From assembly GCF_900108515.1 (NCBI RefSeq), contig NZ_FNWW01000001.1:992001-1056000 (forward strand): a DNA stretch of 64,000 nt. Direction: 5' to 3'. Position numbers and translations under genes: made by a program. Position 1 is the first letter of the stretch; the number at the start of each line of letters is the position of its first letter. This document shows, one piece after another, positions 1-64,000 of the stretch. This DNA is from Halobacillus karajensis (GTDB taxonomy: Bacteria > Bacillota > Bacilli > Bacillales > Halobacillaceae). The notes beneath the pieces are model-generated. The model searched no databases. It was not told the origin of the DNA and saw only the letters and a list, made by a program, of their open reading frames with translations.

Positions 1-32
1 CTCATTGTTGGCTTTTTAAAAAAATTCGGCAT
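1..32 (-). CDS. gdpP: GdpP (YybT) c-di-AMP phosphodiesterase, first ten codons only
   Basis: Only the 5' tip lies in the window. Reading leftward from an ATG at 32, the codons give MPNFFKKPTM, which resembles the start of Bacillus YybT/GdpP. A Shine-Dalgarno-like TAGGAG precedes it. It sits directly downstream of yybS, as in the conserved order yybS-yybT-rplI. In that family the protein is a membrane-bound c-di-AMP phosphodiesterase with PAS, degenerate GGDEF and DHH/DHHA1 domains, none of which can be seen here. The call therefore rests on synteny and a ten-residue match. Confidence 0.6.
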   Translation of the reverse strand, partial: MPNFFKKPTM

Positions 33-64
33 TGCATTCAGCTCCTACCATCTTCTGCGAGCTA

Positions 65-1015
65 TCATTCTTTCTTCTCTTCCACACGTTCCCTCATTGG
101 AAACCCTATATCAATTATACCTATAATTCTTACAAGATACATTACTATTTGCGGAAGAATCATGGAAAATATAACCACGAGAACCGGAATAACTTTTGAC
201 CATTTTTTCTTCCATGCATAAAAGAAAACGAAAGAGAACCCTTGCAAGACTAAAAGCGTTCCTGTCAGGATGAAAACATTAACGGCTGCCAAATAGAGCA
301 ACCCATCTCCACCCACCGTGACATAATTCAAAATCATCGCGACAAAGTAATACCATAGTATTGATGTCGGCAGTTTGAAGTTCTTAAAATCTGTGAATTT
401 CAATGATTGATTTTCAACCCGGTTAATCAATTTGTACGTGAGCCATTGACTGATAAACGCCATAAACACACCGGCAATAGCTAATATGCTTGGGATAATG
501 TCCGGAATGAATGCAATTAACTCTCGGAAAGCGTCGATTTCCTGTTGGATCTCTTCTCCGCCCATGAGTCCTGAGAACATGCTTTCAAAAATGGAAAAGC
601 CTTGTTCCATGCTATTATTCAATTCTTCCATCCATTGAACATTGAATAACACCTGTGTCAAAAGGAAGATACTCAAAAGTCCAATACTGAATCCAACTGC
701 TCCAATAGCAAGTGTTTCATAAGGAGATCTCTGTTTATGCATTGAACCGCCTAAAAAGAGACCACCGACTCCAGCAAGTATTGTAACAGGAAGAGAAAAA
801 ACAGTAGCAAAGATGAAAGTAAACACCAATGCACCAATAAACATCAGCACACCAGGCTTCCAACCATAACGGTAACTATAGAAAACGAAGGGAACGGGTA
901 AGATTAGTAATAAAACCGACCCGATGATTCCCGGCATAAAAATAATTACCAATAACAATAGCAGATATATGCCGGTCATTAAAGCCCCTTCCGTTAACCT
1001 TTTCGTATCATTCAT
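65..1015 (-). CDS. yybS: YybS family (DUF2232) integral membrane protein
   Basis: A 316-residue, very hydrophobic protein with about eight predicted membrane segments. The first runs from about residue 14 to 50. A hydrophilic loop near residues 130-165 separates the N- and C-terminal membrane blocks, and the tail is charged (RERVEEKKE). Size, topology and its place immediately upstream of gdpP match the DUF2232/YybS family. The biochemical function of the family is not established; it is usually co-transcribed with gdpP and rplI. A GAGGTG Shine-Dalgarno sequence precedes the ATG at 1015. In B. subtilis yybS lies close to rpsR; here several metabolic genes are interposed. Confidence 0.8.
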   Translation of the reverse strand: MNDTKRLTEGALMTGIYLLLLLVIIFMPGIIGSVLLLILPVPFVFYSYRYGWKPGVLMFIGALVFTFIFATVFSLPVTILAGVGGLFLGGSMHKQRSPYETLAIGAVGFSIGLLSIFLLTQVLFNVQWMEELNNSMEQGFSIFESMFSGLMGGEEIQQEIDAFRELIAFIPDIIPSILAIAGVFMAFISQWLTYKLINRVENQSLKFTDFKNFKLPTSILWYYFVAMILNYVTVGGDGLLYLAAVNVFILTGTLLVLQGFSFVFFYAWKKKWSKVIPVLVVIFSMILPQIVMYLVRIIGIIDIGFPMRERVEEKKE

Positions 1016-1182
1016 AATCGATTACGCACCTCTATTTCTTTCGTGCTTGTTCTAACCTCCCTATTTTAACATATCCCCCCTTCCAACTTCTCGTCTCACC
1101 TCACATCTTCCCTCCGTTTTCTCTTGGTTATTTTTTTTAATGTTTGATATGATGAATGAAATTCGATAGAGGAGGACCGCAC

Positions 1183-1998
1183 ATGCGTACAGATTATCAT
1201 GTTCATATGGCTGAAACCGGAAACCTTGATGTCGACTATCTACGAACTTACATAAAAAAAGCGAAAGACGAAGGAATTGAAGAATTAGGCATATCTGAAC
1301 ATGCATATTTTTTCCAAGAAACCCGTGACATACTTTCAAACCCGTGGGTCGAGAACCGCCGGACCCTCGATTTTGAAACGTATCAGAAACTGTTTGATCA
1401 AGCAGCAGAAGAAGGACTCTCGATAAAAATGGGCATAGAAATGGACTATATGCCAGGAAAAGAGGAAGAAATGGCCACCTTCATAACGAGACACCCGTTT
1501 GACTATGTCATCGGCTCTGTCCACTGGATTGATGAATGGGGCATCGACCTTGCCATTTACCGAGATGAATATGAAAAACGCGACCTGAAAGAAGTATACC
1601 GTCAATATTTTGATCGTGTAGTGACATTGGCCGAATCAGGATTGTTTGACTTTGTCGGCCATATTGATGTCATTAAAGTATTCGGTTATAAACCGGATGA
1701 CGAAGAATTTCTCAAGGAACAATACAAACGGGCGGCCAAGGCGCTCGCCAGTACCGATACATGTATAGAAATTAGTACCGCAGGATTACGGAAACCTGTC
1801 GGCGAGCTTTATCCAGACCCTATCCTCCTGCAAATGTGCAAAGACGAAGGAGTTGGAATCGTTCTCTGTTCCGATGCCCACAAACCAGATCATATTGGCT
1901 ACCGCTACGAAGAGGCCATTGATCTGGCCAAGTCAGTCGGCTACACAGAGGTCTATACATTCACCAAACGCCAGAAAGAGATTCACCCAATTGGATAA
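1183..1998 (+). CDS. hisJ: PHP-domain histidinol-phosphatase (HisJ/HisK type)
   Basis: A 271-residue PHP-superfamily metal phosphatase, predicted to hydrolyse L-histidinol phosphate to histidinol in histidine biosynthesis. PHP metal ligands are visible: DYHVH at residues 4-8, EH near 39-40, a conserved Glu in GIEMDY near 80, SVHW near 110, GHIDVIK, and SDAHK near the C-terminus. The start was placed at the ATG at 1183 rather than the upstream in-frame ATG at 1156, because a strong GGAGGA lies six bases before it and the PHP motif begins immediately. No other his genes are nearby, so a related phosphatase substrate cannot be excluded. A strong terminator follows at 2167. Confidence 0.8.
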   Translation: MRTDYHVHMAETGNLDVDYLRTYIKKAKDEGIEELGISEHAYFFQETRDILSNPWVENRRTLDFETYQKLFDQAAEEGLSIKMGIEMDYMPGKEEEMATFITRHPFDYVIGSVHWIDEWGIDLAIYRDEYEKRDLKEVYRQYFDRVVTLAESGLFDFVGHIDVIKVFGYKPDDEEFLKEQYKRAAKALASTDTCIEISTAGLRKPVGELYPDPILLQMCKDEGVGIVLCSDAHKPDHIGYRYEEAIDLAKSVGYTEVYTFTKRQKEIHPIG

Positions 1999-2166
1999 AA
2001 GGTTCGGTCTACAATCATCTGAAACAGCAAAAGACCAAACAAAAGGACGCTTAGCTATTCAAGGTATCCTCTTTCAAATGCATAGAACCATGGGAAGCGG
2101 AACCATCTGTGTGATCCTTATCTTGTCGAGGAAAAGCACCATGAATCTATTAAAATATAATGAACA

Positions 2167-2212
2167 AAAGAAAGCTCAGCATCCTAGTGATGTTGAGCTT
2201 TCTTTCCTTCTA
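2167..2212 (+). terminator. Rho-independent terminator after hisJ
   Basis: Twelve-base arms (2167-2178 and 2194-2205, AAAGAAAGCTCA and TGAGCTTTCTTT) form a long stem, extended inward by CAGCATC/GATGTTG pairing, and are followed by a T-rich stretch. About 170 bases without a gene separate it from the hisJ stop. Confidence 0.75.
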
Positions 2213-2266
2213 TCCTTTTAATCCCATTCTCTATTAAACCTCCCTTTTTCGAAACATTTGATGAGA

Positions 2267-2301
2267 ATATGAAAGGTAAACCTCCTTGGGTTTACCTTTC
2301 A
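2267..2301 (-). terminator. Rho-independent terminator after serA
   Basis: A perfect 12-base inverted repeat, GAAAGGTAAACC and GGGTTTACCTTTC, occupies 2271-2300 just past the serA stop codon. The T-run on the minus strand is weak. Confidence 0.7.
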
Positions 2302-2307
2302 TCAAAA

Positions 2308-3891
2308 CTATATTGTTAAACACTGTACCTGCTTAATATCTTCCACCTGACCGAGCTTTTCGTTACATTCCCCTACTACCGGCTTATCAACGGTGAGAAC
2401 CATCACAGCTTCTCCACCTTCATTGGTACGTCCAACCTGCATGGTAGCAATATTGATTTCATGTTCAGCAAGCAAGCTTCCGACACGTCCAATTGCTCCA
2501 GGCTGGTCAGTATGACGAATAACGACAAGATGTCCTTCTGGTACGACATCGATAGAATATTGATCAAATTGGACAATCCGTGCCCCGAGACCGTTCAACA
2601 ATGTCCCTGCAAGGCTTCGCTTTTCCTTGTCTGTTTCAACTTCTACTGTAATTAAGTTCGTGAAACCTTTCGTCCGGGTCGATTTCTGTTCATTAATAGT
2701 GATTCCTTTATCAGCAGCCGTCTTAAATGCGTTGACATCATTTATGCGGTCGCCGATATGATGACTCAATATTCCCTTAATCGCAACTCTCGTAAGCGGG
2801 ATTGTATCGACATCCAGCAATTCGCCACTATAATACACATTCACGCGTTCCAATGTACCATCTACCACTTTTGACAAAAAGGAACCCAACTGCTCAGAAA
2901 GCTTGAAGTATGGGGCCAGTCTTTCCATCATTTCACTAGAAACAGATGGAAGATTCACAGGGTTTCGCACAGTTCCCCCGCGCAATAATTCACGGATATC
3001 ATAACTGACATCTGTTGCTACATTCTCCTGGGCCTCTACCGTACTTGCCCCAAGGTGTGGCGTAGCAATGACTTCCGGAAGAGAAAGAAGCGGATGCTCA
3101 GTCGCCGGCTCTTCCTCAAATACATCAAGAGCCGCTCCTGCAATTTTCCCTGATTGAATCGCTTCATAAAGGGCATTTTCCTCAACGATTCCACCTCTGG
3201 CGCAGTTTAAGATTCTTGCACCTGTCTTCATCACGGATATCGTTTCCTCATTGATCAAATGCTTGGTCTTTTCAATCAGGGGGGTATGCACGGTAAGGAA
3301 GTCCGCCTGTTGCAGTACCTCATCAAGCGAACCATTCGTTACCCCTGACTTTTCCGCTTTTTCTTCATTCAAAAAAGGATCAAAAGCGATCACTTTCATT
3401 CGGTGTCCCTTAGCTCGCTGTGCCACTTCCCGGCCGATTCGTCCAAATCCGACGATTCCAAGCACTTTATCCTTCAATTCCACACCGACAAACTTCTTCC
3501 TTTCCCAGCGCTTCTGTTGAAGCTGATGATACGCTTGAGGAATATTTCGAGCCAGGGACATGAGCATAGCCATGGTATGCTCAGCTGTGGAAATCGTATT
3601 TCCATCAGGGGCGTTTACGACGATGACGCCATTCTCAGTGGCAGCATCAATATCAATATTATCGACACCCACACCTGCACGTCCGATAATTTTCAGGTGA
3701 GGGGCATGTTCAATGACTTCTCTCGTCACCTGTGTCTGACTTCTCACGATGAGCGCTTCTGCAGAAGCAACCGCTTCTAGCAGCTGCTCATAAGACATCG
3801 TCGAATCCATCACCGTTTCTATATCTTCTGCTTCTAGCAGCGGCTTAATCCCATCTTCACTTAACGGATCACTGATCAATACTCTGTGCAT
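2308..3891 (-). CDS. serA: D-3-phosphoglycerate dehydrogenase
   Basis: A 527-residue long-form SerA, which oxidises 3-phosphoglycerate to 3-phosphohydroxypyruvate, the first committed step of serine synthesis. Visible in order are the N-terminal substrate domain, the NAD-binding Rossmann motif GIVGFGRIG near residues 145-153, the dehydrogenase signature region with NCARGG near 230, DVFEEEP near 257, an intervening ASB-type domain near 320-440, and a C-terminal ACT domain ([12 protein letters not shown] onward) for serine feedback. Length equals the usual Bacillus form. It lies two bases downstream of an aminotransferase gene, giving a two-gene serine operon read leftward from the shared intergenic region with oppA. 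Confidence 0.95.
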
Positions 3892-3893
3892 TT

Positions 3894-5060
3894 CTATCCC
3901 TCCCGTGTACGTTTCAAATAAGCTGATTGTGCAGCAGCCACACCGGCTCCTGCTTCAAACTCATGACCTAATCGATCTAATACAATTTCGAGAATTCCGA
4001 TGTATTGGATTACATTGGACGGACGGCAGTACCCCATATGACCGATTCTGAAAATCTCTCCTTTTAAATGTTTCTGTCCACCAGCTAAGATGAGGCCAAA
4101 CTCCTCGTTGGCAATTTTTCTAAGTTCTTCAGCCTCAAAAGTATCCGGCCGGATGGAGGTGACGGTTGAAGAGGCCTCTTCATCCGAAACAAGCAACGGA
4201 AGCTGTAATGCACGACAGGCGTCCCTCGTCATTTCTTTCATCGTCTGGTGGCGTTCATAAACACGATCTAAACGTTCCTCTTCTAACAAATGCAGGACCT
4301 GTTGTAATCCAAATAATAACGAAAGAGCCGGAGTAAAGGGTGTCTGTCCCCCTTGGAGCTGATCGCGATATTTTCTCAAATCTAAATAAAACCGCGGGCG
4401 TGGGTTATTCTCAATGACAGACCAAACTTGTTCTCCAACAGCAACAAAGGAAAGCCCCGGAGGAAGCATCATCGCTTTCTGTGATCCTGAAACTAAGATA
4501 TCGATTCCAGAGCGGTCCATATCAATCCCCGCTCCTCCAATCGAAGAAACACCGTCTACGATAACTAGCGCTGAACTGATTTCCTTCACACGTCCCGCTA
4601 TCTCTTCAACGGGATGCATTACCCCGGTAGACGTTTCACAATGAGTTAGGAATACAGCTTTCGTATCCGGGCTTGCCTGAAGAAATTCCTCTACCTGCGA
4701 AACTTCCACAGCCTCTCCCCAAGGCACATCAATACGGGTTACTTTTAATTCGTAGGTTTCACAAATCTGTGCAAAACGATCACCAAAGGCGCCGGCAACA
4801 ACCACAATGACTTCATCTCCGGGCTGTGTCGTATTGACAACAGCTGATTCCAGCGCAGACGTTCCGCTTCCAGTCACGACCAGGACTTCTCCGGATGTCC
4901 CGAATACCGGTTTCAGTCTTGGTGCGATATCATTCATCAGCTCTTTACATTTCCCACCACGGTGTCCGATCATCGGCTGGTTCATGCTACGTTCCACACT
5001 TGGCGGAATCGGTGTCGGACCAGGGGTATGCAACAAATCCCATTCACGTTTCATACTCAC
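3894..5060 (-). CDS. Class V PLP aminotransferase (serine-pathway type)
   Basis: A 388-residue fold-type I aminotransferase related to alanine-glyoxylate/serine-pyruvate aminotransferases (PucG or soluble hydrogenase 42-kDa subunit family). The N-terminal TPGPTPIP motif, the VDGVSSIGG segment with the cofactor Asp, and the PLP lysine in GSQKAM (Lys195) are all visible. Co-transcription with serA suggests that it supplies the phosphoserine aminotransferase step or a serine/glyoxylate transamination; the substrate is an inference. It is not a classical SerC by sequence. The GTG at 5060 lies five bases after AGGAGG; an ATG six bases later (5054) is the alternative start. Confidence 0.8.
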   Translation of the reverse strand: MSMKREWDLLHTPGPTPIPPSVERSMNQPMIGHRGGKCKELMNDIAPRLKPVFGTSGEVLVVTGSGTSALESAVVNTTQPGDEVIVVVAGAFGDRFAQICETYELKVTRIDVPWGEAVEVSQVEEFLQASPDTKAVFLTHCETSTGVMHPVEEIAGRVKEISSALVIVDGVSSIGGAGIDMDRSGIDILVSGSQKAMMLPPGLSFVAVGEQVWSVIENNPRPRFYLDLRKYRDQLQGGQTPFTPALSLLFGLQQVLHLLEEERLDRVYERHQTMKEMTRDACRALQLPLLVSDEEASSTVTSIRPDTFEAEELRKIANEEFGLILAGGQKHLKGEIFRIGHMGYCRPSNVIQYIGILEIVLDRLGHEFEAGAGVAAAQSAYLKRTREG

Positions 5061-5159
5061 TTCAACCTCCTCTATTTTAACTGTCTTACTTTTCTTATAA
5101 GTCCTTTAATGCGTTAGAAAAGCAATGATATTCTATAATCCTATCAAAGAAAGAACCAT

Positions 5160-5281
5160 TGTCAATTATATTTAGAATATTCTGTTTCACGACATTCTTT
5201 TCAACCTTTTATCGAATAAAGAACTTTGCTTTTTTTCTTATTTATCTGTATAATTCAAAAAGTAATTATATTTAGAAAATT
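5160..5281. promoter_or_regulatory. Divergent serA-operon/oppA control region with two CodY-like boxes
   Basis: The rightward promoter for oppA is clear: -35 TTGCTT at 5226-5231, a 17-base spacer, and -10 TATAAT at 5249-5254. Leftward, TTGACA (complement of 5160-5165) is the best -35 for the aminotransferase-serA unit. Two copies of TATATTTAGAA(A/T)ATT at 5167-5181 and 5267-5281 share a 14-base core, AATTATATTTAGAA, exactly 100 bases apart. They resemble the CodY consensus AATTTTCWGAAAATT with 11 and 12 of 15 matches. CodY control is an inference. Confidence 0.5.
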
Positions 5282-5300
5282 ACAAATGGGGGAGATCATT

Positions 5301-6986
5301 TTGAGAAAACATCTAATTGTGCTGCTTGCACTGATGTTCGCTCTGTTCCTTGCTGCCTGCAGCGGTGGAGACAGCGAAACATCCACAGACAGCGGGGAAG
5401 AAAACACAGAAGAAACTTCAGAGGAATCCAGTGAAGGGGAAGCATCTGGAAATCAAGAGATTACAGTCACAGCAAAAAGTGAGATTCCTAGTATGGATCC
5501 ATCTTTAATCACTGATTCGGTCGGTTTCCAATGGGCTGGTGAAACCTATGAAGGTCTTTACCGTCTCGATGAGAACGGTCAGCTTGCAGACGGGATGGCT
5601 GAAAGCTCGGAAGTCAGCGAAGACGGACTGACATGGACATTTAAACTGCGTGATGCTGAATGGTCCAATGGTGATCCTGTCACAGCACATGATTTTGTAT
5701 ATGCCTGGAGAAGAGCGGTTGATCCGGAAGTTGGTTCAGAATACGGGCCTTACTTCCTTGGAGGCATCATTAAAAATGCCCAAGCAATCAGTGATGGAGA
5801 AGCTGAACTAGAAGAGCTTGGTGCAACAGCGAAAGATGATAAAACGTTAGTCGTAGAATTGGAAAAGCCTGTCCCATACTTCAAGTCCATGACGGTCTTC
5901 ATTACATTCATGCCGTTGAATCAGGACTTTGTTGAAGAGCATGGTGACAAATTTGCTACAGAAGCGGAATACACGCTTTCCAATGGTCCTTTCCATATGA
6001 CTGAATGGAACCATGGCGAAGGTTGGACGGTGGAAAAAAGTGACAGCTATTGGGATGCTGACACGGTTCAATTAGAAACCATCAATGCAAAAGTAATTAA
6101 AGAAGTCTCGACCGGGGTCAACCTTTACGAATCCGGTGAGATCGATCAAACAGAATTAAACGCTGAATTCGTAGATCAATACCGCTCGAATGAAGCTTTC
6201 AATGTAGCTGAAAAACCATACTTATATTTCTTCAAATTCAACCAGGACAACAATGAGGCCCTTGCTAATGCAGATGTCCGCAAAGCCATTTCCTATGCCA
6301 TTGACAGACAGTCCCTTGTTGATGTCATCTTGAACGATGGCTCCGTGCCTGCAGAAGGATATGTCCCATCCAACTTCGTATCCATGCCCGACAGTGACGA
6401 GGACTTCCGCGATGCGCAAGGTCCATTGGTTGAATATAACGTCGAAAAAGCACAGGAACACTGGCAGAAAGGTCTAGAAGCACTAGGCAAAGATTCTGTT
6501 GAAATCGAACTTCTTGGGGACGATACAGGTACGTCTAAAGACGTTCTGGCTTATTATAAGAACCAACTGGAAGAAAACCTTGAAGGGCTCACAATCAAAT
6601 TGATGGAAGTACCATTCAAAGAGCGTGTCCGCCGTGACAATTCTTCCGAGTTTGAAATGGAAGCGGCCACATGGGGGCCAGACTATGTTGACCCGAACAC
6701 ATATTTAAACATGTATCTAACAGGTGGCCAAAACAACAACATGGGCTATTCCAGTGAAGAGTATGACGCTTTGATCGAACAGGCGAATGGAGAATATGCG
6801 CAAGATCCTGATAAACGTTTCGAAACGTTCATGGAAGCAGAAAAACTTCTCCTTGAAGAGGATATGGCGGTCGCGCCAATCTATCAGGATGCAAAAGCAC
6901 AGCTTTTCCGCCCCTCCATCAAAGGTGTATTCACTACCTCTACAGGTCCAGAATTTGAGTTCAAGTGGGCCCATGTAGAAGAATAA
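5301..6986 (+). CDS. oppA: Oligopeptide ABC transporter substrate-binding lipoprotein (OppA family)
   Basis: A 561-residue extracytoplasmic solute-binding protein of family 5. A signal peptide ends in the lipobox LAAC, followed by a Ser/Glu/Thr-rich acidic linker of about 35 residues before the binding domain. Family signatures such as WSNGDPVTAHDFVYAWRR and the DVRKAISYAIDR region are present. The start is the TTG at 5301, placed seven bases after GGGGGAG, so that the signal peptide begins MRKH; the longer upstream reading frame lacks support. No permease or ATPase genes adjoin it, so it must work with Opp/Dpp components encoded elsewhere. The very acidic composition is typical of surface proteins of halophilic bacilli. 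Confidence 0.9.
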   Translation: MRKHLIVLLALMFALFLAACSGGDSETSTDSGEENTEETSEESSEGEASGNQEITVTAKSEIPSMDPSLITDSVGFQWAGETYEGLYRLDENGQLADGMAESSEVSEDGLTWTFKLRDAEWSNGDPVTAHDFVYAWRRAVDPEVGSEYGPYFLGGIIKNAQAISDGEAELEELGATAKDDKTLVVELEKPVPYFKSMTVFITFMPLNQDFVEEHGDKFATEAEYTLSNGPFHMTEWNHGEGWTVEKSDSYWDADTVQLETINAKVIKEVSTGVNLYESGEIDQTELNAEFVDQYRSNEAFNVAEKPYLYFFKFNQDNNEALANADVRKAISYAIDRQSLVDVILNDGSVPAEGYVPSNFVSMPDSDEDFRDAQGPLVEYNVEKAQEHWQKGLEALGKDSVEIELLGDDTGTSKDVLAYYKNQLEENLEGLTIKLMEVPFKERVRRDNSSEFEMEAATWGPDYVDPNTYLNMYLTGGQNNNMGYSSEEYDALIEQANGEYAQDPDKRFETFMEAEKLLLEEDMAVAPIYQDAKAQLFRPSIKGVFTTSTGPEFEFKWAHVEE

Positions 6987-6997
6987 AATAAAAAGCA

Positions 6998-7028
6998 AAC
7001 GACAGGGATTTCTCCCTGTCGTTTTTTT
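6998..7028 (+). terminator. Terminator after oppA
   Basis: AACGACAGGGA (6998-7008) and its complement (7013-7023) form an 11-base stem with a four-base loop, followed by a run of T residues. Confidence 0.9.
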
Positions 7029-7106
7029 ACAACTGTTTCTCTTGAATCAACCTCCTTTTCACGATATAGTCTTTGAAGATATGAAAATCGGAAAGGAGGG
7101 GTGAGT

Positions 7107-7739
7107 GTGAAACGCATGTATTATCGAGCCATGTATTATACAGTTGGAATCATCATTATGACTTTAGGGATTGCTCTAACGATCCAGTCGGCCCTTGGCA
7201 CCTCACCCTTTGATGCTCTCCTTGTCGGACTTCACCGGACATTTGGCTTAACGATTGGCAGTTGGGAAATCGTTGTCGGTTTCAGCATGATCGTTTTTAA
7301 TGCGATTGCAGAGCGAAGGCGGCCGGAGCTCCTCGCTCTCGCCACATCCCTATTAACAGGAGCCGGCATTGATTTTTGGGTATTTTCCATTCGAGATACC
7401 ATCCACCCGGATGTATTTTGGTCACAATTGGCTTGTCTTCTAGCCGGAATGGTAATTGCTGGATTTGGTATCGCCTTCAACTTACAGGCCGATTTCGCCC
7501 CGAACCCGTTTGATCGGATGATGCTCGTGGTAAGTAATTTGACTGGCTGGAATGTATCGATATCGAGAGCCCTTATTAGCATTCTCCTTGTCCTCCTGGC
7601 CTTTTTCTTTGGAGGAGCTATCGGAATAGGGACCGTACTCATTACACTTCTCAGTGGACCTCTGATTCAGGTATTTATGGCACAAATTGAAAAAGTAGAC
7701 CGAAGAATGCAGCCAGTCACAGATAGCATCCATATGTAG
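7107..7739 (+). CDS. YczE/YitT-like integral membrane protein
   Basis: A 210-residue polytopic protein with about five membrane helices. It resembles B. subtilis YczE, a membrane protein of unclear mechanism linked to lipopeptide production: the N-terminal MYYTVGIIIMTLGIAL helix is followed by the ALGTSPFDALLVGL motif, repeated in part as FAPNPFDRMMLVV. A GTG at 7107 is chosen because AAAGGAGG ends seven bases before it; the GTG at 7101 is too close. It stands alone between terminators. No substrate can be named. Confidence 0.7.
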   Translation: MKRMYYRAMYYTVGIIIMTLGIALTIQSALGTSPFDALLVGLHRTFGLTIGSWEIVVGFSMIVFNAIAERRRPELLALATSLLTGAGIDFWVFSIRDTIHPDVFWSQLACLLAGMVIAGFGIAFNLQADFAPNPFDRMMLVVSNLTGWNVSISRALISILLVLLAFFFGGAIGIGTVLITLLSGPLIQVFMAQIEKVDRRMQPVTDSIHM

Positions 7740-7746
7740 GGAACAG

Positions 7747-7790
7747 AAAAAAGAGGTGGAATCACGATTATGATTCCACCTCTTTTTTTA
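7747..7790. terminator. Bidirectional terminator between the YczE-like gene and hmp
   Basis: An 18-base perfect stem (AAAAAAGAGGTGGAATCA and its complement, 7747-7764 and 7771-7788) with A- and T-runs on opposite sides serves the two convergent genes. Confidence 0.95.
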
Positions 7791-7792
7791 TT

Positions 7793-9013
7793 TTACAAAA
7801 CTCCTTGAGGGCCGAAAAACTCGTAATGAATTCTTTCTTCAGGAATTCTCCATTCTTGAAGCATATGATTAACAGCTCTCATAAAACCTTCCGGACCACA
7901 GAAATAAAACTCTGCATGTTCAGGTGCTACGGTCTTGAGCCATTCAAGAGAAATATAACCTTCCCTCACATATAGTCCCTGTTTCATATCTTCCTCACTC
8001 GGCTTTTCATAAATAAGATGAGCCGTACCTGGCTTTGCCCCTTTTATTTCTTCTTTAAAGGCATGCACACTTCCGTTACGTGCCGCGTGAATAAAGCGGA
8101 CCTCTCTTTCCGGCTGTTTTTCCCGAGCATAACGCCACATACTCATCATAGGAGTCAGACCTACCCCACCACTGATCAAGACCACTGGACGATCGGTATG
8201 AGCATTTAAGTAAAAGTCCCCGGCAGGAGCACTTACAGGAATAGAGTCACCTGTTTTTACTTTATCATGCAACCAGGAAGACACAATGCCGTCCGGTTGG
8301 CCCGCAGTTCCGAGCTCCTTTTTTACACTAATTCTGTAATAAGGCTTACCAGGAGCTTCAGAAAGACTGTATTGCCTTAAGTGATCATAGGACTCACCAG
8401 GAATCTCTGCCTTAATCGTCAAATACTGGCCAGGTTTATAAACCGGCAGTTCCCCACCATCTTCCGGCTCAAGATAAAAGGATGTAATTTCATCACTTTC
8501 CTGTACCTTACCTGCCACTTTGAATAAACGGTACCCTGTCCAGCCGCCTTTTTGCTGCTCGGCTTCCTGATACATCTCTTTTTCAACTCCAATGAAAGCA
8601 TCAGCAATGACACCGTAAGCATTTCCCCAGGCGTTTATAATGTCGTCTGTAGCAGCCTCTCCCAGTACTTCTTTAATCGCCTTTAACAAATATTCCCCGA
8701 CAATTGGGTAGTGTTCAGGCTGCACATTTAAACTGCGGTGCTTTTCGGCAATTTGTTTCACACGTGGAAGAATCACTTCCAGCTGATCGATATACTGTGC
8801 CGCAGCATAAACCGTATTCGCGAGGGCTTTCGGCTGATCACCCACATGCTGATGTGTTTGGTTGAAGATATTTTTCAATTCAGGGTGATCTTCAAACAAG
8901 CGCTGATAAAAATGTGTTGTAATAGCTTCTCCATATTCCTCTAATACAGGTACTGTCGCTTTAACCGTTTCAATTGTTTGCTTATTGAGTGTTTCAGTAG
9001 TCTTTGCAGACAT
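7793..9013 (-). CDS. hmp: Flavohaemoglobin, nitric oxide dioxygenase
   Basis: A 406-residue three-domain protein that oxidises NO to nitrate with O2 and NAD(P)H in the cytoplasm. Residues about 5-135 form a globin with the proximal-His region around HRSLNVQPEHYPIVGEYLL. Residues about 150-260 form an FAD domain with the RQYSLS motif, and the remainder is the NAD-binding domain with GVGLTPMMSM and the C-terminal YEFFGP. The start at ATG 9013 follows AAAGGGG. The gene is divergent from nsrR, and its promoter overlaps two NsrR-like sites, the usual NO-stress arrangement. Confidence 0.95.
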   Translation of the reverse strand: MSAKTTETLNKQTIETVKATVPVLEEYGEAITTHFYQRLFEDHPELKNIFNQTHQHVGDQPKALANTVYAAAQYIDQLEVILPRVKQIAEKHRSLNVQPEHYPIVGEYLLKAIKEVLGEAATDDIINAWGNAYGVIADAFIGVEKEMYQEAEQQKGGWTGYRLFKVAGKVQESDEITSFYLEPEDGGELPVYKPGQYLTIKAEIPGESYDHLRQYSLSEAPGKPYYRISVKKELGTAGQPDGIVSSWLHDKVKTGDSIPVSAPAGDFYLNAHTDRPVVLISGGVGLTPMMSMWRYAREKQPEREVRFIHAARNGSVHAFKEEIKGAKPGTAHLIYEKPSEEDMKQGLYVREGYISLEWLKTVAPEHAEFYFCGPEGFMRAVNHMLQEWRIPEERIHYEFFGPQGVL

Positions 9014-9032
9014 CCTCAAAACCCCTTTTATT

Positions 9033-9100
9033 GATGTATTTTATATACACCTTTATTATAGAAATCGCAACATGTAAAAGCAATATTCTAAATACATCTT
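9033..9100 (-). promoter_or_regulatory. hmp promoter with two NsrR-like operator sites
   Basis: On the minus strand the hmp promoter is -35 TTGCTT (9078-9083), a 17-base spacer, and -10 TATAAT (9055-9060). A dyad GATGTAT-N5-ATACACC covers the start-point region (9033-9051). A second related site, AAGATGTATTTAGAATATTG on the minus strand (9081-9100), overlaps the -35. Both resemble the ATGTATTT-type NsrR box. Their placement fits repression of hmp by NsrR in the absence of NO. Confidence 0.65.
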
Positions 9101-9190
9101 TTGTGACAAAAACGGAAACATTCTCCACTTAAGACAGACCTTTGGGTTTATGATAAGATAGAAAAAAACAAGAATGAGGGTTACAAGAGC

Positions 9191-9628
9191 ATGCGTTTGA
9201 AGAAATATACAGATTACGCTTTAAGAGTCTTGATTTTTACCGCTTCCAAACAAGAGGGGGAACTCGCGAATAAAAAAGAAATTTCTCAAGTCTTTCATAT
9301 ATCCGAAAACCATTTAGGGAAAATTATCCATGAACTGAATAAGTTGGAGTTAATTGAAACCCTTCGCGGCCGCTCAGGCGGTATCCGTTTAGCCAAAACC
9401 CCGGCGGACATCAATATCGGTCAGGTCGTCCGTGCGATGGAAGATGATTTCCATTTGCTTGAATGTTTTCATTGTGCCACCAACTATTGTGTCATTACGC
9501 CCGCCTGCAGACTTAAAGGCGTGTTACACGAAGCCTTGCGTGCATTCTTATCGGTTCTGGACAAGTACACCCTAGAAGACTTGTTAACAAACAAACAGGA
9601 GCTGAGAGAACTCATGGGCTTGAAATAA
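9191..9628 (+). CDS. nsrR: Rrf2-family NO-sensing repressor NsrR
   Basis: A 145-residue Rrf2 regulator with an N-terminal winged helix-turn-helix (about residues 1-70, including SENHLGKIIHELNKL and RGRSGGIRLAK). The Fe-S ligands characteristic of NsrR, Cys92, Cys100 and Cys106, are present, with an additional Cys95. In this family NO nitrosylates the cluster and releases DNA. Divergent placement beside hmp, with NsrR-like boxes between them, supports NsrR over the related IscR or CymR. Confidence 0.9.
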   Translation: MRLKKYTDYALRVLIFTASKQEGELANKKEISQVFHISENHLGKIIHELNKLELIETLRGRSGGIRLAKTPADINIGQVVRAMEDDFHLLECFHCATNYCVITPACRLKGVLHEALRAFLSVLDKYTLEDLLTNKQELRELMGLK

Positions 9629-9691
9629 TGCAAGCCGGCTTTCGCCCTCCTCAGAACAGTAACAAAACCAAGTCCGTATCCGAGTGAATAC

Positions 9692-9735
9692 AAAAAACCC
9701 TTGATCTCTCCTAAGAGAAATCAAGGGTTTTCTTG
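9692..9735 (-). terminator. Terminator after the rpsF-ssb-rpsR operon
   Basis: AACCCTTGAT and ATCAAGGGTT (9696-9705 and 9720-9729) enclose an inner CTCT/GAGA pairing. The minus strand runs into TTTTTTG at 9692. Confidence 0.85.
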
Positions 9736-9744
9736 ACGCTACTA

Positions 9745-9972
9745 TTACTCAGTAGTGTAAGGAAGTAGGGCCATTTGACGAGCGCGCTTGATCGCTTTCG
9801 TCAATTTACGCTGATATTTAGCAGAAGTTCCAGTTACTCGACGAGGAAGAATTTTTCCACGGTCAGAGACGAAACGTTTCAACAAATCAACATCTTTAAA
9901 GTCGATGTGTGTGATACCGTTAGCTGTGAAGAAACACACCTTTTTACGTTTTCCGCGTCCACGACGTGCCAT
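9745..9972 (-). CDS. rpsR: 30S ribosomal protein S18
   Basis: A 75-residue basic protein with the S18 core ([20 protein letters not shown] and [14 protein letters not shown]). It binds 16S rRNA in the platform of the small subunit as a heterodimer with S6. It is the last gene of the rpsF-ssb-rpsR operon, 21 bases after ssb. Length matches the Bacillus homologue. Confidence 0.97.
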
Positions 9973-9993
9973 GTAGCATTCACTCCTTCCTAT

Positions 9994-10482
9994 TTAGAAT
10001 GGTAAATCATCATCGGATATATCGATTGGTTCCCCATTATCTGCGAATGGGTCATCATTTCGTTGGTTGTTATTATTAGAACCGAAGTTATTTCCTGATG
10101 GTTGTTGATTCTGATTTGGTTGGAATCCTGAACCTCCACGGTTTCCTCCCCCTTGGGAAGCACCTTTGGACTCTAGGAACTGCACGCTGTCTGCAACAAC
10201 TTCTGTCACAAATACACGCTTGCCTTCTTGGTTATCGAAACTGCGGGACTGTAAGCGTCCGTCGACTCCGACAAGGCTACCTTTACTCATAAAGTTAGCT
10301 AAATTTTCAGCCGCACGTCTCCAAACGACACAGTTAATGAAATCGGCATCGCGATCTCCCTGGTTGTTTGAAAATGGACGATTCACGGCAATTGTAAAAT
10401 TAGCGACAGCTACTCCGTTCGGCGTATAGCGTAAATCAGGATCCTTCGTCAATCTGCCGGCTAATACGACACGATTTAACAT
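9994..10482 (-). CDS. ssb: Single-stranded DNA-binding protein
   Basis: A 162-residue SSB with an OB fold over residues 1-105 ([14 protein letters not shown], then [12 protein letters not shown]). A glycine/asparagine/glutamine-rich disordered linker follows (about 110-145), and the acidic tip DDDLPF recruits replication and repair proteins. It protects single-stranded DNA at the replication fork. The ATG at 10482 is preferred because AAGGAG lies eight bases before it; the in-frame GTG at 10491 is worse placed. It sits between rpsF and rpsR, the conserved arrangement. Confidence 0.97.
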
Positions 10483-10494
10483 CAGAACCACTCC

Positions 10495-10788
10495 TTATTT
10501 ATCATCTTCGCGTACAGCGATGTGGCGGATAATATCATCCGTGAACTTCGCTTGACGGTCGAATTCATTGATCGCTTCACGTGTACCCTTGAAGTCGATC
10601 GTTACATAGATCCCATCACGGTAGTCGTTAATTTCGTAAGCAAGACGACGCTTGCCAACTTCTTTAACTTCTTCAATCTCCGCTCCATTATCTGTAAGGA
10701 TTTTGCTGAAACGATCTTTGACAGATGTTTTTGCTTCCTCCTCGATGTCTGGGCGGATGATATACATGATTTCGTATTTTCTACTCAT
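10495..10788 (-). CDS. rpsF: 30S ribosomal protein S6
   Basis: A 97-residue S6 protein ([20 protein letters not shown]) that pairs with S18 in the small-subunit platform. It is the first gene of the operon, with a strong AAGGAGGTG Shine-Dalgarno sequence. The leader between promoter and start carries a hairpin that matches the S6:S18 autoregulatory element. Confidence 0.97.
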
Positions 10789-10809
10789 CCGTTTTCACCT
10801 CCTTATGGA

Positions 10810-10841
10810 CTTGACGGCTCCTTTTCTATCAAAGGAGCAAG
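10810..10841 (-). promoter_or_regulatory. Probable S6:S18 autoregulatory leader hairpin
   Basis: On the minus strand an outer stem CTTG/CAAG encloses the hairpin GCTCCTTT/AAAGGAGC. The trinucleotide CCG lies at the 3' junction between the two stems, bulged out. This is the layout described for the S6:S18 leader motif of bacterial rpsF operons, in which the dimer binds the CCG bulge and represses translation. The Shine-Dalgarno sequence lies just downstream. The fold was judged by eye. Confidence 0.6.
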
Positions 10842-10874
10842 GAGTAATCTTTATTGAATTACTCACAATTTAGT

Positions 10875-10903
10875 ATTGTATCAAAGTTGTCCAAGATTTA
10901 CAA
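10875..10903 (-). promoter_or_regulatory. Promoter of the rpsF-ssb-rpsR operon
   Basis: On the minus strand -35 TTGTAA (10898-10903), a 17-base spacer and -10 TACAAT (10875-10880) give a sigma-A promoter about 80 bases before the rpsF start, leaving room for the S6:S18 leader. Confidence 0.6.
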
Positions 10904-10927
10904 CCTTTTAACGGAAGGACCCTAAGC

Positions 10928-12025
10928 TTATACGTTGAAACGGAAATGGATAACGTCGCCATCTTTTACTAAATACTCTTTCCCTTCTAAGCGGACACGG
11001 CCCCGGTCCCGGGCTACAGCCATAGAACCCGCATCAACAAGGTCGTCATAGGACACTGTCTCTGCACGGATGAAGCCTCTTTCGAAGTCGGTGTGAATGA
11101 TACCGGCTGCTTGTGGGGCCGTCATTCCTTCTTTAAATGTCCATGCTCGAACTTCCTGCTCACCAGCTGTGAAGTAGGTAGCTAGACCAAGAAGGTTGTA
11201 AGTGGCTTTGATCAGTTGGTCAAGGCCGGATTCTTCAATTCCTAAATCATCAAGGAATTCGTCTTTTTCTTCACTATCAAGCTCAGCAATTTCTGACTCG
11301 ATTTTTGCACAAACTACAATCACTTCTGCATTCTCTTTTGCAGCAAATTCGCGAATTTTTTTCACTTTATCATTGTCCGCTTCGCCAATTTCATCTTCAC
11401 TTACGTTCGCCACATAGAGGATGGGCTTTGAAGTTAGTAGATGAAGGCCTTTCACGATTTTCTGTTGGTCGCTGCTGAACTCAACGGCACGGGCAGGTGT
11501 TTCTTCCTCCAATGCCTCTTTCAGTTTCTCTAGTACTGCATACTCGGCAACCGCTTCCTTGTCTTTTTGGCGAGCCATTTTAGCGACTCGGTCCATCCGC
11601 TTCGAAACAGATTCAAGATCAGCCAAAATCAACTCTAAGTTGATCGTTTCGATATCCGTGATCGGGTCGACCTGTCCGGATACGTGGGTAATGTTTTCAT
11701 CTTCGAATGCCCGAACGACGTGGCAAATCGCGTCCACTTGACGGATGTGGGATAAAAACTGGTTTCCGAGGCCTTCGCCTTTACTCGCACCTTTGACGAT
11801 TCCAGCAATATCTGTAAACTCAAAAGCTGTAGGTACAGTTTTCTTTGGGTTCACAAGCTCAGTCAGCTTTTCAAGCCGGCTATCCGGAACTTCCACGATC
11901 CCTACGTTCGGATCGATTGTGGCGAACGGATAGTTGGCAGACAAAGCGCCTGCTTGTGTAATTGCGTTAAATAACGTAGATTTCCCTACGTTCGGTAAAC
12001 CTACGATTCCTGCTGTTAGTGCCAT
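10928..12025 (-). CDS. ychF: Redox-regulated Obg-like ATPase YchF
   Basis: A 365-residue P-loop protein of the OBG family (B. subtilis YyaF). The Walker A sequence GLPNVGKSTLFNAIT (about residues 8-22) and switch region DIAGIVKGASKGEGLGNQFL are present. A coiled-coil insertion near 130-190 and a C-terminal TGS domain with TAPQAAGIIHTDFERGFIRAE also fit. The family prefers ATP over GTP and associates with ribosomes. Length is normal. Its position next to rpsF is conserved in Bacillaceae. Confidence 0.97.
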   Translation of the reverse strand: MALTAGIVGLPNVGKSTLFNAITQAGALSANYPFATIDPNVGIVEVPDSRLEKLTELVNPKKTVPTAFEFTDIAGIVKGASKGEGLGNQFLSHIRQVDAICHVVRAFEDENITHVSGQVDPITDIETINLELILADLESVSKRMDRVAKMARQKDKEAVAEYAVLEKLKEALEEETPARAVEFSSDQQKIVKGLHLLTSKPILYVANVSEDEIGEADNDKVKKIREFAAKENAEVIVVCAKIESEIAELDSEEKDEFLDDLGIEESGLDQLIKATYNLLGLATYFTAGEQEVRAWTFKEGMTAPQAAGIIHTDFERGFIRAETVSYDDLVDAGSMAVARDRGRVRLEGKEYLVKDGDVIHFRFNV

Positions 12026-12330
12026 ATGAGACTTTCACTCCTTAAGGATTTACATACATGCATGTTAGTCCACTTAATTATAGATTCTGTACTTGAAAAT
12101 AACAACCTATGCAAAAACAAGAAAGCATCGGCTATTTCTCCTGAAAAACTCTTTTTCCACATTAACAAATTCCATATTTGTTAATAAAGTAGAAAAAAAC
12201 CATCATTTTATTCCATTTTTCAACAACTAGACCGTATTAATAATCCAGGGTAAACAATCTATGAGAAAGGACCTGGTCCCCCTGACTTTACGTAATCCGA
12301 AGTTGTTGTTCAACGTTTCACATGGAATAA
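12026..12330. other. Intergenic region upstream of ychF
   Basis: About 300 bases without a convincing gene. The half nearest ychF is AT-rich and presumably carries its promoter. A plus-strand frame that starts at 12261 and runs on into the DUF951 and mscS genes lacks ribosome-binding support and is a shadow of those genes. Confidence 0.5.
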
Positions 12331-12364
12331 AAATAAATCTCCCCTTCCATGTAGAGAAGGGGAG
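12331..12364 (-). terminator. Terminator after the DUF951 gene
   Basis: CTCCCCTTC (12339-12347) pairs with GAAGGGGAG (12356-12364), and the minus strand continues into TTTATTTTTAT. Confidence 0.85.
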
Positions 12365-12368
12365 GAAG

Positions 12369-12563
12369 TTATTCACTGGTTTCAAGTACTTTCTTCATCT
12401 TCGTTTCGAATTTTCGACGAGGTACGAGTACACTGTGACCACAGCCTTCGCATTTGATCCGAATATCTGCCCCCATTCGGATAATCTTCCAGCGATTCTC
12501 CCCACACGGGTGAGGTTTTTTCATTTGGACAACATCATTCAATTCATACGACTTTCCAGCCAT
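12369..12563 (-). CDS. DUF951 (YyzM-like) small zinc-ribbon-like protein
   Basis: A 64-residue protein with a CGEN segment (Cys20) and a CEGC pair (Cys38, Cys41), as in the DUF951 family. In Bacillus its gene (yyzM) is conserved upstream of ychF, as here. The fold suggests metal or nucleic-acid binding, but no function is established. GGAGGG precedes the ATG. It lies 16 bases after the mscS stop and is probably co-transcribed with it. Confidence 0.85.
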   Translation of the reverse strand: MAGKSYELNDVVQMKKPHPCGENRWKIIRMGADIRIKCEGCGHSVLVPRRKFETKMKKVLETSE

Positions 12564-12579
12564 CAGGAACCCTCCTTCT

Positions 12580-13494
12580 TTAACTTTCTTTCACAACAGA
12601 TGAATCATTCGCCTCTTCATCACGTGAATACATCACCATACGTGGGAATGGAATTTCAATGCCTTCTGCATCCAGTCTGTTTTTCACTTCTTTACGAATC
12701 ACGCGGGCAATCGCCCAGTGTTCCATGGGATTCACTTCACAGATAATCCGCATCACAACATCTGAGGCCCCAAGGGTTTGAATGCCAAGCAACTCCGGTA
12801 TGTTTAACATGGATTCATAACGCTCCGGAAGCTCTCCCAACAACTCCTGAATCACTTTTTCTGCTGCTTCAATGTCTTCCTCATAGGCGATGCTCACATC
12901 GACGACGGCAATGCTGTTGTGCATGGAGAAGTTTGTTACTTGAGTCACATTTCCATTCGGAAGGATATGCACCTCGCCTGTCCATGCTTTTACTTTTGTC
13001 GTTCTCAATCCCACTTCTTCCACAAATCCTTCCACACCCGAGGTCTGAATATAATCACCGACAGAAAATTGATCTTCAAAGATAATGAAAAAACCTGATA
13101 TGATATCACGAACAAGGTTCTGTGCGCCGAAACCAATGGCAAGGCCAGCAACACCAGCCCCCGCGAGTAACGCCCCCACTTTAAAATTAAACGTTTCAAG
13201 AATCATGATAAAGGCCATAAAATACACGACATAGGTCAATGTATTGAGGACAAGTTTATTGAGTGTCGCTTCCCGCCGTTCAGTAATTCGAAAAGGCCCG
13301 CGCCTTTTATTGGCAAAGAATTGGGTAATGACCCGTCTTGCAATCCGAATGATCAGAAAAGAGACCAATAAAATGAGAGCAATCCGTATCGCACCAGCAG
13401 CCACTTGGAACCACAACTCTGAGTCTGTCATATATTCCACGAGCTCGTCCCATTTGGTTTTTGCATCATCTACCGCTTTTTCAGCTTCGGTCAC
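12580..13494 (-). CDS. MscS-family small-conductance mechanosensitive channel
   Basis: A 304-residue membrane channel that opens under hypo-osmotic stress to release solutes. Three N-terminal helices are visible, the third being the glycine/alanine-rich pore helix (ALLAGAGVAGLAIGFGAQNL). The MscS beta domain (FEDQFSVGDYI, GLRTTKVKAWTGEVHILPNG) and a C-terminal alpha/beta domain follow. The GTG at 13494 is taken as start because GGGAGG lies six bases before it, whereas the upstream ATG at 13533 has no ribosome-binding site. It is close to the B. subtilis YyaE/YkuT type and useful to an osmotically challenged organism. Confidence 0.9.
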   Translation of the reverse strand: MTEAEKAVDDAKTKWDELVEYMTDSELWFQVAAGAIRIALILLVSFLIIRIARRVITQFFANKRRGPFRITERREATLNKLVLNTLTYVVYFMAFIMILETFNFKVGALLAGAGVAGLAIGFGAQNLVRDIISGFFIIFEDQFSVGDYIQTSGVEGFVEEVGLRTTKVKAWTGEVHILPNGNVTQVTNFSMHNSIAVVDVSIAYEEDIEAAEKVIQELLGELPERYESMLNIPELLGIQTLGASDVVMRIICEVNPMEHWAIARVIRKEVKNRLDAEGIEIPFPRMVMYSRDEEANDSSVVKES

Positions 13495-13545
13495 CGCTTT
13501 CCCTCCCTGTACGACTATGAATATGCCATTCATTTTAACAGGTTT

Positions 13546-14565
13546 CTAGCGATTTTTGAATTGAGAAAGTATCGGATATAGAAGAAGGGAAACTAACACA
13601 TAAAGATTCAAGATACCGTAAAGCGGATACAAGTATTCAATTAACGTAGAGAATCCGAATGAAGTGAAGGGCAGCATGACTGCTATGATAGCCATTGCCA
13701 ATATCCATAATGGTTGACGTACATATTCTCTGAATCTCGTCACTAATCCTAGCGTACCGGAAGCAGCAGTGGTAAAAATAGCAATCCAGAGCATAAGTGA
13801 CATAAAGATCATCATTTCGTATGGATAATGTTTCAATATCGCAAAAAGGGGGATTTCATACAAAATGATATCTTCAGAGATTTGAATCAAACTGTTGTTA
13901 TAAAGGTAAGAAACAGCTCCAAGCACTACACCGCTGCCAATGCTGGCAATCCAGATCTCACCCTTATGCCGGACTTGATTCCCAATCGCACCAAGGACAG
14001 CAATGAGCGGGAGAATGTTAAGCGCCGTAAAAGGAAAGGCTGACATCCAATTATCCATTTCATGAAAATGGCCAAAAAGAGATAACTCCTGATCACTAAT
14101 GAATAAAACCAATACGAACAATAATCCGGAAATGAGCAGAGGAAGCACAAAGCTGTTTACAATGACAATTCCTTTAACATCCCATACAAATAATAGAATG
14201 AGAGGGATAATAATAGCGAGAATGCCCATTCGGTAGGAGAAATTGAATGCCTGCCACGTTGCCCCGCTTCCAGCCAGCATGATTACGGTCGTTGTGAAAA
14301 GGTAAATGATGATCATCCAATCATACACGCCGGTCAGGTGTTTACCGACTACAGCCCTGAGGACAGGTAGATAATGTCCCGTCTGCTTTTTATAACTAAT
14401 ATCAAGAATAGACTTGCAAGAAAGGATAAACATCAAGGAGAAAAGAAGAATCGCCAAGCTGCTCCCATGTCCAAAAAACTGCCATAATTCCCTTCCTGAA
14501 GCATAGCCGGCACCAATCATCGTTCCTATGATCAAGAACATCCACTTAAACCCTGCTTTTAACAT
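13546..14565 (-). CDS. YkvI-like membrane transporter
   Basis: A 339-residue protein with about ten membrane helices. It begins MLKAGFKWMFLIIGTMIGAGYASGREL, where the GTMIGAGYASG motif in helix 1 recalls LeuT-fold amino-acid/cation symporters and the YkvI family. No substrate is known for the family. It ends 12 bases before the mscS ATG at 13533 and about 50 bases before the chosen GTG start, so the two are probably co-transcribed. Confidence 0.75.
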   Translation of the reverse strand: MLKAGFKWMFLIIGTMIGAGYASGRELWQFFGHGSSLAILLFSLMFILSCKSILDISYKKQTGHYLPVLRAVVGKHLTGVYDWMIIIYLFTTTVIMLAGSGATWQAFNFSYRMGILAIIIPLILLFVWDVKGIVIVNSFVLPLLISGLLFVLVLFISDQELSLFGHFHEMDNWMSAFPFTALNILPLIAVLGAIGNQVRHKGEIWIASIGSGVVLGAVSYLYNNSLIQISEDIILYEIPLFAILKHYPYEMMIFMSLMLWIAIFTTAASGTLGLVTRFREYVRQPLWILAMAIIAVMLPFTSFGFSTLIEYLYPLYGILNLYVLVSLLLYPILSQFKNR

Positions 14566-14589
14566 GGCCGTTCCTCCACATCTATGTAT

Positions 14590-14630
14590 TTGTCACGTAT
14601 AGAAACACGGACAACCTTATATACTGTTAC
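14590..14630 (+). promoter_or_regulatory. Possible sporulation sigma (E/G-type) promoter for yyaC
   Basis: A GTATAG element near 14597 is followed after about 17 bases by TTATATACT, resembling the ATA...CATATACT pattern of sporulation sigma factors. YyaC is forespore-associated in B. subtilis, which fits, but the match is by eye. Confidence 0.35.
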
Positions 14631-14654
14631 TACTATGTGTCTGGAGGAGAAGCT

Positions 14655-15281
14655 ATGAATTTCAAGGACAAGTTTTCCAAAGAAGAGAAACGTGTAAACA
14701 CTGAGGATCCAGCTATGAGCGACCAGCTAAGCACATACTTGCAAGAATGGCTTCCACCTTCCAAGGAGATCGTTATCGCCTGTATCGGTACAGATCGGTC
14801 TACAGGAGATTCTTTTGGACCTTTGGTTGGTTCGATGCTACATGATCACCCATTCGAAACGTTCCATATATATGGAACATTGGAAGAGCCCCTTCACGCT
14901 TTGAATTTGAAGGAGCGATTAACCACCATCCGGAAAAATCATCCGAATCCTTATATCCTTGCTATAGACGCATGCCTAGGCAAATCCTCCTCTGTCGGCT
15001 CTGTCATTCTTGGAAAGGGATCTCTCAGTCCGGGTTCTGCATTAAAAAAAGACCTCCCGCCTGTAGGTCAACTACACATTAGCGGAATGGTCAATGTTAG
15101 TGGATTTATGGAACATGTCGTTCTACAAAACACGAGACTTCATATTGTTATGAAAATGGCGGCTAAAGTAGCGGCAGCCATACAACTGACCGAAGCCAAA
15201 AGGAAACAGGTGTACATGGAGTCGAATCCGATCCAGACATTCACCACATCTTCCCGAACGTACAAAAAAAGGATTCCCTAA
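14655..15281 (+). CDS. yyaC: Sporulation-associated YyaC (DUF1256) protein
   Basis: A 208-residue protein with the DUF1256 core: IACIGTDRSTGDSFGPLVGS near residues 38-57, YGTLEEPLHALNL near 75-90 and AIDACLG near 108. The family resembles the germination protease GPR and hydrogenase-maturation protease folds. YyaC is conserved in spore formers, but its substrate is not established. The ATG at 14655 follows GGAGGAG with ideal spacing, so a start at 14637 was rejected. It converges with the DUF554 gene two bases away, with no terminator between them. Confidence 0.9.
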   Translation: MNFKDKFSKEEKRVNTEDPAMSDQLSTYLQEWLPPSKEIVIACIGTDRSTGDSFGPLVGSMLHDHPFETFHIYGTLEEPLHALNLKERLTTIRKNHPNPYILAIDACLGKSSSVGSVILGKGSLSPGSALKKDLPPVGQLHISGMVNVSGFMEHVVLQNTRLHIVMKMAAKVAAAIQLTEAKRKQVYMESNPIQTFTTSSRTYKKRIP

Positions 15282-15283
15282 TA

Positions 15284-15988
15284 CTAGAACCATTGAGCGG
15301 CAGCTAAGACAACGCCGACCATAAGTAAAGAAGGTAATAAATTGGCCACTCTGATCTTTGTCAATTTTAATAGGTTCAATCCGATAGCCACAATCAACAA
15401 CCCCCCTGTAGCTGTCATTTCAACGATGAATAAGTCCAGCATGGCTTGGGGAATCCAGTTGTTGATCTGAGTAGCCAAGAGGGCGATGGATCCTTCATAG
15501 AGAACAACCGGAATAATTGAAAAAATGACCCCGATGCCTAGTGTGGATGTAAGAACGAGGGAAACAAAACCATCAATAATTGCCTTTGTGATCAATACTT
15601 CATGATCATTCCTCAATCCACTGTCCAGAGCACCAATGACAGCGAGGGCTCCAATGACAAAAATGAGAGAAGCTGTGATAAACCCCTGAGCGATACTTGA
15701 GGTCTGATCAGGCTTGGTAAATTTCCTTTCCACCCACCGACCAATGTATTCCAACTTGTCTTCAAGATGAACCGCCTCGCCAATAATCGCCCCTGAGAGC
15801 AGACTAAGCAATACAATGACAATATTTCCTGTTTCAAACGCCATTTGCAGACCAATCAATAGAACCGCAAGACCGACACCGCTCATAACAGTTTCTTTGA
15901 AACGTTCCGGAATCTTTGTGAAAAATAACCCTAATAAGGTTCCTATGAATATACATAAACCATTGACAAGCGTTCCTAATAAAACCAT
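15284..15988 (-). CDS. DUF554 family membrane protein (YdfK/YqgA-like)
   Basis: A 234-residue polytopic protein with six or seven helices. The N-terminus (LGTLVNGLCIFIGTLLGLFF) and central SLIFVIGALAVIGALDSGL motif are typical of DUF554. The function of the family is unknown. It is probably transcribed alone, about 85 bases downstream of the spo0J stop region on the same strand in the opposite direction of sporulation gene yyaC. Confidence 0.85.
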   Translation of the reverse strand: MVLLGTLVNGLCIFIGTLLGLFFTKIPERFKETVMSGVGLAVLLIGLQMAFETGNIVIVLLSLLSGAIIGEAVHLEDKLEYIGRWVERKFTKPDQTSSIAQGFITASLIFVIGALAVIGALDSGLRNDHEVLITKAIIDGFVSLVLTSTLGIGVIFSIIPVVLYEGSIALLATQINNWIPQAMLDLFIVEMTATGGLLIVAIGLNLLKLTKIRVANLLPSLLMVGVVLAAAQWF

Positions 15989-16072
15989 CGCACTCTCTCC
16001 ATTATCTTTTCTTATAAGATTTCATGAATATTCGACAAAAAAGAGATAACCAAGGTGTAAGCCTCCAGCTTT

Positions 16073-16924
16073 TTATTCTCTCTCGTCAAACAATTTGATA
16101 ATACGTTCTAAATCTTCATTATTCGTAAACTCTATTTCGATTTTTCCTTTACGCTTTCCTTTGTGAATTTTCACGCCCGTCCCAAGTCGTTCTTTTAAAT
16201 TTTCTTCGCGTTCTTGTAGAAACAAATCCCTCGACTTTTTTTCCTTGTTTTTCGTCTGCTTATTCGTCCACTTATAAATGATCCGCTCCACTTGACGAAC
16301 ATTTAGGGATTCAGCTTCGATCCTCTGTGATAATTGAATTTGTTGATCCCGTTTTTTCAAACTTAATAAAGCCCGGCCGTGTCCCATCGACAACTTTCCT
16401 TCACTAATTTTATGGGTTATTTCATGGGGAAGGGCTAAAAGACGAATCATATTCGCAATATGGGACCGGCTTTTTCCTAATCGTTTAGCCAGTTCATCTT
16501 GTGTGACTCCGAGCTCCTTGATCAATTGTTCATAAGACTGGGCTTCTTCAATCGGGGAAAGGTCTTCACGTTGTAGGTTTTCAAGTAGAGCTATTTCCAT
16601 CATTTGTTCATCCGTCAGTTCTTTCACAAGAGCGGGGATATGGCTGAAACCGGCTTTTTGTGCAGCCCGGAACCTGCGCTCACCGACAACGATTTGATAA
16701 CCTTTAATACTTTGCCGTACGATTAAAGGCTGCAGGATGCCATGTTCTTTAATGGATTGTTCCAATTCTTCCAAAGCTTCTACTTCAAACTGTTTGCGAG
16801 GTTGATAAGGGTTGGGACGACAATTTTTAATCGCTATTTGTTGAATTTCTCCACTTGATGACTTTTGGTTATTGAAAAAAGCTCCTAAAAGCTCCTGACC
16901 TTTACTACCTAACCCTCTCTCCAT
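16073..16924 (-). CDS. spo0J: Chromosome partitioning protein ParB/Spo0J
   Basis: A 283-residue ParB CTPase that binds parS, spreads along DNA and loads SMC. The N-terminal GERRFRAAQ motif (CTP/parS box) and adjacent LLENLQREDLSPIEEA are followed by a helix-turn-helix (TQDELAKRLGKSRSHIANMIRLL) and a C-terminal dimerisation domain. It overlaps soj by 20 bases, the standard parAB arrangement. A parS site is present at 63311 and a one-mismatch site at 20414. Distinguished from neighbouring Noc by its partner soj and by its closer match to Spo0J. Confidence 0.95.
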   Translation of the reverse strand: MERGLGSKGQELLGAFFNNQKSSSGEIQQIAIKNCRPNPYQPRKQFEVEALEELEQSIKEHGILQPLIVRQSIKGYQIVVGERRFRAAQKAGFSHIPALVKELTDEQMMEIALLENLQREDLSPIEEAQSYEQLIKELGVTQDELAKRLGKSRSHIANMIRLLALPHEITHKISEGKLSMGHGRALLSLKKRDQQIQLSQRIEAESLNVRQVERIIYKWTNKQTKNKEKKSRDLFLQEREENLKERLGTGVKIHKGKRKGKIEIEFTNNEDLERIIKLFDERE

Positions 16925-17678
16925 TCACAATCACTTCCTTTGCTAAATCTAAATACACTTCCGCCCCTCGGGATTTTGCATCATACAGAATTGCAGGTCT
17001 ACCATGGCTTGGGGCTTCGCTCAAACGGACGTTACGAGGGATAATCGATTGATAAACATGATCTCGGAAATACTTTTTCACCTCTTCGATGACTTGAATT
17101 CCAAGATTCGTTCGCGCATCCAGCATCGTCATAAGGACACCTTCAATCATTAAATCTCTATTCATATGTTTTTGGACAAGCCTGATTGTATTCAAAAGCT
17201 GGCTCAGCCCTTCCAACGCATAATATTCACACTGTACGGGGATCAAAACGGAATCGGAGGCTGTCAGGGAGTTAAGGGTTAAGAGACCGAGAGAGGGGGG
17301 ACAATCGATAATAATATAATCATACTCACCTTTGATTTCATCGAGGGCCTTTTTCAACTTTACTTCCCGGGAAATAATTGATACCAGTTCTATTTCGGCA
17401 CCTGCCAGTTGAATAGTTGCCGGGATGGCATCAAGATTCGTGACAAGTGTATTTGTTCTGACCTTTTCCGCTTTCACATCGTTCACAAGAACATTGTATA
17501 TGCACTGGTCCATGTCCCCTTTTTCTACACCAACCCCGCTTGTCGCATTCCCTTGAGGATCAATATCCACTAAAAGCACCTTGTTGTCCAAATGCGCCAA
17601 ACATGCACTTAAATTAACTGCGGTAGTCGTTTTTCCAACTCCACCTTTTTGATTCGCAATGGAAATCACTTTCCCCAT
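16905..17678 (-). CDS. soj: Chromosome partitioning ATPase ParA/Soj
   Basis: A 257-residue deviant Walker ATPase (KGGVGKTTTAVNLSACLA at the N-terminus) with Walker B DYIIIDCPPSLG and signature SEAPSHG. It acts with Spo0J in origin segregation and modulates DnaA activity. The ATG at 17678 was chosen because it yields MGKVISIANQKGG with AGGTGA just upstream. A match to the Noc-binding sequence lies inside the gene. Confidence 0.96.
   Translation of the reverse strand: MGKVISIANQKGGVGKTTTAVNLSACLAHLDNKVLLVDIDPQGNATSGVGVEKGDMDQCIYNVLVNDVKAEKVRTNTLVTNLDAIPATIQLAGAEIELVSIISREVKLKKALDEIKGEYDYIIIDCPPSLGLLTLNSLTASDSVLIPVQCEYYALEGLSQLLNTIRLVQKHMNRDLMIEGVLMTMLDARTNLGIQVIEEVKKYFRDHVYQSIIPRNVRLSEAPSHGRPAILYDAKSRGAEVYLDLAKEVIVNGERVR
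17362..17375. promoter_or_regulatory. Noc-binding site (NBS) within soj
   Basis: ACTTCCCGGGAAAT matches the B. subtilis NBS consensus ATTTCCCGGGAAAT at 13 of 14 positions, with the palindromic core intact. It is close to noc itself. Confidence 0.6.
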
Positions 17679-17747
17679 GATGTCACCTGCCTCCATATCT
17701 TTACTATCATTCTACCATTTCATTGAAAGCATTAGGTAAAATGACTT

Positions 17748-17782
17748 AAAAAAAGCCCCATCTCCACGAAAGTCAAGATGGG
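17748..17782 (-). terminator. Terminator after noc
   Basis: CCCATCT (17757-17763) pairs with AGATGGG (17776-17782), followed on the minus strand by GGGGCTTTTTTT. It separates noc from soj-spo0J. Confidence 0.75.
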
Positions 17783-17791
17783 TCGTTCAGG

Positions 17792-18661
17792 CTATGATTT
17801 TTTCTTACCCTTCGGGATCTTAATGGTGATTTGGTAATAATCATCATGATCTTCTTCATCCGTCTCCAAATCGATTCCCGTATCTGTCACCATGGTCAAG
17901 GATTGACGGATCGTGTTCATGGCAATCCGCATATCCTTATTGACCCCTTTAAGCGTCGGTTTCTTTTTCTTCGGTTGCGGGTCATTTAATTTTGCAATCC
18001 GCTCTTCCGTTTGTTTCACGTTCCATTGTTTTTCAATGATTTCTGTTAAGACTTTTTCCTGCTGTTCTGTTTCTTTAAGCGCTATCAGAGCACGGGCATG
18101 CCGCTCGGTTATTTTCTTATCCATAACCGCCTGCTGGACAGACTCGGGCAATTTCAGCAGACGTAATTTATTCGCAATGGTGGATTGGCTCTTTCCTAAC
18201 CTTTGCGCAAGCGCCTCCTGTGTAATCTGATGCAGTTCAAGCAATTTACCATAAGCGACGGCTTCTTCAATAACGGTCAATTCTTCCCTCTGCAAGTTTT
18301 CAATCAGAGCGACAGAGGCCGTTTGTGAGTCGTCCATATCACGGATGATCGCGGGAATGGTTTCCCAGCCAAGCGACTGGACGGCACGCCACCTACGTTC
18401 ACCGGCAATCAATTCATACTCTTCTTCATTTAACCGACGGAGAACGATCGGCTGAATCATCCCATGCGTATGTATCGTCTGGGCGAGTTCGCTAATCTTC
18501 TCGTTGTTGAAAATCGCTCGAGGTTGGTAACGGTTAGGCTGCACTCGTTCAACAGGAACTTGTACAACTTCGTCGGGGTTGTAGCCTTCTTCTTCATTGT
18601 TGTCATTATCCGAATCCGGTTTGTCCCCTAGCCCGAACAAACGACCAAAAGGATGTAACAC
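17792..18661 (-). CDS. noc: Nucleoid occlusion protein Noc
   Basis: A 289-residue ParB paralogue that binds NBS sites and inhibits division over the nucleoid. The short amphipathic N-terminus ([14 protein letters not shown]) is characteristic of Noc's membrane-targeting helix and distinguishes it from Spo0J. An acidic linker follows (about 14-30), then the ParB box [12 protein letters not shown], a helix-turn-helix ([23 protein letters not shown]) and a C-terminal dimer domain. It starts with GTG at 18661 after AAGGTGG. The usual upstream neighbour rsmG is 11 kb away. Confidence 0.95.
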
Positions 18662-18733
18662 GATCAGACACCACCTTTATACGATCGAGCATACGCTTAT
18701 TTTTTATTGAATTTACTCTATATTTTGAAACAT

Positions 18734-18765
18734 AAAAAGCGCCGCAGGCTACTCAGCTGCTGCGC
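18734..18765 (-). terminator. Terminator-like hairpin upstream of noc
   Basis: On the minus strand GCGCAGCAG and CTGCGGCGC form a nine-base stem with one mismatch, followed by TTTTT, 75 bases before the noc start codon. No gene on that strand lies immediately upstream for it to terminate. It may be a relic of an ancestral rsmG-noc boundary or an attenuator in the noc leader. Confidence 0.55.
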
Positions 18766-19060
18766 ATACGTATGCCGTTTTTCATTTCTTTATTCATTTT
18801 ATCACATTTAATCTATGAAAAGTATCTTCTATATGGAAGAATTCATCTTCTTCTTTGTCGAAAATGCGCTTTTTTTCTATGAAGAACCGTGTTTTTACGC
18901 TATTCAAAGGAATCTACTTTATGACTTTTCATGACAAATCAAGTCGATAGATTTTCTTTTCTCAGATAATAGGAACCCCTTTTTTATTTGTCCCTTCCAT
19001 TTCAAAAAGTAAAGAAGGATTTTAAAGACCTTGAGCATAATTTATATAAGGATAACTAAT
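18766..19060. other. Intergenic region between noc and the exporter leader
   Basis: AT-rich sequence without a convincing gene. A perfect 12-base palindrome GCATACGTATGC lies at 18764-18775. The right end must hold the promoter of the exporter leader; a TATATAAGG near 19042-19050 could be its -10 region, but no good -35 was identified. Confidence 0.4.
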
Positions 19061-19075
19061 GAGGAGGAAATCTAT

Positions 19076-19132
19076 ATGCAAAAAAAATCCGTTTTACTTT
19101 TTACTCCAAACACAGGGGGGAGAGCTTCTTAA
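19076..19132 (+). CDS. Putative 18-residue regulatory leader peptide of the MFS exporter
   Basis: A short frame encodes MQKKSVLLFTPNTGGRAS and stops at 19130-19132. It has its own excellent Shine-Dalgarno sequence, GAGGAGG at 19061-19067, eight bases before the ATG. It ends 56 bases before the exporter start, and the intervening RNA can fold into mutually exclusive hairpins that hide the exporter's ribosome-binding site. By analogy with erm, cat and tet leaders, ribosome stalling on this peptide would expose that site. The inducing drug is unknown. Confidence 0.7.
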   Translation: MQKKSVLLFTPNTGGRAS

Positions 19133-19191
19133 GCTATCATGCTTGACCTCCTGTCCGCATCGGATTTTATTGTGCAGGAGGAGACCTTTTG
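19123..19191 (+). promoter_or_regulatory. Translational attenuator sequestering the exporter ribosome-binding site
   Basis: CCTCCTG (19147-19153) is the exact complement of CAGGAGG (19175-19181), which contains the exporter's Shine-Dalgarno sequence AGGAGGAG before the TTG at 19189. A small nested TCCG/CGGA hairpin lies in the loop. Upstream, AGCTT/AAGCT (19123-19135) and AAGC/GCTT (19131-19144) form alternative stems overlapping the end of the leader peptide. CCTCCT could also pair with the leader's own AGGAGG. This reproduces the four-segment logic of erm-type attenuators. Confidence 0.7.
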
Positions 19192-20400
19192 AAAAAGCAT
19201 ACATGCGCAACCCATAACATTCGCATTTTATTCTGGGCAGAAATTTTTGGGAATATGCGATTTATCCAGCCCGTGCTAACACTTTTCTATTTTTCCAGGG
19301 GCTTGGAAGAAGCCTTGATCATTCTTGTTATGATTTTTTTCAGTACAGGGGTTCTTGTCGGAGAAATCCCGACTGGTGTCATTGCCGATCGATTTGGAGC
19401 TAAGCAGGCCTTTCTCCTCGGTTCCACTCTCAGCATCTGCGCCCATGGTTTATTAATCGTTGCCTTTGACTCTTGGGTATTCTTTCTAAGCAGCTTCCTT
19501 ACAGGGATCGCGGCTACTTTTTTCAGTGGTGCTGATGAAGCCCTGATTTATGAATCGCTAAAGTTAAGTGGAGAAGAAAGTGCCATGGACCGAGCAATGG
19601 GGCAGGTTGGGTCAGCACGGTTTATCGTGTCCATTTTTGTTGTAATCGTCGGAGCCATCCTGGCAAATGATTTGTCTGAAGCACAATTTCGCTTCCTTCT
19701 CACGCTTAGCCTTTGCTTCATGTTTGTCCAATTCATTTTGATTTTGTTCATTAAAAACCCGCCCAACCAGGGTGGAGTCCGAACACCCATGGGAAAACAG
19801 ATAAAAGCAGGATATCAGGCTATCCGTAAAAGTCCACAAATCTTTTGGATGTTCATGAATATCACCCTTGTTTTCATTCCAGCCGTTGCGATCTTTGAAA
19901 AGTTTGACCAAAAACTGTTAGTGGATGCTGGGCTCCCTGTTTATGGCATTGGATTCATTTATGCGCTGACGTCTTTGATCGGGTTCATCGCAGCGAGGTC
20001 CATTGGCTGGATGACCAAAAAGGTGATGCGTATTCAGCTCCTTTTTCTAACCGGAATGCTGGCAGTCATTGCACTGATCGGGGTGGCTTTCTTTCACCAT
20101 TCATTATCAATCATGCTTCTAGCTATGGTTTCAATCAAGCTTACCAGCGCCATTCGCTATCCCGTCTATTCACAGCTGGCGAATGATCTCATTCCTTCCC
20201 ATGTTAGAGCAACGACTATTTCCTTGCTTTCTATCTTGGATTCCATCTTCGATTTAATTATTTTTTCAACAATCATGGGCATTGCCCACGCTGGGTTTAC
20301 GTCTATGTTCCTCGGATGTTCTCTGATAGCTTTCATTGGAACATGGATTCCCATAAATCAAAAGCAGGCTGAACCTAAACAAAGCACGCCCGAAGGTTAA
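19189..20400 (+). CDS. MFS multidrug-type exporter under leader-peptide control
   Basis: A 403-residue major facilitator with 12 predicted helices. The family loop 2-3 motif appears as TGVIADRFGAKQAFLLG near residues 65-81, and the N-terminal half carries acidic residues in GNMRFIQP and VLVGEIPTG typical of drug/H+ antiporters. It starts with TTG five bases after AGGAGGAG. The regulatory leader suggests a ribosome-targeting antibiotic as inducer and perhaps substrate; this is an inference. A terminator overlaps the last codons. It opens the accessory block inserted between noc and rsmG. Confidence 0.85.
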   Translation: MKKHTCATHNIRILFWAEIFGNMRFIQPVLTLFYFSRGLEEALIILVMIFFSTGVLVGEIPTGVIADRFGAKQAFLLGSTLSICAHGLLIVAFDSWVFFLSSFLTGIAATFFSGADEALIYESLKLSGEESAMDRAMGQVGSARFIVSIFVVIVGAILANDLSEAQFRFLLTLSLCFMFVQFILILFIKNPPNQGGVRTPMGKQIKAGYQAIRKSPQIFWMFMNITLVFIPAVAIFEKFDQKLLVDAGLPVYGIGFIYALTSLIGFIAARSIGWMTKKVMRIQLLFLTGMLAVIALIGVAFFHHSLSIMLLAMVSIKLTSAIRYPVYSQLANDLIPSHVRATTISLLSILDSIFDLIIFSTIMGIAHAGFTSMFLGCSLIAFIGTWIPINQKQAEPKQSTPEG

Positions 20401-20420
20401 TGAGGGCGTGCTTTGTTTCA
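20380..20420 (+). terminator. Terminator overlapping the exporter stop codon
   Basis: CAAAGCACGCCC (20380-20391) and GGGCGTGCTTTG (20404-20415) form a 12-base stem whose left arm lies within the coding sequence. The T-tract is short. Confidence 0.75.
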
Positions 20421-20429
20421 CATGAAACC
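20414..20429. promoter_or_regulatory. Near-consensus parS-like site
   Basis: TGTTTCACATGAAACC matches parS (TGTTNCACGTGAAACA) except for one central base and the last base. It lies between the exporter and the GNAT gene, about 3.5 kb from spo0J. A central A/T change may weaken binding. Confidence 0.4.
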
Positions 20430-20431
20430 AT

Positions 20432-20953
20432 TCACTCTTTATTTATGGCTCCATAAACATCGATATCCTTGTATTCTCCTCTGTGGTAGACATCGTGTTT
20501 AAGAGTTCCTTCATAACTAAGTCCGGCTTTTTTCATCACTTTCAATGAAGCAGGATTTGTCGAAATTGCTGCAGACCATATTCTATGGAGCCCTAATTGT
20601 TCAAATCCGAAATTCACCATCTCAATAGCTGCTTCCGATGCAAAGCCGTTATTCCAATAAGGTTTCCCCACCCAATATGCGAGCTCTCCTTTATTATGGT
20701 GATCGTCCATTCTTAAAGTCATTGTCCCAACCAGTTCTCCTGTGTCCTTCATGATCATCGCCAAAGGGAAGACACATTTCTTTTCTATCCACTCCTTATG
20801 GGAATCAATCCATTGTTCAGCAACCTCTAATGTATATGGATGAGGAACAAAGGTGGTGGCCGCTACGGATGGATCGCCCGCTAATTCAACAACACGTGCT
20901 GCCAGATCCTGTGTATACGGCTTAAGGTACAACCGCTCGGTATGTAATTCCAT
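20432..20953 (-). CDS. GNAT-family N-acetyltransferase (RimJ/RimL type)
   Basis: A 173-residue acetyltransferase of the Acetyltransf_3 group. It begins MELHTERLYLKPY, has the substrate-side segment GELAYWVGKPYWNNGFASEA (the acetyl-CoA loop, about residues 93-112), and ends with the NPASLKVMKKAGLSYEG motif near 133-149. The group acetylates protein N-termini or small amines, and the specific acceptor cannot be read from sequence. An AGGAGG precedes the ATG. It is a single-gene unit converging on the MFS exporter. Confidence 0.85.
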   Translation of the reverse strand: MELHTERLYLKPYTQDLAARVVELAGDPSVAATTFVPHPYTLEVAEQWIDSHKEWIEKKCVFPLAMIMKDTGELVGTMTLRMDDHHNKGELAYWVGKPYWNNGFASEAAIEMVNFGFEQLGLHRIWSAAISTNPASLKVMKKAGLSYEGTLKHDVYHRGEYKDIDVYGAINKE

Positions 20954-21193
20954 CCTAAAACCTCCTTACCATGTATCCCTTTATGTTTCTAGCTTCTTAT
21001 GGGGGAACCCTTTTTTAAGAAAGAATTTCGGTAATAAAAAATCTCATTTGTAGAAAAATAATCACTTATTGTGGGAATTCTGCAGTAAAAAATAGGAAAG
21101 AGGTCATCTACCGGAACCCACACACAATGCTGTGACCTCCGTTAGAAAGCTGCTGTAGGAAGCAATCCGGAAACCCCAAGAAAACTGGCATTA
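20954..21193. other. Intergenic region upstream of the GNAT gene
   Basis: No gene was found. GAGGTCA and TGACCTC near 21097 and 21132 form an inverted repeat with a loop of about 30 bases, of unknown role. Confidence 0.35.
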
Positions 21194-21376
21194 TTATATG
21201 AAACCTATTAATTCGATTCCGCCAAACGTGTCATAATAAGCACGTTCAGCTTCTCCTTCTGATGCATAAATGGCGATATTATCATCCAGTGGACAGAGAG
21301 AGGCTATGGTAAAACCATTCGTGAGAAACACAAATACAAATGGGCCTAATATGGAATCGGAACATACATTTATCAA
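21194..21376 (-). pseudogene. Possible remnant of splA (spore photoproduct lyase regulator)
   Basis: A 60-residue frame whose C-terminal half (PLDDNIAIYASEGEAERAYY, then DTFGG) follows the pattern of the SplA C-terminus, DDxAxxASxxEAxxxYxxxF, as I recall it. The N-terminal half does not resemble SplA, there is no ribosome-binding site, and no splB lies nearby. It is therefore read as a truncated remnant. It could equally be an unrelated small gene or chance. Confidence 0.35.
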
Positions 21377-21463
21377 AAGATGAACAAGAAGAAATGAAAG
21401 AAGTACTCAGCGGTTATATCGGGCAGTATTCTTTCTCCATGCCTGGAATATTCCACGTAAAAC

Positions 21464-21497
21464 AACACTCAGAGTCACACTCGGAGTGTTTCTTTTT
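21464..21497 (+). terminator. Orphan plus-strand terminator
   Basis: AACACTC (21464-21470) and GAGTGTT (21484-21490) enclose a nested GAGT/ACTC hairpin and are followed by TTCTTTTTT. No convincing plus-strand gene precedes it, which suggests a lost or unrecognised small gene. Confidence 0.6.
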
Positions 21498-21575
21498 TCA
21501 TATTACAACATTAGTCACAGCAGAATATTTTTTTTAAGAGGACAAACAATAGTGGAGAAGATAAGGAGGATTTAC

Positions 21576-22049
21576 ATGGCTTTTACAACATTTCTTTTCA
21601 GTGCATGGCTGATTATCTCCCTATTCATTATCCTGCCAAAACGCCTGAATCTAATAGAAAATTCATTTATTTTTTTAACGATCGGCGTCATCAGTATCAA
21701 TTGGTCATGGATTATCTATGAGGAGTTAAAATTCGGAAAAATAACTGAAAACCCTGCTGATTATGCTGGCTTTCTAATTTTTCGGAGCATCATTATTCCA
21801 ACGCTGATAATGTTTCAATTAAATCGTTATGGCTCTTCATCTTTCAACAAAAAGATGACCTTTGTCATAAGCATATCCACCATTGGATTGATTCTATTGA
21901 CTCTTTTATCGAGGGTATTTGATGTTACCACATATAAACAGTGGCATCTCATTTTTGATGTGCTTTATTATCTCGGTCTACACATTATAGCCCTTGTTGT
22001 CTTAATATGTTTAAGAAAAGCCCCATCCAGTGAGGTGAAACAAATATGA
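21576..22049 (+). CDS. Small integral membrane protein of unknown function (first of a pair)
   Basis: A 157-residue protein with about five hydrophobic helices and a short basic C-terminus. It starts at ATG 21576 after AAGGAGGA, not at the longer upstream frame. It overlaps the next gene by four bases, so the two are translationally coupled. It resembles small membrane proteins often encoded near spore germination operons in Bacillaceae, but no family can be named with confidence. Expression during sporulation is a guess from context. Confidence 0.7.
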   Translation: MAFTTFLFSAWLIISLFIILPKRLNLIENSFIFLTIGVISINWSWIIYEELKFGKITENPADYAGFLIFRSIIIPTLIMFQLNRYGSSSFNKKMTFVISISTIGLILLTLLSRVFDVTTYKQWHLIFDVLYYLGLHIIALVVLICLRKAPSSEVKQI

Positions 22050-22555
22050 ATGTGTTATGGGAAAGCTTTGATAAGAATGAAATTTCCGTCCTCATTTTAT
22101 TACTTATTTCGTACACCCTTTTATTTCTTCTTCCATCCAAATTTAATCGTGATGTTAGCCTATTGTTTTTGTTATTTGGATTTACCATCGGGGTATTCTT
22201 CGATTTCACGATCGGCGGGGGGCTGGTTGATTTCTTCACATTGAACGATAGCAATCATTATGAACTTTTTGACTTGCTCTACTACCTTTCGTTTGCTCCT
22301 TTCAGCTACTTTTTCATTTACTTTTATGAATCTCTCCATATCAATAAAAGAACGTTCATCTTCTACATAATCGGATGGGCAGCTATCGGGCTTATGATGC
22401 AATGGGTATTTACGAAACTAGGGATTGTCGAATTTCAGAAGGGCTTTACGGTTCCGTATTCCTTTGCCGTGTTCCTCATCACTCAGACCATCACATCCCT
22501 TTACTATGAGCTGATTCGGTCCCGGTTTGTCATCTTAAAGAAAACGTCTAAATAA
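22046..22555 (+). CDS. Small integral membrane protein of unknown function (second of a pair)
   Basis: A 169-residue protein with about five helices (ISVLILLLISYTLLFLL near the start, a central LLYYLSFAPFSYFFIYFYE). It overlaps the preceding gene by four bases. Both proteins share size, topology and an FDLLYY/FDVLYY motif, which suggests an ancient duplication. It converges with the gerC-type gene, sharing a terminator. Function is unknown; a role linked to spore membranes is suggested only by its neighbours. Confidence 0.7.
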   Translation: MNVLWESFDKNEISVLILLLISYTLLFLLPSKFNRDVSLLFLLFGFTIGVFFDFTIGGGLVDFFTLNDSNHYELFDLLYYLSFAPFSYFFIYFYESLHINKRTFIFYIIGWAAIGLMMQWVFTKLGIVEFQKGFTVPYSFAVFLITQTITSLYYELIRSRFVILKKTSK

Positions 22556-22565
22556 ATACACCAGG

Positions 22566-22602
22566 AAAGAGCGGTCGTATTAATAAACCGCTCTTTTTTT
22601 AA
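22566..22602. terminator. Bidirectional terminator between the membrane pair and gerC
   Basis: AAAGAGCGGT (22566-22575) pairs with ACCGCTCTTT (22587-22596), followed by T residues. The upstream A-run on the other strand would serve gerC less well. Confidence 0.85.
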
Positions 22603-22605
22603 ATC

Positions 22606-23688
22606 CTAGGAGAAGATTCCATATTCGGTGATCTCCATATCCACTTTCACATCAATATCCAATTCAGGGTAATGCTCTTCCCATTTGGTTAAATCAAAGT
22701 CCCTTCTTCTTGTTTTTGCGAAGCTTCCGAGTCCCAATGGATCAATCTCTTTTTCTTTAAACATCTTGATTAACTCATTTGCTTCTTTTTTGAAATAATC
22801 GACAAAGGCTTTCTCCATTTCATTGGCTAGTTGAGGATTGGGGGTCACATCCAAGCCAAGCATTTCATTCACTTCTGCTTTGATACTAATATTAATTTCA
22901 AACGACGGGTTATCCATGGTGCCTTTCATTTTATAATTTACCTGTGAACCAATGTTATCCATCATAATGGACCCTTCCCTAAACGGGAGATCCTGCATTC
23001 CTGCTGAGAAATTCTCTTTCAGCATTTTAAATGTAAACACCTTCGAATCAGGGATCATACTCACCATCTTCCCTTTTTTAAAAAAAGCAATCCCTGATAA
23101 CTCGACAAATGTTTCTTGCTTCTTAAGCAGTGGTAGAAAGGGATTCATTCCCTGCCCATAATAGGCATATAAAAAGTCATGCAGGCTGGAGGTTGGAAAA
23201 TTATGATGGTTGTTTGTCTCAATCAACCCTTGGACATTCTTTGATGTCGTTTCCTCCTGCGTATATCCACTTTTAATTAATTCACCGGCTTCCCCTTCGA
23301 CAACCGCTAAATACATATTACGGCTAAGCCGAGGGTCACGACTAAGGACATCAATAATGCTAGACAAGCCCTTTTCCGCCATTTCTCTACTATATAAGGA
23401 AACAGCCAATTTACCTGTTGAAATGGGGCTAGAGGATTGCTTTTTAATTTCTTTCTCCACATCCTTGACCGAATCCGCATCAACGGTTAAATAGAGTTCA
23501 GTTGCCGATGCTTTATCTTCGCTCTTCCCATATTGCGGAATGGAGACCGTCCCTCGAATCCGCTCGTCCTCCCCTAAATCATACCCCGCAATCTGGATAA
23601 TGGCCACTTCTTCGACACTCTGGTTAGGCATACATCCAGATAAAAGGACCAATGAAATCATGAATATGAATAGGCATTTATTTCTCAT
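22606..23688 (-). CDS. gerC: Spore germination lipoprotein, Ger(x)C family
   Basis: A 360-residue lipoprotein with a signal peptide ending in the lipobox LLSGC. It has the Ger(x)C family features: VEEVAIIQIAGYDLGE at the mature N-terminus, SSPISTGKLAVSLYSREMAEKG near residues 85-106, and the C-terminal ANELIKMFKEKEIDPLGLG. GerC subunits form part of nutrient germinant receptors in the inner spore membrane. It is the last gene of a gerA-gerB-gerC operon and overlaps gerB by 11 bases. The nutrient recognised is unknown. GAGGAA precedes the ATG. Confidence 0.92.
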   Translation of the reverse strand: MRNKCLFIFMISLVLLSGCMPNQSVEEVAIIQIAGYDLGEDERIRGTVSIPQYGKSEDKASATELYLTVDADSVKDVEKEIKKQSSSPISTGKLAVSLYSREMAEKGLSSIIDVLSRDPRLSRNMYLAVVEGEAGELIKSGYTQEETTSKNVQGLIETNNHHNFPTSSLHDFLYAYYGQGMNPFLPLLKKQETFVELSGIAFFKKGKMVSMIPDSKVFTFKMLKENFSAGMQDLPFREGSIMMDNIGSQVNYKMKGTMDNPSFEINISIKAEVNEMLGLDVTPNPQLANEMEKAFVDYFKKEANELIKMFKEKEIDPLGLGSFAKTRRRDFDLTKWEEHYPELDIDVKVDMEITEYGIFS

Positions 23689-24793
23689 GGCGCTTCCTCA
23701 CTTTATCAGAGATGATCTTAAGAGCTAACAGGACAGGAATATACAGTATAATATAAAACCCTGCTTGGCCTGAGAAAGTGTTTATAGCATCAATCACAGG
23801 TCTTCCTTCAATGAACCCAAGAGGAATGTAAAAGCCAATGCAAAAAATGATCACTAAGTATTTTTGTTTGATATTAAACACCCGTTTTGGTATCCGGGTG
23901 GCCCCCCAGAGTCCAAGGCAAATGTTTGGCAGTACGACATATAACCACATGGCAATGCCTACAAATTCAAATCGCTCAATGAACGGAAATTCGACAATTT
24001 TCCATGCAGAGATCGTCCCCCAGACCACTTGCTTCAGTTGTTCTTCACTATAGTAGACGAATGTAACCAGAAGGCTAATTAAATAAATCATCGTTGTGTA
24101 AAAGACGGCAAAATGAGCCCACTTCTTCGATTTCTTCGGATTTTTAATAAACGGATAATAAATCAACAGAAATTCCAAACCGAGAAAACTAAGGACGCTT
24201 TGTTTGGATGCACTTAAAATTTCTGTAATGTCATGACTGAGGACAGGATAAATGGTCATTGTATGACCAGCCTGAACGGGAAAGAATTTCAACAGTAAGA
24301 TCGGCAGCCCAATAAGAACACTGATTAAACATACCCCTGTAATAACACGAAAGCCACCGGAGACTAAGTAATAGACAAGAAGTAACAGAACGAACCCGAA
24401 TATCCAGGATTGGAGACCGGGAAACACCCACACCTTAATGACTTCAATAAAAGTAATAAGTACAGTGAATGCTAGCAGAGTGAAATACGCACAAAACAAG
24501 AGGCTGAGGAACCCCCCGATATATTTACCAAAAACCAGTTTATGGATGTGGACAATATCGCCTCCTCCTTTTTGGAGGAGGCGGTAGATCATCCATAAAA
24601 CGACATGTAATATTCCCCCTGCAATTAATATAGAGACCCATGCATCAAACCCGGCTTTTTCAACTAAATACTTTTCAAAGCCGAGAATTCCGACACCTAC
24701 TTGCATGCTGTTAACTAAAAAAAAGACATAGGCAGGAGTCACTAAATATTTTTCGGGGATTTGAAGTCCCTGGCTGTTGTTTATCTTATTCAT
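23678..24793 (-). CDS. gerB: Spore germination permease, GerAB family
   Basis: A 371-residue LeuT-fold-type membrane protein with ten helices, the B subunit of a germinant receptor. The N-terminal PAYVFFLVNSMQVGVGILGF helix and the PFIERFEFVGIAMWLYVVLP segment near residue 280 match the spore germination permease family. The start at ATG 24793 follows AGAGGG and overlaps the gerA stop by eight bases. In this family the B subunit is thought to hold the nutrient-binding pocket. It is probably YndE-like. Confidence 0.93.
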   Translation of the reverse strand: MNKINNSQGLQIPEKYLVTPAYVFFLVNSMQVGVGILGFEKYLVEKAGFDAWVSILIAGGILHVVLWMIYRLLQKGGGDIVHIHKLVFGKYIGGFLSLLFCAYFTLLAFTVLITFIEVIKVWVFPGLQSWIFGFVLLLLVYYLVSGGFRVITGVCLISVLIGLPILLLKFFPVQAGHTMTIYPVLSHDITEILSASKQSVLSFLGLEFLLIYYPFIKNPKKSKKWAHFAVFYTTMIYLISLLVTFVYYSEEQLKQVVWGTISAWKIVEFPFIERFEFVGIAMWLYVVLPNICLGLWGATRIPKRVFNIKQKYLVIIFCIGFYIPLGFIEGRPVIDAINTFSGQAGFYIILYIPVLLALKIISDKVRKRHEK

Positions 24794-26309
24794 CGATATC
24801 CCTCTTTGCATTTACACGTGATGAATTCATTCGCTGAGGATCTCCTGTTCTCATTAACACAGGGCGCTCCGTTTGTTTGTTAAAAGGCAGTCGAATAAAG
24901 GAGTCCTTCAAATCCTTAAGCCTAAGCGGATATAAAGGTTCAAAAAATGGACGGCCGATCGATTGCAATTTAATCAAGTGACCAATATAGAAGACCATAC
25001 ACATGGATATCCCTATCAGCCCCCAGAGCTGGGCCCCGATGATAAATGGAAAGCGGATAAGGCGAATGGTGTTACCGATTTGATAGACAGGTGTGGTAAA
25101 GGAAGCGAGGGCACTGAGAGCGACAATGATTAATAAAACATTACTCGTCAATCCAGCATCCACAGCTGCCGTTCCGATAACAATACCCCCTACGATACCG
25201 ATCGTTTGACCGATTTTCGTCGGAAGCCTTGCTCCTGCTTCTCGCAGTAACTCAATCGTCAATTCCAACACAATCACTTCTAAAATCGGCGGAAAGGGGA
25301 TGTCCGAACGGGAAGAGACAATGGTCGCCATCAATTCCGCCGGGATCATTTCATGATGATAGGTAAGCACAGCCACATAAAGCGGTGTACTAAGTACAGA
25401 GAAAATGACGGCAAACAGACGGATTAAACGGAAAGCTGTCGCCAGGTGCCATGGCAGAAAGTAATCATCCGAAGCTCCAAAAAATTCTACAACTGTCGTT
25501 GGACACGTTAAGGCATGTGGTGAGCCGTCAACCAAGATCGCAACTTTCCCCTCAATCAGGTTGGAGGTTACTCTGTCTGGGCGTTCAGTATCTAGAAGTT
25601 GAGGAAAGGGAGAGTTTGAGTTATCCGCAATCACCTGGGTTATGAAAGAACTGTCTGTCACTTGATCTATTTCGATATCTTCCAGTCTTTGTGTCACGGT
25701 ATCGACATTATCTTGATTGGCGATGCCGTCAATATATACTATAGCAACGCGTGTTTTGGTCACCTTCCCTATATTCATTTCTTTTATATTCAACTGGGGC
25801 AGTGGCAGGCGTTTCCGTATAAGGTTAATGTTCGTATTGAGGGTCTCCACAAAGGCTTCTTTAGGACCGACCACACTGAATTCCACTTCTGGAACGCTTA
25901 CCTCTCGTGCTTCCAAAGAAACAGCAGGAATCAAAAGCACTTCTTCCTTTGCGTCTCTTACTTGAAGCATAATGTAGCCGACCATCACCTTTTCCTTGAT
26001 GACATCAAGATCTTTCGTAATTTGAATGTCTTCCACTGGAATTTTTTCCTGCATGTCATGAAGCGTGTGTAAATGGTTATCATTTAAGGTAGTTAACACA
26101 CTACGATTTAAAATTTTTGAATCACACATCGTTTTTATATAGGAAATCGTACATTTTGTACGGCCGCTCAAAGTGTAAGTAACAAAATCCTCTGAATTAC
26201 TCATCACTTGAATAAATTTAGGAATAGTATCACTTTGCTTTGTTGACTGTTGGTTGGATGGCTGTTGCTTTGACGACTTTTGTTTTCCTTTGCGCTTCCA
26301 TTTCCACAT
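24786..26309 (-). CDS. gerA: Spore germination receptor subunit, GerAA family
   Basis: A 507-residue GerA subunit. A basic Gln/Ser-rich N-terminus (residues 1-28) precedes the soluble domain. The conserved motifs of the membrane-proximal part follow: EGKVAILVDGSPHALTCPTT near 255-275, then FRLIRLFAVIFSVLSTPLYVA, PFPPILEVIVLELTIELLREAG and GQTIGIVGGIVIGTAAVDAG, with five or six helices to the C-terminus. GerA proteins assemble into ion-releasing channels at germination. It heads the operon and is divergent from the DUF3231 cluster. Confidence 0.95.
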   Translation of the reverse strand: MWKWKRKGKQKSSKQQPSNQQSTKQSDTIPKFIQVMSNSEDFVTYTLSGRTKCTISYIKTMCDSKILNRSVLTTLNDNHLHTLHDMQEKIPVEDIQITKDLDVIKEKVMVGYIMLQVRDAKEEVLLIPAVSLEAREVSVPEVEFSVVGPKEAFVETLNTNINLIRKRLPLPQLNIKEMNIGKVTKTRVAIVYIDGIANQDNVDTVTQRLEDIEIDQVTDSSFITQVIADNSNSPFPQLLDTERPDRVTSNLIEGKVAILVDGSPHALTCPTTVVEFFGASDDYFLPWHLATAFRLIRLFAVIFSVLSTPLYVAVLTYHHEMIPAELMATIVSSRSDIPFPPILEVIVLELTIELLREAGARLPTKIGQTIGIVGGIVIGTAAVDAGLTSNVLLIIVALSALASFTTPVYQIGNTIRLIRFPFIIGAQLWGLIGISMCMVFYIGHLIKLQSIGRPFFEPLYPLRLKDLKDSFIRLPFNKQTERPVLMRTGDPQRMNSSRVNAKRDIDE

Positions 26310-26414
26310 GACGAGCTCCTTATTTCGTAATCTGACTTCTTTCTCCTATCATCCACTTTCTGTAATAATTTATACCTTTAGGGAAAGTATAAAAAGACAA
26401 GGGGGGACGAACCC
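26310..26414. promoter_or_regulatory. Divergent promoter region, gerABC versus DUF3231 cluster
   Basis: The 105 bases between the divergent units contain GGTATAAATT with ATGATAGG about 18 bases on (leftward), and GTAATA with AAGTATAA about 17 bases on (rightward). Both loosely resemble forespore sigma-G promoters. Assignment is tentative and made by eye. Confidence 0.3.
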
Positions 26415-26642
26415 ATGATCTATGCCTATCTTTCTCCACTTTTACTTATTGCCTTAGTATTTGTGTCAACTATTTTCGTCATCGACTGGTTAGCCAAAAT
26501 GCTGATTTATATTTTCCTTGTAAACATGATCCTCTTGCCGATCTACCTTTTATATAAAGAAGAAGTGAACGAAACGAAATTAGCACCGCCACCATCATCA
26601 CAGGAGGGAAACGAGTATGTCCCAAAGAATACTGACAGCTAA
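26415..26642 (+). CDS. Small membrane protein upstream of the DUF3231 gene
   Basis: A 75-residue protein with two adjacent hydrophobic segments (about residues 5-25 and 30-48) and a hydrophilic Pro/Ser-rich tail. A strong AAGGGGGGA Shine-Dalgarno sequence precedes the ATG. It overlaps the DUF3231 gene by 26 bases, so the two are coupled. Small two-helix proteins of this kind commonly accompany ger operons, some as GerD/YndF-like accessory subunits (the so-called D subunits). That role is plausible here but unproven, and the gene is divergent from gerABC. Confidence 0.65.
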   Translation: MIYAYLSPLLLIALVFVSTIFVIDWLAKMLIYIFLVNMILLPIYLLYKEEVNETKLAPPPSSQEGNEYVPKNTDS

Positions 26643-27603
26643 TGAAATTGGTCTATTATGGACCCAATATATCCAAAACAGCATGGCCATCCCGCTGCTT
26701 GAATATTTCAAAGTCACCAGTGAGGATGAGGAAATTCAATCTTTGATCGCTTTGGCAAGGGAAATTGCCGATTATGGCGTTCAAGAGTGTGGAGGATTTT
26801 TAGAGGGAGCCGGCCACCCTATTCCGAATGGTTACAGCATGGATGACTTGAACCCGAATGCAAAAAAGTTGTTTACCGATGCATTTATACTTACTTTCCT
26901 TGGACACATGGCGAAAGCGGGGCTCACCTCTGAAGCATATTCGCTCGGCGCATCTGCAAGAGAAGATGTCCGACAGTTTTTTTCAATAAGAATTCAAAAA
27001 CAGGAGGCCCTCTATAATCATTGTGTCCATATAGGATTTGAAAAGAACATATACACGATGTCGCCTCAAATTGCAGTTGAGGATGAAATCGAATATGTAG
27101 AGTCCAAAAAGTACTACCATCCCTTCAGCAAACGCTCGCTGAACGCGGTAGAAATCACCCACATATTTGAAAATATTAAGAACAACACGGTAGGAGAAAT
27201 GATTTGTCAGGGCTTTGCGCAGACAACCAAAAATAAAACTATCAAAGAATTTATGAGTCAAGGGAAGAAAATGTCCGGAAAGCACCGAAAAGTCTTTGCC
27301 AATTTTCTGGAGCAATCCGGTATCATTCCCCCTATGAATTCTTCAAATATGTTAACAACAAATACAGACCCTGTCTTTTCCGATCGATTAATGATGTATG
27401 TCATCAGTGTGCTGGCATCTTCTGGACAAGGAAACTATACGACCGGGGCATCGGTGAGCCTGCGTTATGATCTTATTTTCACTTATCATAAGTTAACCCT
27501 TGATGCTGCCGTCTACTCCAAAGATGGTCTGGACATTATGATCCATAACGGTTGGTTTGAAGAGCCTCCCCAAGCTCCAGATAGGCATAAACTCATCCAA
27601 TAA
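26617..27603 (+). CDS. DUF3231 family protein
   Basis: A 328-residue soluble protein made of two similar halves of about 160 residues: TANEIGLLWTQYIQNSMAIPLLEYF near the start and NAVEITHIFENIKNNTVGEMICQGF near 180. This tandem helical-bundle layout is typical of DUF3231, a family widespread in spore formers and resembling ferritin-like bundles. No function is established. It sits in a three-gene plus-strand unit facing away from gerABC, suggesting sporulation-linked expression. CAGGAGGG precedes the ATG. Confidence 0.85.
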   Translation: MSQRILTANEIGLLWTQYIQNSMAIPLLEYFKVTSEDEEIQSLIALAREIADYGVQECGGFLEGAGHPIPNGYSMDDLNPNAKKLFTDAFILTFLGHMAKAGLTSEAYSLGASAREDVRQFFSIRIQKQEALYNHCVHIGFEKNIYTMSPQIAVEDEIEYVESKKYYHPFSKRSLNAVEITHIFENIKNNTVGEMICQGFAQTTKNKTIKEFMSQGKKMSGKHRKVFANFLEQSGIIPPMNSSNMLTTNTDPVFSDRLMMYVISVLASSGQGNYTTGASVSLRYDLIFTYHKLTLDAAVYSKDGLDIMIHNGWFEEPPQAPDRHKLIQ

Positions 27604-27626
27604 TCTTTAGCGGAAGAGGAATCGAT

Positions 27627-28094
27627 ATGAAAGAGAAACGATTGGAAATTTTATTATGGAGCATTGCTTTTCCTGGGTTCGGGCAAATTTTAAATGGACA
27701 GGTAATCAAAGGGCTCGCTTTTATTATCTTAGAGATCATTCTCAACGTGAACAGTTCATTTAATATGGCTATTATCCACAGTTTTCATGGAAACATTACA
27801 AAAGCCATTGAAGTGACAGATTATCAATGGCTGATGTTCTATCCATGTGTGTATATGTTTGCCGTGTGGGATGCCTACCGTAAAGCAGATGGGGAATGTG
27901 AGTCTTACACTTTCGTCCCTTTTGCTTTTTGTGCCTACTTTGTCACGGTCGGTCTTATTTATTCTCCTGTATTTAAAGTAGCAGGAACTCTCATCGGCCC
28001 TGTATGGCTTCCGATCCTGTCTTTAATTCCGGGAACTGTGATTGGACTTCTTATTAGAAGACTATTTATGCGTCTTTCAAAGAACCCCTCTTAG
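27627..28094 (+). CDS. Membrane protein of unknown function, third gene of the DUF3231 unit
   Basis: A 155-residue polytopic protein with about four helices. The N-terminal segment WSIAFPGFGQILNGQVIKGL resembles the glycine-rich turn of TM2-type domains. A KADGE loop near residue 87 and a C-terminal basic tail follow. It starts 23 bases after DUF3231, with GAAGAGGAA upstream, and is probably co-transcribed. No function can be assigned. Confidence 0.7.
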   Translation: MKEKRLEILLWSIAFPGFGQILNGQVIKGLAFIILEIILNVNSSFNMAIIHSFHGNITKAIEVTDYQWLMFYPCVYMFAVWDAYRKADGECESYTFVPFAFCAYFVTVGLIYSPVFKVAGTLIGPVWLPILSLIPGTVIGLLIRRLFMRLSKNPS

Positions 28095-28448
28095 AACATC
28101 CCTATGACGGGCTCTTTGTCATCCTTTTTTAGATTTTCACAATATGGTGATAGGCCATCAAACCACTCCTTGTTGCTGGGCAGCACAGCCATTATAAATA
28201 GGAAACCACAATTAAGAGGATAATTTGCACGGGAGGAGAGCCACCAACTAGGAGGAGAAATCGAGAGGACCTTTTCCATTGCAGGCGGATGAAACGCGGG
28301 AACCGAAATTGACCTACGATACGAAATACTATTTTTATCTGACCTGTAGATAGTGCGAAAGAGCAGCGTAAACCTACACGATGGAAGGCCCGAATTGTAA
28401 ATCACCCCTCTTAAAATTACGTGTCGGCCTAGACACTATTATGTAAAA
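28095..28448. other. Intergenic region between the DUF3231 unit and kduD
   Basis: About 350 bases without a supported gene. A minus-strand frame at 28091-28405 (104 codons) has no family resemblance and overlaps the neighbouring stop, and was not accepted. No repeat or RNA motif was recognised. Confidence 0.4.
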
Positions 28449-28476
28449 ACCCGACTCACACCATAGGGAGTCGGGA
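28449..28476 (-). terminator. Terminator after the SDR gene
   Basis: CCCGACTC and GAGTCGGG form an eight-base stem. The minus strand continues into TTTTTAC, immediately downstream of the SDR stop codon. Confidence 0.85.
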
Positions 28477-28482
28477 CTTCTT

Positions 28483-29244
28483 TTATCTTCCTAACCACCC
28501 GCCATCAACAGCTAATTGATGGCCATGGACATAGTTGGATGCATCTGAAGCAAGAAAAACAGCGGCCCCGACAAAGTCTTCAGGTTTACCCCAATCCCCT
28601 GCCGGAATTCGATCAAGGATTTGTTTATTTCTTTCTTCGTCATTTATCAACGCCGTATTCATATCTGTTGCCACATAGCCAGGCACCACGCTATTAACGT
28701 TAACCCCCTCTTTTGCCCACTCATTGGATAACGCCTTCGTCAACTGAGATACGCCTCCTTTAGAAGCGGCGTAGGCGGGAACGCGTATTCCTCCCTGATA
28801 GGACAACAGAGAAGCAAAATTAATGATTTTCCCTTGCTTATTCGAAACCATTTGACGCCCCGCCTGCTGACAAAGCGTCCATGTCGTCTTCAAATTGATA
28901 TTTAGAACGTCATCCCAATCCTCTTCAGAAAACTCTACAGCATCGGATCGTCTCTGAATCCCCGCTGCGTTCACTAATATATCAATATGGCCAAACGCTT
29001 CTACCACAGAAGGAATAGCCTCTTTCACTTGTGTGGCCTCATTTAAATTACATGGAATAATGTGACAAACCCTTCCCTTGGTTTCTATTTCTTCCTTCAC
29101 ATCAACTTGAGATAGATTCCTCTGTAATAAGGCAATGTCTGCGCCGGCTTCGGCTAATCCGATGGCGACAGCACGGCCGATTCCCCTCGTCCCTCCGGTT
29201 ACTGCAGCTACTTTTCCATCTAATCGAAATAAATGTTGTGTCAT
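28483..29244 (-). CDS. kduD: SDR oxidoreductase, 2-deoxy-D-gluconate 3-dehydrogenase-like (KduD)
   Basis: A 253-residue classical short-chain dehydrogenase. The NAD(P) motif TGGTRGIGRA is near residues 16-25, NAAG near 90, catalytic Ser in NFASLLSYQGG and Tyr-x3-Lys in AYAASKGG near 158-165. The C-terminal RIPAGDWGKPEDFVGAAVFL matches KduD proteins, which act on 2-keto-3-deoxygluconate-type sugars in uronate catabolism. No kduI or pectinolytic genes are adjacent, so the substrate assignment is tentative. It is a single-gene unit at the right end of the accessory block. Confidence 0.75.
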   Translation of the reverse strand: MTQHLFRLDGKVAAVTGGTRGIGRAVAIGLAEAGADIALLQRNLSQVDVKEEIETKGRVCHIIPCNLNEATQVKEAIPSVVEAFGHIDILVNAAGIQRRSDAVEFSEEDWDDVLNINLKTTWTLCQQAGRQMVSNKQGKIINFASLLSYQGGIRVPAYAASKGGVSQLTKALSNEWAKEGVNVNSVVPGYVATDMNTALINDEERNKQILDRIPAGDWGKPEDFVGAAVFLASDASNYVHGHQLAVDGGWLGR

Positions 29245-29524
29245 GTATACAATCCCCTTTCTCCTTCTCTTAACCTTAATATAAAAGCGTTTTCACACTC
29301 ATTAATATACATTCTATACAGAATCAGAAAATTCCTTTCAATGTAAATATAAAATTAATGAAAATAATTTTCTCAGCCATTAAAAAAATCCTCGTGCAGG
29401 CTATCATTTTGTAAAGGTCTGATTTCTGAATAAAAAAAGACCCCAGATTTCCCATCCCTCCTTATGTTTATAAGGGTCCTTTAAGTTACTAATTTAAATG
29501 AATGAGGGGAGATGTAATACAGTA
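29245..29524. other. Intergenic region between kduD and rsmG
   Basis: AT-rich, without a gene. AAAGACCC near 29436 and GGGTCCTTT near 29486 could pair across a long loop. The kduD promoter should lie in the left part. Confidence 0.4.
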
Positions 29525-29557
29525 TTAAAAAACCTCTCCACTTAAAGTAGAGAGGTT
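29525..29557 (-). terminator. Terminator of the mnmE-mnmG-rsmG operon
   Basis: AACCTCT (29531-29537) and AGAGGTT (29551-29557) with inner ACTT/AAGT pairing. The minus strand reads into TTTTTTAATA. Confidence 0.85.
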
Positions 29558-29564
29558 AACAACT

Positions 29565-30281
29565 TTACTGTATAGGGTACTTGTTCGGAGTCCCCGCTTT
29601 TCTTGGATATTTTTTTGGTGTTTGGCGCCTTTTTTCTATAATAGCAATGTTGCGTTCACTGCCTTCTTCCGGCAACTCGAATGTACGAACGTCCAGCACT
29701 TCGCCACCAACGGTTTGGATTGCATGATTAGCATCCGCCATCTCATCATTTAGGTTTGGACCTTTCATAGCCATGAAATGCCCACCTTTCGCCACAAGTG
29801 GCAGGCAAAGCTCACTCAGTACGGACATCCGAGCTACAGCACGGGCCATAACGAGGTCATAATTCTCACGAAAATTCGCGTTTTGACCAAAACTTTCGGC
29901 ACGATCATGATAAAAAGCGACATCGTCAAGTTCTAATTCATGGGCTAAGTGGTTCAAAAAGGTGATCCGTTTCTTCAAAGAATCGACAATCGTTACTTTT
30001 AAATGTGGAAAAGCAATCTTCAGGGGAAGACTGGGGAAACCAGCCCCTGCACCAACATCGCAAATACGAAGTGGTTGGTTAAAATCGTAGTAGAAAGCTG
30101 CTGTCAATGAATCAAAAAAATGTTTCAAATAGACGCCTTCCTTGTCGGTAATTGCAGTGAGATTCATTTTCTCATTCCACTCTACGAGGATTTCAAAATA
30201 ACGCTGGAACTGCTTCTGTTGTTTATCATCCAGTTCAATCCCATGTCCTTGTAAAGCTTTCAGAAAGGTATTGATATCCAT
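29565..30281 (-). CDS. rsmG: 16S rRNA (guanine527-N7)-methyltransferase
   Basis: A 238-residue SAM-dependent methyltransferase that makes m7G527 in 16S rRNA (formerly GidB). The SAM motif [20 protein letters not shown] lies near residues 71-90, with [13 protein letters not shown] after it and [15 protein letters not shown] near 145. Basic C-terminal tail. It follows mnmG by 17 bases. Its loss in other species gives low-level streptomycin resistance. Confidence 0.97.
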
Positions 30282-30298
30282 AAGTCCATCCTCTCGAA

Positions 30299-32188
30299 TT
30301 ATTCACCGGAAACACGCGCAATTTTCCCTTGCTCGATATAGACAAGCAAAATAGAAACATCCGCCGGGTTGACCCCAGATACACGGGAAGCTTGGCCGAC
30401 AGACAGTGGACGGACGGCTTTCAGGCGGTCACGTGCTTCTGTGGCCAGCCCATGAATCGCATCATAATCGATGTTCTCCGGAATTTTCTTTGTCTCCATT
30501 TTCTTCATGCGATCAATTTGTTCGAGGGCTTTTTTAATATAGCCGCTGTATTTCACTTGAATTTCCACTTGCTCTTTCACTTCTGCTGGTAGAGAAACGT
30601 CACTAGGTGTCAGACGTTCAATATAGCTGTAGTTCATCTCCGGACGCTTCAGCAGGTCTGTTGCACGGACAGCATCCTTCAATTTAGAGCCACCCGCTTC
30701 CTCAATGACGCCTTGAACTTCATCCGTCTCTTTTAGAATCACTTTATCGAGACGCTTTTTCTCTTCTTCGATCAAACGTTTTTTCTCTTGGAAGCGCTCG
30801 TAGCGGTCTTCTGGAATTAAACCAAGCTGATAGCCGATTTCTGTCAGGCGTAAGTCGGCATTATCATGGCGAAGCATCAAGCGGAATTCCGCCCGGGACG
30901 TCAGCAGACGATAAGGTTCGCCTGTTCCCTTCGTCACAAGGTCATCAATCATGACCCCGATATAGCCCTGGGAGCGGTCAAGAATCAACGGTTCTAAATC
31001 CAACGCTTTGGCAGCGGCATTAATCCCTGCCATCAAGCCTTGGCCAGCCGCTTCTTCATAACCGGAAGTTCCATTCAATTGACCGGCTGTAAATAAGCCT
31101 TCAATCTTTTTCGTCTCTAATGTCGGCCATAATTGTGTCGGAACAACAGAATCATATTCAATGGCATATCCGGCGCGCATGATTTCCGCTTTTTCAAGAC
31201 CAGGGACCGTACGCATCATTTCATTCTGAACGTATTCCGGCAGCGAAGTCGATAATCCCTGGACATACACTTCCTCTGTATCCCTGCCTTCTGGTTCAAG
31301 GAAAATCTGATGACGTGGCTTGTCATTAAAGCGCACGATTTTATCTTCAATCGAAGGACAGTAACGAGGACCTGTTCCTTTGATGGCACCAGAATACATA
31401 GCGGAAAGCCCTAAGTTATCATTGATAATTTTATGGGTATCTTCATTTGTATACGTTAACCAGCACGGAATTTGATCTGTAATAAATTCCGTCGTTTCAT
31501 AAGAAAAGGAACGCGGTTCTTCTTCTCCAGGCTGGATTTCCGTCTTGGAATAATCAATGGTATGGCTGTTAACACGCATCGGAGTCCCTGTTTTAAAACG
31601 GACCATCTCAATGCCCATTTCTTCCAATTGTTCAGATAGAGATACCGTAGAGCGCTGGTTATTTGGACCACTTTCGTATGACAAGTCTCCAATAATAACG
31701 CGGCCACGCATAAACGTTCCTGTTGTCACAATTACCGTTGGGGCATAATAAGCGGCCTTTGTTTCTGTCACTACCCCTTTTACTTTTCCATCTTCCACCA
31801 GTACCTTTTCAACCATTGCCTGACGAAGGGTCAAGTTTTCCTGGTTTTCAAGCACCCGTTTCATTTCTTTAATATAAAGCGGTTTATCTGCCTGGGCACG
31901 AAGGGCCCTGACAGCGGGGCCTTTTCTAGTATTCAAAAGACGCATCTGGATATGGGTCTTATCAATGACTCGTCCCATGGCACCACCTAATGCATCCACT
32001 TCACGGACAACGATCCCTTTTGCGGGACCACCAATGGACGGGTTACACGGCATAAAGGCAACAAGGTCAAGATTTAATGTCAGCATCAACGTCTTCGCTC
32101 CGCGTCTTGCAGCAGCAAGTCCTGCTTCTACCCCCGCATGACCAGCACCAATAACAATTACATCATAATGCCCTGCATCATATGTCAT
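30299..32188 (-). CDS. mnmG: tRNA uridine-5-carboxymethylaminomethyl modification enzyme MnmG
   Basis: A 629-residue FAD protein (GidA) that with MnmE installs the cmnm5 group on wobble U34. The FAD dinucleotide motif [21 protein letters not shown] occupies about residues 10-30. Conserved [13 protein letters not shown] near 46-58, [19 protein letters not shown]-like region near 270-285 and [21 protein letters not shown] near 370 are present. Full length. The helical C-terminus that contacts MnmE is intact. It is encoded between mnmE and rsmG. Confidence 0.98.
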
Positions 32189-32265
32189 TCGGATGACTCT
32201 CCTTTTTCATAATTATTTATCGGATCAGCAGCTAAAGTTTACCCTCTAGCATGTTTTAATCACCA

Positions 32266-33642
32266 TTACTTCCCTAAACAAAACTGTGAGAATAACTGGT
32301 CAATTAAGCTTTCATGGACAGTATCCCCAACAATCTCTCCGAGGATTTCCCATGTTCTCGTCACATCAATCTGAACAACATCTAGCGGCACACCCATTTC
32401 CATCCCATTTTGGGCATCTTCGAGTGCCTGCTTAGCCTGTTTTAGCAGCTGCACGTGACGCACATTGGAAACATATGTCATATCTCCAGCATCTAAATCT
32501 CCTTCAAAGAAGGTATCTCCAATGGCTTTCTCCAACTGATCGATCCCTTCTTCACGAATCAGCGAGGTTGTTATGACAGGGTGACCGCCTGCTAATTCCT
32601 TTACATGATCAAGATTTAAACGCTGTTCTAGATCCATCTTATTTACAATAATAATAATATTCATATCGCGGATGGCCTCGAAGAGTTTTTCATCTTCTTT
32701 ACTCAGCTCATCTCCATAGTTTAACACAAACAGGATGAGATCAGCCTCTTTCAATACTTGGCGGGAACGCTCTACACCGATGCGCTCTACAATATCTTCA
32801 GTCTCTCTGATTCCTGCTGTATCGACAAGACGCAAAGGAACTCCCCGAACGTTGACGTATTCTTCAATAACGTCCCTTGTCGTCCCCGGGACCTCAGTAA
32901 CGATGGCCTTGTTTTCATGGACAAGGGCATTCATCAATGAAGATTTCCCGACGTTCGGACGACCGATGATCGCTGTTCCGAGACCTTCTCTTAGAATCTT
33001 CCCCTGTCTTGCCGTTTCAAGGATACGAGTCACTTCTTCATGCACTTCTTTTGTTTTCTGTTCCATCATCTCGTGGGACATCTCTTCCACATCATCATAC
33101 TCAGGATAGTCAATGTTGACTTCGACATGAGCAAGCGTTTCAAGAAGTTTCTGTCTGAGTTCTTGGATTAGGTTAGACAGTCGGCCGTCCATCTGTTTCA
33201 AAGCGACGTCCATCGCCCGATCTGTTTTGGCACGAATCAAATCCATAACGGCTTCCGCTTGGGAAAGGTCAATACGCCCGTTCAAAAAGGCACGTTTCGT
33301 AAATTCTCCAGGCTCCGCTAAGCGTGCACCATTGGCTAAAACGATTTCCAAGAGACGATTCACGGAAACAAGTCCGCCATGGCAATTGATTTCGACAATA
33401 TCTTCTCTCGTAAAAGTCTTCGGGGCACGCATGACAGATACCATGACTTCTTCCGCCACTTCGCCCGTTTCTGGGTCCATAATTTTTCCATAATGCATCG
33501 TGTGGGAATCGACCTTGTTCAAATCCTTCCCTTTAAAAAGATCGGCAGCAATGGCTACAGCTTCAGGCCCGCTCAATCTGACAATTGCGATCGCCCCTTC
33601 ACCCATAGGGGTCGAAATAGCGGTTATCGTATCTGTTTCCAC
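32266..33642 (-). CDS. mnmE: tRNA modification GTPase MnmE
   Basis: A 458-residue GTPase partnering MnmG in wobble-uridine modification. The N-terminal tetrahydrofolate-binding domain ([16 protein letters not shown]), the central G domain with [14 protein letters not shown] and [10 protein letters not shown], and the C-terminal Cys motif FCLGK are intact. The GTG at 33642 lies nine bases after AGGAGG and gives [10 protein letters not shown], a better start than the GTG at 33648. It heads the mnmE-mnmG-rsmG operon. Confidence 0.97.
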
Positions 33643-33679
33643 ACGCACTCACCTCCTAAAAAACTTCTATCATTTATAG

Positions 33680-33806
33680 TTATCCACAACAAGGATATTT
33701 TTGTCATCACTAACATACTAGCTTATCATACAGGAAAATGATTTGAAAAGATATCAACACCTATATTCTTGATTTGGTAATTTCTTTTCTATCCACATGT
33801 GAATAA
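33680..33806. other. DnaA-box cluster between mnmE and jag
   Basis: A perfect box TTATCCACA lies at 33680-33688. CTATCCACA (33789-33797) and the inverted TGTGAATAA (33798-33806) abut one another, each with one mismatch. The spacing and inverted pair resemble DnaA-box clusters outside oriC. The rest of the 33650-34057 gap contains no recognisable gene. Confidence 0.6.
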
Positions 33807-34057
33807 GTATTTCTATCATTTTCCCCACGATTAAACGGAACAATACGATAGCTCAGAGAAAGAATCCGTTATCCAATAAAATGTCAGGTGACCCAGAGAT
33901 TTTGTATGAATTTAAGGCTGAAGGAATATACTTGCCTTCAGGGACCAAGTAAGCCTTTTGCCTTTGGAAAGAGATCCACCTTCCCAGCTACCCTTCATTC
34001 CTTCAAAAGTCTCAAAGCATCGTGTTCTCGGTATTGATCGGTATTGAAATGAACACA

Positions 34058-34097
34058 ACAAAAAATGCTTCCATCCAAGTTCATGGACAGAAGCATT
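34058..34097 (-). terminator. Terminator after jag
   Basis: AATGCTTC (34064-34071) pairs with GAAGCATT (34090-34097), with inner TCCAT/ATGGA pairing. The minus strand continues as TTTTTTGTTG. Confidence 0.85.
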
Positions 34098-34109
34098 GAC
34101 TAAAATTAA

Positions 34110-34724
34110 TCACTGAGGTCTAATGACGACATGTCTACGCGGATCGTTACCCGCAGATTCCGTTTCGACATTTCTATTATTTTGCAATGCACTATGAATA
34201 ATCTTTCTTTCATAAGACGGCATCGGCTCCAGTTTCACTGCCTGGTTAGACCGTACTGCTTTTTCCGCAAGGCGTTGGGCCAAGTTTTTCAATGTCTCTT
34301 TTCTACGGTCCCGATAACCTTCCGCATCCAACATCACCGTATAAAAAACGTCTGATTCACGATTGACGACAAGTTGAGCCAAGTATTGAAGAGAATTCAA
34401 TGTTTGACCGCGCTTTCCGATCAGCATCGCGATCTTCTCACCTTCAAGCTCCATATAAATATCCCGCTGGCGGAGCTCTGTTTTCACTTGAACAGGTGCG
34501 CCCATTTGTTCTGCTACTTCATGGATGAATGTTTCGACGTCCTGCACAGGATTTTTCTTGATAGATACTTTTACAATAGCTGGTTTCGTACCAAAACCGA
34601 GAAATCCTTTTTTACCTTCATCAATGACCTCGACATCCACCTGATCTCTTGATGTACGTAATTGCTCTAGTGCTGTTTGGATCGCCTCATCAACTGTAGG
34701 TCCCGTAGCAGTCCATTGCTTCAC
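34110..34724 (-). CDS. jag: SpoIIIJ-associated RNA-binding protein Jag (KhpB)
   Basis: A 204-residue protein with an N-terminal Jag domain (residues 1-50, GKKGFLGFGTKPA), a KH domain (IAMLIGKRGQTLNSLQYLAQ near 105-124) and a C-terminal R3H domain (MPSYERKIIHSALQ near 168-181). In other Firmicutes it binds RNA with KhpA and influences cell elongation. It starts with GTG at 34724, sharing a base with the spoIIIJ TAG stop, so translation is coupled. AGGAGGAG precedes it. Confidence 0.95.
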   Translation of the reverse strand: MKQWTATGPTVDEAIQTALEQLRTSRDQVDVEVIDEGKKGFLGFGTKPAIVKVSIKKNPVQDVETFIHEVAEQMGAPVQVKTELRQRDIYMELEGEKIAMLIGKRGQTLNSLQYLAQLVVNRESDVFYTVMLDAEGYRDRRKETLKNLAQRLAEKAVRSNQAVKLEPMPSYERKIIHSALQNNRNVETESAGNDPRRHVVIRPQ

Positions 34725-35482
34725 TAGTTCGCTCCTCCTGTCTCATCTTTCATCATAGGTTTACGGATGAAAATGGTTTGAAGAATCATTACAATGTTAC
34801 CAACAATCCAGTACAATGCAAGTGCTGATGGGAAGAAGAACGCAAATGTACCGATCATTAACGGCATGACATAAAGCATCATTTGCATCTGCGGGTTCTG
34901 TGCAGCCGCTCCTCCAGCCATCATCAACTTTTGCTGCAGGAATGTTGTACCTGCTGTTAAAATTGCTAAAAATGGATCTGATTGACCAAGCTCAAGCCAT
35001 AGGAAATTATGGGTTTGAACTTCGGTCGTTCTCATAATTGCATGGTAAAACCCAATTAAAATCGGCATTTGAACAATAATCGGCAGACACCCAGCTAATG
35101 GATTCACTCCATTTTTCTGGAAGAGCTGCATCGTTTCCTGCTGCAGTTTTTGCTGGGTTTGTGCATCTTTAGATGAATACTTTTCACGAAGTTCCTTCAA
35201 TTCTGGCTGGATATCTTGCATCGCTTTTGAACTTTTCAACTGCTTCACGTTCAAAGGCAACAATAATAAACGAATAATAATTGTAACGACAATAATCGCT
35301 AAACCATAGCTTCCATTCATGGCATCCGCAAAAAACAACAATGTTTTTGACAATGGGAAGACAATATATTCATTCCAAAATCCTGTACTATCCGAGGTGA
35401 TCTCCTGGTTAACATCCATACACCCGGATAGGAACGTAAGCAAACCTGTCATTGCTAACAGGATGAGTAATTTATTTCGCAA
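34724..35482 (-). CDS. spoIIIJ: Membrane protein insertase SpoIIIJ (YidC/OxaA1)
   Basis: A 252-residue YidC-family insertase. A lipoprotein signal peptide ends in LSGC. Five helices follow, with the conserved positive residue in [16 protein letters not shown] (Arg in TM2) and the cytoplasmic coiled hairpin [20 protein letters not shown]. It inserts and folds membrane proteins, and in B. subtilis it is needed for sigma-G activity in sporulation. Coupled to jag. Length and position next to rnpA are normal. Confidence 0.96.
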
Positions 35483-35595
35483 CGTCCCTTCCTCCTTACT
35501 GAAATCGCTCTACTATCTTTTAAAAAAACAAAAACTATCCATGACTATACGACAATCCTAAGTTTAGCATTACTCACTACCATAATTCTATATGA

Positions 35596-35949
35596 TTACG
35601 TACGAATTTTTTTATTTAATAGCTTCGACCTTACTAATACATGGGTCAAGCTTTTCTTTACCTCATGAAATCCCATTTGATTCGTCGGCTTTCGCGCGAT
35701 GACGACAAGATCGTATTGAGGGTGGATATCGTTCTCCAATTCATGGAAGGCCTGGCGCAAATACCGTTTGATTTGATTACGCATCACGGCATGACCAATT
35801 TTTTTACTCACTGACAGACCGATACGAAAATGGGTCTGATCCTCTTTTTTCATATAATATAGGACCAACTGCCGGTTTGCGAACGATTGACCACGCTTGA
35901 AAACTTCCTGAAAATCCTCATTTTTCTTTATACGATAAGCCTTTTTCAT
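35596..35949 (-). CDS. rnpA: Ribonuclease P protein component
   Basis: A 117-residue basic protein with the RnpA signature [15 protein letters not shown] (about residues 60-74) and N-terminal [15 protein letters not shown]. It binds the catalytic RNase P RNA and helps pre-tRNA 5' maturation. The ATG at 35949 follows GGAGGG; the TTG before it was not used. The rpmH terminator upstream means that rnpA is reached by readthrough or its own promoter. Confidence 0.97.
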
Positions 35950-36126
35950 CAAACACCCTCCAAATAAACAAGCAAATGCCTGGATTAACCGGGTAAAAAG
36001 AGACCCTTACCATTATGTAGTAGAAAACCTCTTCTTATGCTTTTCCTTTCAAAGCCGATCTACTTCTCCAGTTCTTTATAAAACAAAAGAGGGACGAAAA
36101 TCCGCCCCACTTTTGACCATATACTG

Positions 36127-36155
36127 AAAAAAAGACCACTGATTGTTTTCAGTGG
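36127..36155 (-). terminator. Terminator between rpmH and rnpA
   Basis: CCACTGA (36136-36142) pairs with TCAGTGG (36149-36155), and the minus strand then reads TCTTTTTTTC. It sits directly after the rpmH stop. Confidence 0.85.
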
Positions 36156-36156
36156 C

Positions 36157-36417
<261 letters not shown>

Positions 36418-36532
36418 TTATATAACAGGCTGTTGTATAACAAGTGCTGTCGTCTTCTTTTTTATAAGCGAACAAAACTTCCCCTAGCCAATACTCACAG
36501 GATCTGTGTATAATTTAAACCTGCCTTTTCTA

Positions 36533-36780
36533 CTATCCACAACAAATATCGACAAGAAAATCACAAAATATAGTGCTGTGGATGAGTTTTATCTACAAGT
36601 CATCGGAATTGTGGATAAGTTCCCGTGAACCATTGCAACTAGTGTTTTTATCTGGTATTATATTTGTGTTTAAGCGTGAATGACTTCTGAAGAACAAAAA
36701 TCTTTTCCACAGACTGTGGATAACATGTGGACATTTATTAACACACTTGTTTATTTAGTTATGCACAACACTGTGGATAT
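36533..36780. other. oriC: Origin of replication, upstream DnaA-box cluster (incAB-like)
   Basis: The 585-base rpmH-dnaA intergenic region carries two perfect DnaA boxes (TGTGGATAA at 36610-36618 and 36715-36723). Single-mismatch boxes lie at 36533-36541 (CTATCCACA), 36577-36585 (TGTGGATGA), 36703-36711 (TTTTCCACA), 36759-36767 (TTATGCACA) and 36772-36780 (TGTGGATAT). The cluster resembles the upstream half of the bipartite Bacillus origin and also overlaps the expected dnaA promoter. Confidence 0.9.
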
Positions 36781-36963
36781 TGGAAATAACTTTCTAGAAC
36801 TCTAGTAAAATCAACTTTCGGACATCCACATCCGATCAGAGGTTTTTTTACAAATTTCATTATACAAACCTTATACAAAAGCCTTTCGATCCTTTTGTTA
36901 CGTTCGGAAAAGAGAACGAAAGGCTTTTTTGTTTTCCATTGAAACAGAGAGGGGTGAAAAAAT

Positions 36964-38319
36964 TTGGAGAACATCAATGAATTATGGACGAATACGCTCG
37001 ATCAAATAAAAGAAAAGATTAGTAAACCGAGTTTTGAAACATGGCTGAAAGCCACAAAAGCTGACTCCTTAAGCGAAAATACGTTAACAATCGTTGCTCC
37101 GAATGAATTCGCCAGAGATTGGCTTGAAAATCAATATGAGAGTTTAATAACAGAGACTCTATATGAAGTGACAGGAGCAGAATTGGATACAAAATTCATC
37201 ATTCCGGAATCAAAGGACGATTCTCTTGAAGATGTGAAGCTCTCTTCTAAGAAGGTTCCAAATGTGAAAAACAACGGAAATGAAGAGTCGCCACAAAGCA
37301 TGTTGAACTCAAAATATACGTTCGACACATTCGTCATTGGTTCAGGGAACCGTTTTGCCCATGCAGCTTCCTTAGCGGTGGCTGAAGCCCCTGCAAAAGC
37401 CTATAACCCACTATTTATCTATGGTGGTGTAGGACTTGGTAAAACCCACTTAATGCATGCGATCGGCCACTATGTGCTGGATCACAATCCAAACGCCAAA
37501 GTTGTTTATCTATCATCGGAGAAATTCACGAACGAATTCATTAATTCCATTCGTGATAACAAAGCCGTCAATTTCCGCAACAAATACCGAAGTGTCGATG
37601 TGCTTTTAATAGATGATATACAGTTCCTTGCAGGAAAAGAACAAACCCAGGAAGAGTTTTTCCATACGTTCAATACACTCCATGAAGAAAGCAAGCAAAT
37701 CGTAATCTCCAGTGACCGTCCGCCTAAAGAGATCCCTACATTGGAAGATCGCTTGCGCTCTCGCTTTGAATGGGGGTTGATTACAGATATTACTCCTCCA
37801 GATTTAGAAACGAGAATCGCCATTCTCCGTAAAAAAGCAAAAGCGGAAGGGCTCGATATCCCTAATGAAGTCATGCTTTATATTGCAAACCAGATCGATA
37901 CGAACATCCGCGAGCTTGAAGGGGCTTTGATCCGAGTCGTTGCGTACTCATCACTCATTAATAGTGATATTAATGCGTCTCTAGCTGCTGAAGCCTTGAA
38001 AGATATCATTCCGAGTTCCAAACCGAAAGTAATTACAATTGAGGCTATTCAGGAAATGGTCGGAGAGAAATACAATGTGAGACTAGAAGATTTCCCAGCA
38101 AAGAAACGAACGAAATCAGTAGCCTTTCCACGTCAGATTGCTATGTATCTATCAAGGGAACTAACCGATTTCTCTTTACCGAAAATCGGGGAGGAATTCG
38201 GAGGGCGTGACCATACAACCGTTATTCATGCCCATGAGAAAATTTCAAAAATGGTCGCAGATGATCAACAATTACAAAGAGAGCTCGATGAAATCAAAGA
38301 GCAACTAAAAACACACTAG
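36964..38319 (+). CDS. dnaA: Chromosomal replication initiator DnaA
   Basis: A 451-residue AAA+ initiator. Domain I (residues 1-80) begins [19 protein letters not shown] and is followed by a short linker domain II (about 85-115). Domain III has Walker [16 protein letters not shown] and Walker [12 protein letters not shown]. Domain IV has the signature [15 protein letters not shown]. It melts the origin and loads the helicase. It starts with TTG at 36964 after GAGGGG. Length matches other Bacillaceae. DnaA boxes flank it on both sides, consistent with autoregulation. Confidence 0.99.
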
Positions 38320-38466
38320 TGGATAATGTGAATAAAGGTTGCACGTCCATCAACAACCTGTCCACATGTGGATAACCTTAAGTCATCAGTCCTTTTACTT
38401 GTTATCCACAATTCCACAGCCCATACTAGTACTATTACTGCATTTTATAAAAAAATAATTAATATA
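38318..38466 (+). other. oriC: Origin of replication, downstream cluster with DnaA-trio-like element and AT-rich unwinding region
   Basis: After dnaA lie AGTGGATAA (38318-38326, one mismatch) and perfect boxes at 38367-38375 (TGTGGATAA) and 38402-38410 (TTATCCACA). They are followed by a short GC-containing spacer and a trinucleotide-periodic stretch TACTAGTACTATTACTG (38424-38440), matching the DnaA-trio pattern. Then comes an AT-rich run to about 38466. This order reproduces the basal unwinding system of B. subtilis and marks where replication opens. Confidence 0.85.
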
Positions 38467-38492
38467 TGCTCAAGTAGGAGGAGTGTATTGAA

Positions 38493-39632
38493 ATGAAATT
38501 TGTAATCCAGCGGGATCAATTAATCAATAGTGTACAAAATGTCATGAAAGCTATTTCTTCCAGAACCACAATTCCTATTCTTACCGGTATGAAAATCGAA
38601 GCGAGTGATGAAGGAATTAAACTAACAGGTAGTGATTCTGACATTTCTATTGAATCTTTTATCCCTAGTGAAGAAGATGGAATCGTTTATGTGGAAAATA
38701 TTGAACCAGGAAATATTGTGTTACAAGCAAAGTATTTCCCTGATATCGTACGTAAACTTCCTCAGAACACCGTGGAAATTGAAAGTGATCATTCTCGTAA
38801 TGTTACTATTCGTTCAGGAAATGCTGAATTCCACTTGAACGGACAAGACCCTGAGGAATATCCACAACTGCCTCAGCTCCATACAGAAGAGAGTTTTGAA
38901 TTACCGATTGATTTATTAAAGAATTTAATTCGTCAAACGGTGTTTGCTGTTTCTACTTCTGAAACCAGACCGATTCTCACTGGGGTCCATGTGAAATTAG
39001 ACGACGGGCACCTGGAATTTATCGCTACAGACAGTCACCGACTGGCTTCACGTAAAATTCCTTTGGAACAACCAGAAGGGAAATCACTTCCAGCCGTCGT
39101 TATTCCAGGAAAGAGCTTGACAGAGTTGAATAAAATCCTTGATGACTCAGAAGATACGATCGAAGTCAGCGTGACGGATAATCAAGTACTATTCCGTACA
39201 AAACATCTTTACTTCCTGTCCCGTCTCCTTGACGGAAATTATCCGGAAACATCCCGCTTGATTCCTGATCAAAGTAAAACGATTGTCAAAATTGATACGA
39301 AGGAATTGCTTCAATCAGTCGATCGTGCCTCTTTACTTGCCAAGGAAAACCGCAACAATGTAGTTCGCTTAGTTACAAAAGAAGACAACCATCTCGAAAT
39401 TACAGGGAATTCTCCAGAAGTAGGGAATGTTGTCGAAGAAGTCATGGCGAATGATGTCGATGGGGAAGACTTGAAAATATCTTTCAGTGCCAAATATATG
39501 ATGGATGCTTTGAAAGCTGTGGATTATGATCAAGTGAAAGTTGAATTTACCGGGGCCATGCGTCCATTCTTAATTCGTCCAATCGACGATAATCAAATTT
39601 TACAATTGATTCTTCCAGTTAGAACTTATTAA
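38493..39632 (+). CDS. dnaN: DNA polymerase III beta sliding clamp
   Basis: A 379-residue clamp (MKFVIQRDQLINSVQNVMK start, C-terminal RPFLIRP near 360 and QLILPVRTY end) with the threefold repeated clamp fold. It tethers replicative polymerase to DNA. AGGAGG precedes the ATG. It follows oriC directly and ends in a terminator. Confidence 0.99.
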   Translation: MKFVIQRDQLINSVQNVMKAISSRTTIPILTGMKIEASDEGIKLTGSDSDISIESFIPSEEDGIVYVENIEPGNIVLQAKYFPDIVRKLPQNTVEIESDHSRNVTIRSGNAEFHLNGQDPEEYPQLPQLHTEESFELPIDLLKNLIRQTVFAVSTSETRPILTGVHVKLDDGHLEFIATDSHRLASRKIPLEQPEGKSLPAVVIPGKSLTELNKILDDSEDTIEVSVTDNQVLFRTKHLYFLSRLLDGNYPETSRLIPDQSKTIVKIDTKELLQSVDRASLLAKENRNNVVRLVTKEDNHLEITGNSPEVGNVVEEVMANDVDGEDLKISFSAKYMMDALKAVDYDQVKVEFTGAMRPFLIRPIDDNQILQLILPVRTY

Positions 39633-39653
39633 ATCTTTGATCAAGGTCAAGAT

Positions 39654-39700
39654 AAGAAGGTGCTTTATGATCATTCATAGGGTACCTTCTTCTTTTTATT
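39654..39700 (+). terminator. Terminator after dnaN
   Basis: AAGAAGGT (39654-39661) pairs with ACCTTCTT (39684-39691) followed by CTTTTTATTTT. The remaining 200 bases to yaaA hold no gene but should include the yaaA-recF promoter. Confidence 0.85.
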
Positions 39701-39915
39701 TTCAATAAAACCACCAGGATATGGAAATCGGTGAAAGGCATGAATGAATTCCTTTCCTTTCTTTCGAAAGTGTCTCGGAAAACAAGACTTAACTAAATCC
39801 TGCTAACCAAACAGATTTAGGCATACGGACGTGTTTCGTTGCCTTGGACTTTCTTTACACCTCTATCTTTAGTAAAATATAAGATAGGTGAATTCATGAA
39901 ATAGGGTGAAATAAT

Positions 39916-40137
39916 ATGAGCGAAGAAATCGGAATCAGTACAGAATACATTCCTTTAGGTCAATTTTTAAAACTGGCGAATATTGTCGAGTCTGGTGGAA
40001 TGGTGAAAATCTTTCTAGCGGAATTTGAAGTTTTTGTAAATGGTGAGCTTGAAAATCGTCGTGGCCGTAAACTGTACGTGGGCGATACAGTAGAAGTCGA
40101 AGAGTTCGGCAGCTTTACCGTTGTCAATGAAGGTTAG
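39916..40137 (+). CDS. yaaA: S4-domain RNA-binding protein YaaA (RlbA)
   Basis: A 73-residue single S4 domain ([18 protein letters not shown] and [16 protein letters not shown]). B. subtilis YaaA has been linked to large ribosomal subunit assembly. It is conserved between dnaN and recF, as here, 14 bases before recF. Confidence 0.95.
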
Positions 40138-40151
40138 GGTACAGTTCTTCT

Positions 40152-41270
40152 ATGTATATACATGAGTTATCACTACGTTCATACAGGAACTATGATGAGC
40201 TCTCATTGACATTTGACCATAAGATCAATGTCATCATTGGTGAAAACGCCCAGGGGAAGACCAATCTGATGGAAGCAATCTATGTTCTCGCTTTTACAAG
40301 ATCTCATAGAACTCCAAGAGATAAAGAACTGATACAGTGGGATGAAGAGTATGGTAAAATAAAAGGGAGTATTTTTAAACGAAACCGTCGATTCCCGCTC
40401 GAGATTGTTATTTCCAAAAAAGGGAAAAAGGCAAAATTGAATCATATTGAGCAAAAGCGCTTGAGTGATTATATTGGCGCTTTAAACGTGGTGATGTTTG
40501 CACCTGAGGATCTTAATCTTGTAAAAGGGAGTCCTCAGGTGCGTCGTCGGTTTATTGACATGGAAATTGGTCAGATTCAGCCCACCTATATTTATCACTT
40601 AGGTCAATATCAAAAGATTCTCAGACAACGTAACCATCTTTTAAAAGATTTACAGAGGAAACCTGGTATGGATCGGACCATGCTCGGAGTGATGACAGAG
40701 CAGTTGGTTGAGCATGCCGCAATCATTGTTGAACGCCGCTTCAAATTCCTGCAGCTGCTTAGAAATTGGGCCACACCGATCCATGAGGGGATCAGTCGGC
40801 AGCTCGAACAGTTGGAAATTGCCTATGATGCAAGTGTTCAAGTATCAGAGGATATGAATTTGGAAACAATAAAGAATACATTTACTGATAAATTCGCAGA
40901 AATTGAATCGAAAGAAGTAGAGCGTGGGACAACGTTGGCCGGGCCGCATAGGGATGACCTTGTTTTTTACGTGAACGGAAAAGATGTCCAGACCTATGGA
41001 TCGCAGGGGCAGCAGAGAACGACTGCTTTGTCTTTGAAACTCGCGGAGATTGAACTGATTCATAGTGAAGTAGGCGAATACCCGATCTTACTTTTGGATG
41101 ATGTGCTGAGTGAACTGGACGATTTTAGACAATCGCATTTGCTCCATACGATTCAAGGAAAAGTGCAGACTTTTGTCTCGACGACCAATATTGATGGGAT
41201 CGAACATGAAGCATTGGAGCAGGCAGAAATCTTTCGCGTGAAAGAAGGAACGATAGACACAGAGAAATGA
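40152..41270 (+). CDS. recF: DNA replication and repair protein RecF
   Basis: A 372-residue SMC-like ATPase with Walker [18 protein letters not shown] (about residues 29-45), signature [19 protein letters not shown] near 275-293 and Walker [12 protein letters not shown] near 313. It acts with RecO/RecR to load RecA at gaps. Full length. Second gene after yaaA. Confidence 0.98.
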
Positions 41271-41279
41271 GGTGGGGAA

Positions 41280-41564
41280 TTGTTCATTCACATCGGAGAT
41301 GACCATGTAATCCAATCCGAGGATGTCGTGGCAATCATTGATAACAGCTTGATTTCTTCTTCTACAATCATTGAAGAAATGATTCATAACCAGCGTAAAG
41401 CTAAGCAGGTAATCGAAACTGAAGATCATCAGGCAAAGGCAATCGTAATTACGAATGATGTTATCTATTTCAGCCCCCTTTCTGTCTATACTTTAAAGAA
41501 ACGGGCGAATATGATGACAACATTGAATAAATTGGAAGATTACTCGGAAGAGTCCGATTTTTAA
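41280..41564 (+). CDS. remB: RemB/YaaB extracellular-matrix regulatory-type protein
   Basis: A 94-residue small protein (MFIHIGDDHVIQSEDVVAII) of the DUF370 family, conserved between recF and gyrB. In B. subtilis RemB contributes to biofilm matrix gene expression with RemA. It starts with TTG at 41280, after GAGGTGGG, nine bases from the recF stop. Its role in this organism is inferred. Confidence 0.92.
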   Translation: MFIHIGDDHVIQSEDVVAIIDNSLISSSTIIEEMIHNQRKAKQVIETEDHQAKAIVITNDVIYFSPLSVYTLKKRANMMTTLNKLEDYSEESDF

Positions 41565-41619
41565 TATAGAGATAGATTCAGTCATATGAGATTAGAGTTA
41601 AACCACTTGAGAAATGTAG

Positions 41620-43551
<1,932 letters not shown>

Positions 43552-43625
43552 TATAGAGAGAATGTCATGAGATAGGATGGGAAAGGGCTTATCCTTTCCT
43601 TTTAGGCAATTAGGAGGTAAATAGA

Positions 43626-46181
43626 ATGGTGGATCAACCCGAACGTCCGCGCGTACAGGAAGTGAATATCAGCCAGGAAATGCGTACGTCATTCCTAGAT
43701 TACGCGATGAGTGTTATTGTCGCCCGTGCTCTTCCCGATGTCAGGGACGGTCTAAAGCCTGTACACAGAAGGATATTATATGCGATGCACGATCTCGGTA
43801 TGCATGCAGACAAAGCTTATAAAAAATCTGCACGTATCGTAGGGGAAGTTATCGGTAAGTACCACCCTCACGGGGATTCTGCCGTATATGACACAATGGT
43901 GCGTATGGCGCAGGATTTCAACTACCGTTACATGCTTGTCGATGGCCATGGGAACTTCGGTTCTGTCGATGGGGATGCGGCAGCCGCTATGCGTTATACA
44001 GAAGCACGTATGTCGAAGATTTCTATGGAAATCCTTCGCGATATCAACAAAGATACCATTGATTACAATGACAACTACGATGGAACAGAACGAGAGCCTG
44101 AAGTGCTGCCTTCTAAGTTCCCTAATCTGCTCGTCAACGGTGGTTCAGGAATTGCGGTAGGGATGGCTACGAACATCCCCCCTCACCAGCTTGGGGAGGT
44201 CATTGATGCCGTTTTAGCTTTGAGTAAAGATCCTGAGATCACGATCCAGGAATTGATGGAAAATTATATTTATGGTCCTGACTTCCCGACAGCAGGTAAA
44301 ATTCTCGGACTAAGCGGCATTCGGAAAGCCTATGAAACAGGGAAAGGCTCCATTACCGTCCGTGCAACTGTTGAAATTGAAGAACAGGCCAATGGGAAAG
44401 CTAAATTGATTGTTACAGAACTCCCTTATCAGGTGAATAAAGCCCGTCTTGTAGAAAAAATCGCCGATCTTGCCCGCGATAAGAAAATTGACGGCATCAC
44501 TGACTTACGTGATGAATCGGATCGTAACGGCCTTCGTGTCGTCATCGAATTACGCCGTGACGCTAATCCGAATGTGCTGCTGAATAACTTGTACAAAATG
44601 ACGGCCTTACAATCAACATTTGGTATTAATATACTGGCACTTGTAAACGGCCATCCGAAAGTACTCAACTTGAAACAGTGCCTTGAACATTATCTGGATC
44701 ATCAGAAAGTGGTCATCCGCCGCCGTACGGAGTATGAACTAAGAAAAGCGGAAGCTCGCGCCCACATTTTAGCCGGACTTCGTATCGCGCTTGACCACTT
44801 GGATGAAGTGATCACGTTGATTCGTGAATCCCAAACGACAGAAATCGCTCGTACTGGATTGATGGATCGTTTCGGTCTCTCTGAGAAACAGGCCCAGGCC
44901 ATTCTCGATATGCGCCTGCAGCGTCTGACAGGGTTAGAACGGGAGAAAATTGAAGAAGAGTACCAAGACATCATGAAATTGATCAGCGAGTTGAAAGCCA
45001 TTCTTGCCGACGATGAAAAGGTACTTGAAATTATTCGTGAAGAGCTGTTGGATATCAAAGAACGTTATAATGATGAGCGCCGAACAGAGATTGTTCTGGG
45101 AGGAACTGACTTCATTGAAGATGAAGATTTGATCCCTGAAGAAACAGTCATCGTAACAGTGACACATCAGGGATACGTGAAACGTTTGCCTGCAAGCACA
45201 TACCGCTCACAACGAAGAGGGGGACGAGGCGTCCAAGGTATGGGTACACATGAAGAGGACTTTGTGGAACACTTATTGTCCACTTCTACTCATAACACAC
45301 TCCTTTTCTTCTCCAACAAAGGAAAAGTGTATAAAGCTAAAGGATACGAAGTTCCTGAATTCAACCGGACAGCAAAAGGTATTCCGATTATCAATATGCT
45401 GAATGTGGAACGTGATGAGTGGATTAATGCAGTTATTGCGGTCGAAGATTTTGTTGATGACTGGTACCTTGTCTTTACAACGAGGAACGGAATCACGAAA
45501 CGCACCACACTTTCACAGTTTGCCAACATCCGAAAAGGCGGTCTTATTGCCCTTGGCTTACGTGAAGATGACGAACTGATCTCTGTTCGACTGACAGATG
45601 GTACGAAAGACGTTATGATCGGGACTCAAAACGGTTATCTAATTCGTTTCAATGAAGATCAAATCCGTGCAATGGGACGAACCGCGGCAGGTGTGAAAGG
45701 GATCTCCCTCCGTGATGATGATAAAGTGGTTTCAATGGAAATCCTTGATGATTCCTTGCAAGTGTTGACCGTTACCAGCAAAGGATACGGAAAACGGACA
45801 CCAGCTGATGAGTATCGGATTACAAACCGTGGAGGTAAAGGAATTATCACCTGTAACCTGACAGAAAAGAATGGTCACGTTGTGGCTACGAAAGCTGTCA
45901 ACGGTGAAGAAGATATCATGATTATTACAGCAAGCGGTGTCTTGATCCGCATGCCTATGGAGAGTATTTCAGAGACTGGTCGTAACACACAGGGGGTTCG
46001 CTTAATTCGCCTTGGTGAAGGAGAAGAAGTCGCAACAGTTGCCCGTGTAGAATCAGAAAAAGAGGAAGAAGAAATGGTAGAAGAAGCACTTGAAAAAGAG
46101 GCGGAATCTCAGGATGAAGCATCTGAAGAAAGTGAAGATTCCACAATAGAGACAACAGAAGAAGAGTCAGATGAATCATAA
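43626..46181 (+). CDS. gyrA: DNA gyrase subunit A
   Basis: An 851-residue subunit with the breakage-reunion domain (catalytic Tyr124 in MRYTEARM), quinolone-determining residues in their sensitive form (Ser85, Asp89), and six beta-pinwheel repeats including the GyrA box ([11 protein letters not shown] near residue 530). A long Glu/Asp/Ser-rich acidic tail covers the last 45 or so residues. This tail is longer than in B. subtilis and fits an acidic, salt-adapted proteome. AGGAGGT precedes the ATG. Confidence 0.98.
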
Positions 46182-46198
46182 GTGAATTTAAATGATGC

Positions 46199-46237
46199 GT
46201 CGCCTGTCGAGCTATTAGTAGCGGCAGGCGGCTTTTT
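46199..46237 (+). terminator. Terminator after gyrA
   Basis: CGCCTG (46201-46206) and CAGGCG (46225-46230) enclose further partial pairing and are followed by GCTTTTTTATAT. Confidence 0.8.
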
Positions 46238-46276
46238 TATATAAATAATGGAAACTACCAGGGATTGGTTTCCTTA

Positions 46277-46408
46277 ATGTTGAACTCATCCAAAACTCTC
46301 GAATCTGATATGCGTGAGGCATGTGATTTTTGTCGAAAATCACACCAGACAAGGCTGCAAATTCTTTGGGAAGAGGATGGGGAGGTCATCTCTATAAAGT
46401 TTGGATGA
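46277..46408 (+). CDS. Possible 43-residue small protein between gyrA and yaaC
   Basis: An open frame gives a protein-like sequence with a CDFC pair (Cys16, Cys19) and a plausible beta-strand end (GEVISIKFG). The Shine-Dalgarno sequence is poor (AGGGA, thirteen bases away), and the frame stays open upstream without a better start. It could be a degraded gene fragment or chance. Confidence 0.25.
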   Translation: MLNSSKTLESDMREACDFCRKSHQTRLQILWEEDGEVISIKFG

Positions 46409-46435
46409 AAGGTATAAATGATAGACCAGTTTGCG

Positions 46436-47152
46436 TCAGGAAATAGCTGCAAACTGGTCTTTTAACCACGAAGCAAAAAGTTTTGGAATTTGGTCGGCTG
46501 CCGATTCCAGGAAATGAATGATGAATACATAGTCTTCACGGTCTTTCATTTGTTCCATCTCACCCCACCATTCTCCTTCGTATCGAACAAGCATACTTAG
46601 ATTATACAGAACGGCAAAATAGGCTAACAGATCTGGCCATTCCTCTTCTATTTTAATGGGGGGGGATTTTTTTAATTCGTAAAGTTCCCTCATACAAGGG
46701 AGTGGGCGCAGTAATTCATCCATTGAAACTTTCCCCTTCTCTGAGGAGAATTGGAATAAATGATGTGCCGCATGGGGAAAGAGCCCGTTGGGTTGAATCC
46801 TAATGTCATCTTCTAAGAACCTGTAATGCTGCTTTTTTCTCTTTCGGGTCGATAACCCATGGGCGAGGACTTTAGCTGTGGCTGGATATCCTGGATCTAC
46901 GGTCAGCAGGCAGCTTTTAATAAAGTGATTCATTCCATAGTAAAATAGGAGAGGCCTTACACTTAAAGGTGTATCTAAGGCCGTTAACCAGTAATCTTGT
47001 CCGAGGGTAAGCCCATGAATAAAGCGTTCAGCATTATTGTATGCATGATGCTCAGAACGGGAATGCCCCATTCTTTCATAACAGTCAAGAAGAAAAGGTC
47101 GAGTATGAGCGGTCACTTGAAGGTAGGTGAGTATGGGATCAGTCTTGTGCAA
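46436..47152 (-). CDS. yaaC: YaaC-like protein
   Basis: A 238-residue protein of the YaaC family, function unknown. The C-terminal part (LLAYFAVLYNLSMLVRYEGE, then WWGEM) and the FFL-type ending match the family, while the total length is about 70-80 residues shorter than B. subtilis YaaC as I recall it, apparently from loss in the middle. It is encoded against the gyrA-guaB direction, the same orientation as in B. subtilis, and is a single-gene unit. Confidence 0.8.
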   Translation of the reverse strand: MHKTDPILTYLQVTAHTRPFLLDCYERMGHSRSEHHAYNNAERFIHGLTLGQDYWLTALDTPLSVRPLLFYYGMNHFIKSCLLTVDPGYPATAKVLAHGLSTRKRKKQHYRFLEDDIRIQPNGLFPHAAHHLFQFSSEKGKVSMDELLRPLPCMRELYELKKSPPIKIEEEWPDLLAYFAVLYNLSMLVRYEGEWWGEMEQMKDREDYVFIIHFLESAADQIPKLFASWLKDQFAAIS

Positions 47153-47302
47153 GATAGCCTCTCCTTTCGTTCATTTAAGGGAGTTTCTCCCATTTTTTTA
47201 TGGTTGAAAAAGCCCAATCATTGTCGTATTGTATATAACAATAAGAAATGGTGTCTGCGAATATACCACTTATTTTACCCACTTTCACCCAAACTATTTT
47301 AG

Positions 47303-48793
<1,491 letters not shown>

Positions 48794-48805
48794 CCCGTAT
48801 AAAAG

Positions 48806-48840
48806 GAATAGACAGGGACTTTTCCCTGTCTATTCTTTTA
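48806..48840 (+). terminator. Terminator after guaB
   Basis: GAATAGACAGGG (48806-48817) pairs perfectly with CCCTGTCTATTC (48824-48835), followed by TTTTA. Confidence 0.9.
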
Positions 48841-48897
48841 TATACGCATGTGATAAAATAACAAAGATGCATAATATAAGGGTGGAGGTTGAGAAAG

Positions 48898-50229
48898 TTG
48901 ACACAAAGGTTTAAAACATCTATGGCCATGATGATGGCGTTGCTAATGGGGATCTTTGCGGTGTCCGTGAATCCCGGACATACATATGCGAGCGTAGATG
49001 TTGATGCAGAATCGGCAATACTCGTGGACGCGGAAACAGGGAAGATACTTTTTGAGAAAGAAGCAGATTTGACACTGCCTCCTGCTAGTATGACGAAAAT
49101 GATGACGGAATATCTCGTTATGGAAGCCATAGAGGAAGGTCGAATCAGTTGGGATGACACGACAAAAGTCAGTCAATATGCATATGATATATCAGCGAAT
49201 CCTGAATTTTCAGGTGTAGGTCTAAGGTTGGATGAAGAATATACAGTTCGTGAGTTGTACGAAGCTATGGCTATTAATTCAGATAACGCTACAACGATTG
49301 CTCTAACAGAGTTGATTGCAGGCTCAGAGGGTGAATTTGTTCAAATGATGAACGAAAAGGCTGCAGAAATGGGCCTTCCTGATTATGAATTCGTCAATGC
49401 GACAGGATTGAACAATTCACATTTAGGGGACAACCACCCAGAAGGTACGGACCCGGATGCGACGAACATGCTCTCAGCAAAATCAGCCGCATTGCTTGCC
49501 TACCATTTAACGAATGATTATCCGGAAGCTTTAGAAGTTTCCAGTAAGCCCACACTAGAATTTTCCGGTCAAACGGTAACGAACTGGAACTGGATGCTTC
49601 CAGGTATGCCCGGACAAAATTTAAAACAGTTTGAGTATAAGGGTATGGATGGTTTGAAAACAGGGTACACAGAACTTGCCAAAAATACCTTTACAGGTAC
49701 AGCGGAACGCGACGGCCAACGTTTTATTTCTGTAGTTATGAAATCGGAAACAAGAGCCTCTCGATTCAATGAAACAAGGAAACTGTTGGACTATGGTTTT
49801 AACCAGTTCACACGTCAGGAAATCTTTCCAGCTGGTGAATCAATAGACAACCAATCGTCACTCCCTGTGACCAAAGGAAAAGAAGATAAGGTAGCGATTG
49901 AAACGAGTGAGGCGCTTAGCACACTGGTAAAGAATGGTGAAGAAGAACAATATGATATTCAGTTCAATATAGATGAAGACCTGCTGGATAATGAGGGCAA
50001 CCTTGTTGCTCCTGTGGAAAAAGGGCAAAAGGTTGGCAATGCAACGCTTGTTTACAATGGGGAAGAGAACTATGGTAACATTATTTCCAAGAGTGGACAG
50101 ACGGTCGATATCGTTACCTCTGCAGGTGTTGAAAAGGCAAACTGGTTTATGCTGACACTTGGGGCTATTGGTGAATTCTTCAGTGATATCTTTACGGGCG
50201 CTGTTGACATGGTCAAAGGATGGTTTTAG
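48898..50229 (+). CDS. dacA: D-alanyl-D-alanine carboxypeptidase (PBP5)
   Basis: A 443-residue secreted penicillin-binding protein that trims the terminal D-Ala of peptidoglycan stem peptides. A signal peptide (about residues 1-28) is followed by the catalytic SxxK motif PASMTKM, the SDN motif (NSDNAT) and KTG (GLKTGYTE). A C-terminal PBP5 domain and an amphipathic anchor (about the last 25 residues) complete it. The TTG at 48898 follows GTGGAGG by nine bases; a TTG at 48889 would overlap the ribosome-binding site. Confidence 0.96.
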   Translation: MTQRFKTSMAMMMALLMGIFAVSVNPGHTYASVDVDAESAILVDAETGKILFEKEADLTLPPASMTKMMTEYLVMEAIEEGRISWDDTTKVSQYAYDISANPEFSGVGLRLDEEYTVRELYEAMAINSDNATTIALTELIAGSEGEFVQMMNEKAAEMGLPDYEFVNATGLNNSHLGDNHPEGTDPDATNMLSAKSAALLAYHLTNDYPEALEVSSKPTLEFSGQTVTNWNWMLPGMPGQNLKQFEYKGMDGLKTGYTELAKNTFTGTAERDGQRFISVVMKSETRASRFNETRKLLDYGFNQFTRQEIFPAGESIDNQSSLPVTKGKEDKVAIETSEALSTLVKNGEEEQYDIQFNIDEDLLDNEGNLVAPVEKGQKVGNATLVYNGEENYGNIISKSGQTVDIVTSAGVEKANWFMLTLGAIGEFFSDIFTGAVDMVKGWF

Positions 50230-50348
50230 GTTAAAAAATCCCTATTTAACTAGTGGGATTTAATATAGTAATACGTTACAATAGAAGATAAGAATCAATG
50301 ATTCAAAAATAAATGCTTACACTATATAGCTGTTAGGGAGGAATCAAC

Positions 50349-51233
50349 ATGTCACAAACAGGTACGGATCGCGTCAAACGCGGAATGGCCGAAATGCAAA
50401 AAGGTGGCGTCATTATGGACGTCGTAAACGCAGAGCAAGCGAAAATTGCTGAAGAAGCAGGAGCGGTAGCGGTAATGGCTCTTGAACGAGTACCAGCAGA
50501 TATCCGTGCTGCTGGAGGGGTCGCACGAATGGCTGATCCTACAATTGTTGAAGAGGTCATGAATGCCGTTTCTATCCCGGTAATGGCGAAAGCACGTATC
50601 GGGCATATTACAGAGGCACGTGTTCTTGAGGCTATGGGTGTGGACTACATTGATGAAAGTGAAGTACTGACTCCTGCTGATGAGATTTATCACATTAAGA
50701 AGGATGACTACACTGTACCATTTGTATGTGGATGCCGAAACCTAGGTGAAGCGACACGCCGTATTCGTGAAGGTGCTTCCATGCTTCGTACAAAAGGAGA
50801 GCCAGGAACTGGGAACATTGTAGAAGCTGTAAGCCATATGCGCCAAGTCCAGTCCCAAATCCGTCATTTGCGTGGACTTTCTGAAGATGAGGTAATGGTT
50901 TATGCAAAAGAAAATGGTGCACCATTTGATTTGTTGATGGAAATCCGTGAAGAAGGACGCCTTCCTGTGGTAAACTTCGCTGCCGGTGGAATTGCAACAC
51001 CAGCTGATGCCTCCTTGATGATGCAGCTTGGCGCAGACGGGGTATTTGTAGGATCTGGAATCTTTAAGTCCAACAACCCTGAGAAATTTGCCCGTGCCAT
51101 TGTTGAAGCAACGACTCACTATGATGATTATAAACTGATTGGTGAATTATCCAAAGATCTTGGAACAGCCATGAAGGGGATGGAAATGTCCAACCTGACT
51201 CCTGAACAGCGTATGCAGGATCGCAGCCAGTAA
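50349..51233 (+). CDS. pdxS: Pyridoxal 5'-phosphate synthase subunit PdxS
   Basis: A 294-residue barrel that makes PLP from ribose 5-phosphate, glyceraldehyde 3-phosphate and ammonia. The catalytic lysine in MAKARIGH (near residue 81) and the second lysine in [11 protein letters not shown] (near 149) are conserved. A GGGAGG precedes the ATG. It forms an operon with pdxT, 19 bases downstream, immediately after dacA as in B. subtilis. Confidence 0.98.
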
Positions 51234-51252
51234 GAAAAAAGGAGAATGCAGC

Positions 51253-51843
51253 ATGACTACAATCGGTGTATTAGGCCTGCAAGGTGCCTTTCGTGAACAT
51301 ATCCGTTCCGTTGAAGCGACAGGATCAAAAGCCATCGTGGTCAAAAGGAAAGAACAGCTGGAAGAAATCGACGGTTTGATTATTCCAGGGGGCGAAAGCA
51401 CAACAATACGGCGGTTGATTGACAGGTATGAATTCCTGGAGCCGATCCGTCAATTCGGTGAAAGTGGTAAACCGATTTTCGGTACGTGTGCAGGTCTTAT
51501 TCTGCTTGCATCAGAGATCGATGGCTCCTATGATGTCCACCTCGGAGTGATGGATATTAAAGTTCGCCGCAATGCCTTTGGACGCCAGCGTGAGAGCTTT
51601 GAAGCAAGCCTTGATATCGAAGGTGTAGCTGATGACTTTAATGCCGTATTTATCCGTGCCCCTTACATTGAAGGGGTTGGTGGGAATACGAAAGTGTTAG
51701 CCCGTTATGATGGTCACATTGTTGCGGCCCAACAAGATCAATATTTGGCTTGTTCCTTCCATCCGGAATTGACGGATGACCACCGTTTAACAGAACATTT
51801 TGTGAAAATGGTGGAAGAAACAAATAAAACACTTGCATTATAA
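51253..51843 (+). CDS. pdxT: Pyridoxal 5'-phosphate synthase glutaminase subunit PdxT
   Basis: A 196-residue class I-type glutamine amidotransferase that supplies ammonia to PdxS. The nucleophile lies in [11 protein letters not shown] (Cys near 79), the GGEST motif near 47-51, and the His-x-Glu pair in SFHPELTDD near 170. AAGGAG precedes the ATG. Length is typical. Confidence 0.98.
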
Positions 51844-51879
51844 TTTTGATTCCGCTAATGTTATATAACACAAACATTA

Positions 51880-53425
<1,546 letters not shown>

Positions 53426-53437
53426 CATGTATTTGAA

Positions 53438-53479
53438 AAGGGATGGAATCTGAACCAACCAAGGTTCCATTCCTTTTTA
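53438..53479 (+). terminator. Terminator after serS
   Basis: AAGGGATGGAA (53438-53448) pairs with TTCCATTCCTT (53465-53475), one G-U pair, followed by TTT. Confidence 0.8.
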
Positions 53480-53498
53480 TATGGATAGGAAGGGTAGC

Positions 53499-53527
53499 TT
53501 GACTCCTGTTTTTGTAATTTGTATAAT
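53499..53527 (+). promoter_or_regulatory. Distal promoter upstream of tRNA-Ser
   Basis: TTGACT (53499-53504), a 17-base spacer and TATAAT (53522-53527) make a near-consensus sigma-A promoter. Confidence 0.65.
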
Positions 53528-53591
53528 AACGAAGTGATTATGTTTCGTGATTGTCCCTCAATAATTTTCTCTAAAAAATTGTAGGATTTTG

Positions 53592-53620
53592 TTGACGATA
53601 GAGGACAACCATGTTATTAT
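53592..53620 (+). promoter_or_regulatory. Proximal promoter of tRNA-Ser
   Basis: TTGACG (53592-53597), a 17-base spacer and TATTAT (53615-53620) lie 18 bases before the tRNA, forming a tandem pair with the distal promoter. Confidence 0.7.
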
Positions 53621-53638
53621 ATTCATTGTCGGTCACAC

Positions 53639-53731
53639 GGAGGAGTACCCAAGTCCGGCTGAAGGGAGCGGTCTTGAAAACCGCCAGGGGGTTTACGCCC
53701 CGCGGGGGTTCGAATCCCTCCTCCTCCGCCA
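53639..53731 (+). tRNA. tRNA-Ser (anticodon UGA)
   Basis: A 93-base tRNA with a seven-base acceptor stem GGAGGAG/CTCCTCC, anticodon loop CTTGAAA giving UGA, a long class II variable arm typical of serine, T-loop TTCGAAT, and encoded CCA at 53729-53731. It reads UCA codons. It lies between serS and the NUDIX gene, as trnS-type genes do in B. subtilis. Confidence 0.97.
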
Positions 53732-53777
53732 TTTAATATCAACAATAGCGCATAAATATTGGAGATTTATAGAACAG

Positions 53778-53810
53778 AAATCGTTACTTTGTGTAACGAT
53801 TTTTTATTTT
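53778..53810 (+). terminator. Terminator after tRNA-Ser
   Basis: AAATCGTTAC (53778-53787) pairs with GTAACGATTT (53793-53802), followed by TTTATTTT. A second weaker G-U rich hairpin with TTTTTTT lies at about 53823-53858. Confidence 0.85.
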
Positions 53811-53979
53811 CCCCTCTCTTAAGAGCTCTCTCATTAACACTGGGGGGGCTTTTTTTAATTCTCCTTCTTTAAGTTCTTAGTGTTCCTAGAGGCGTCGTTT
53901 AGGCTTTGCCTCTGGGTGAGTAAGGACACCCTTAGCTCTGTTCTTGTTATAATATAGAAGAAGGAGAAAGGGGGATTCG

Positions 53980-54447
53980 ATGGGATATGTAGAAGATTTG
54001 CGAGCAATCATTGGGCATCGGCCGATTATTCTAGTGGGATCTGTAGTGATCATTCTTGATAAACAAGATAGGATTTTATTACAACAACGCACTTCTCCTA
54101 AAGGAGTATGGGGGCTGCCTGGTGGGTTGATGGAACTCGGGGAGAATACTGAGCAAGTCGCTAAGCGGGAAGTATGGGAGGAAACAGGGCTTAAGGTAGA
54201 GGATTTAAACTTACTGGATGTTTATTCTGGTCAAGATCAATTTAGTCGTGCACCGAACGGGGACGAATTTTACTTGGTCACAACCGCATATTATACAAAA
54301 ACTTATGAAGGGCCGGTAAATGTCGACAGTAAAGAAACATTGCAGATTAAATTTCTGCCTCTTCATGCGCTGCCAGAGAACATGATTGGCAGCCACCGCA
54401 AGATGATTAATGAATTTATCCAAAAATATAAAACTCCTGACGAGTAG
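53980..54447 (+). CDS. NUDIX hydrolase
   Basis: A 155-residue NUDIX protein. The Nudix box GGLMELGENTEQVAKREVWEETGLKV (about residues 48-73) has the full GX5EX7REVXEEXG pattern. Such enzymes hydrolyse nucleoside diphosphate derivatives; the substrate here is unknown. AGAAGGAG and AAAGGGGG lie upstream of the ATG. It is a single gene facing dck, with which it shares a terminator. Confidence 0.9.
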   Translation: MGYVEDLRAIIGHRPIILVGSVVIILDKQDRILLQQRTSPKGVWGLPGGLMELGENTEQVAKREVWEETGLKVEDLNLLDVYSGQDQFSRAPNGDEFYLVTTAYYTKTYEGPVNVDSKETLQIKFLPLHALPENMIGSHRKMINEFIQKYKTPDE

Positions 54448-54466
54448 TTAAATCGTCAGGAGTTTT
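54430..54466. terminator. Bidirectional terminator between the NUDIX gene and dck
   Basis: AAACTCCTGACGA (54431-54443) pairs with TCGTCAGGAGTTT (54453-54465), with A- and T-runs at both ends. Confidence 0.9.
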
Positions 54467-54482
54467 ATAAATATAAGATTCA

Positions 54483-55166
54483 TTAAGTCAATAAATGACT
54501 AGAGCGCCATTTACGGGACTGTTGGATGAAATGACCGACTTTTTCAAGGACTGGTTCGATACTTGTTTTGTCATTCAATACATCGTAATCGGCGATATTC
54601 AATCGCAAAACAGGACAGGAATTAAAATTATCAATCCAATTGTCGTAGCGTTTGAACATTTCTTCCCAATATTCGATGGGCGTTTCCTGTTCCATTGGGC
54701 GCCCTCGTTCTTTAATGCGAGATAAAATGTCATCAAATGACCCCTCTAAATAGATCAAAAGATCAGGGTGTGGGAAATAAGGTGTCATGACCATCGCATC
54801 AAAAAGGTTGCGATACGTTTCATAATCTGTTTCCGACATTGTCCCTTTTTCATAGTGCATACGAGCGAAAATACCCGTATCTTCATAAATCGAGCGATCT
54901 TGGATGAATCCACCACCATATTCGAAGATTTTCTTCTGTTCTTTGAAGCGTTCCGCTAAGAAGTAAATTTGTAAGTGGAAGCTCCAACGCTCGAAGTCTT
55001 GATAGAATTTGTCGAGATAGGGATTCGTGTCGACTTTTTCAAAAGAGGTACGAAATTTGAGGGCGTCAGCAAGAGCATTCGTCATCGTCGATTTCCCGAC
55101 ACCGACAGTACCAGCAATCGTTATGACGCTGTCATGTGGAATCCCATAACGTTCACGTGCATTCAT
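54483..55166 (-). CDS. dck: Deoxyadenosine/deoxycytidine kinase
   Basis: A 227-residue deoxynucleoside kinase salvaging dAdo and dCyd. The P-loop GTVGVGKSTM lies near residues 19-28, the ERS-type motif as QDRSIYEDTGIF near 88-99, and FERWSFHLQIYFLAERFKEQ is nearly identical to B. subtilis Dck. Its ATG overlaps the dgk stop by four bases (ATGA). Assigned as dck rather than dgk from this match. Confidence 0.93.
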   Translation of the reverse strand: MNARERYGIPHDSVITIAGTVGVGKSTMTNALADALKFRTSFEKVDTNPYLDKFYQDFERWSFHLQIYFLAERFKEQKKIFEYGGGFIQDRSIYEDTGIFARMHYEKGTMSETDYETYRNLFDAMVMTPYFPHPDLLIYLEGSFDDILSRIKERGRPMEQETPIEYWEEMFKRYDNWIDNFNSCPVLRLNIADYDVLNDKTSIEPVLEKVGHFIQQSRKWRSSHLLT

Positions 55167-55804
55167 TTGATAACTTCTCCTTTATTTAAATGCTGCTCCA
55201 CTTGATCAACAATATTATTAAGATCGTCTTGATGTTTTACGAAGTCCAAGTCATCCCCGTTTAAACGAATCACAGGGATTTCAGGATGAGTAGCTTCAAA
55301 ATGTCTCATGAAGTCTTCATAGTCCTGAGAGAGTTGTTCAAGATAAGAGGGTTGAATATTTGCCTCTATATCACGATTGCGCATACGAATACGTTCGAGC
55401 AGTGTATCTAAGCTCGCATGTAAATAAACAACCATATTCGGCTTAGGCATATCGTGTGTCAATATATCAAAAATCTGTGCATATTTGTCAAACTGTTCGG
55501 CACGTAATGTCCGACGAGCAAAAATCATATTTTTAGATATGTGGTAGTCAGCCACTACAGGCTTCCCCAACTGCAAATATTTGCGGTCGATGTCTTCAAG
55601 CTGCTTGAAACGGTTGCACAAGAAGAACATTTCTGTTTGGAAGCTCCATTCTTCAATATTGTCGTAAAACTTGCCTAAAAATGGGTTCTCCTCAACGATT
55701 TCCTTCAGTAAATGAAAATCAAAATGGGAGGCGAGCTTTTTAGACAGAGACGTTTTCCCAACCCCAATGGGCCCTTCAACGGATATGAAAGGTAGATCTC
55801 CCAT
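55163..55804 (-). CDS. dgk: Deoxyguanosine kinase
   Basis: A 213-residue deoxynucleoside kinase. P-loop EGPIGVGKTSL near residues 9-19, ENPFLGKFYDNIEEWSFQTE near 37-56 and VADYHISKNMIFARRTL near 77-93 match Dgk. The ATG at 55804 follows GGAGGA and matches the start of homologues; the longer frame to 55855 was rejected. It is the first gene of a dgk-dck operon read leftward. Confidence 0.92.
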   Translation of the reverse strand: MGDLPFISVEGPIGVGKTSLSKKLASHFDFHLLKEIVEENPFLGKFYDNIEEWSFQTEMFFLCNRFKQLEDIDRKYLQLGKPVVADYHISKNMIFARRTLRAEQFDKYAQIFDILTHDMPKPNMVVYLHASLDTLLERIRMRNRDIEANIQPSYLEQLSQDYEDFMRHFEATHPEIPVIRLNGDDLDFVKHQDDLNNIVDQVEQHLNKGEVIK

Positions 55805-55956
55805 CTCTTTTCCTCCTTCAAAACACAATTCAAAATAAACATGAGTGTTGTTCACTCATTTTTACAGAATACGATACATTTAGACAGACAAATAATATTT
55901 TATCACATACAAACGTTGGAAGTAACATCCGAAAAATATTTTTAGAGTTCCTTCTC

Positions 55957-55985
55957 TTTTCAATCGTTGGTTTGTTTTGTATAAT
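55957..55985 (+). promoter_or_regulatory. Promoter of tRNA-Arg
   Basis: TTTTCA (55957-55962), a 17-base spacer and a consensus TATAAT (55980-55985) lie 19 bases before the tRNA. Confidence 0.55.
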
Positions 55986-56003
55986 ATTACACATACGCTT
56001 TCT

Positions 56004-56076
56004 GCCCCCGTAGCTCAGGGGATAGAGCATCGGTTTCCTAAACCGTGTGTCGCAGGTTCGAATCCTGCCGGGGGCG
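56004..56076 (+). tRNA. tRNA-Arg (anticodon CCU)
   Basis: A 73-base tRNA with acceptor stem GCCCCCG/CGGGGGC, D-arm AGCTC...GAGC, anticodon loop TTCCTAA giving CCU, T-arm GCAGG-TTCGAAT-CCTGC and discriminator G. CCA is not encoded, unlike the nearby tRNA-Ser. It decodes AGG. Confidence 0.96.
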
Positions 56077-56079
56077 CTG

Positions 56080-56114
56080 GCTGAAGCTTAAAAAATAGCT
56101 TCAGCTTTTTTTAT
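56080..56114 (+). terminator. Terminator after tRNA-Arg
   Basis: GCTGAAGCT (56080-56088) pairs with AGCTTCAGC (56097-56105), followed by TTTTTTTA. The opposite strand also has an A/T-rich flank, so it may serve modB too. Confidence 0.9.
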
Positions 56115-56243
56115 TGTCCAGGAAATGATAAAAGAATTTTGTATATAGACAGTATCCAGTTTCAACGCCCTCCGAATACTGACAATCTCTTCGGTGACAG
56201 AAAACAGTTCCATGATAGCTGATCAAGGCGTGTGCGCTATTAT

Positions 56244-56918
56244 TTATGCTCTCCGAATAAAATTGATTTTCTTCCGACTCCATGTATTCATCCAGAGGAC
56301 GGTACTGAATCCGAGCGCCAGGATGGTGATAACCCACATGAGTGCTTCTTCCATTCTTCCCGATTCCACGGAAAAATAAATAGCCAAAGGAATCGTATCT
56401 GTCTTCCCAGGAATGTAACCTGCAATCATCAACGTCGCTCCAAATTCACCAAGAGATCGGGCGAATGACATGACGAGTCCAGCTAAGAGCCCAGGCCATG
56501 CCAAAGGGAGTGAAATGGTAAAAAACACTTTTAATTTAGTCGCCCCCAAAGTTAAAGCAGCATGCTCTAAGTTTCGATCATAATTTTGAAATGCTGCAGA
56601 AGCGCTCTGGTACATAAGCGGAAAGGAAACGACGGTGGAGGCAATAACCGCTCCCCACCAGGAGAAGATAATTTGAACACCCAACCAATCCATCAGCCAT
56701 TGTCCGAACCAGCCATTCTTACCAAACAAGTACAAGAGACTGAACCCGATAACGGTAGGTGGAAGGACAAGGGGAAGTAATAATATTGATTCGATGATAC
56801 TTTTCCCGGGAAATAATTTTCTGGAAATGATCCGGGCACTGCATAAACCAATAATAAACACGATGATGGTAGCTATTCCAGCGACTTTAAGAGATAACCA
56901 TAGAGGTTCCATATTCAT
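56244..56918 (-). CDS. modB: Molybdate ABC transporter permease
   Basis: A 224-residue permease with five helices and the conserved EAA loop (AALTLGATKLKVFFTISLPLAWPGLLAG near residues 130-157). PVLPPTVIG-type segment near 48-56 is typical of ModB. It overlaps the modA stop (TAATG). No ATPase gene modC follows: the next 240 bases to the tRNA hold no such gene. A Noc-type site lies within it. Tungstate transport is an alternative. Confidence 0.9.
   Translation of the reverse strand: MNMEPLWLSLKVAGIATIIVFIIGLCSARIISRKLFPGKSIIESILLLPLVLPPTVIGFSLLYLFGKNGWFGQWLMDWLGVQIIFSWWGAVIASTVVSFPLMYQSASAAFQNYDRNLEHAALTLGATKLKVFFTISLPLAWPGLLAGLVMSFARSLGEFGATLMIAGYIPGKTDTIPLAIYFSVESGRMEEALMWVITILALGFSTVLWMNTWSRKKINFIRRA
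56801..56814. promoter_or_regulatory. Noc-binding site (NBS) within modB
   Basis: TTTTCCCGGGAAAT matches ATTTCCCGGGAAAT at 13 of 14 positions. Together with the soj site it is the second near-consensus NBS in the window. Confidence 0.6.
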
Positions 56919-57700
56919 TAGTCTATCTCTCCACCTCTCGTTGGATTAAATCCATAGCTCTTGTAGATTTCTGTCGTCTGCTCGCTTAGGAGAAAATTAA
57001 GAAAATGCCGCCCTTGCTCCTTAGACCGGCTATCTGAAATGAGAATGCCGGGATAGTGGATTGGATCATGAAGAGCAGTGTCGATTTCAGAATTTAATAC
57101 AACTTGATCTGAGATAAGGGCGTCACTTGCGTATACAATTCCGTAGTTTACCTGGCCTGATTCGACATAGGCAAGGACCTGCCTCACATCACCGCCAAAA
57201 ACGAATTGTCCTGCTATTTCATCCCATATATGAATCTTTTTTAACGCTTGTTCCGTATATGTACCAGCAGGGACACTGGACGGGTTCCCTATAGCGATCT
57301 GTGTAGATGGTTGTAAATCTTTGAGTTTTTGGATGGACTCAAGGTTTTGAGCTTGTTTAGCTCCAATCATGACAAGTTGGTTAGTAGCGAATTCTATATA
57401 GGTATCATTTTCAACAAGCCCTTTATCTTGTAAAACCTTGACCCAGTCATCATCCGCTGATAAATAAACATCAACAGGAGCTCCTTGTTCAATTTGCCTT
57501 GCCAACTTCCCCGAACCGCCATAAACGGTTTCTACTTTTATATCATATTGATTTTCAAAGATTGGTGTTAATTCTTCCATCACATCTTCAAGACTTGCCG
57601 CGACAGCCACTCTTAGTTTTGATTCCGTGGTTGGAGAAGTACAACCGTTTAATAATAATAAAATGCTGATACTGTAGAAAAAACATATTTTAAATCTCAT
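56918..57700 (-). CDS. modA: Molybdate-binding lipoprotein
   Basis: A 260-residue solute-binding protein for molybdate (or tungstate). A signal peptide ends in LLNGC. The mature protein shows AAASLEDVMEELTPIFE, GGSGKLARQIEQGAPVDVYLSAD and YGIVYASDALIS, typical of ModA. The ATG at 57700 follows AAGGAG and begins directly with the signal peptide, so the longer reading frame was trimmed. It is transcribed with modB. Confidence 0.93.
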   Translation of the reverse strand: MRFKICFFYSISILLLLNGCTSPTTESKLRVAVAASLEDVMEELTPIFENQYDIKVETVYGGSGKLARQIEQGAPVDVYLSADDDWVKVLQDKGLVENDTYIEFATNQLVMIGAKQAQNLESIQKLKDLQPSTQIAIGNPSSVPAGTYTEQALKKIHIWDEIAGQFVFGGDVRQVLAYVESGQVNYGIVYASDALISDQVVLNSEIDTALHDPIHYPGILISDSRSKEQGRHFLNFLLSEQTTEIYKSYGFNPTRGGEID

Positions 57701-57795
57701 GTCTTCATACTCCTTCATTGCTAAAGGTTCTAATTCTAAGATACGTGAAATCAGAGTGGAATTCGATAATAAAGTCATAGAAAGGAATGAAACCC

Positions 57796-58452
57796 ATGAA
57801 ACTTCAGGTGCTTTCAGCGCTTATTCTTGCTCTTTTACTTACACAGCTCCCTGTGGTTGGAAAATATTTTGCTATATTGAATACGATGATTCATGAGAGC
57901 GGCCATTCCTTAATGGCTCTTTTGACAGGAGGAGAAGTAAGGAGAATCTCGCTATTTCCGAACACCTCCGGATTTGCTTTGACAGGCCATCGGTCCTGGA
58001 TTGGGCAGGTGTTCACAAGTATAGCCGGTTATGTCTTTGCCTCGTTTTTTGCCTTTATCTTCTTTTCATTGATTAGTCGTGGACAGTACAAATGGATGAT
58101 TTACATTTTAATGGCGTTTCTTGCTATTAACTTGATTTTCTGGGTGAGAAATCTATACGGCTTATTTTGGATTCTGACGTTCGGGGCAGCCTTTATCTGG
58201 TTGTTGCGAACAGGACACGAACAAGTGGTCCAATATGTCCTCATTTTTTTGGCTTCATTAGTCCTGGTCGAATCGGTGACGAGTGCTTTTGAAGTGATGT
58301 GGATTAGTTTTGTTTCGCCTGGGCAGGCGGGAGACGCCGCTAACTTGGCTCGGGCAACCAAATTCATTCCCGCTCCATTGTGGGGAATAGCGTTTTTTGT
58401 TCAAGCCTTATATTTTGCTCTTCTTTCTATTAAGCGTGTCTTTCCTATTTGA
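57796..58452 (+). CDS. M50-like (YdbT/YwmF-type) membrane metalloprotease
   Basis: A 218-residue membrane protein with a metal-binding HESGH motif (HExxH) in MIHESGHSLMALLTGGEV near residues 31-48. About six helices follow. This matches the M50B-like peptidase family (site-2-protease relatives), several of which are uncharacterised in Bacillaceae. The second metal ligand was not identified with certainty. The ATG at 57796 has AAAGGA nine bases upstream; the ATG at 57787 is too close. Divergent from modA. Confidence 0.8.
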   Translation: MKLQVLSALILALLLTQLPVVGKYFAILNTMIHESGHSLMALLTGGEVRRISLFPNTSGFALTGHRSWIGQVFTSIAGYVFASFFAFIFFSLISRGQYKWMIYILMAFLAINLIFWVRNLYGLFWILTFGAAFIWLLRTGHEQVVQYVLIFLASLVLVESVTSAFEVMWISFVSPGQAGDAANLARATKFIPAPLWGIAFFVQALYFALLSIKRVFPI

Positions 58453-58558
58453 TTGTGTGACTCTTTTCATGAAAAAAATAAAAAATCCGCTCATGCCCTT
58501 CCTTCTGCAAACATCCTGAATAAGGTAGTAAGGTAAGAAAGAGAGGGGAGGGAATAGA

Positions 58559-58663
58559 ATGAGCGGAGGATACGGTGGCGGTTTCGCGCTATTAGTTGTT
58601 TTGTTCATCCTTTTGATTATCATCGGTGCATCTTATGCAGGTGGCCGTGGTTACGGATATTAA
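58559..58663 (+). CDS. YjcZ-family small sporulation membrane peptide
   Basis: A 34-residue peptide, [19 protein letters not shown] in its first part and a glycine/tyrosine-rich tail (GGRGYGY). A glycine-rich N-terminus, one hydrophobic helix and this tail define the YjcZ/YczN-type sporulation peptides of Bacillaceae. GGGGAGGG precedes the ATG by about eight bases. The gene is too short for ordinary ORF calling. Function is unknown; expression during sporulation is known for homologues. Confidence 0.85.
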
Positions 58664-58670
58664 TTGACAG

Positions 58671-58692
58671 GCGGGAATTTTTCCCGCTCTTA
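58671..58692 (+). terminator. Short terminator after the YjcZ peptide
   Basis: GCGGGAA (58671-58677) pairs with TTCCCGC (58681-58687) and is followed by a weak TCTTA tract. Confidence 0.5.
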
Positions 58693-58765
58693 CATAGAAT
58701 GAACGTTTCTTAAAACCTGGGAAAGGGTATCGGTGAACTAGAATAATTGTACGGGGGAGTCATTT

Positions 58766-59020
58766 ATGGTTTTAAAAGAACATTTGATTGCTCAAGGGTA
58801 TGATCATATTGACATTCTTCTCGTTGATGAAGATGGGGAACAGTCAACAGTTGCGGACATTTCTCTTCCTAAGGTGACAGACTTGGAATTTAAGCTGTAT
58901 CTTGAACCTGAAAGTATTACGTACCATTTTAAAGAAGAGGACCCTTATTTTGAGGCAGAACAGCAGCAAAATGAGGATGAAAGTGGGAAGAAAGTTAAAG
59001 GTTTCATACTAGAATGGTAA
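58766..59020 (+). CDS. Hypothetical acidic protein
   Basis: An 84-residue, acidic, soluble protein with no family I recognise. It begins MVLKEHLIAQGYDHIDILLVD and becomes Glu/Gln-rich (about residues 58-72) before a final GFILEW. GGGGGAG precedes the ATG at good spacing, and a terminator follows, so it looks like a genuine single-gene unit. Confidence 0.7.
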   Translation: MVLKEHLIAQGYDHIDILLVDEDGEQSTVADISLPKVTDLEFKLYLEPESITYHFKEEDPYFEAEQQQNEDESGKKVKGFILEW

Positions 59021-59026
59021 AGACCG

Positions 59027-59052
59027 GCCCTGTTCAGTCAGGGCTTTTTTTA
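59027..59052 (+). terminator. Terminator after the 84-residue protein gene
   Basis: GCCCTG (59027-59032) pairs with CAGGGC (59039-59044) followed by TTTTTTTATT. Confidence 0.9.
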
Positions 59053-59123
59053 TTGTCTCGAATTCGTTCGAATTCAGTAGAAACTTTTCGGACAGTGGAC
59101 AAGAAACGATTAGAGCCCGGTTT

Positions 59124-59147
59124 GTTTATTTTTATGCAGAAGGGGAA
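59124..59147 (+). promoter_or_regulatory. Possible sigma-B-type promoter for the aldehyde dehydrogenase
   Basis: GTTTAT (59124-59129) and GGGGAA (59142-59147), 12 bases apart, resemble the general-stress sigma-B consensus GTTTAA...GGGTAT. The match is imperfect. Confidence 0.35.
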
Positions 59148-59182
59148 ATGAAAATGGTAAATCCGAACAGGAGGCATTTTTA

Positions 59183-60631
59183 ATGCAGCAACATAAACTT
59201 TACATTCATGGTGAATATACAGAATCAAAGGGGAGCGAATGGATTGATATCGTGAACCCATCTACAGAGGAAATGATTTCTCAAATTCCCAAAGGGACGG
59301 AAGGCGATGTAAATCGCGCCGTTCAGGCGGCTTATGATGCCCAAAAAGAATGGGAGCACATACCGAATATTGAACGTGGGAAGCTAGTAAGGGCGATAGG
59401 GGATCGCATGGAGGAGAAGCGGGAGACCTTTATTGATCTCTTGCAAGAAGAGCAAGGAAAAAATTATGAATTGGCGTGCGGAGAAGTTGACCTTGCTATT
59501 GATTATTTCCGCTATATGTCGGAATGGGCAAGAAGAATAGAAGGGGAAATTGTTCCAAGTGATCGTAAAAATGAGAACATTTTTATTTATAGGAAGCCAA
59601 TCGGTGTAGTCGCAGGCATTGTACCATGGAATTTCCCTGTATTTATATTGGCGCGTAAAGTGGCGACTGCACTGGTGACGGGAAATACATTAGTCCTGAA
59701 ACCAAGCCAGCAGACGCCAAACACAGCTATGGAATTCACAAAAATTATAGACTCTATGGACATCCCGAAAGGCGTGTATAACGTCGTGACAGGGACAGGT
59801 TCTGAAATTGGGAATGCTCTAGCTTCCCATCCAAAAGTACACATGGTTTCAATGACAGGCAGTATACCGGCTGGAACCAAAGTTATGGAAGCAGCTGCCC
59901 AAAATATTACGAAAGTGAATCTTGAACTTGGAGGGAAGGCACCTGCAATTGTAACAGCAAATGCAGACCTTGATGTCGCTGCGGAAAACATTACGACATC
60001 ACGGCTAGCCAATAATGGGCAGGCGTGTACAAACGCAGAGCGCGTGTACGTCCACGAACGTGTCGCTGACCAATTCGTCTCCAAATTGCGACATCAGTTT
60101 GAAGCACTGTCTATGGGGAATCCAAGGGCAGATAAAAAAGCAGATGTAGGACCACTTGCCAGTATAGATCGCTTGGAAGAAGTGGAAAATATGGTAAAAA
60201 GTGCCGTAAAAGCTGGTGCAAAAGTGGAAATCGGAGGCGAACGCGGGGATGTTGAAAAAGGGTACTTTTATAAGCCGACAATCCTGACAAATGTAGAACA
60301 CGAGATGGAAATTATGCAGGAGGAAATCTTTGGACCTGTGATTCCTGTTGCGACATTCAAGACGCTTGATGAGGCGATTGAAAAAGGGAATGATACAGAT
60401 TATGGATTATCTTCTTCTGTTTATACGGAAGATATGAATGAAGCGATGCGTACGATCAATGAATTGAAGTTTGGTGAAACCTTCATTAATCGTGAAAATT
60501 TTGAAGCTGTGCAGGGCTATCATGCCGGTATGAGGAAATCAGGGCTAGGCGGAGCTGATGGAAAACACGGGGTAGAAGATTTTCTTGTTACCCAAGTGGC
60601 TTATTTGCAATATAAAGAGGACAAGAAATAA
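59183..60631 (+). CDS. aldA: NAD-dependent aldehyde dehydrogenase (AldA, lactaldehyde/glycolaldehyde type)
   Basis: A 482-residue ALDH. The NAD motif region PWNFPVFILARKVATALVTG lies near residues 148-167, the general base Glu in LELGGKAP near 252, the catalytic Cys in NNGQACTNAERVYV near 285, and EEIFGPVIPV near 385. The C-terminal NRENFEAVQGYHAGMRKSGL matches AldA of E. coli closely, which oxidises lactaldehyde and glycolaldehyde. AGGAGG precedes the ATG. A sigma-B-like promoter would suit a stress role. It shares a bidirectional terminator with queF. Confidence 0.9.
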   Translation: MQQHKLYIHGEYTESKGSEWIDIVNPSTEEMISQIPKGTEGDVNRAVQAAYDAQKEWEHIPNIERGKLVRAIGDRMEEKRETFIDLLQEEQGKNYELACGEVDLAIDYFRYMSEWARRIEGEIVPSDRKNENIFIYRKPIGVVAGIVPWNFPVFILARKVATALVTGNTLVLKPSQQTPNTAMEFTKIIDSMDIPKGVYNVVTGTGSEIGNALASHPKVHMVSMTGSIPAGTKVMEAAAQNITKVNLELGGKAPAIVTANADLDVAAENITTSRLANNGQACTNAERVYVHERVADQFVSKLRHQFEALSMGNPRADKKADVGPLASIDRLEEVENMVKSAVKAGAKVEIGGERGDVEKGYFYKPTILTNVEHEMEIMQEEIFGPVIPVATFKTLDEAIEKGNDTDYGLSSSVYTEDMNEAMRTINELKFGETFINRENFEAVQGYHAGMRKSGLGGADGKHGVEDFLVTQVAYLQYKEDKK

Positions 60632-60637
60632 TGAAAG

Positions 60638-60675
60638 ATAAAAAGAGCTGCGAGATGTTTCGTAGCTCTTTTTTA
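60638..60675. terminator. Bidirectional terminator between aldA and queF
   Basis: AAAAAGAGCTGCGA and TCGTAGCTCTTTTT (about 60640-60672) form a stem with one mismatch and A/T-runs on both sides, overlapping the queF stop codon. Confidence 0.85.
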
Positions 60676-61167
60676 TCTATTATCGATTTTCTCTGGATAA
60701 AGATCATGATTCATCAGTCGATGGTGGGCCATTTGTTCAAACTTAGTCCCAGGTTTACCGTAATTGCAATAGGGATCAATGGAAATCCCCCCTCTTGGGG
60801 TAAACTTGCCCCATACTTCAATGTAACGAGGATCCATTAAATTGATCAAGTCATTCATGATGGTATTGACACTGTCTTCGTGAAAGTCCCCGTGGTTACG
60901 GAAGCTGAATAAATATAATTTCAATGATTTACTCTCTACCATCTTCACGTCCGGGATATAGCTGATATAAATGGTTGCAAAGTCTGGCTGCCTTGTTTTA
61001 GGGCAAAGGGTTGTAAATTCAGGGCAGTTGAATTTTACAAAATAGTCCCGGTTCGGGTGTTGGTTCTCAAATGTCTCAAGAACATCAGGGTCATATTCGA
61101 AGGAATAGGAAGTTCCCTGATTACCAAGAAGGGATAAATCGAGTTCTTGATCGTTTCGTCCTGGCAT
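60673..61167 (-). CDS. queF: NADPH-dependent 7-cyano-7-deazaguanine reductase
   Basis: A 164-residue unimodular QueF that reduces preQ0 to preQ1 in queuosine synthesis. The catalytic Cys lies in [13 protein letters not shown] near residue 54, and the QueF signature [18 protein letters not shown]-type segment near 78-95 is present. AAGGAG precedes the ATG. No other queuosine genes adjoin it, but its leader contains a preQ1-I riboswitch. Confidence 0.96.
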
Positions 61168-61194
61168 ATGGCATACTCCTTTTCATTGATTCCT

Positions 61195-61226
61195 AAAAAA
61201 GCCGCAGCGGCTAAGGGCTGCGGCTT
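61195..61226 (-). terminator. Riboswitch expression-platform terminator of queF
   Basis: On the minus strand AAGCCGCAGC and GCTGCGGCTT form a stem with loop CCTTAGCC, then TTTTTTAGG, between the preQ1 aptamer and the queF start. Confidence 0.85.
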
Positions 61227-61239
61227 AATAAGTCGTCAT

Positions 61240-61277
61240 CCTTAGTTTTTTATAGAGGGGTGGGCTAAGAAACCTCT
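61240..61277 (-). promoter_or_regulatory. preQ1 class I riboswitch
   Basis: On the minus strand AGAGG and CCTCT pair around a loop with TTCTTAGCCCACC, followed by the A-rich tail ATAAAAAACTAAGG. This is the preQ1-I H-type pseudoknot consensus (compare the B. subtilis queC leader). It precedes a terminator and queF, so preQ1 should switch queF transcription off. Confidence 0.93.
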
Positions 61278-61487
61278 TTATGAAGCTTTTTTAAGCTGGT
61301 CTCATTATATAGACTAAGGGTTTTACTGTCAATTTACCTCGTCTCCATGTCTTATTTCTGTAAATTTTCATCCATTTCTCTTTAAATATTCTCGGAAATC
61401 CCCTACAATAGAATTAATTCATAAAATTTTCAGAAAAGTATGCAGGTCGTGGCTCTGAAAGGATCAGAGCTTTCTTCAGACACAAAA
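61278..61487. other. Intergenic region between the preQ1 leader and acsA
   Basis: About 210 bases without a gene; it must contain the promoters of both divergent units. A partial dyad GCTCTGAAAGGATCAGAGC at about 61452-61470 is near the acsA side. Confidence 0.4.
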
Positions 61488-61501
61488 GGAAACCGTTTAC
61501 A
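61488..61501 (+). promoter_or_regulatory. CcpA operator (cre) upstream of acsA
   Basis: GGAAACCGTTTACA matches the cre consensus TGWAANCGNTNWCA at 13 of 14 positions, 25 bases before the acsA start. It would impose carbon catabolite repression, as reported for B. subtilis acsA. Confidence 0.65.
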
Positions 61502-61526
61502 AAACATTCTTATGAGGTGATTAATT

Positions 61527-63236
61527 ATGGACATGAAACCAATTCCAGCTCGATCAGGCAATCACAACATGGAAAATTACAAAGAAGCGTATGAGAATTT
61601 CCAGTGGGAAGAGACGAAAGAGCACTTTACGTGGAGTAAGACAGGTAAAGTAAATATTGCTTATGAAGCTGTCGACCGCCATGCTGAAAATCCTGATAAG
61701 AAGGATCAGGCGGCTCTTATATATTCTGCCCCGGGCAGGGAAGAGACACTGACATTTGAAGACTTAAAGAAAAAAAGTAATCAATTTGCGAATGTGTTGA
61801 AAAAACACAATATAGAAAAGGGAGATCGTGTCTTTCTGTTCATGCCGAGAAGTCCTGAGTTTTATGCGACGTTCCTTGGTATTCTCAAAGTAGGCGCTAT
61901 TGCTGGACCGTTGTTTGAAGCCTTTATGGAACAAGCAGTAAGGGACCGTCTGGAGGATAGTGAAGCAACGATGCTTATTACAACACCGGAATTACTTGAA
62001 CGCGTCCCTGCTGATGAGCTGCCAAACTTGAAGCAGGTTGTCCTTGTAGGCGGCGATGCTCCCGGCAACTACATTTCTTATGAGGAGGAAATGGAAAAGG
62101 CGTCGGATGAATTTGATATTGAATGGGTGGATTTAGAAGACGGCATGCTGCTGCACTATACATCCGGTTCTACAGGAAAACCAAAAGGAGTCTACCACGT
62201 TCACAATGCCATGCTACAACATTACCAAACAGGTAAATGGGTGCTTGATCTTAAAGAAGACGATGTATACTGGTGTACAGCTGATCCTGGTTGGGTAACG
62301 GGGACAAGTTATGGAATTTTTGCTCCATGGTTAAACGGAGTGACGAATGTTATTCGCGGTGGACGCTTTAGTCCTGATGACTGGTATGGCACGATTGCGG
62401 AAAAGAATGTTTCTGTTTGGTACTCAGCTCCCACAGCTTTTCGTAAACTGTTGAGTGCTGGTGAAGAGGCGGTTAAGAAACACGACCTTTCCTCTCTACG
62501 CCATATATTAAGTGTTGGGGAGCCATTGAACCCTGAAGTTGTCACATGGGGGCTATCAGCCTTCGACCTGCGTATCCATGATACTTGGTGGATGACCGAA
62601 ACAGGTGGGATGTTGATTTGTAACTATCCAGCAATGGACATGCGCCCTGGGTCTATGGGGAAACCGTTCCCTGGTATTGAAGCGTCTATTGTTGATAATG
62701 AGGGGAATGAACTTCCAGCTAACCAAATGGGGAACCTCGCTATCAAACAGGGGTGGCCATCTATGATGCGTGCGGTTTGGAATAACCCTGGAAAGTATGA
62801 AAGTTACTTTATTAATGGCTGGTACGTCTCAGGCGATAGTGCCTACAAGGATGAAGACGGATATTTTTGGTTTCAGGGACGTCTTGACGATGTTATCAAC
62901 ACATCTGGAGAGCGAGTGGGGCCGTTCGAAGTGGAAAGTAAATTAATCGAGCATGAAGCGGTAGCTGAGGCAGGGGTCATTGGGAAACCGGATCCTGAGC
63001 GTGGTGAAATCATTAAAGCATTCATTACTTTAAGAGAGGGTTACCAGCAATCCGACGAATTGCTTGAGGATATCCGCCAGTTCGTCAAAAAAGGATTGAG
63101 TGCCCATGCGGCTCCTAGGGAAATTGAGATTAAAGATACGATTCCGAAGACGCGCAGTGGTAAAATTATGAGGCGACTACTCAAATCCTGGGAACTTGGA
63201 CTGCCAACGGGTGACACATCCACATTAGAAGAATAA
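61527..63236 (+). CDS. acsA: Acetyl-coenzyme A synthetase
   Basis: A 569-residue adenylate-forming enzyme that activates acetate to acetyl-CoA. The AMP-binding motif HYTSGSTGKPKGV near residues 211-223, the acetate pocket region DTWWMTETGG near 353, the hinge FQGRLDDVINTSGERVG near 450 and the acetylatable lysine in RSGKIMRR near 550 are conserved. Sequence follows B. subtilis AcsA throughout. GAGGTGA precedes the ATG. Regulated probably by CcpA through the cre site and by lysine acetylation. Confidence 0.96.
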   Translation: MDMKPIPARSGNHNMENYKEAYENFQWEETKEHFTWSKTGKVNIAYEAVDRHAENPDKKDQAALIYSAPGREETLTFEDLKKKSNQFANVLKKHNIEKGDRVFLFMPRSPEFYATFLGILKVGAIAGPLFEAFMEQAVRDRLEDSEATMLITTPELLERVPADELPNLKQVVLVGGDAPGNYISYEEEMEKASDEFDIEWVDLEDGMLLHYTSGSTGKPKGVYHVHNAMLQHYQTGKWVLDLKEDDVYWCTADPGWVTGTSYGIFAPWLNGVTNVIRGGRFSPDDWYGTIAEKNVSVWYSAPTAFRKLLSAGEEAVKKHDLSSLRHILSVGEPLNPEVVTWGLSAFDLRIHDTWWMTETGGMLICNYPAMDMRPGSMGKPFPGIEASIVDNEGNELPANQMGNLAIKQGWPSMMRAVWNNPGKYESYFINGWYVSGDSAYKDEDGYFWFQGRLDDVINTSGERVGPFEVESKLIEHEAVAEAGVIGKPDPERGEIIKAFITLREGYQQSDELLEDIRQFVKKGLSAHAAPREIEIKDTIPKTRSGKIMRRLLKSWELGLPTGDTSTLEE

Positions 63237-63242
63237 TAGATG

Positions 63243-63272
63243 AAAGCACAGCCAATGCCGGCTGTGCTTTTA
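63243..63272 (+). terminator. Terminator after acsA
   Basis: AAAGCACAGCC (63243-63253) pairs with GGCTGTGCTTT (63260-63270), followed by TA-rich sequence. Confidence 0.85.
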
Positions 63273-63310
63273 TATGGTTTTTAAGGGGTTGTTTATGTTC
63301 ATTTTTACCG

Positions 63311-63326
63311 TGTTTCACGTGAAACG
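63311..63326. promoter_or_regulatory. parS centromere site
   Basis: TGTTTCACGTGAAACG contains the perfect 14-base palindrome GTTTCACGTGAAAC and matches the Spo0J binding consensus TGTTNCACGTGAAACA at 15 of 16 positions. It lies in the acsA-permease intergenic region, on the right arm about 26 kb from dnaA. Confidence 0.9.
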
Positions 63327-63401
63327 GAATGAGCAAGGATCGCCCACCCTATGGTAAGATATGGTTGGTAATAGATTACATAGAATGCGGGTGTAGTAAC
63401 T

Positions 63402-64000
63402 ATGAAAGAAGGATCGACGCGTGTTTTGGACCTTTCGTTAGAAGCCGTCCAATGGTTTGTATTTCTTTTAGCTAATGCAGTGGCCCTCCCCATTGTTATT
63501 GGCTCTATTTTTGATCTTCCATTTAATGAAATCGCTGGCCTTATGCAACGTACTTTTTTCGTTGTAGGGGTCACGTCATTTTTACAAGGTCTATTTGGAC
63601 ATAGACTGCCAATTATGGAGGGACCGGCAGGGATTTGGATTAGTATCTTTGCTGTCATGGCGTACAGTGGGGCCCAGTCTGGTGAGACTTATACAGAGAC
63701 ATTGCAGGCATTAGAAGGGACAATGATCTGGACGGGGATTTTCTTATTCATTTTTGGAATCTCTGGGTTATCTCACAGGGTACTATATGTTTTTACCCCA
63801 TTAGTCACAGGAGCTTTTTTATTTTTATTGACAGTCCAGCTAAGTGGAACGTTCCTTCAGGGCATGCTTGGCATTCAACAACAAGTGGACTCTGTTGATG
63901 GTATCCAAGCGTTTGTGGCCTTTTTAACACTGGGGCTCATTATTGGCTTATCCATAATAGGAAAAGGTTGGTTGAAAAGTTTTGGTGTCTTGATTGGCAT
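63402..64000 (+). CDS. NCS2-type xanthine/uracil permease, N-terminal part
   Basis: The gene continues beyond the window; 199 codons are visible. MKEGSTRVLDLSLEAVQWFV is followed by hydrophobic helices, and QGLFGHRLPIMEGPAGIW near residues 65-82 is the substrate-site-like segment of nucleobase:cation symporter family 2. Later FGISGLSHRVLYVFTPLVTG matches the TM4-5 region. The substrate could be a purine or uracil. A parS site lies upstream. No Shine-Dalgarno sequence stands out; an alternative start cannot be excluded. Confidence 0.75.
   Translation, partial: MKEGSTRVLDLSLEAVQWFVFLLANAVALPIVIGSIFDLPFNEIAGLMQRTFFVVGVTSFLQGLFGHRLPIMEGPAGIWISIFAVMAYSGAQSGETYTETLQALEGTMIWTGIFLFIFGISGLSHRVLYVFTPLVTGAFLFLLTVQLSGTFLQGMLGIQQQVDSVDGIQAFVAFLTLGLIIGLSIIGKGWLKSFGVLIG

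Follow-up and report, generated by a model that had tools for sequence, protein, structure and literature searches.

The DNA analysed here, called the window, is a stretch of 64,000 nucleotides from Halobacillus karajensis. On its + strand, an MFS transporter gene with a TTG start codon (19189-20400, 403 aa, Pfam MFS_1) is preceded by a short open reading frame. As described in the initial annotation, this leader frame has 18 codons and a Shine-Dalgarno (SD) sequence of its own: AGGAGG at 19062-19067 (+) lies 8 nt before the ATG at 19076, and the ORF (19076-19132, +; read from the sequence and from comparison) ends in TAA and encodes MQKKSVLLFTPNTGGRAS. Three segments of the + strand are considered together with the leader. 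S1 (CAGGGGGGAGAGC, 19113-19125) spans the last leader codons and is recognized as the partner of S2 by covariation. S2 (GCTTGACCTCCTG, 19141-19153) lies in the spacer and has S1 or S3 as its partner, based on duplex statistics and pairing probabilities. S3 (CAGGAGG, 19175-19181) contains the SD of the exporter gene, AGGAGG at 19176-19181, which stands 7 nt before the start codon. The exact complementarity between CAGGAGG and an upstream CCTCCTG, also claimed previously, was confirmed at 19175-19181 and 19147-19153.

The MFS protein of the window has weak NCBIfam matches to drug:H+ antiporter, Tet(40) and TetA(P) models, all far below the curated cut-offs, and profile and single-sequence searches of solved structures retrieved no relative at E up to 0.01. 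A promoter scan gave no promoter-like site on the + strand 5' of the leader, and no Rfam covariance model matched window positions 18600-19400 at E up to 1. Tail to tail with the MFS gene lies a gene that looks acetyltransferase-like by eye (20432-20953, - strand); letters resembling it adjoin the MFS gene in some other Halobacillus loci.

Taken on its own, the window copy is unremarkable: the single-sequence fold of the leader region has a z of -0.94, with 34 of 200 shuffles equally stable. The S2:S3 duplex was equalled by 26 of 200 shuffled spacers and the S1:S2 duplex by 3 of 200. The CCTCCTG/CAGGAGG pairing in this copy alone is not clearly beyond chance. It is conservation across species that raises the putative leader device of the window far above chance.

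A search with the MFS protein gave matches at E up to 0.001 in 59 of 121 related genomes; 37 of the 59 are close (E under 1e-90), and the remainder are distant paralogues or fragments. The scan of named genomes gave 78 distinct MFS loci. Upstream regions were read at 107 loci, 88 of them distinct, with the exclusion of L101, where the match begins inside the protein. A leader ORF with SD-like letters is present about 110-300 nt upstream in 72 of the 88 distinct homologue loci, a count obtained after rejecting one of the 72 picks made by a script (L045, an unrelated ORF) and adding L096 by eye. Leader length ranges from 15 to 22 codons in the 70 loci analysed. The carriers include Halobacillus, Virgibacillus, Rossellomorea, Planococcus, Sporolactobacillus, Pseudalkalibacillus and Chengkuizengella, and the leader is also present in a plasmid copy in Cytobacillus spongiae. 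At L074 it begins 296 nt upstream of the MFS gene, as if separated by an insertion. The upstream regions of 16 of the 88 loci were found to have no leader. A tree of 84 of the 88 proteins (>300 aa; leader present in 68, absent in 16) needs five label changes and places nine of the absences in one clade, so the pattern fits an ancestral leader that was lost a few times. Three other leaderless proteins are single, and L099, L100, L104 and L105 sit on long branches outside the rest under midpoint rooting.

Along with the frame, a pairing of the CCTCCTG/CAGGAGG type is kept in relatives; its absence there would have counted against the earlier claim. In the 72 picked loci, which include the misfit picks L045 and L074, S2:S3 falls within the 5% tail of shuffled spacers at 66 loci and S1:S2 at 61, the S2 stretches of the two duplexes share 5 nt or more in 71 (all but L074), and S1:S2 is the stronger duplex in 69. 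The segments of L010, from a genome of the Halobacillus genus, are GCAGGGGUGAAAGC for S1, GCUUUAACUCCUGC for S2 and GCAGGAGG for S3. S2 can pair with S1 or with S3, never with both at once.

Because S2 was displaced by a few bases in several clades when 43 leaders were aligned with plain MAFFT, the leader covariance model was built on 23 hand-chosen, in-register sequences. On the fitted alignment, which holds 63 of 71 sources, is adjusted to the S1:S2 helix and contains the model's own 23 sequences, S1:S2 shows 87 double-changed cells versus 28.5 ± 4.6 in shuffles, and a covariation score of 0.291, which drops to 0.076 or less when slid. Without fitting, the alignment of 23 has 22 double-changed cells versus 9.7 ± 2.3, and the score is also above all shuffles; two of the five measures are not above shuffles, with both-side-changed pairs matched by 202 of 500 shuffles and pair types by 260 of 500. 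The covariation of S2:S3 is not above shuffles, as expected because one side of that helix is the SD.

These data bear on readings in which the leader has no role, namely that a hairpin at the exporter SD dampens expression passively, or that transcription is attenuated. Any CCTCC stretch can pair with an SD, the single-sequence statistics are weak, and a single terminator-like site of 5 pairs lies at 19153-19165 in the window. However, S1 lies inside the leader and covaries with S2, and the leader is kept with its own SD. Terminator-like sites occur in 2 of 70 spacers (L001 and L089, the window's among them) versus 1.0 ± 0.7 in shuffled ones, so terminators do not explain the leader device, and we give readings of this kind hardly any credence. 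Rfam searches in 10 loci gave two matches at gathering scores, neither of them at the leader.

A role of the leader peptide as a sensing sequence finds no support in the codons. In 7 of 70 leaders (L021, L047, L079, L082, L085, L086 and L090) S1 is read in another frame, which in L021 and L047 corresponds to a single-base gap or insertion in the alignment; L009 and L092 are also frame-different by the script rule, are ambiguous and stand outside the seven. S1 is conserved as RNA; its residues are not. The test for purifying selection covered codons 2-12 in 18 closely related pairs, all from this first MFS family (a second is described below). It showed none: 16 changed codons are synonymous and 42 nonsynonymous, no different from random (0.28 versus 0.22, p = 0.34). 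Because the S1 frame differs in these leaders and codons 2-12 show no purifying selection, the leader peptide seems to matter less than the RNA and the position of the ribosome. It also follows that codon-level selection provides no coding signature for leader translation, the case for which rests on the conserved SD, start and stop.

The codon data likewise speak against a drug-specific arrest peptide with the common start M-Q/L/S-K-T/N as its stalling motif, which we consider very improbable. Residue 3 is Lys in 64 of 70 leaders and residue 4 is Thr in 30 of 70 (codons ACA, ACT and ACG), and both positions lie in the stretch in which a stalled ribosome would open the SD; the second-family leader peptides, by eye, resemble each other more. 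However, the Lys codon is AAA in 63 of the 64, which an A-rich start for initiation explains equally well, and codons 2-12 change as if at random. No conserved amino-acid arrest motif was found in the first-family leaders.

The effect of ribosome position was modelled by folding 70 transcripts codon by codon with a footprint extending 15 nt in both directions from the P-site codon's first base. L045 and L074, whose leaders are an unrelated ORF and far upstream, respectively, were excluded from all sweeps. On free RNA, the exporter SD has a median accessibility of 0.17. This value is 0.24 when the P site stands at codon 1, reaches 0.35-0.40 at codons 4-7, returns to 0.17 at codon 8 and is 0.02-0.04 from codon 9 up to the last codon. 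Accessibility is higher in early than in late stalls in 68 of 70 loci, and higher in early stalls than on free RNA in 58 of 70. Narrower and wider footprints shift the step by about one codon; early exceeds late in 69 and 67 of 70 loci, respectively, and with either footprint P(S2:S3) is greater in late than in early stalls at all 70 loci. In the shuffled-spacer control, which belongs to a separate sweep from the main 70-locus one, the profile is flat (mean 0.33-0.38); the mean accessibility in early stalls is 0.36-0.41 versus 0.37-0.38 with shuffled spacers. Since free RNA is mostly closed already and an early stall reaches only about the shuffled level, late closure of the exporter SD is the firm prediction of the model, and an early stall would only restore about the unstructured level.

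In the window copy, P(S1:S2) is 0.98 on free RNA, and placing the P site at the last leader codon gives a P(S2:S3) of 0.94-0.96. Its SD accessibility in early stalls is 0.10-0.12, not above that in late stalls, the reason being a weak local hairpin into which the model folds the SD. In this copy, only the switch between S1:S2 and S2:S3 is predicted to behave as proposed below.

The initial annotation had suggested a four-segment logic as in erm, cat and tet leaders, with an AGCTT/AAGCT stem. This specific logic is not supported. The stem is not conserved (AAGCT follows the leader in 2 of 70 loci only), the main competing helix, S1:S2, was missed, and a late ribosome is predicted to close the SD. 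The conserved core consists of three segments; a fourth, S0, is at best clade-specific. Compared with shuffles, the S0:S1 hairpin inside the leader reaches the 5% tail in 16 of 70 loci, where 3.5 would be expected, and its median rank is 0.27; it is predicted with P >0.8 in 20 of 70, for example in L013, L048, L066 and L068. An erm-like arrangement would have S0, in mid-leader, paired with S1 by default while S2:S3 hides the SD, and a drug-stalled ribosome on S0 would free S1 for S2; this implies that leader translation is needed for induction and that free RNA is OFF. The 20 loci with a probable S0:S1, the low accessibility of free RNA and the opening of the SD by early stalls all agree with such an arrangement, whereas the restriction of S0:S1 signal to 16 of 70 loci and the dominance of S1:S2 in the free RNA of the window disagree with it. 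We regard it as unlikely, though more probable than the other alternatives considered.

Taking the leader, its segments, the covariation of S1 with S2, the mutual exclusion of the two helices and the predicted gating as what alignments and folding establish, we consider that the device is probably a position-gated translational attenuator, in which completed leader translation keeps the exporter off and an early stall turns it on. In outline, a leader-controlled translational attenuator on a chromosomal MFS exporter, as first proposed, finds support in the conservation of frame and pairing among relatives (leader at 72 of 88 loci). The strong SD would drive translation of the leader. Once past the middle of the leader, or while terminating on it, a ribosome would cover S1, so that S2:S3 forms and the exporter SD is hidden (OFF). 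Ribosomes halted within about the first seven codons would leave S1 free to form S1:S2, the stronger helix, and the SD would be released (ON). The signal would be an early translation block, for example by an inhibitor acting at the start codon or in early elongation, and what is read out would be ribosome position, not an arrest-peptide sequence. We infer that the leader is translated and acts as the physiological sensor, and that it responds to a ribosome-targeting drug which the MFS protein then exports. The most obvious candidate inducers are early-acting inhibitors.

The same helices could instead sense general translation initiation or amino-acid supply, with an untranslated or slowed leader leaving S1:S2 formed. 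This is improbable in our judgement. It would sit well with the absence of peptide-level selection and with a model in which ribosome position by itself is enough, but the controlled genes are MFS transporters, one family of them related to tetracycline efflux, which suggests a drug signal, and free RNA is less open than early-stalled RNA in 58 of 70 loci.

The position-gated attenuator can be set beside known systems. In erm and cat, a drug-stalled ribosome in the leader frees the SD; the arrest peptide matters in erm, and in cat a ribosome near the leader end opens the SD. The proposed device would share with them a short leader ORF, a resistance-gene SD hidden by an alternative helix and a leader ribosome that decides. 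In contrast, late positions are predicted to lock the SD and early ones to leave it open, and the peptide shows no selection. The folding model gives no opening by a late-leader ribosome as in cat: median accessibility is 0.02-0.04 from codon 9.

The vmlR gene of Bacillus subtilis uses a terminator/antiterminator with a uORF(MIN), whose start mutation virtually eliminates expression (PMC9226507). The resemblance lies in a Gram-positive chromosomal resistance gene with a uORF, induction by drugs that stall initiating ribosomes, and alternative helices (PMC9226507). Unlike vmlR/bmrC-type systems, the spacers here have no terminator beyond chance, and loss of leader translation should raise expression. 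In toiL-topAI of Escherichia coli, pairing with uORF RNA masks a downstream SD, ribosome position senses several antibiotic classes, and stalling anywhere in toiL is proposed to unmask the site (PMC12121999); in the device proposed here, unmasking would require a stall within roughly the first seven codons. The predicted logic thus differs from both erm/cat and toiL. The MefAL leader likewise places a short leader peptide before a drug efflux gene, the macrolide exporter mefA, which is controlled by transcriptional attenuation with a +x+ macrolide arrest motif (PMC10314930); the present device is predicted to be translational, and no conserved arrest motif was found. A tool that could find such leaders is uORF4u (PMC10219788). 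No earlier description of the leaders studied here was found in the open literature, judged by title and abstract start among the matches listed.

The leader covariance model matches 40 of 397 genomes of the order. Thirty of the 40 hits precede the same MFS family, and six further ones (G080, G103, G105, G107, G168 and G192) do so by position or sequence; G081, G098, G157 and G246 (E 0.001-0.008) do not. In the class, 16 of 398 genomes match, and four of the hits precede the same family. Seven others that were read precede nothing related, and G614, G538, G606 and G658 were left out of the reading. Weak model hits at L147, L148, L149, L162, L163, L164, L165, L166, L167 and L168 were rejected, with no relative of the MFS gene downstream.

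One class-level hit, L161, precedes a different MFS protein (26% identical). The relatives of this protein (L189-L201) carry another leader in which the same three segments can be seen by eye. Fifteen loci of this second family were read and 12 swept, L190 and L191 being near copies. Accessibility is higher early than late in 12 of 12, clearly so in 11; L197 is closed throughout. The leader form M-x-K/R-x-T-L, with G-M-L or D-M-L near the end, is found in 7 of the 12. At L202 and L203 no such device is seen by eye, and L196 could not be placed. The second-family protein is related to TetA(P) (E 3.8e-76) and Tet(40) (E 1.2e-64), both well below the curated cut-offs. A second, TetA(P)-related MFS family appears from these comparisons to have the same leader design. 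Attenuation is also a feature of the clostridial tetA(P) operon. In a Monoglobus record, a copy of tet(40) starts 53 nt behind another resistance gene and is for that reason uninformative about a leader.

A broader reading, to which we give not quite even weight, is a generic ribosome odometer: widespread Bacilli leaders would report passage beyond about codon eight, independently of the peptide, for at least two MFS exporter families (one TetA(P)-related), such that any early-acting inhibitor turns the pump on and late stalls leave it off. A switch that turns on an exporter when translation is blocked is plausible in many Bacillus-like bacteria. If true, position gating would define a Bacilli attenuator class that has no Rfam entry, is gated by ribosome position and is independent of an arrest peptide. 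It would predict which drugs induce (early blockers) and which cannot, and that loss of the leader ATG raises exporter expression. It would also account for intrinsic exporters that stay silent until an inhibitor blocks translation early.

Other leader types were seen by eye in front of more distant genes. Ten distant MFS paralogues (L171-L173, L176, L178, L180-L182, L185 and L186) have a recurring leader starting M-x-T/S/A-F. Behind it come a GGGACA...TGTCC-like stem that has a T run and, before the gene, a second terminator-like stem; this looks like a separate transcription attenuator. Short leaders ending in R-P-P-C-stop (MSLIIRPPC, MPINLARPPC and MALLPRPPC) precede other MFS genes at L177, L179 and L183, and their pyrimidine stretches could pair with the SD of the gene.
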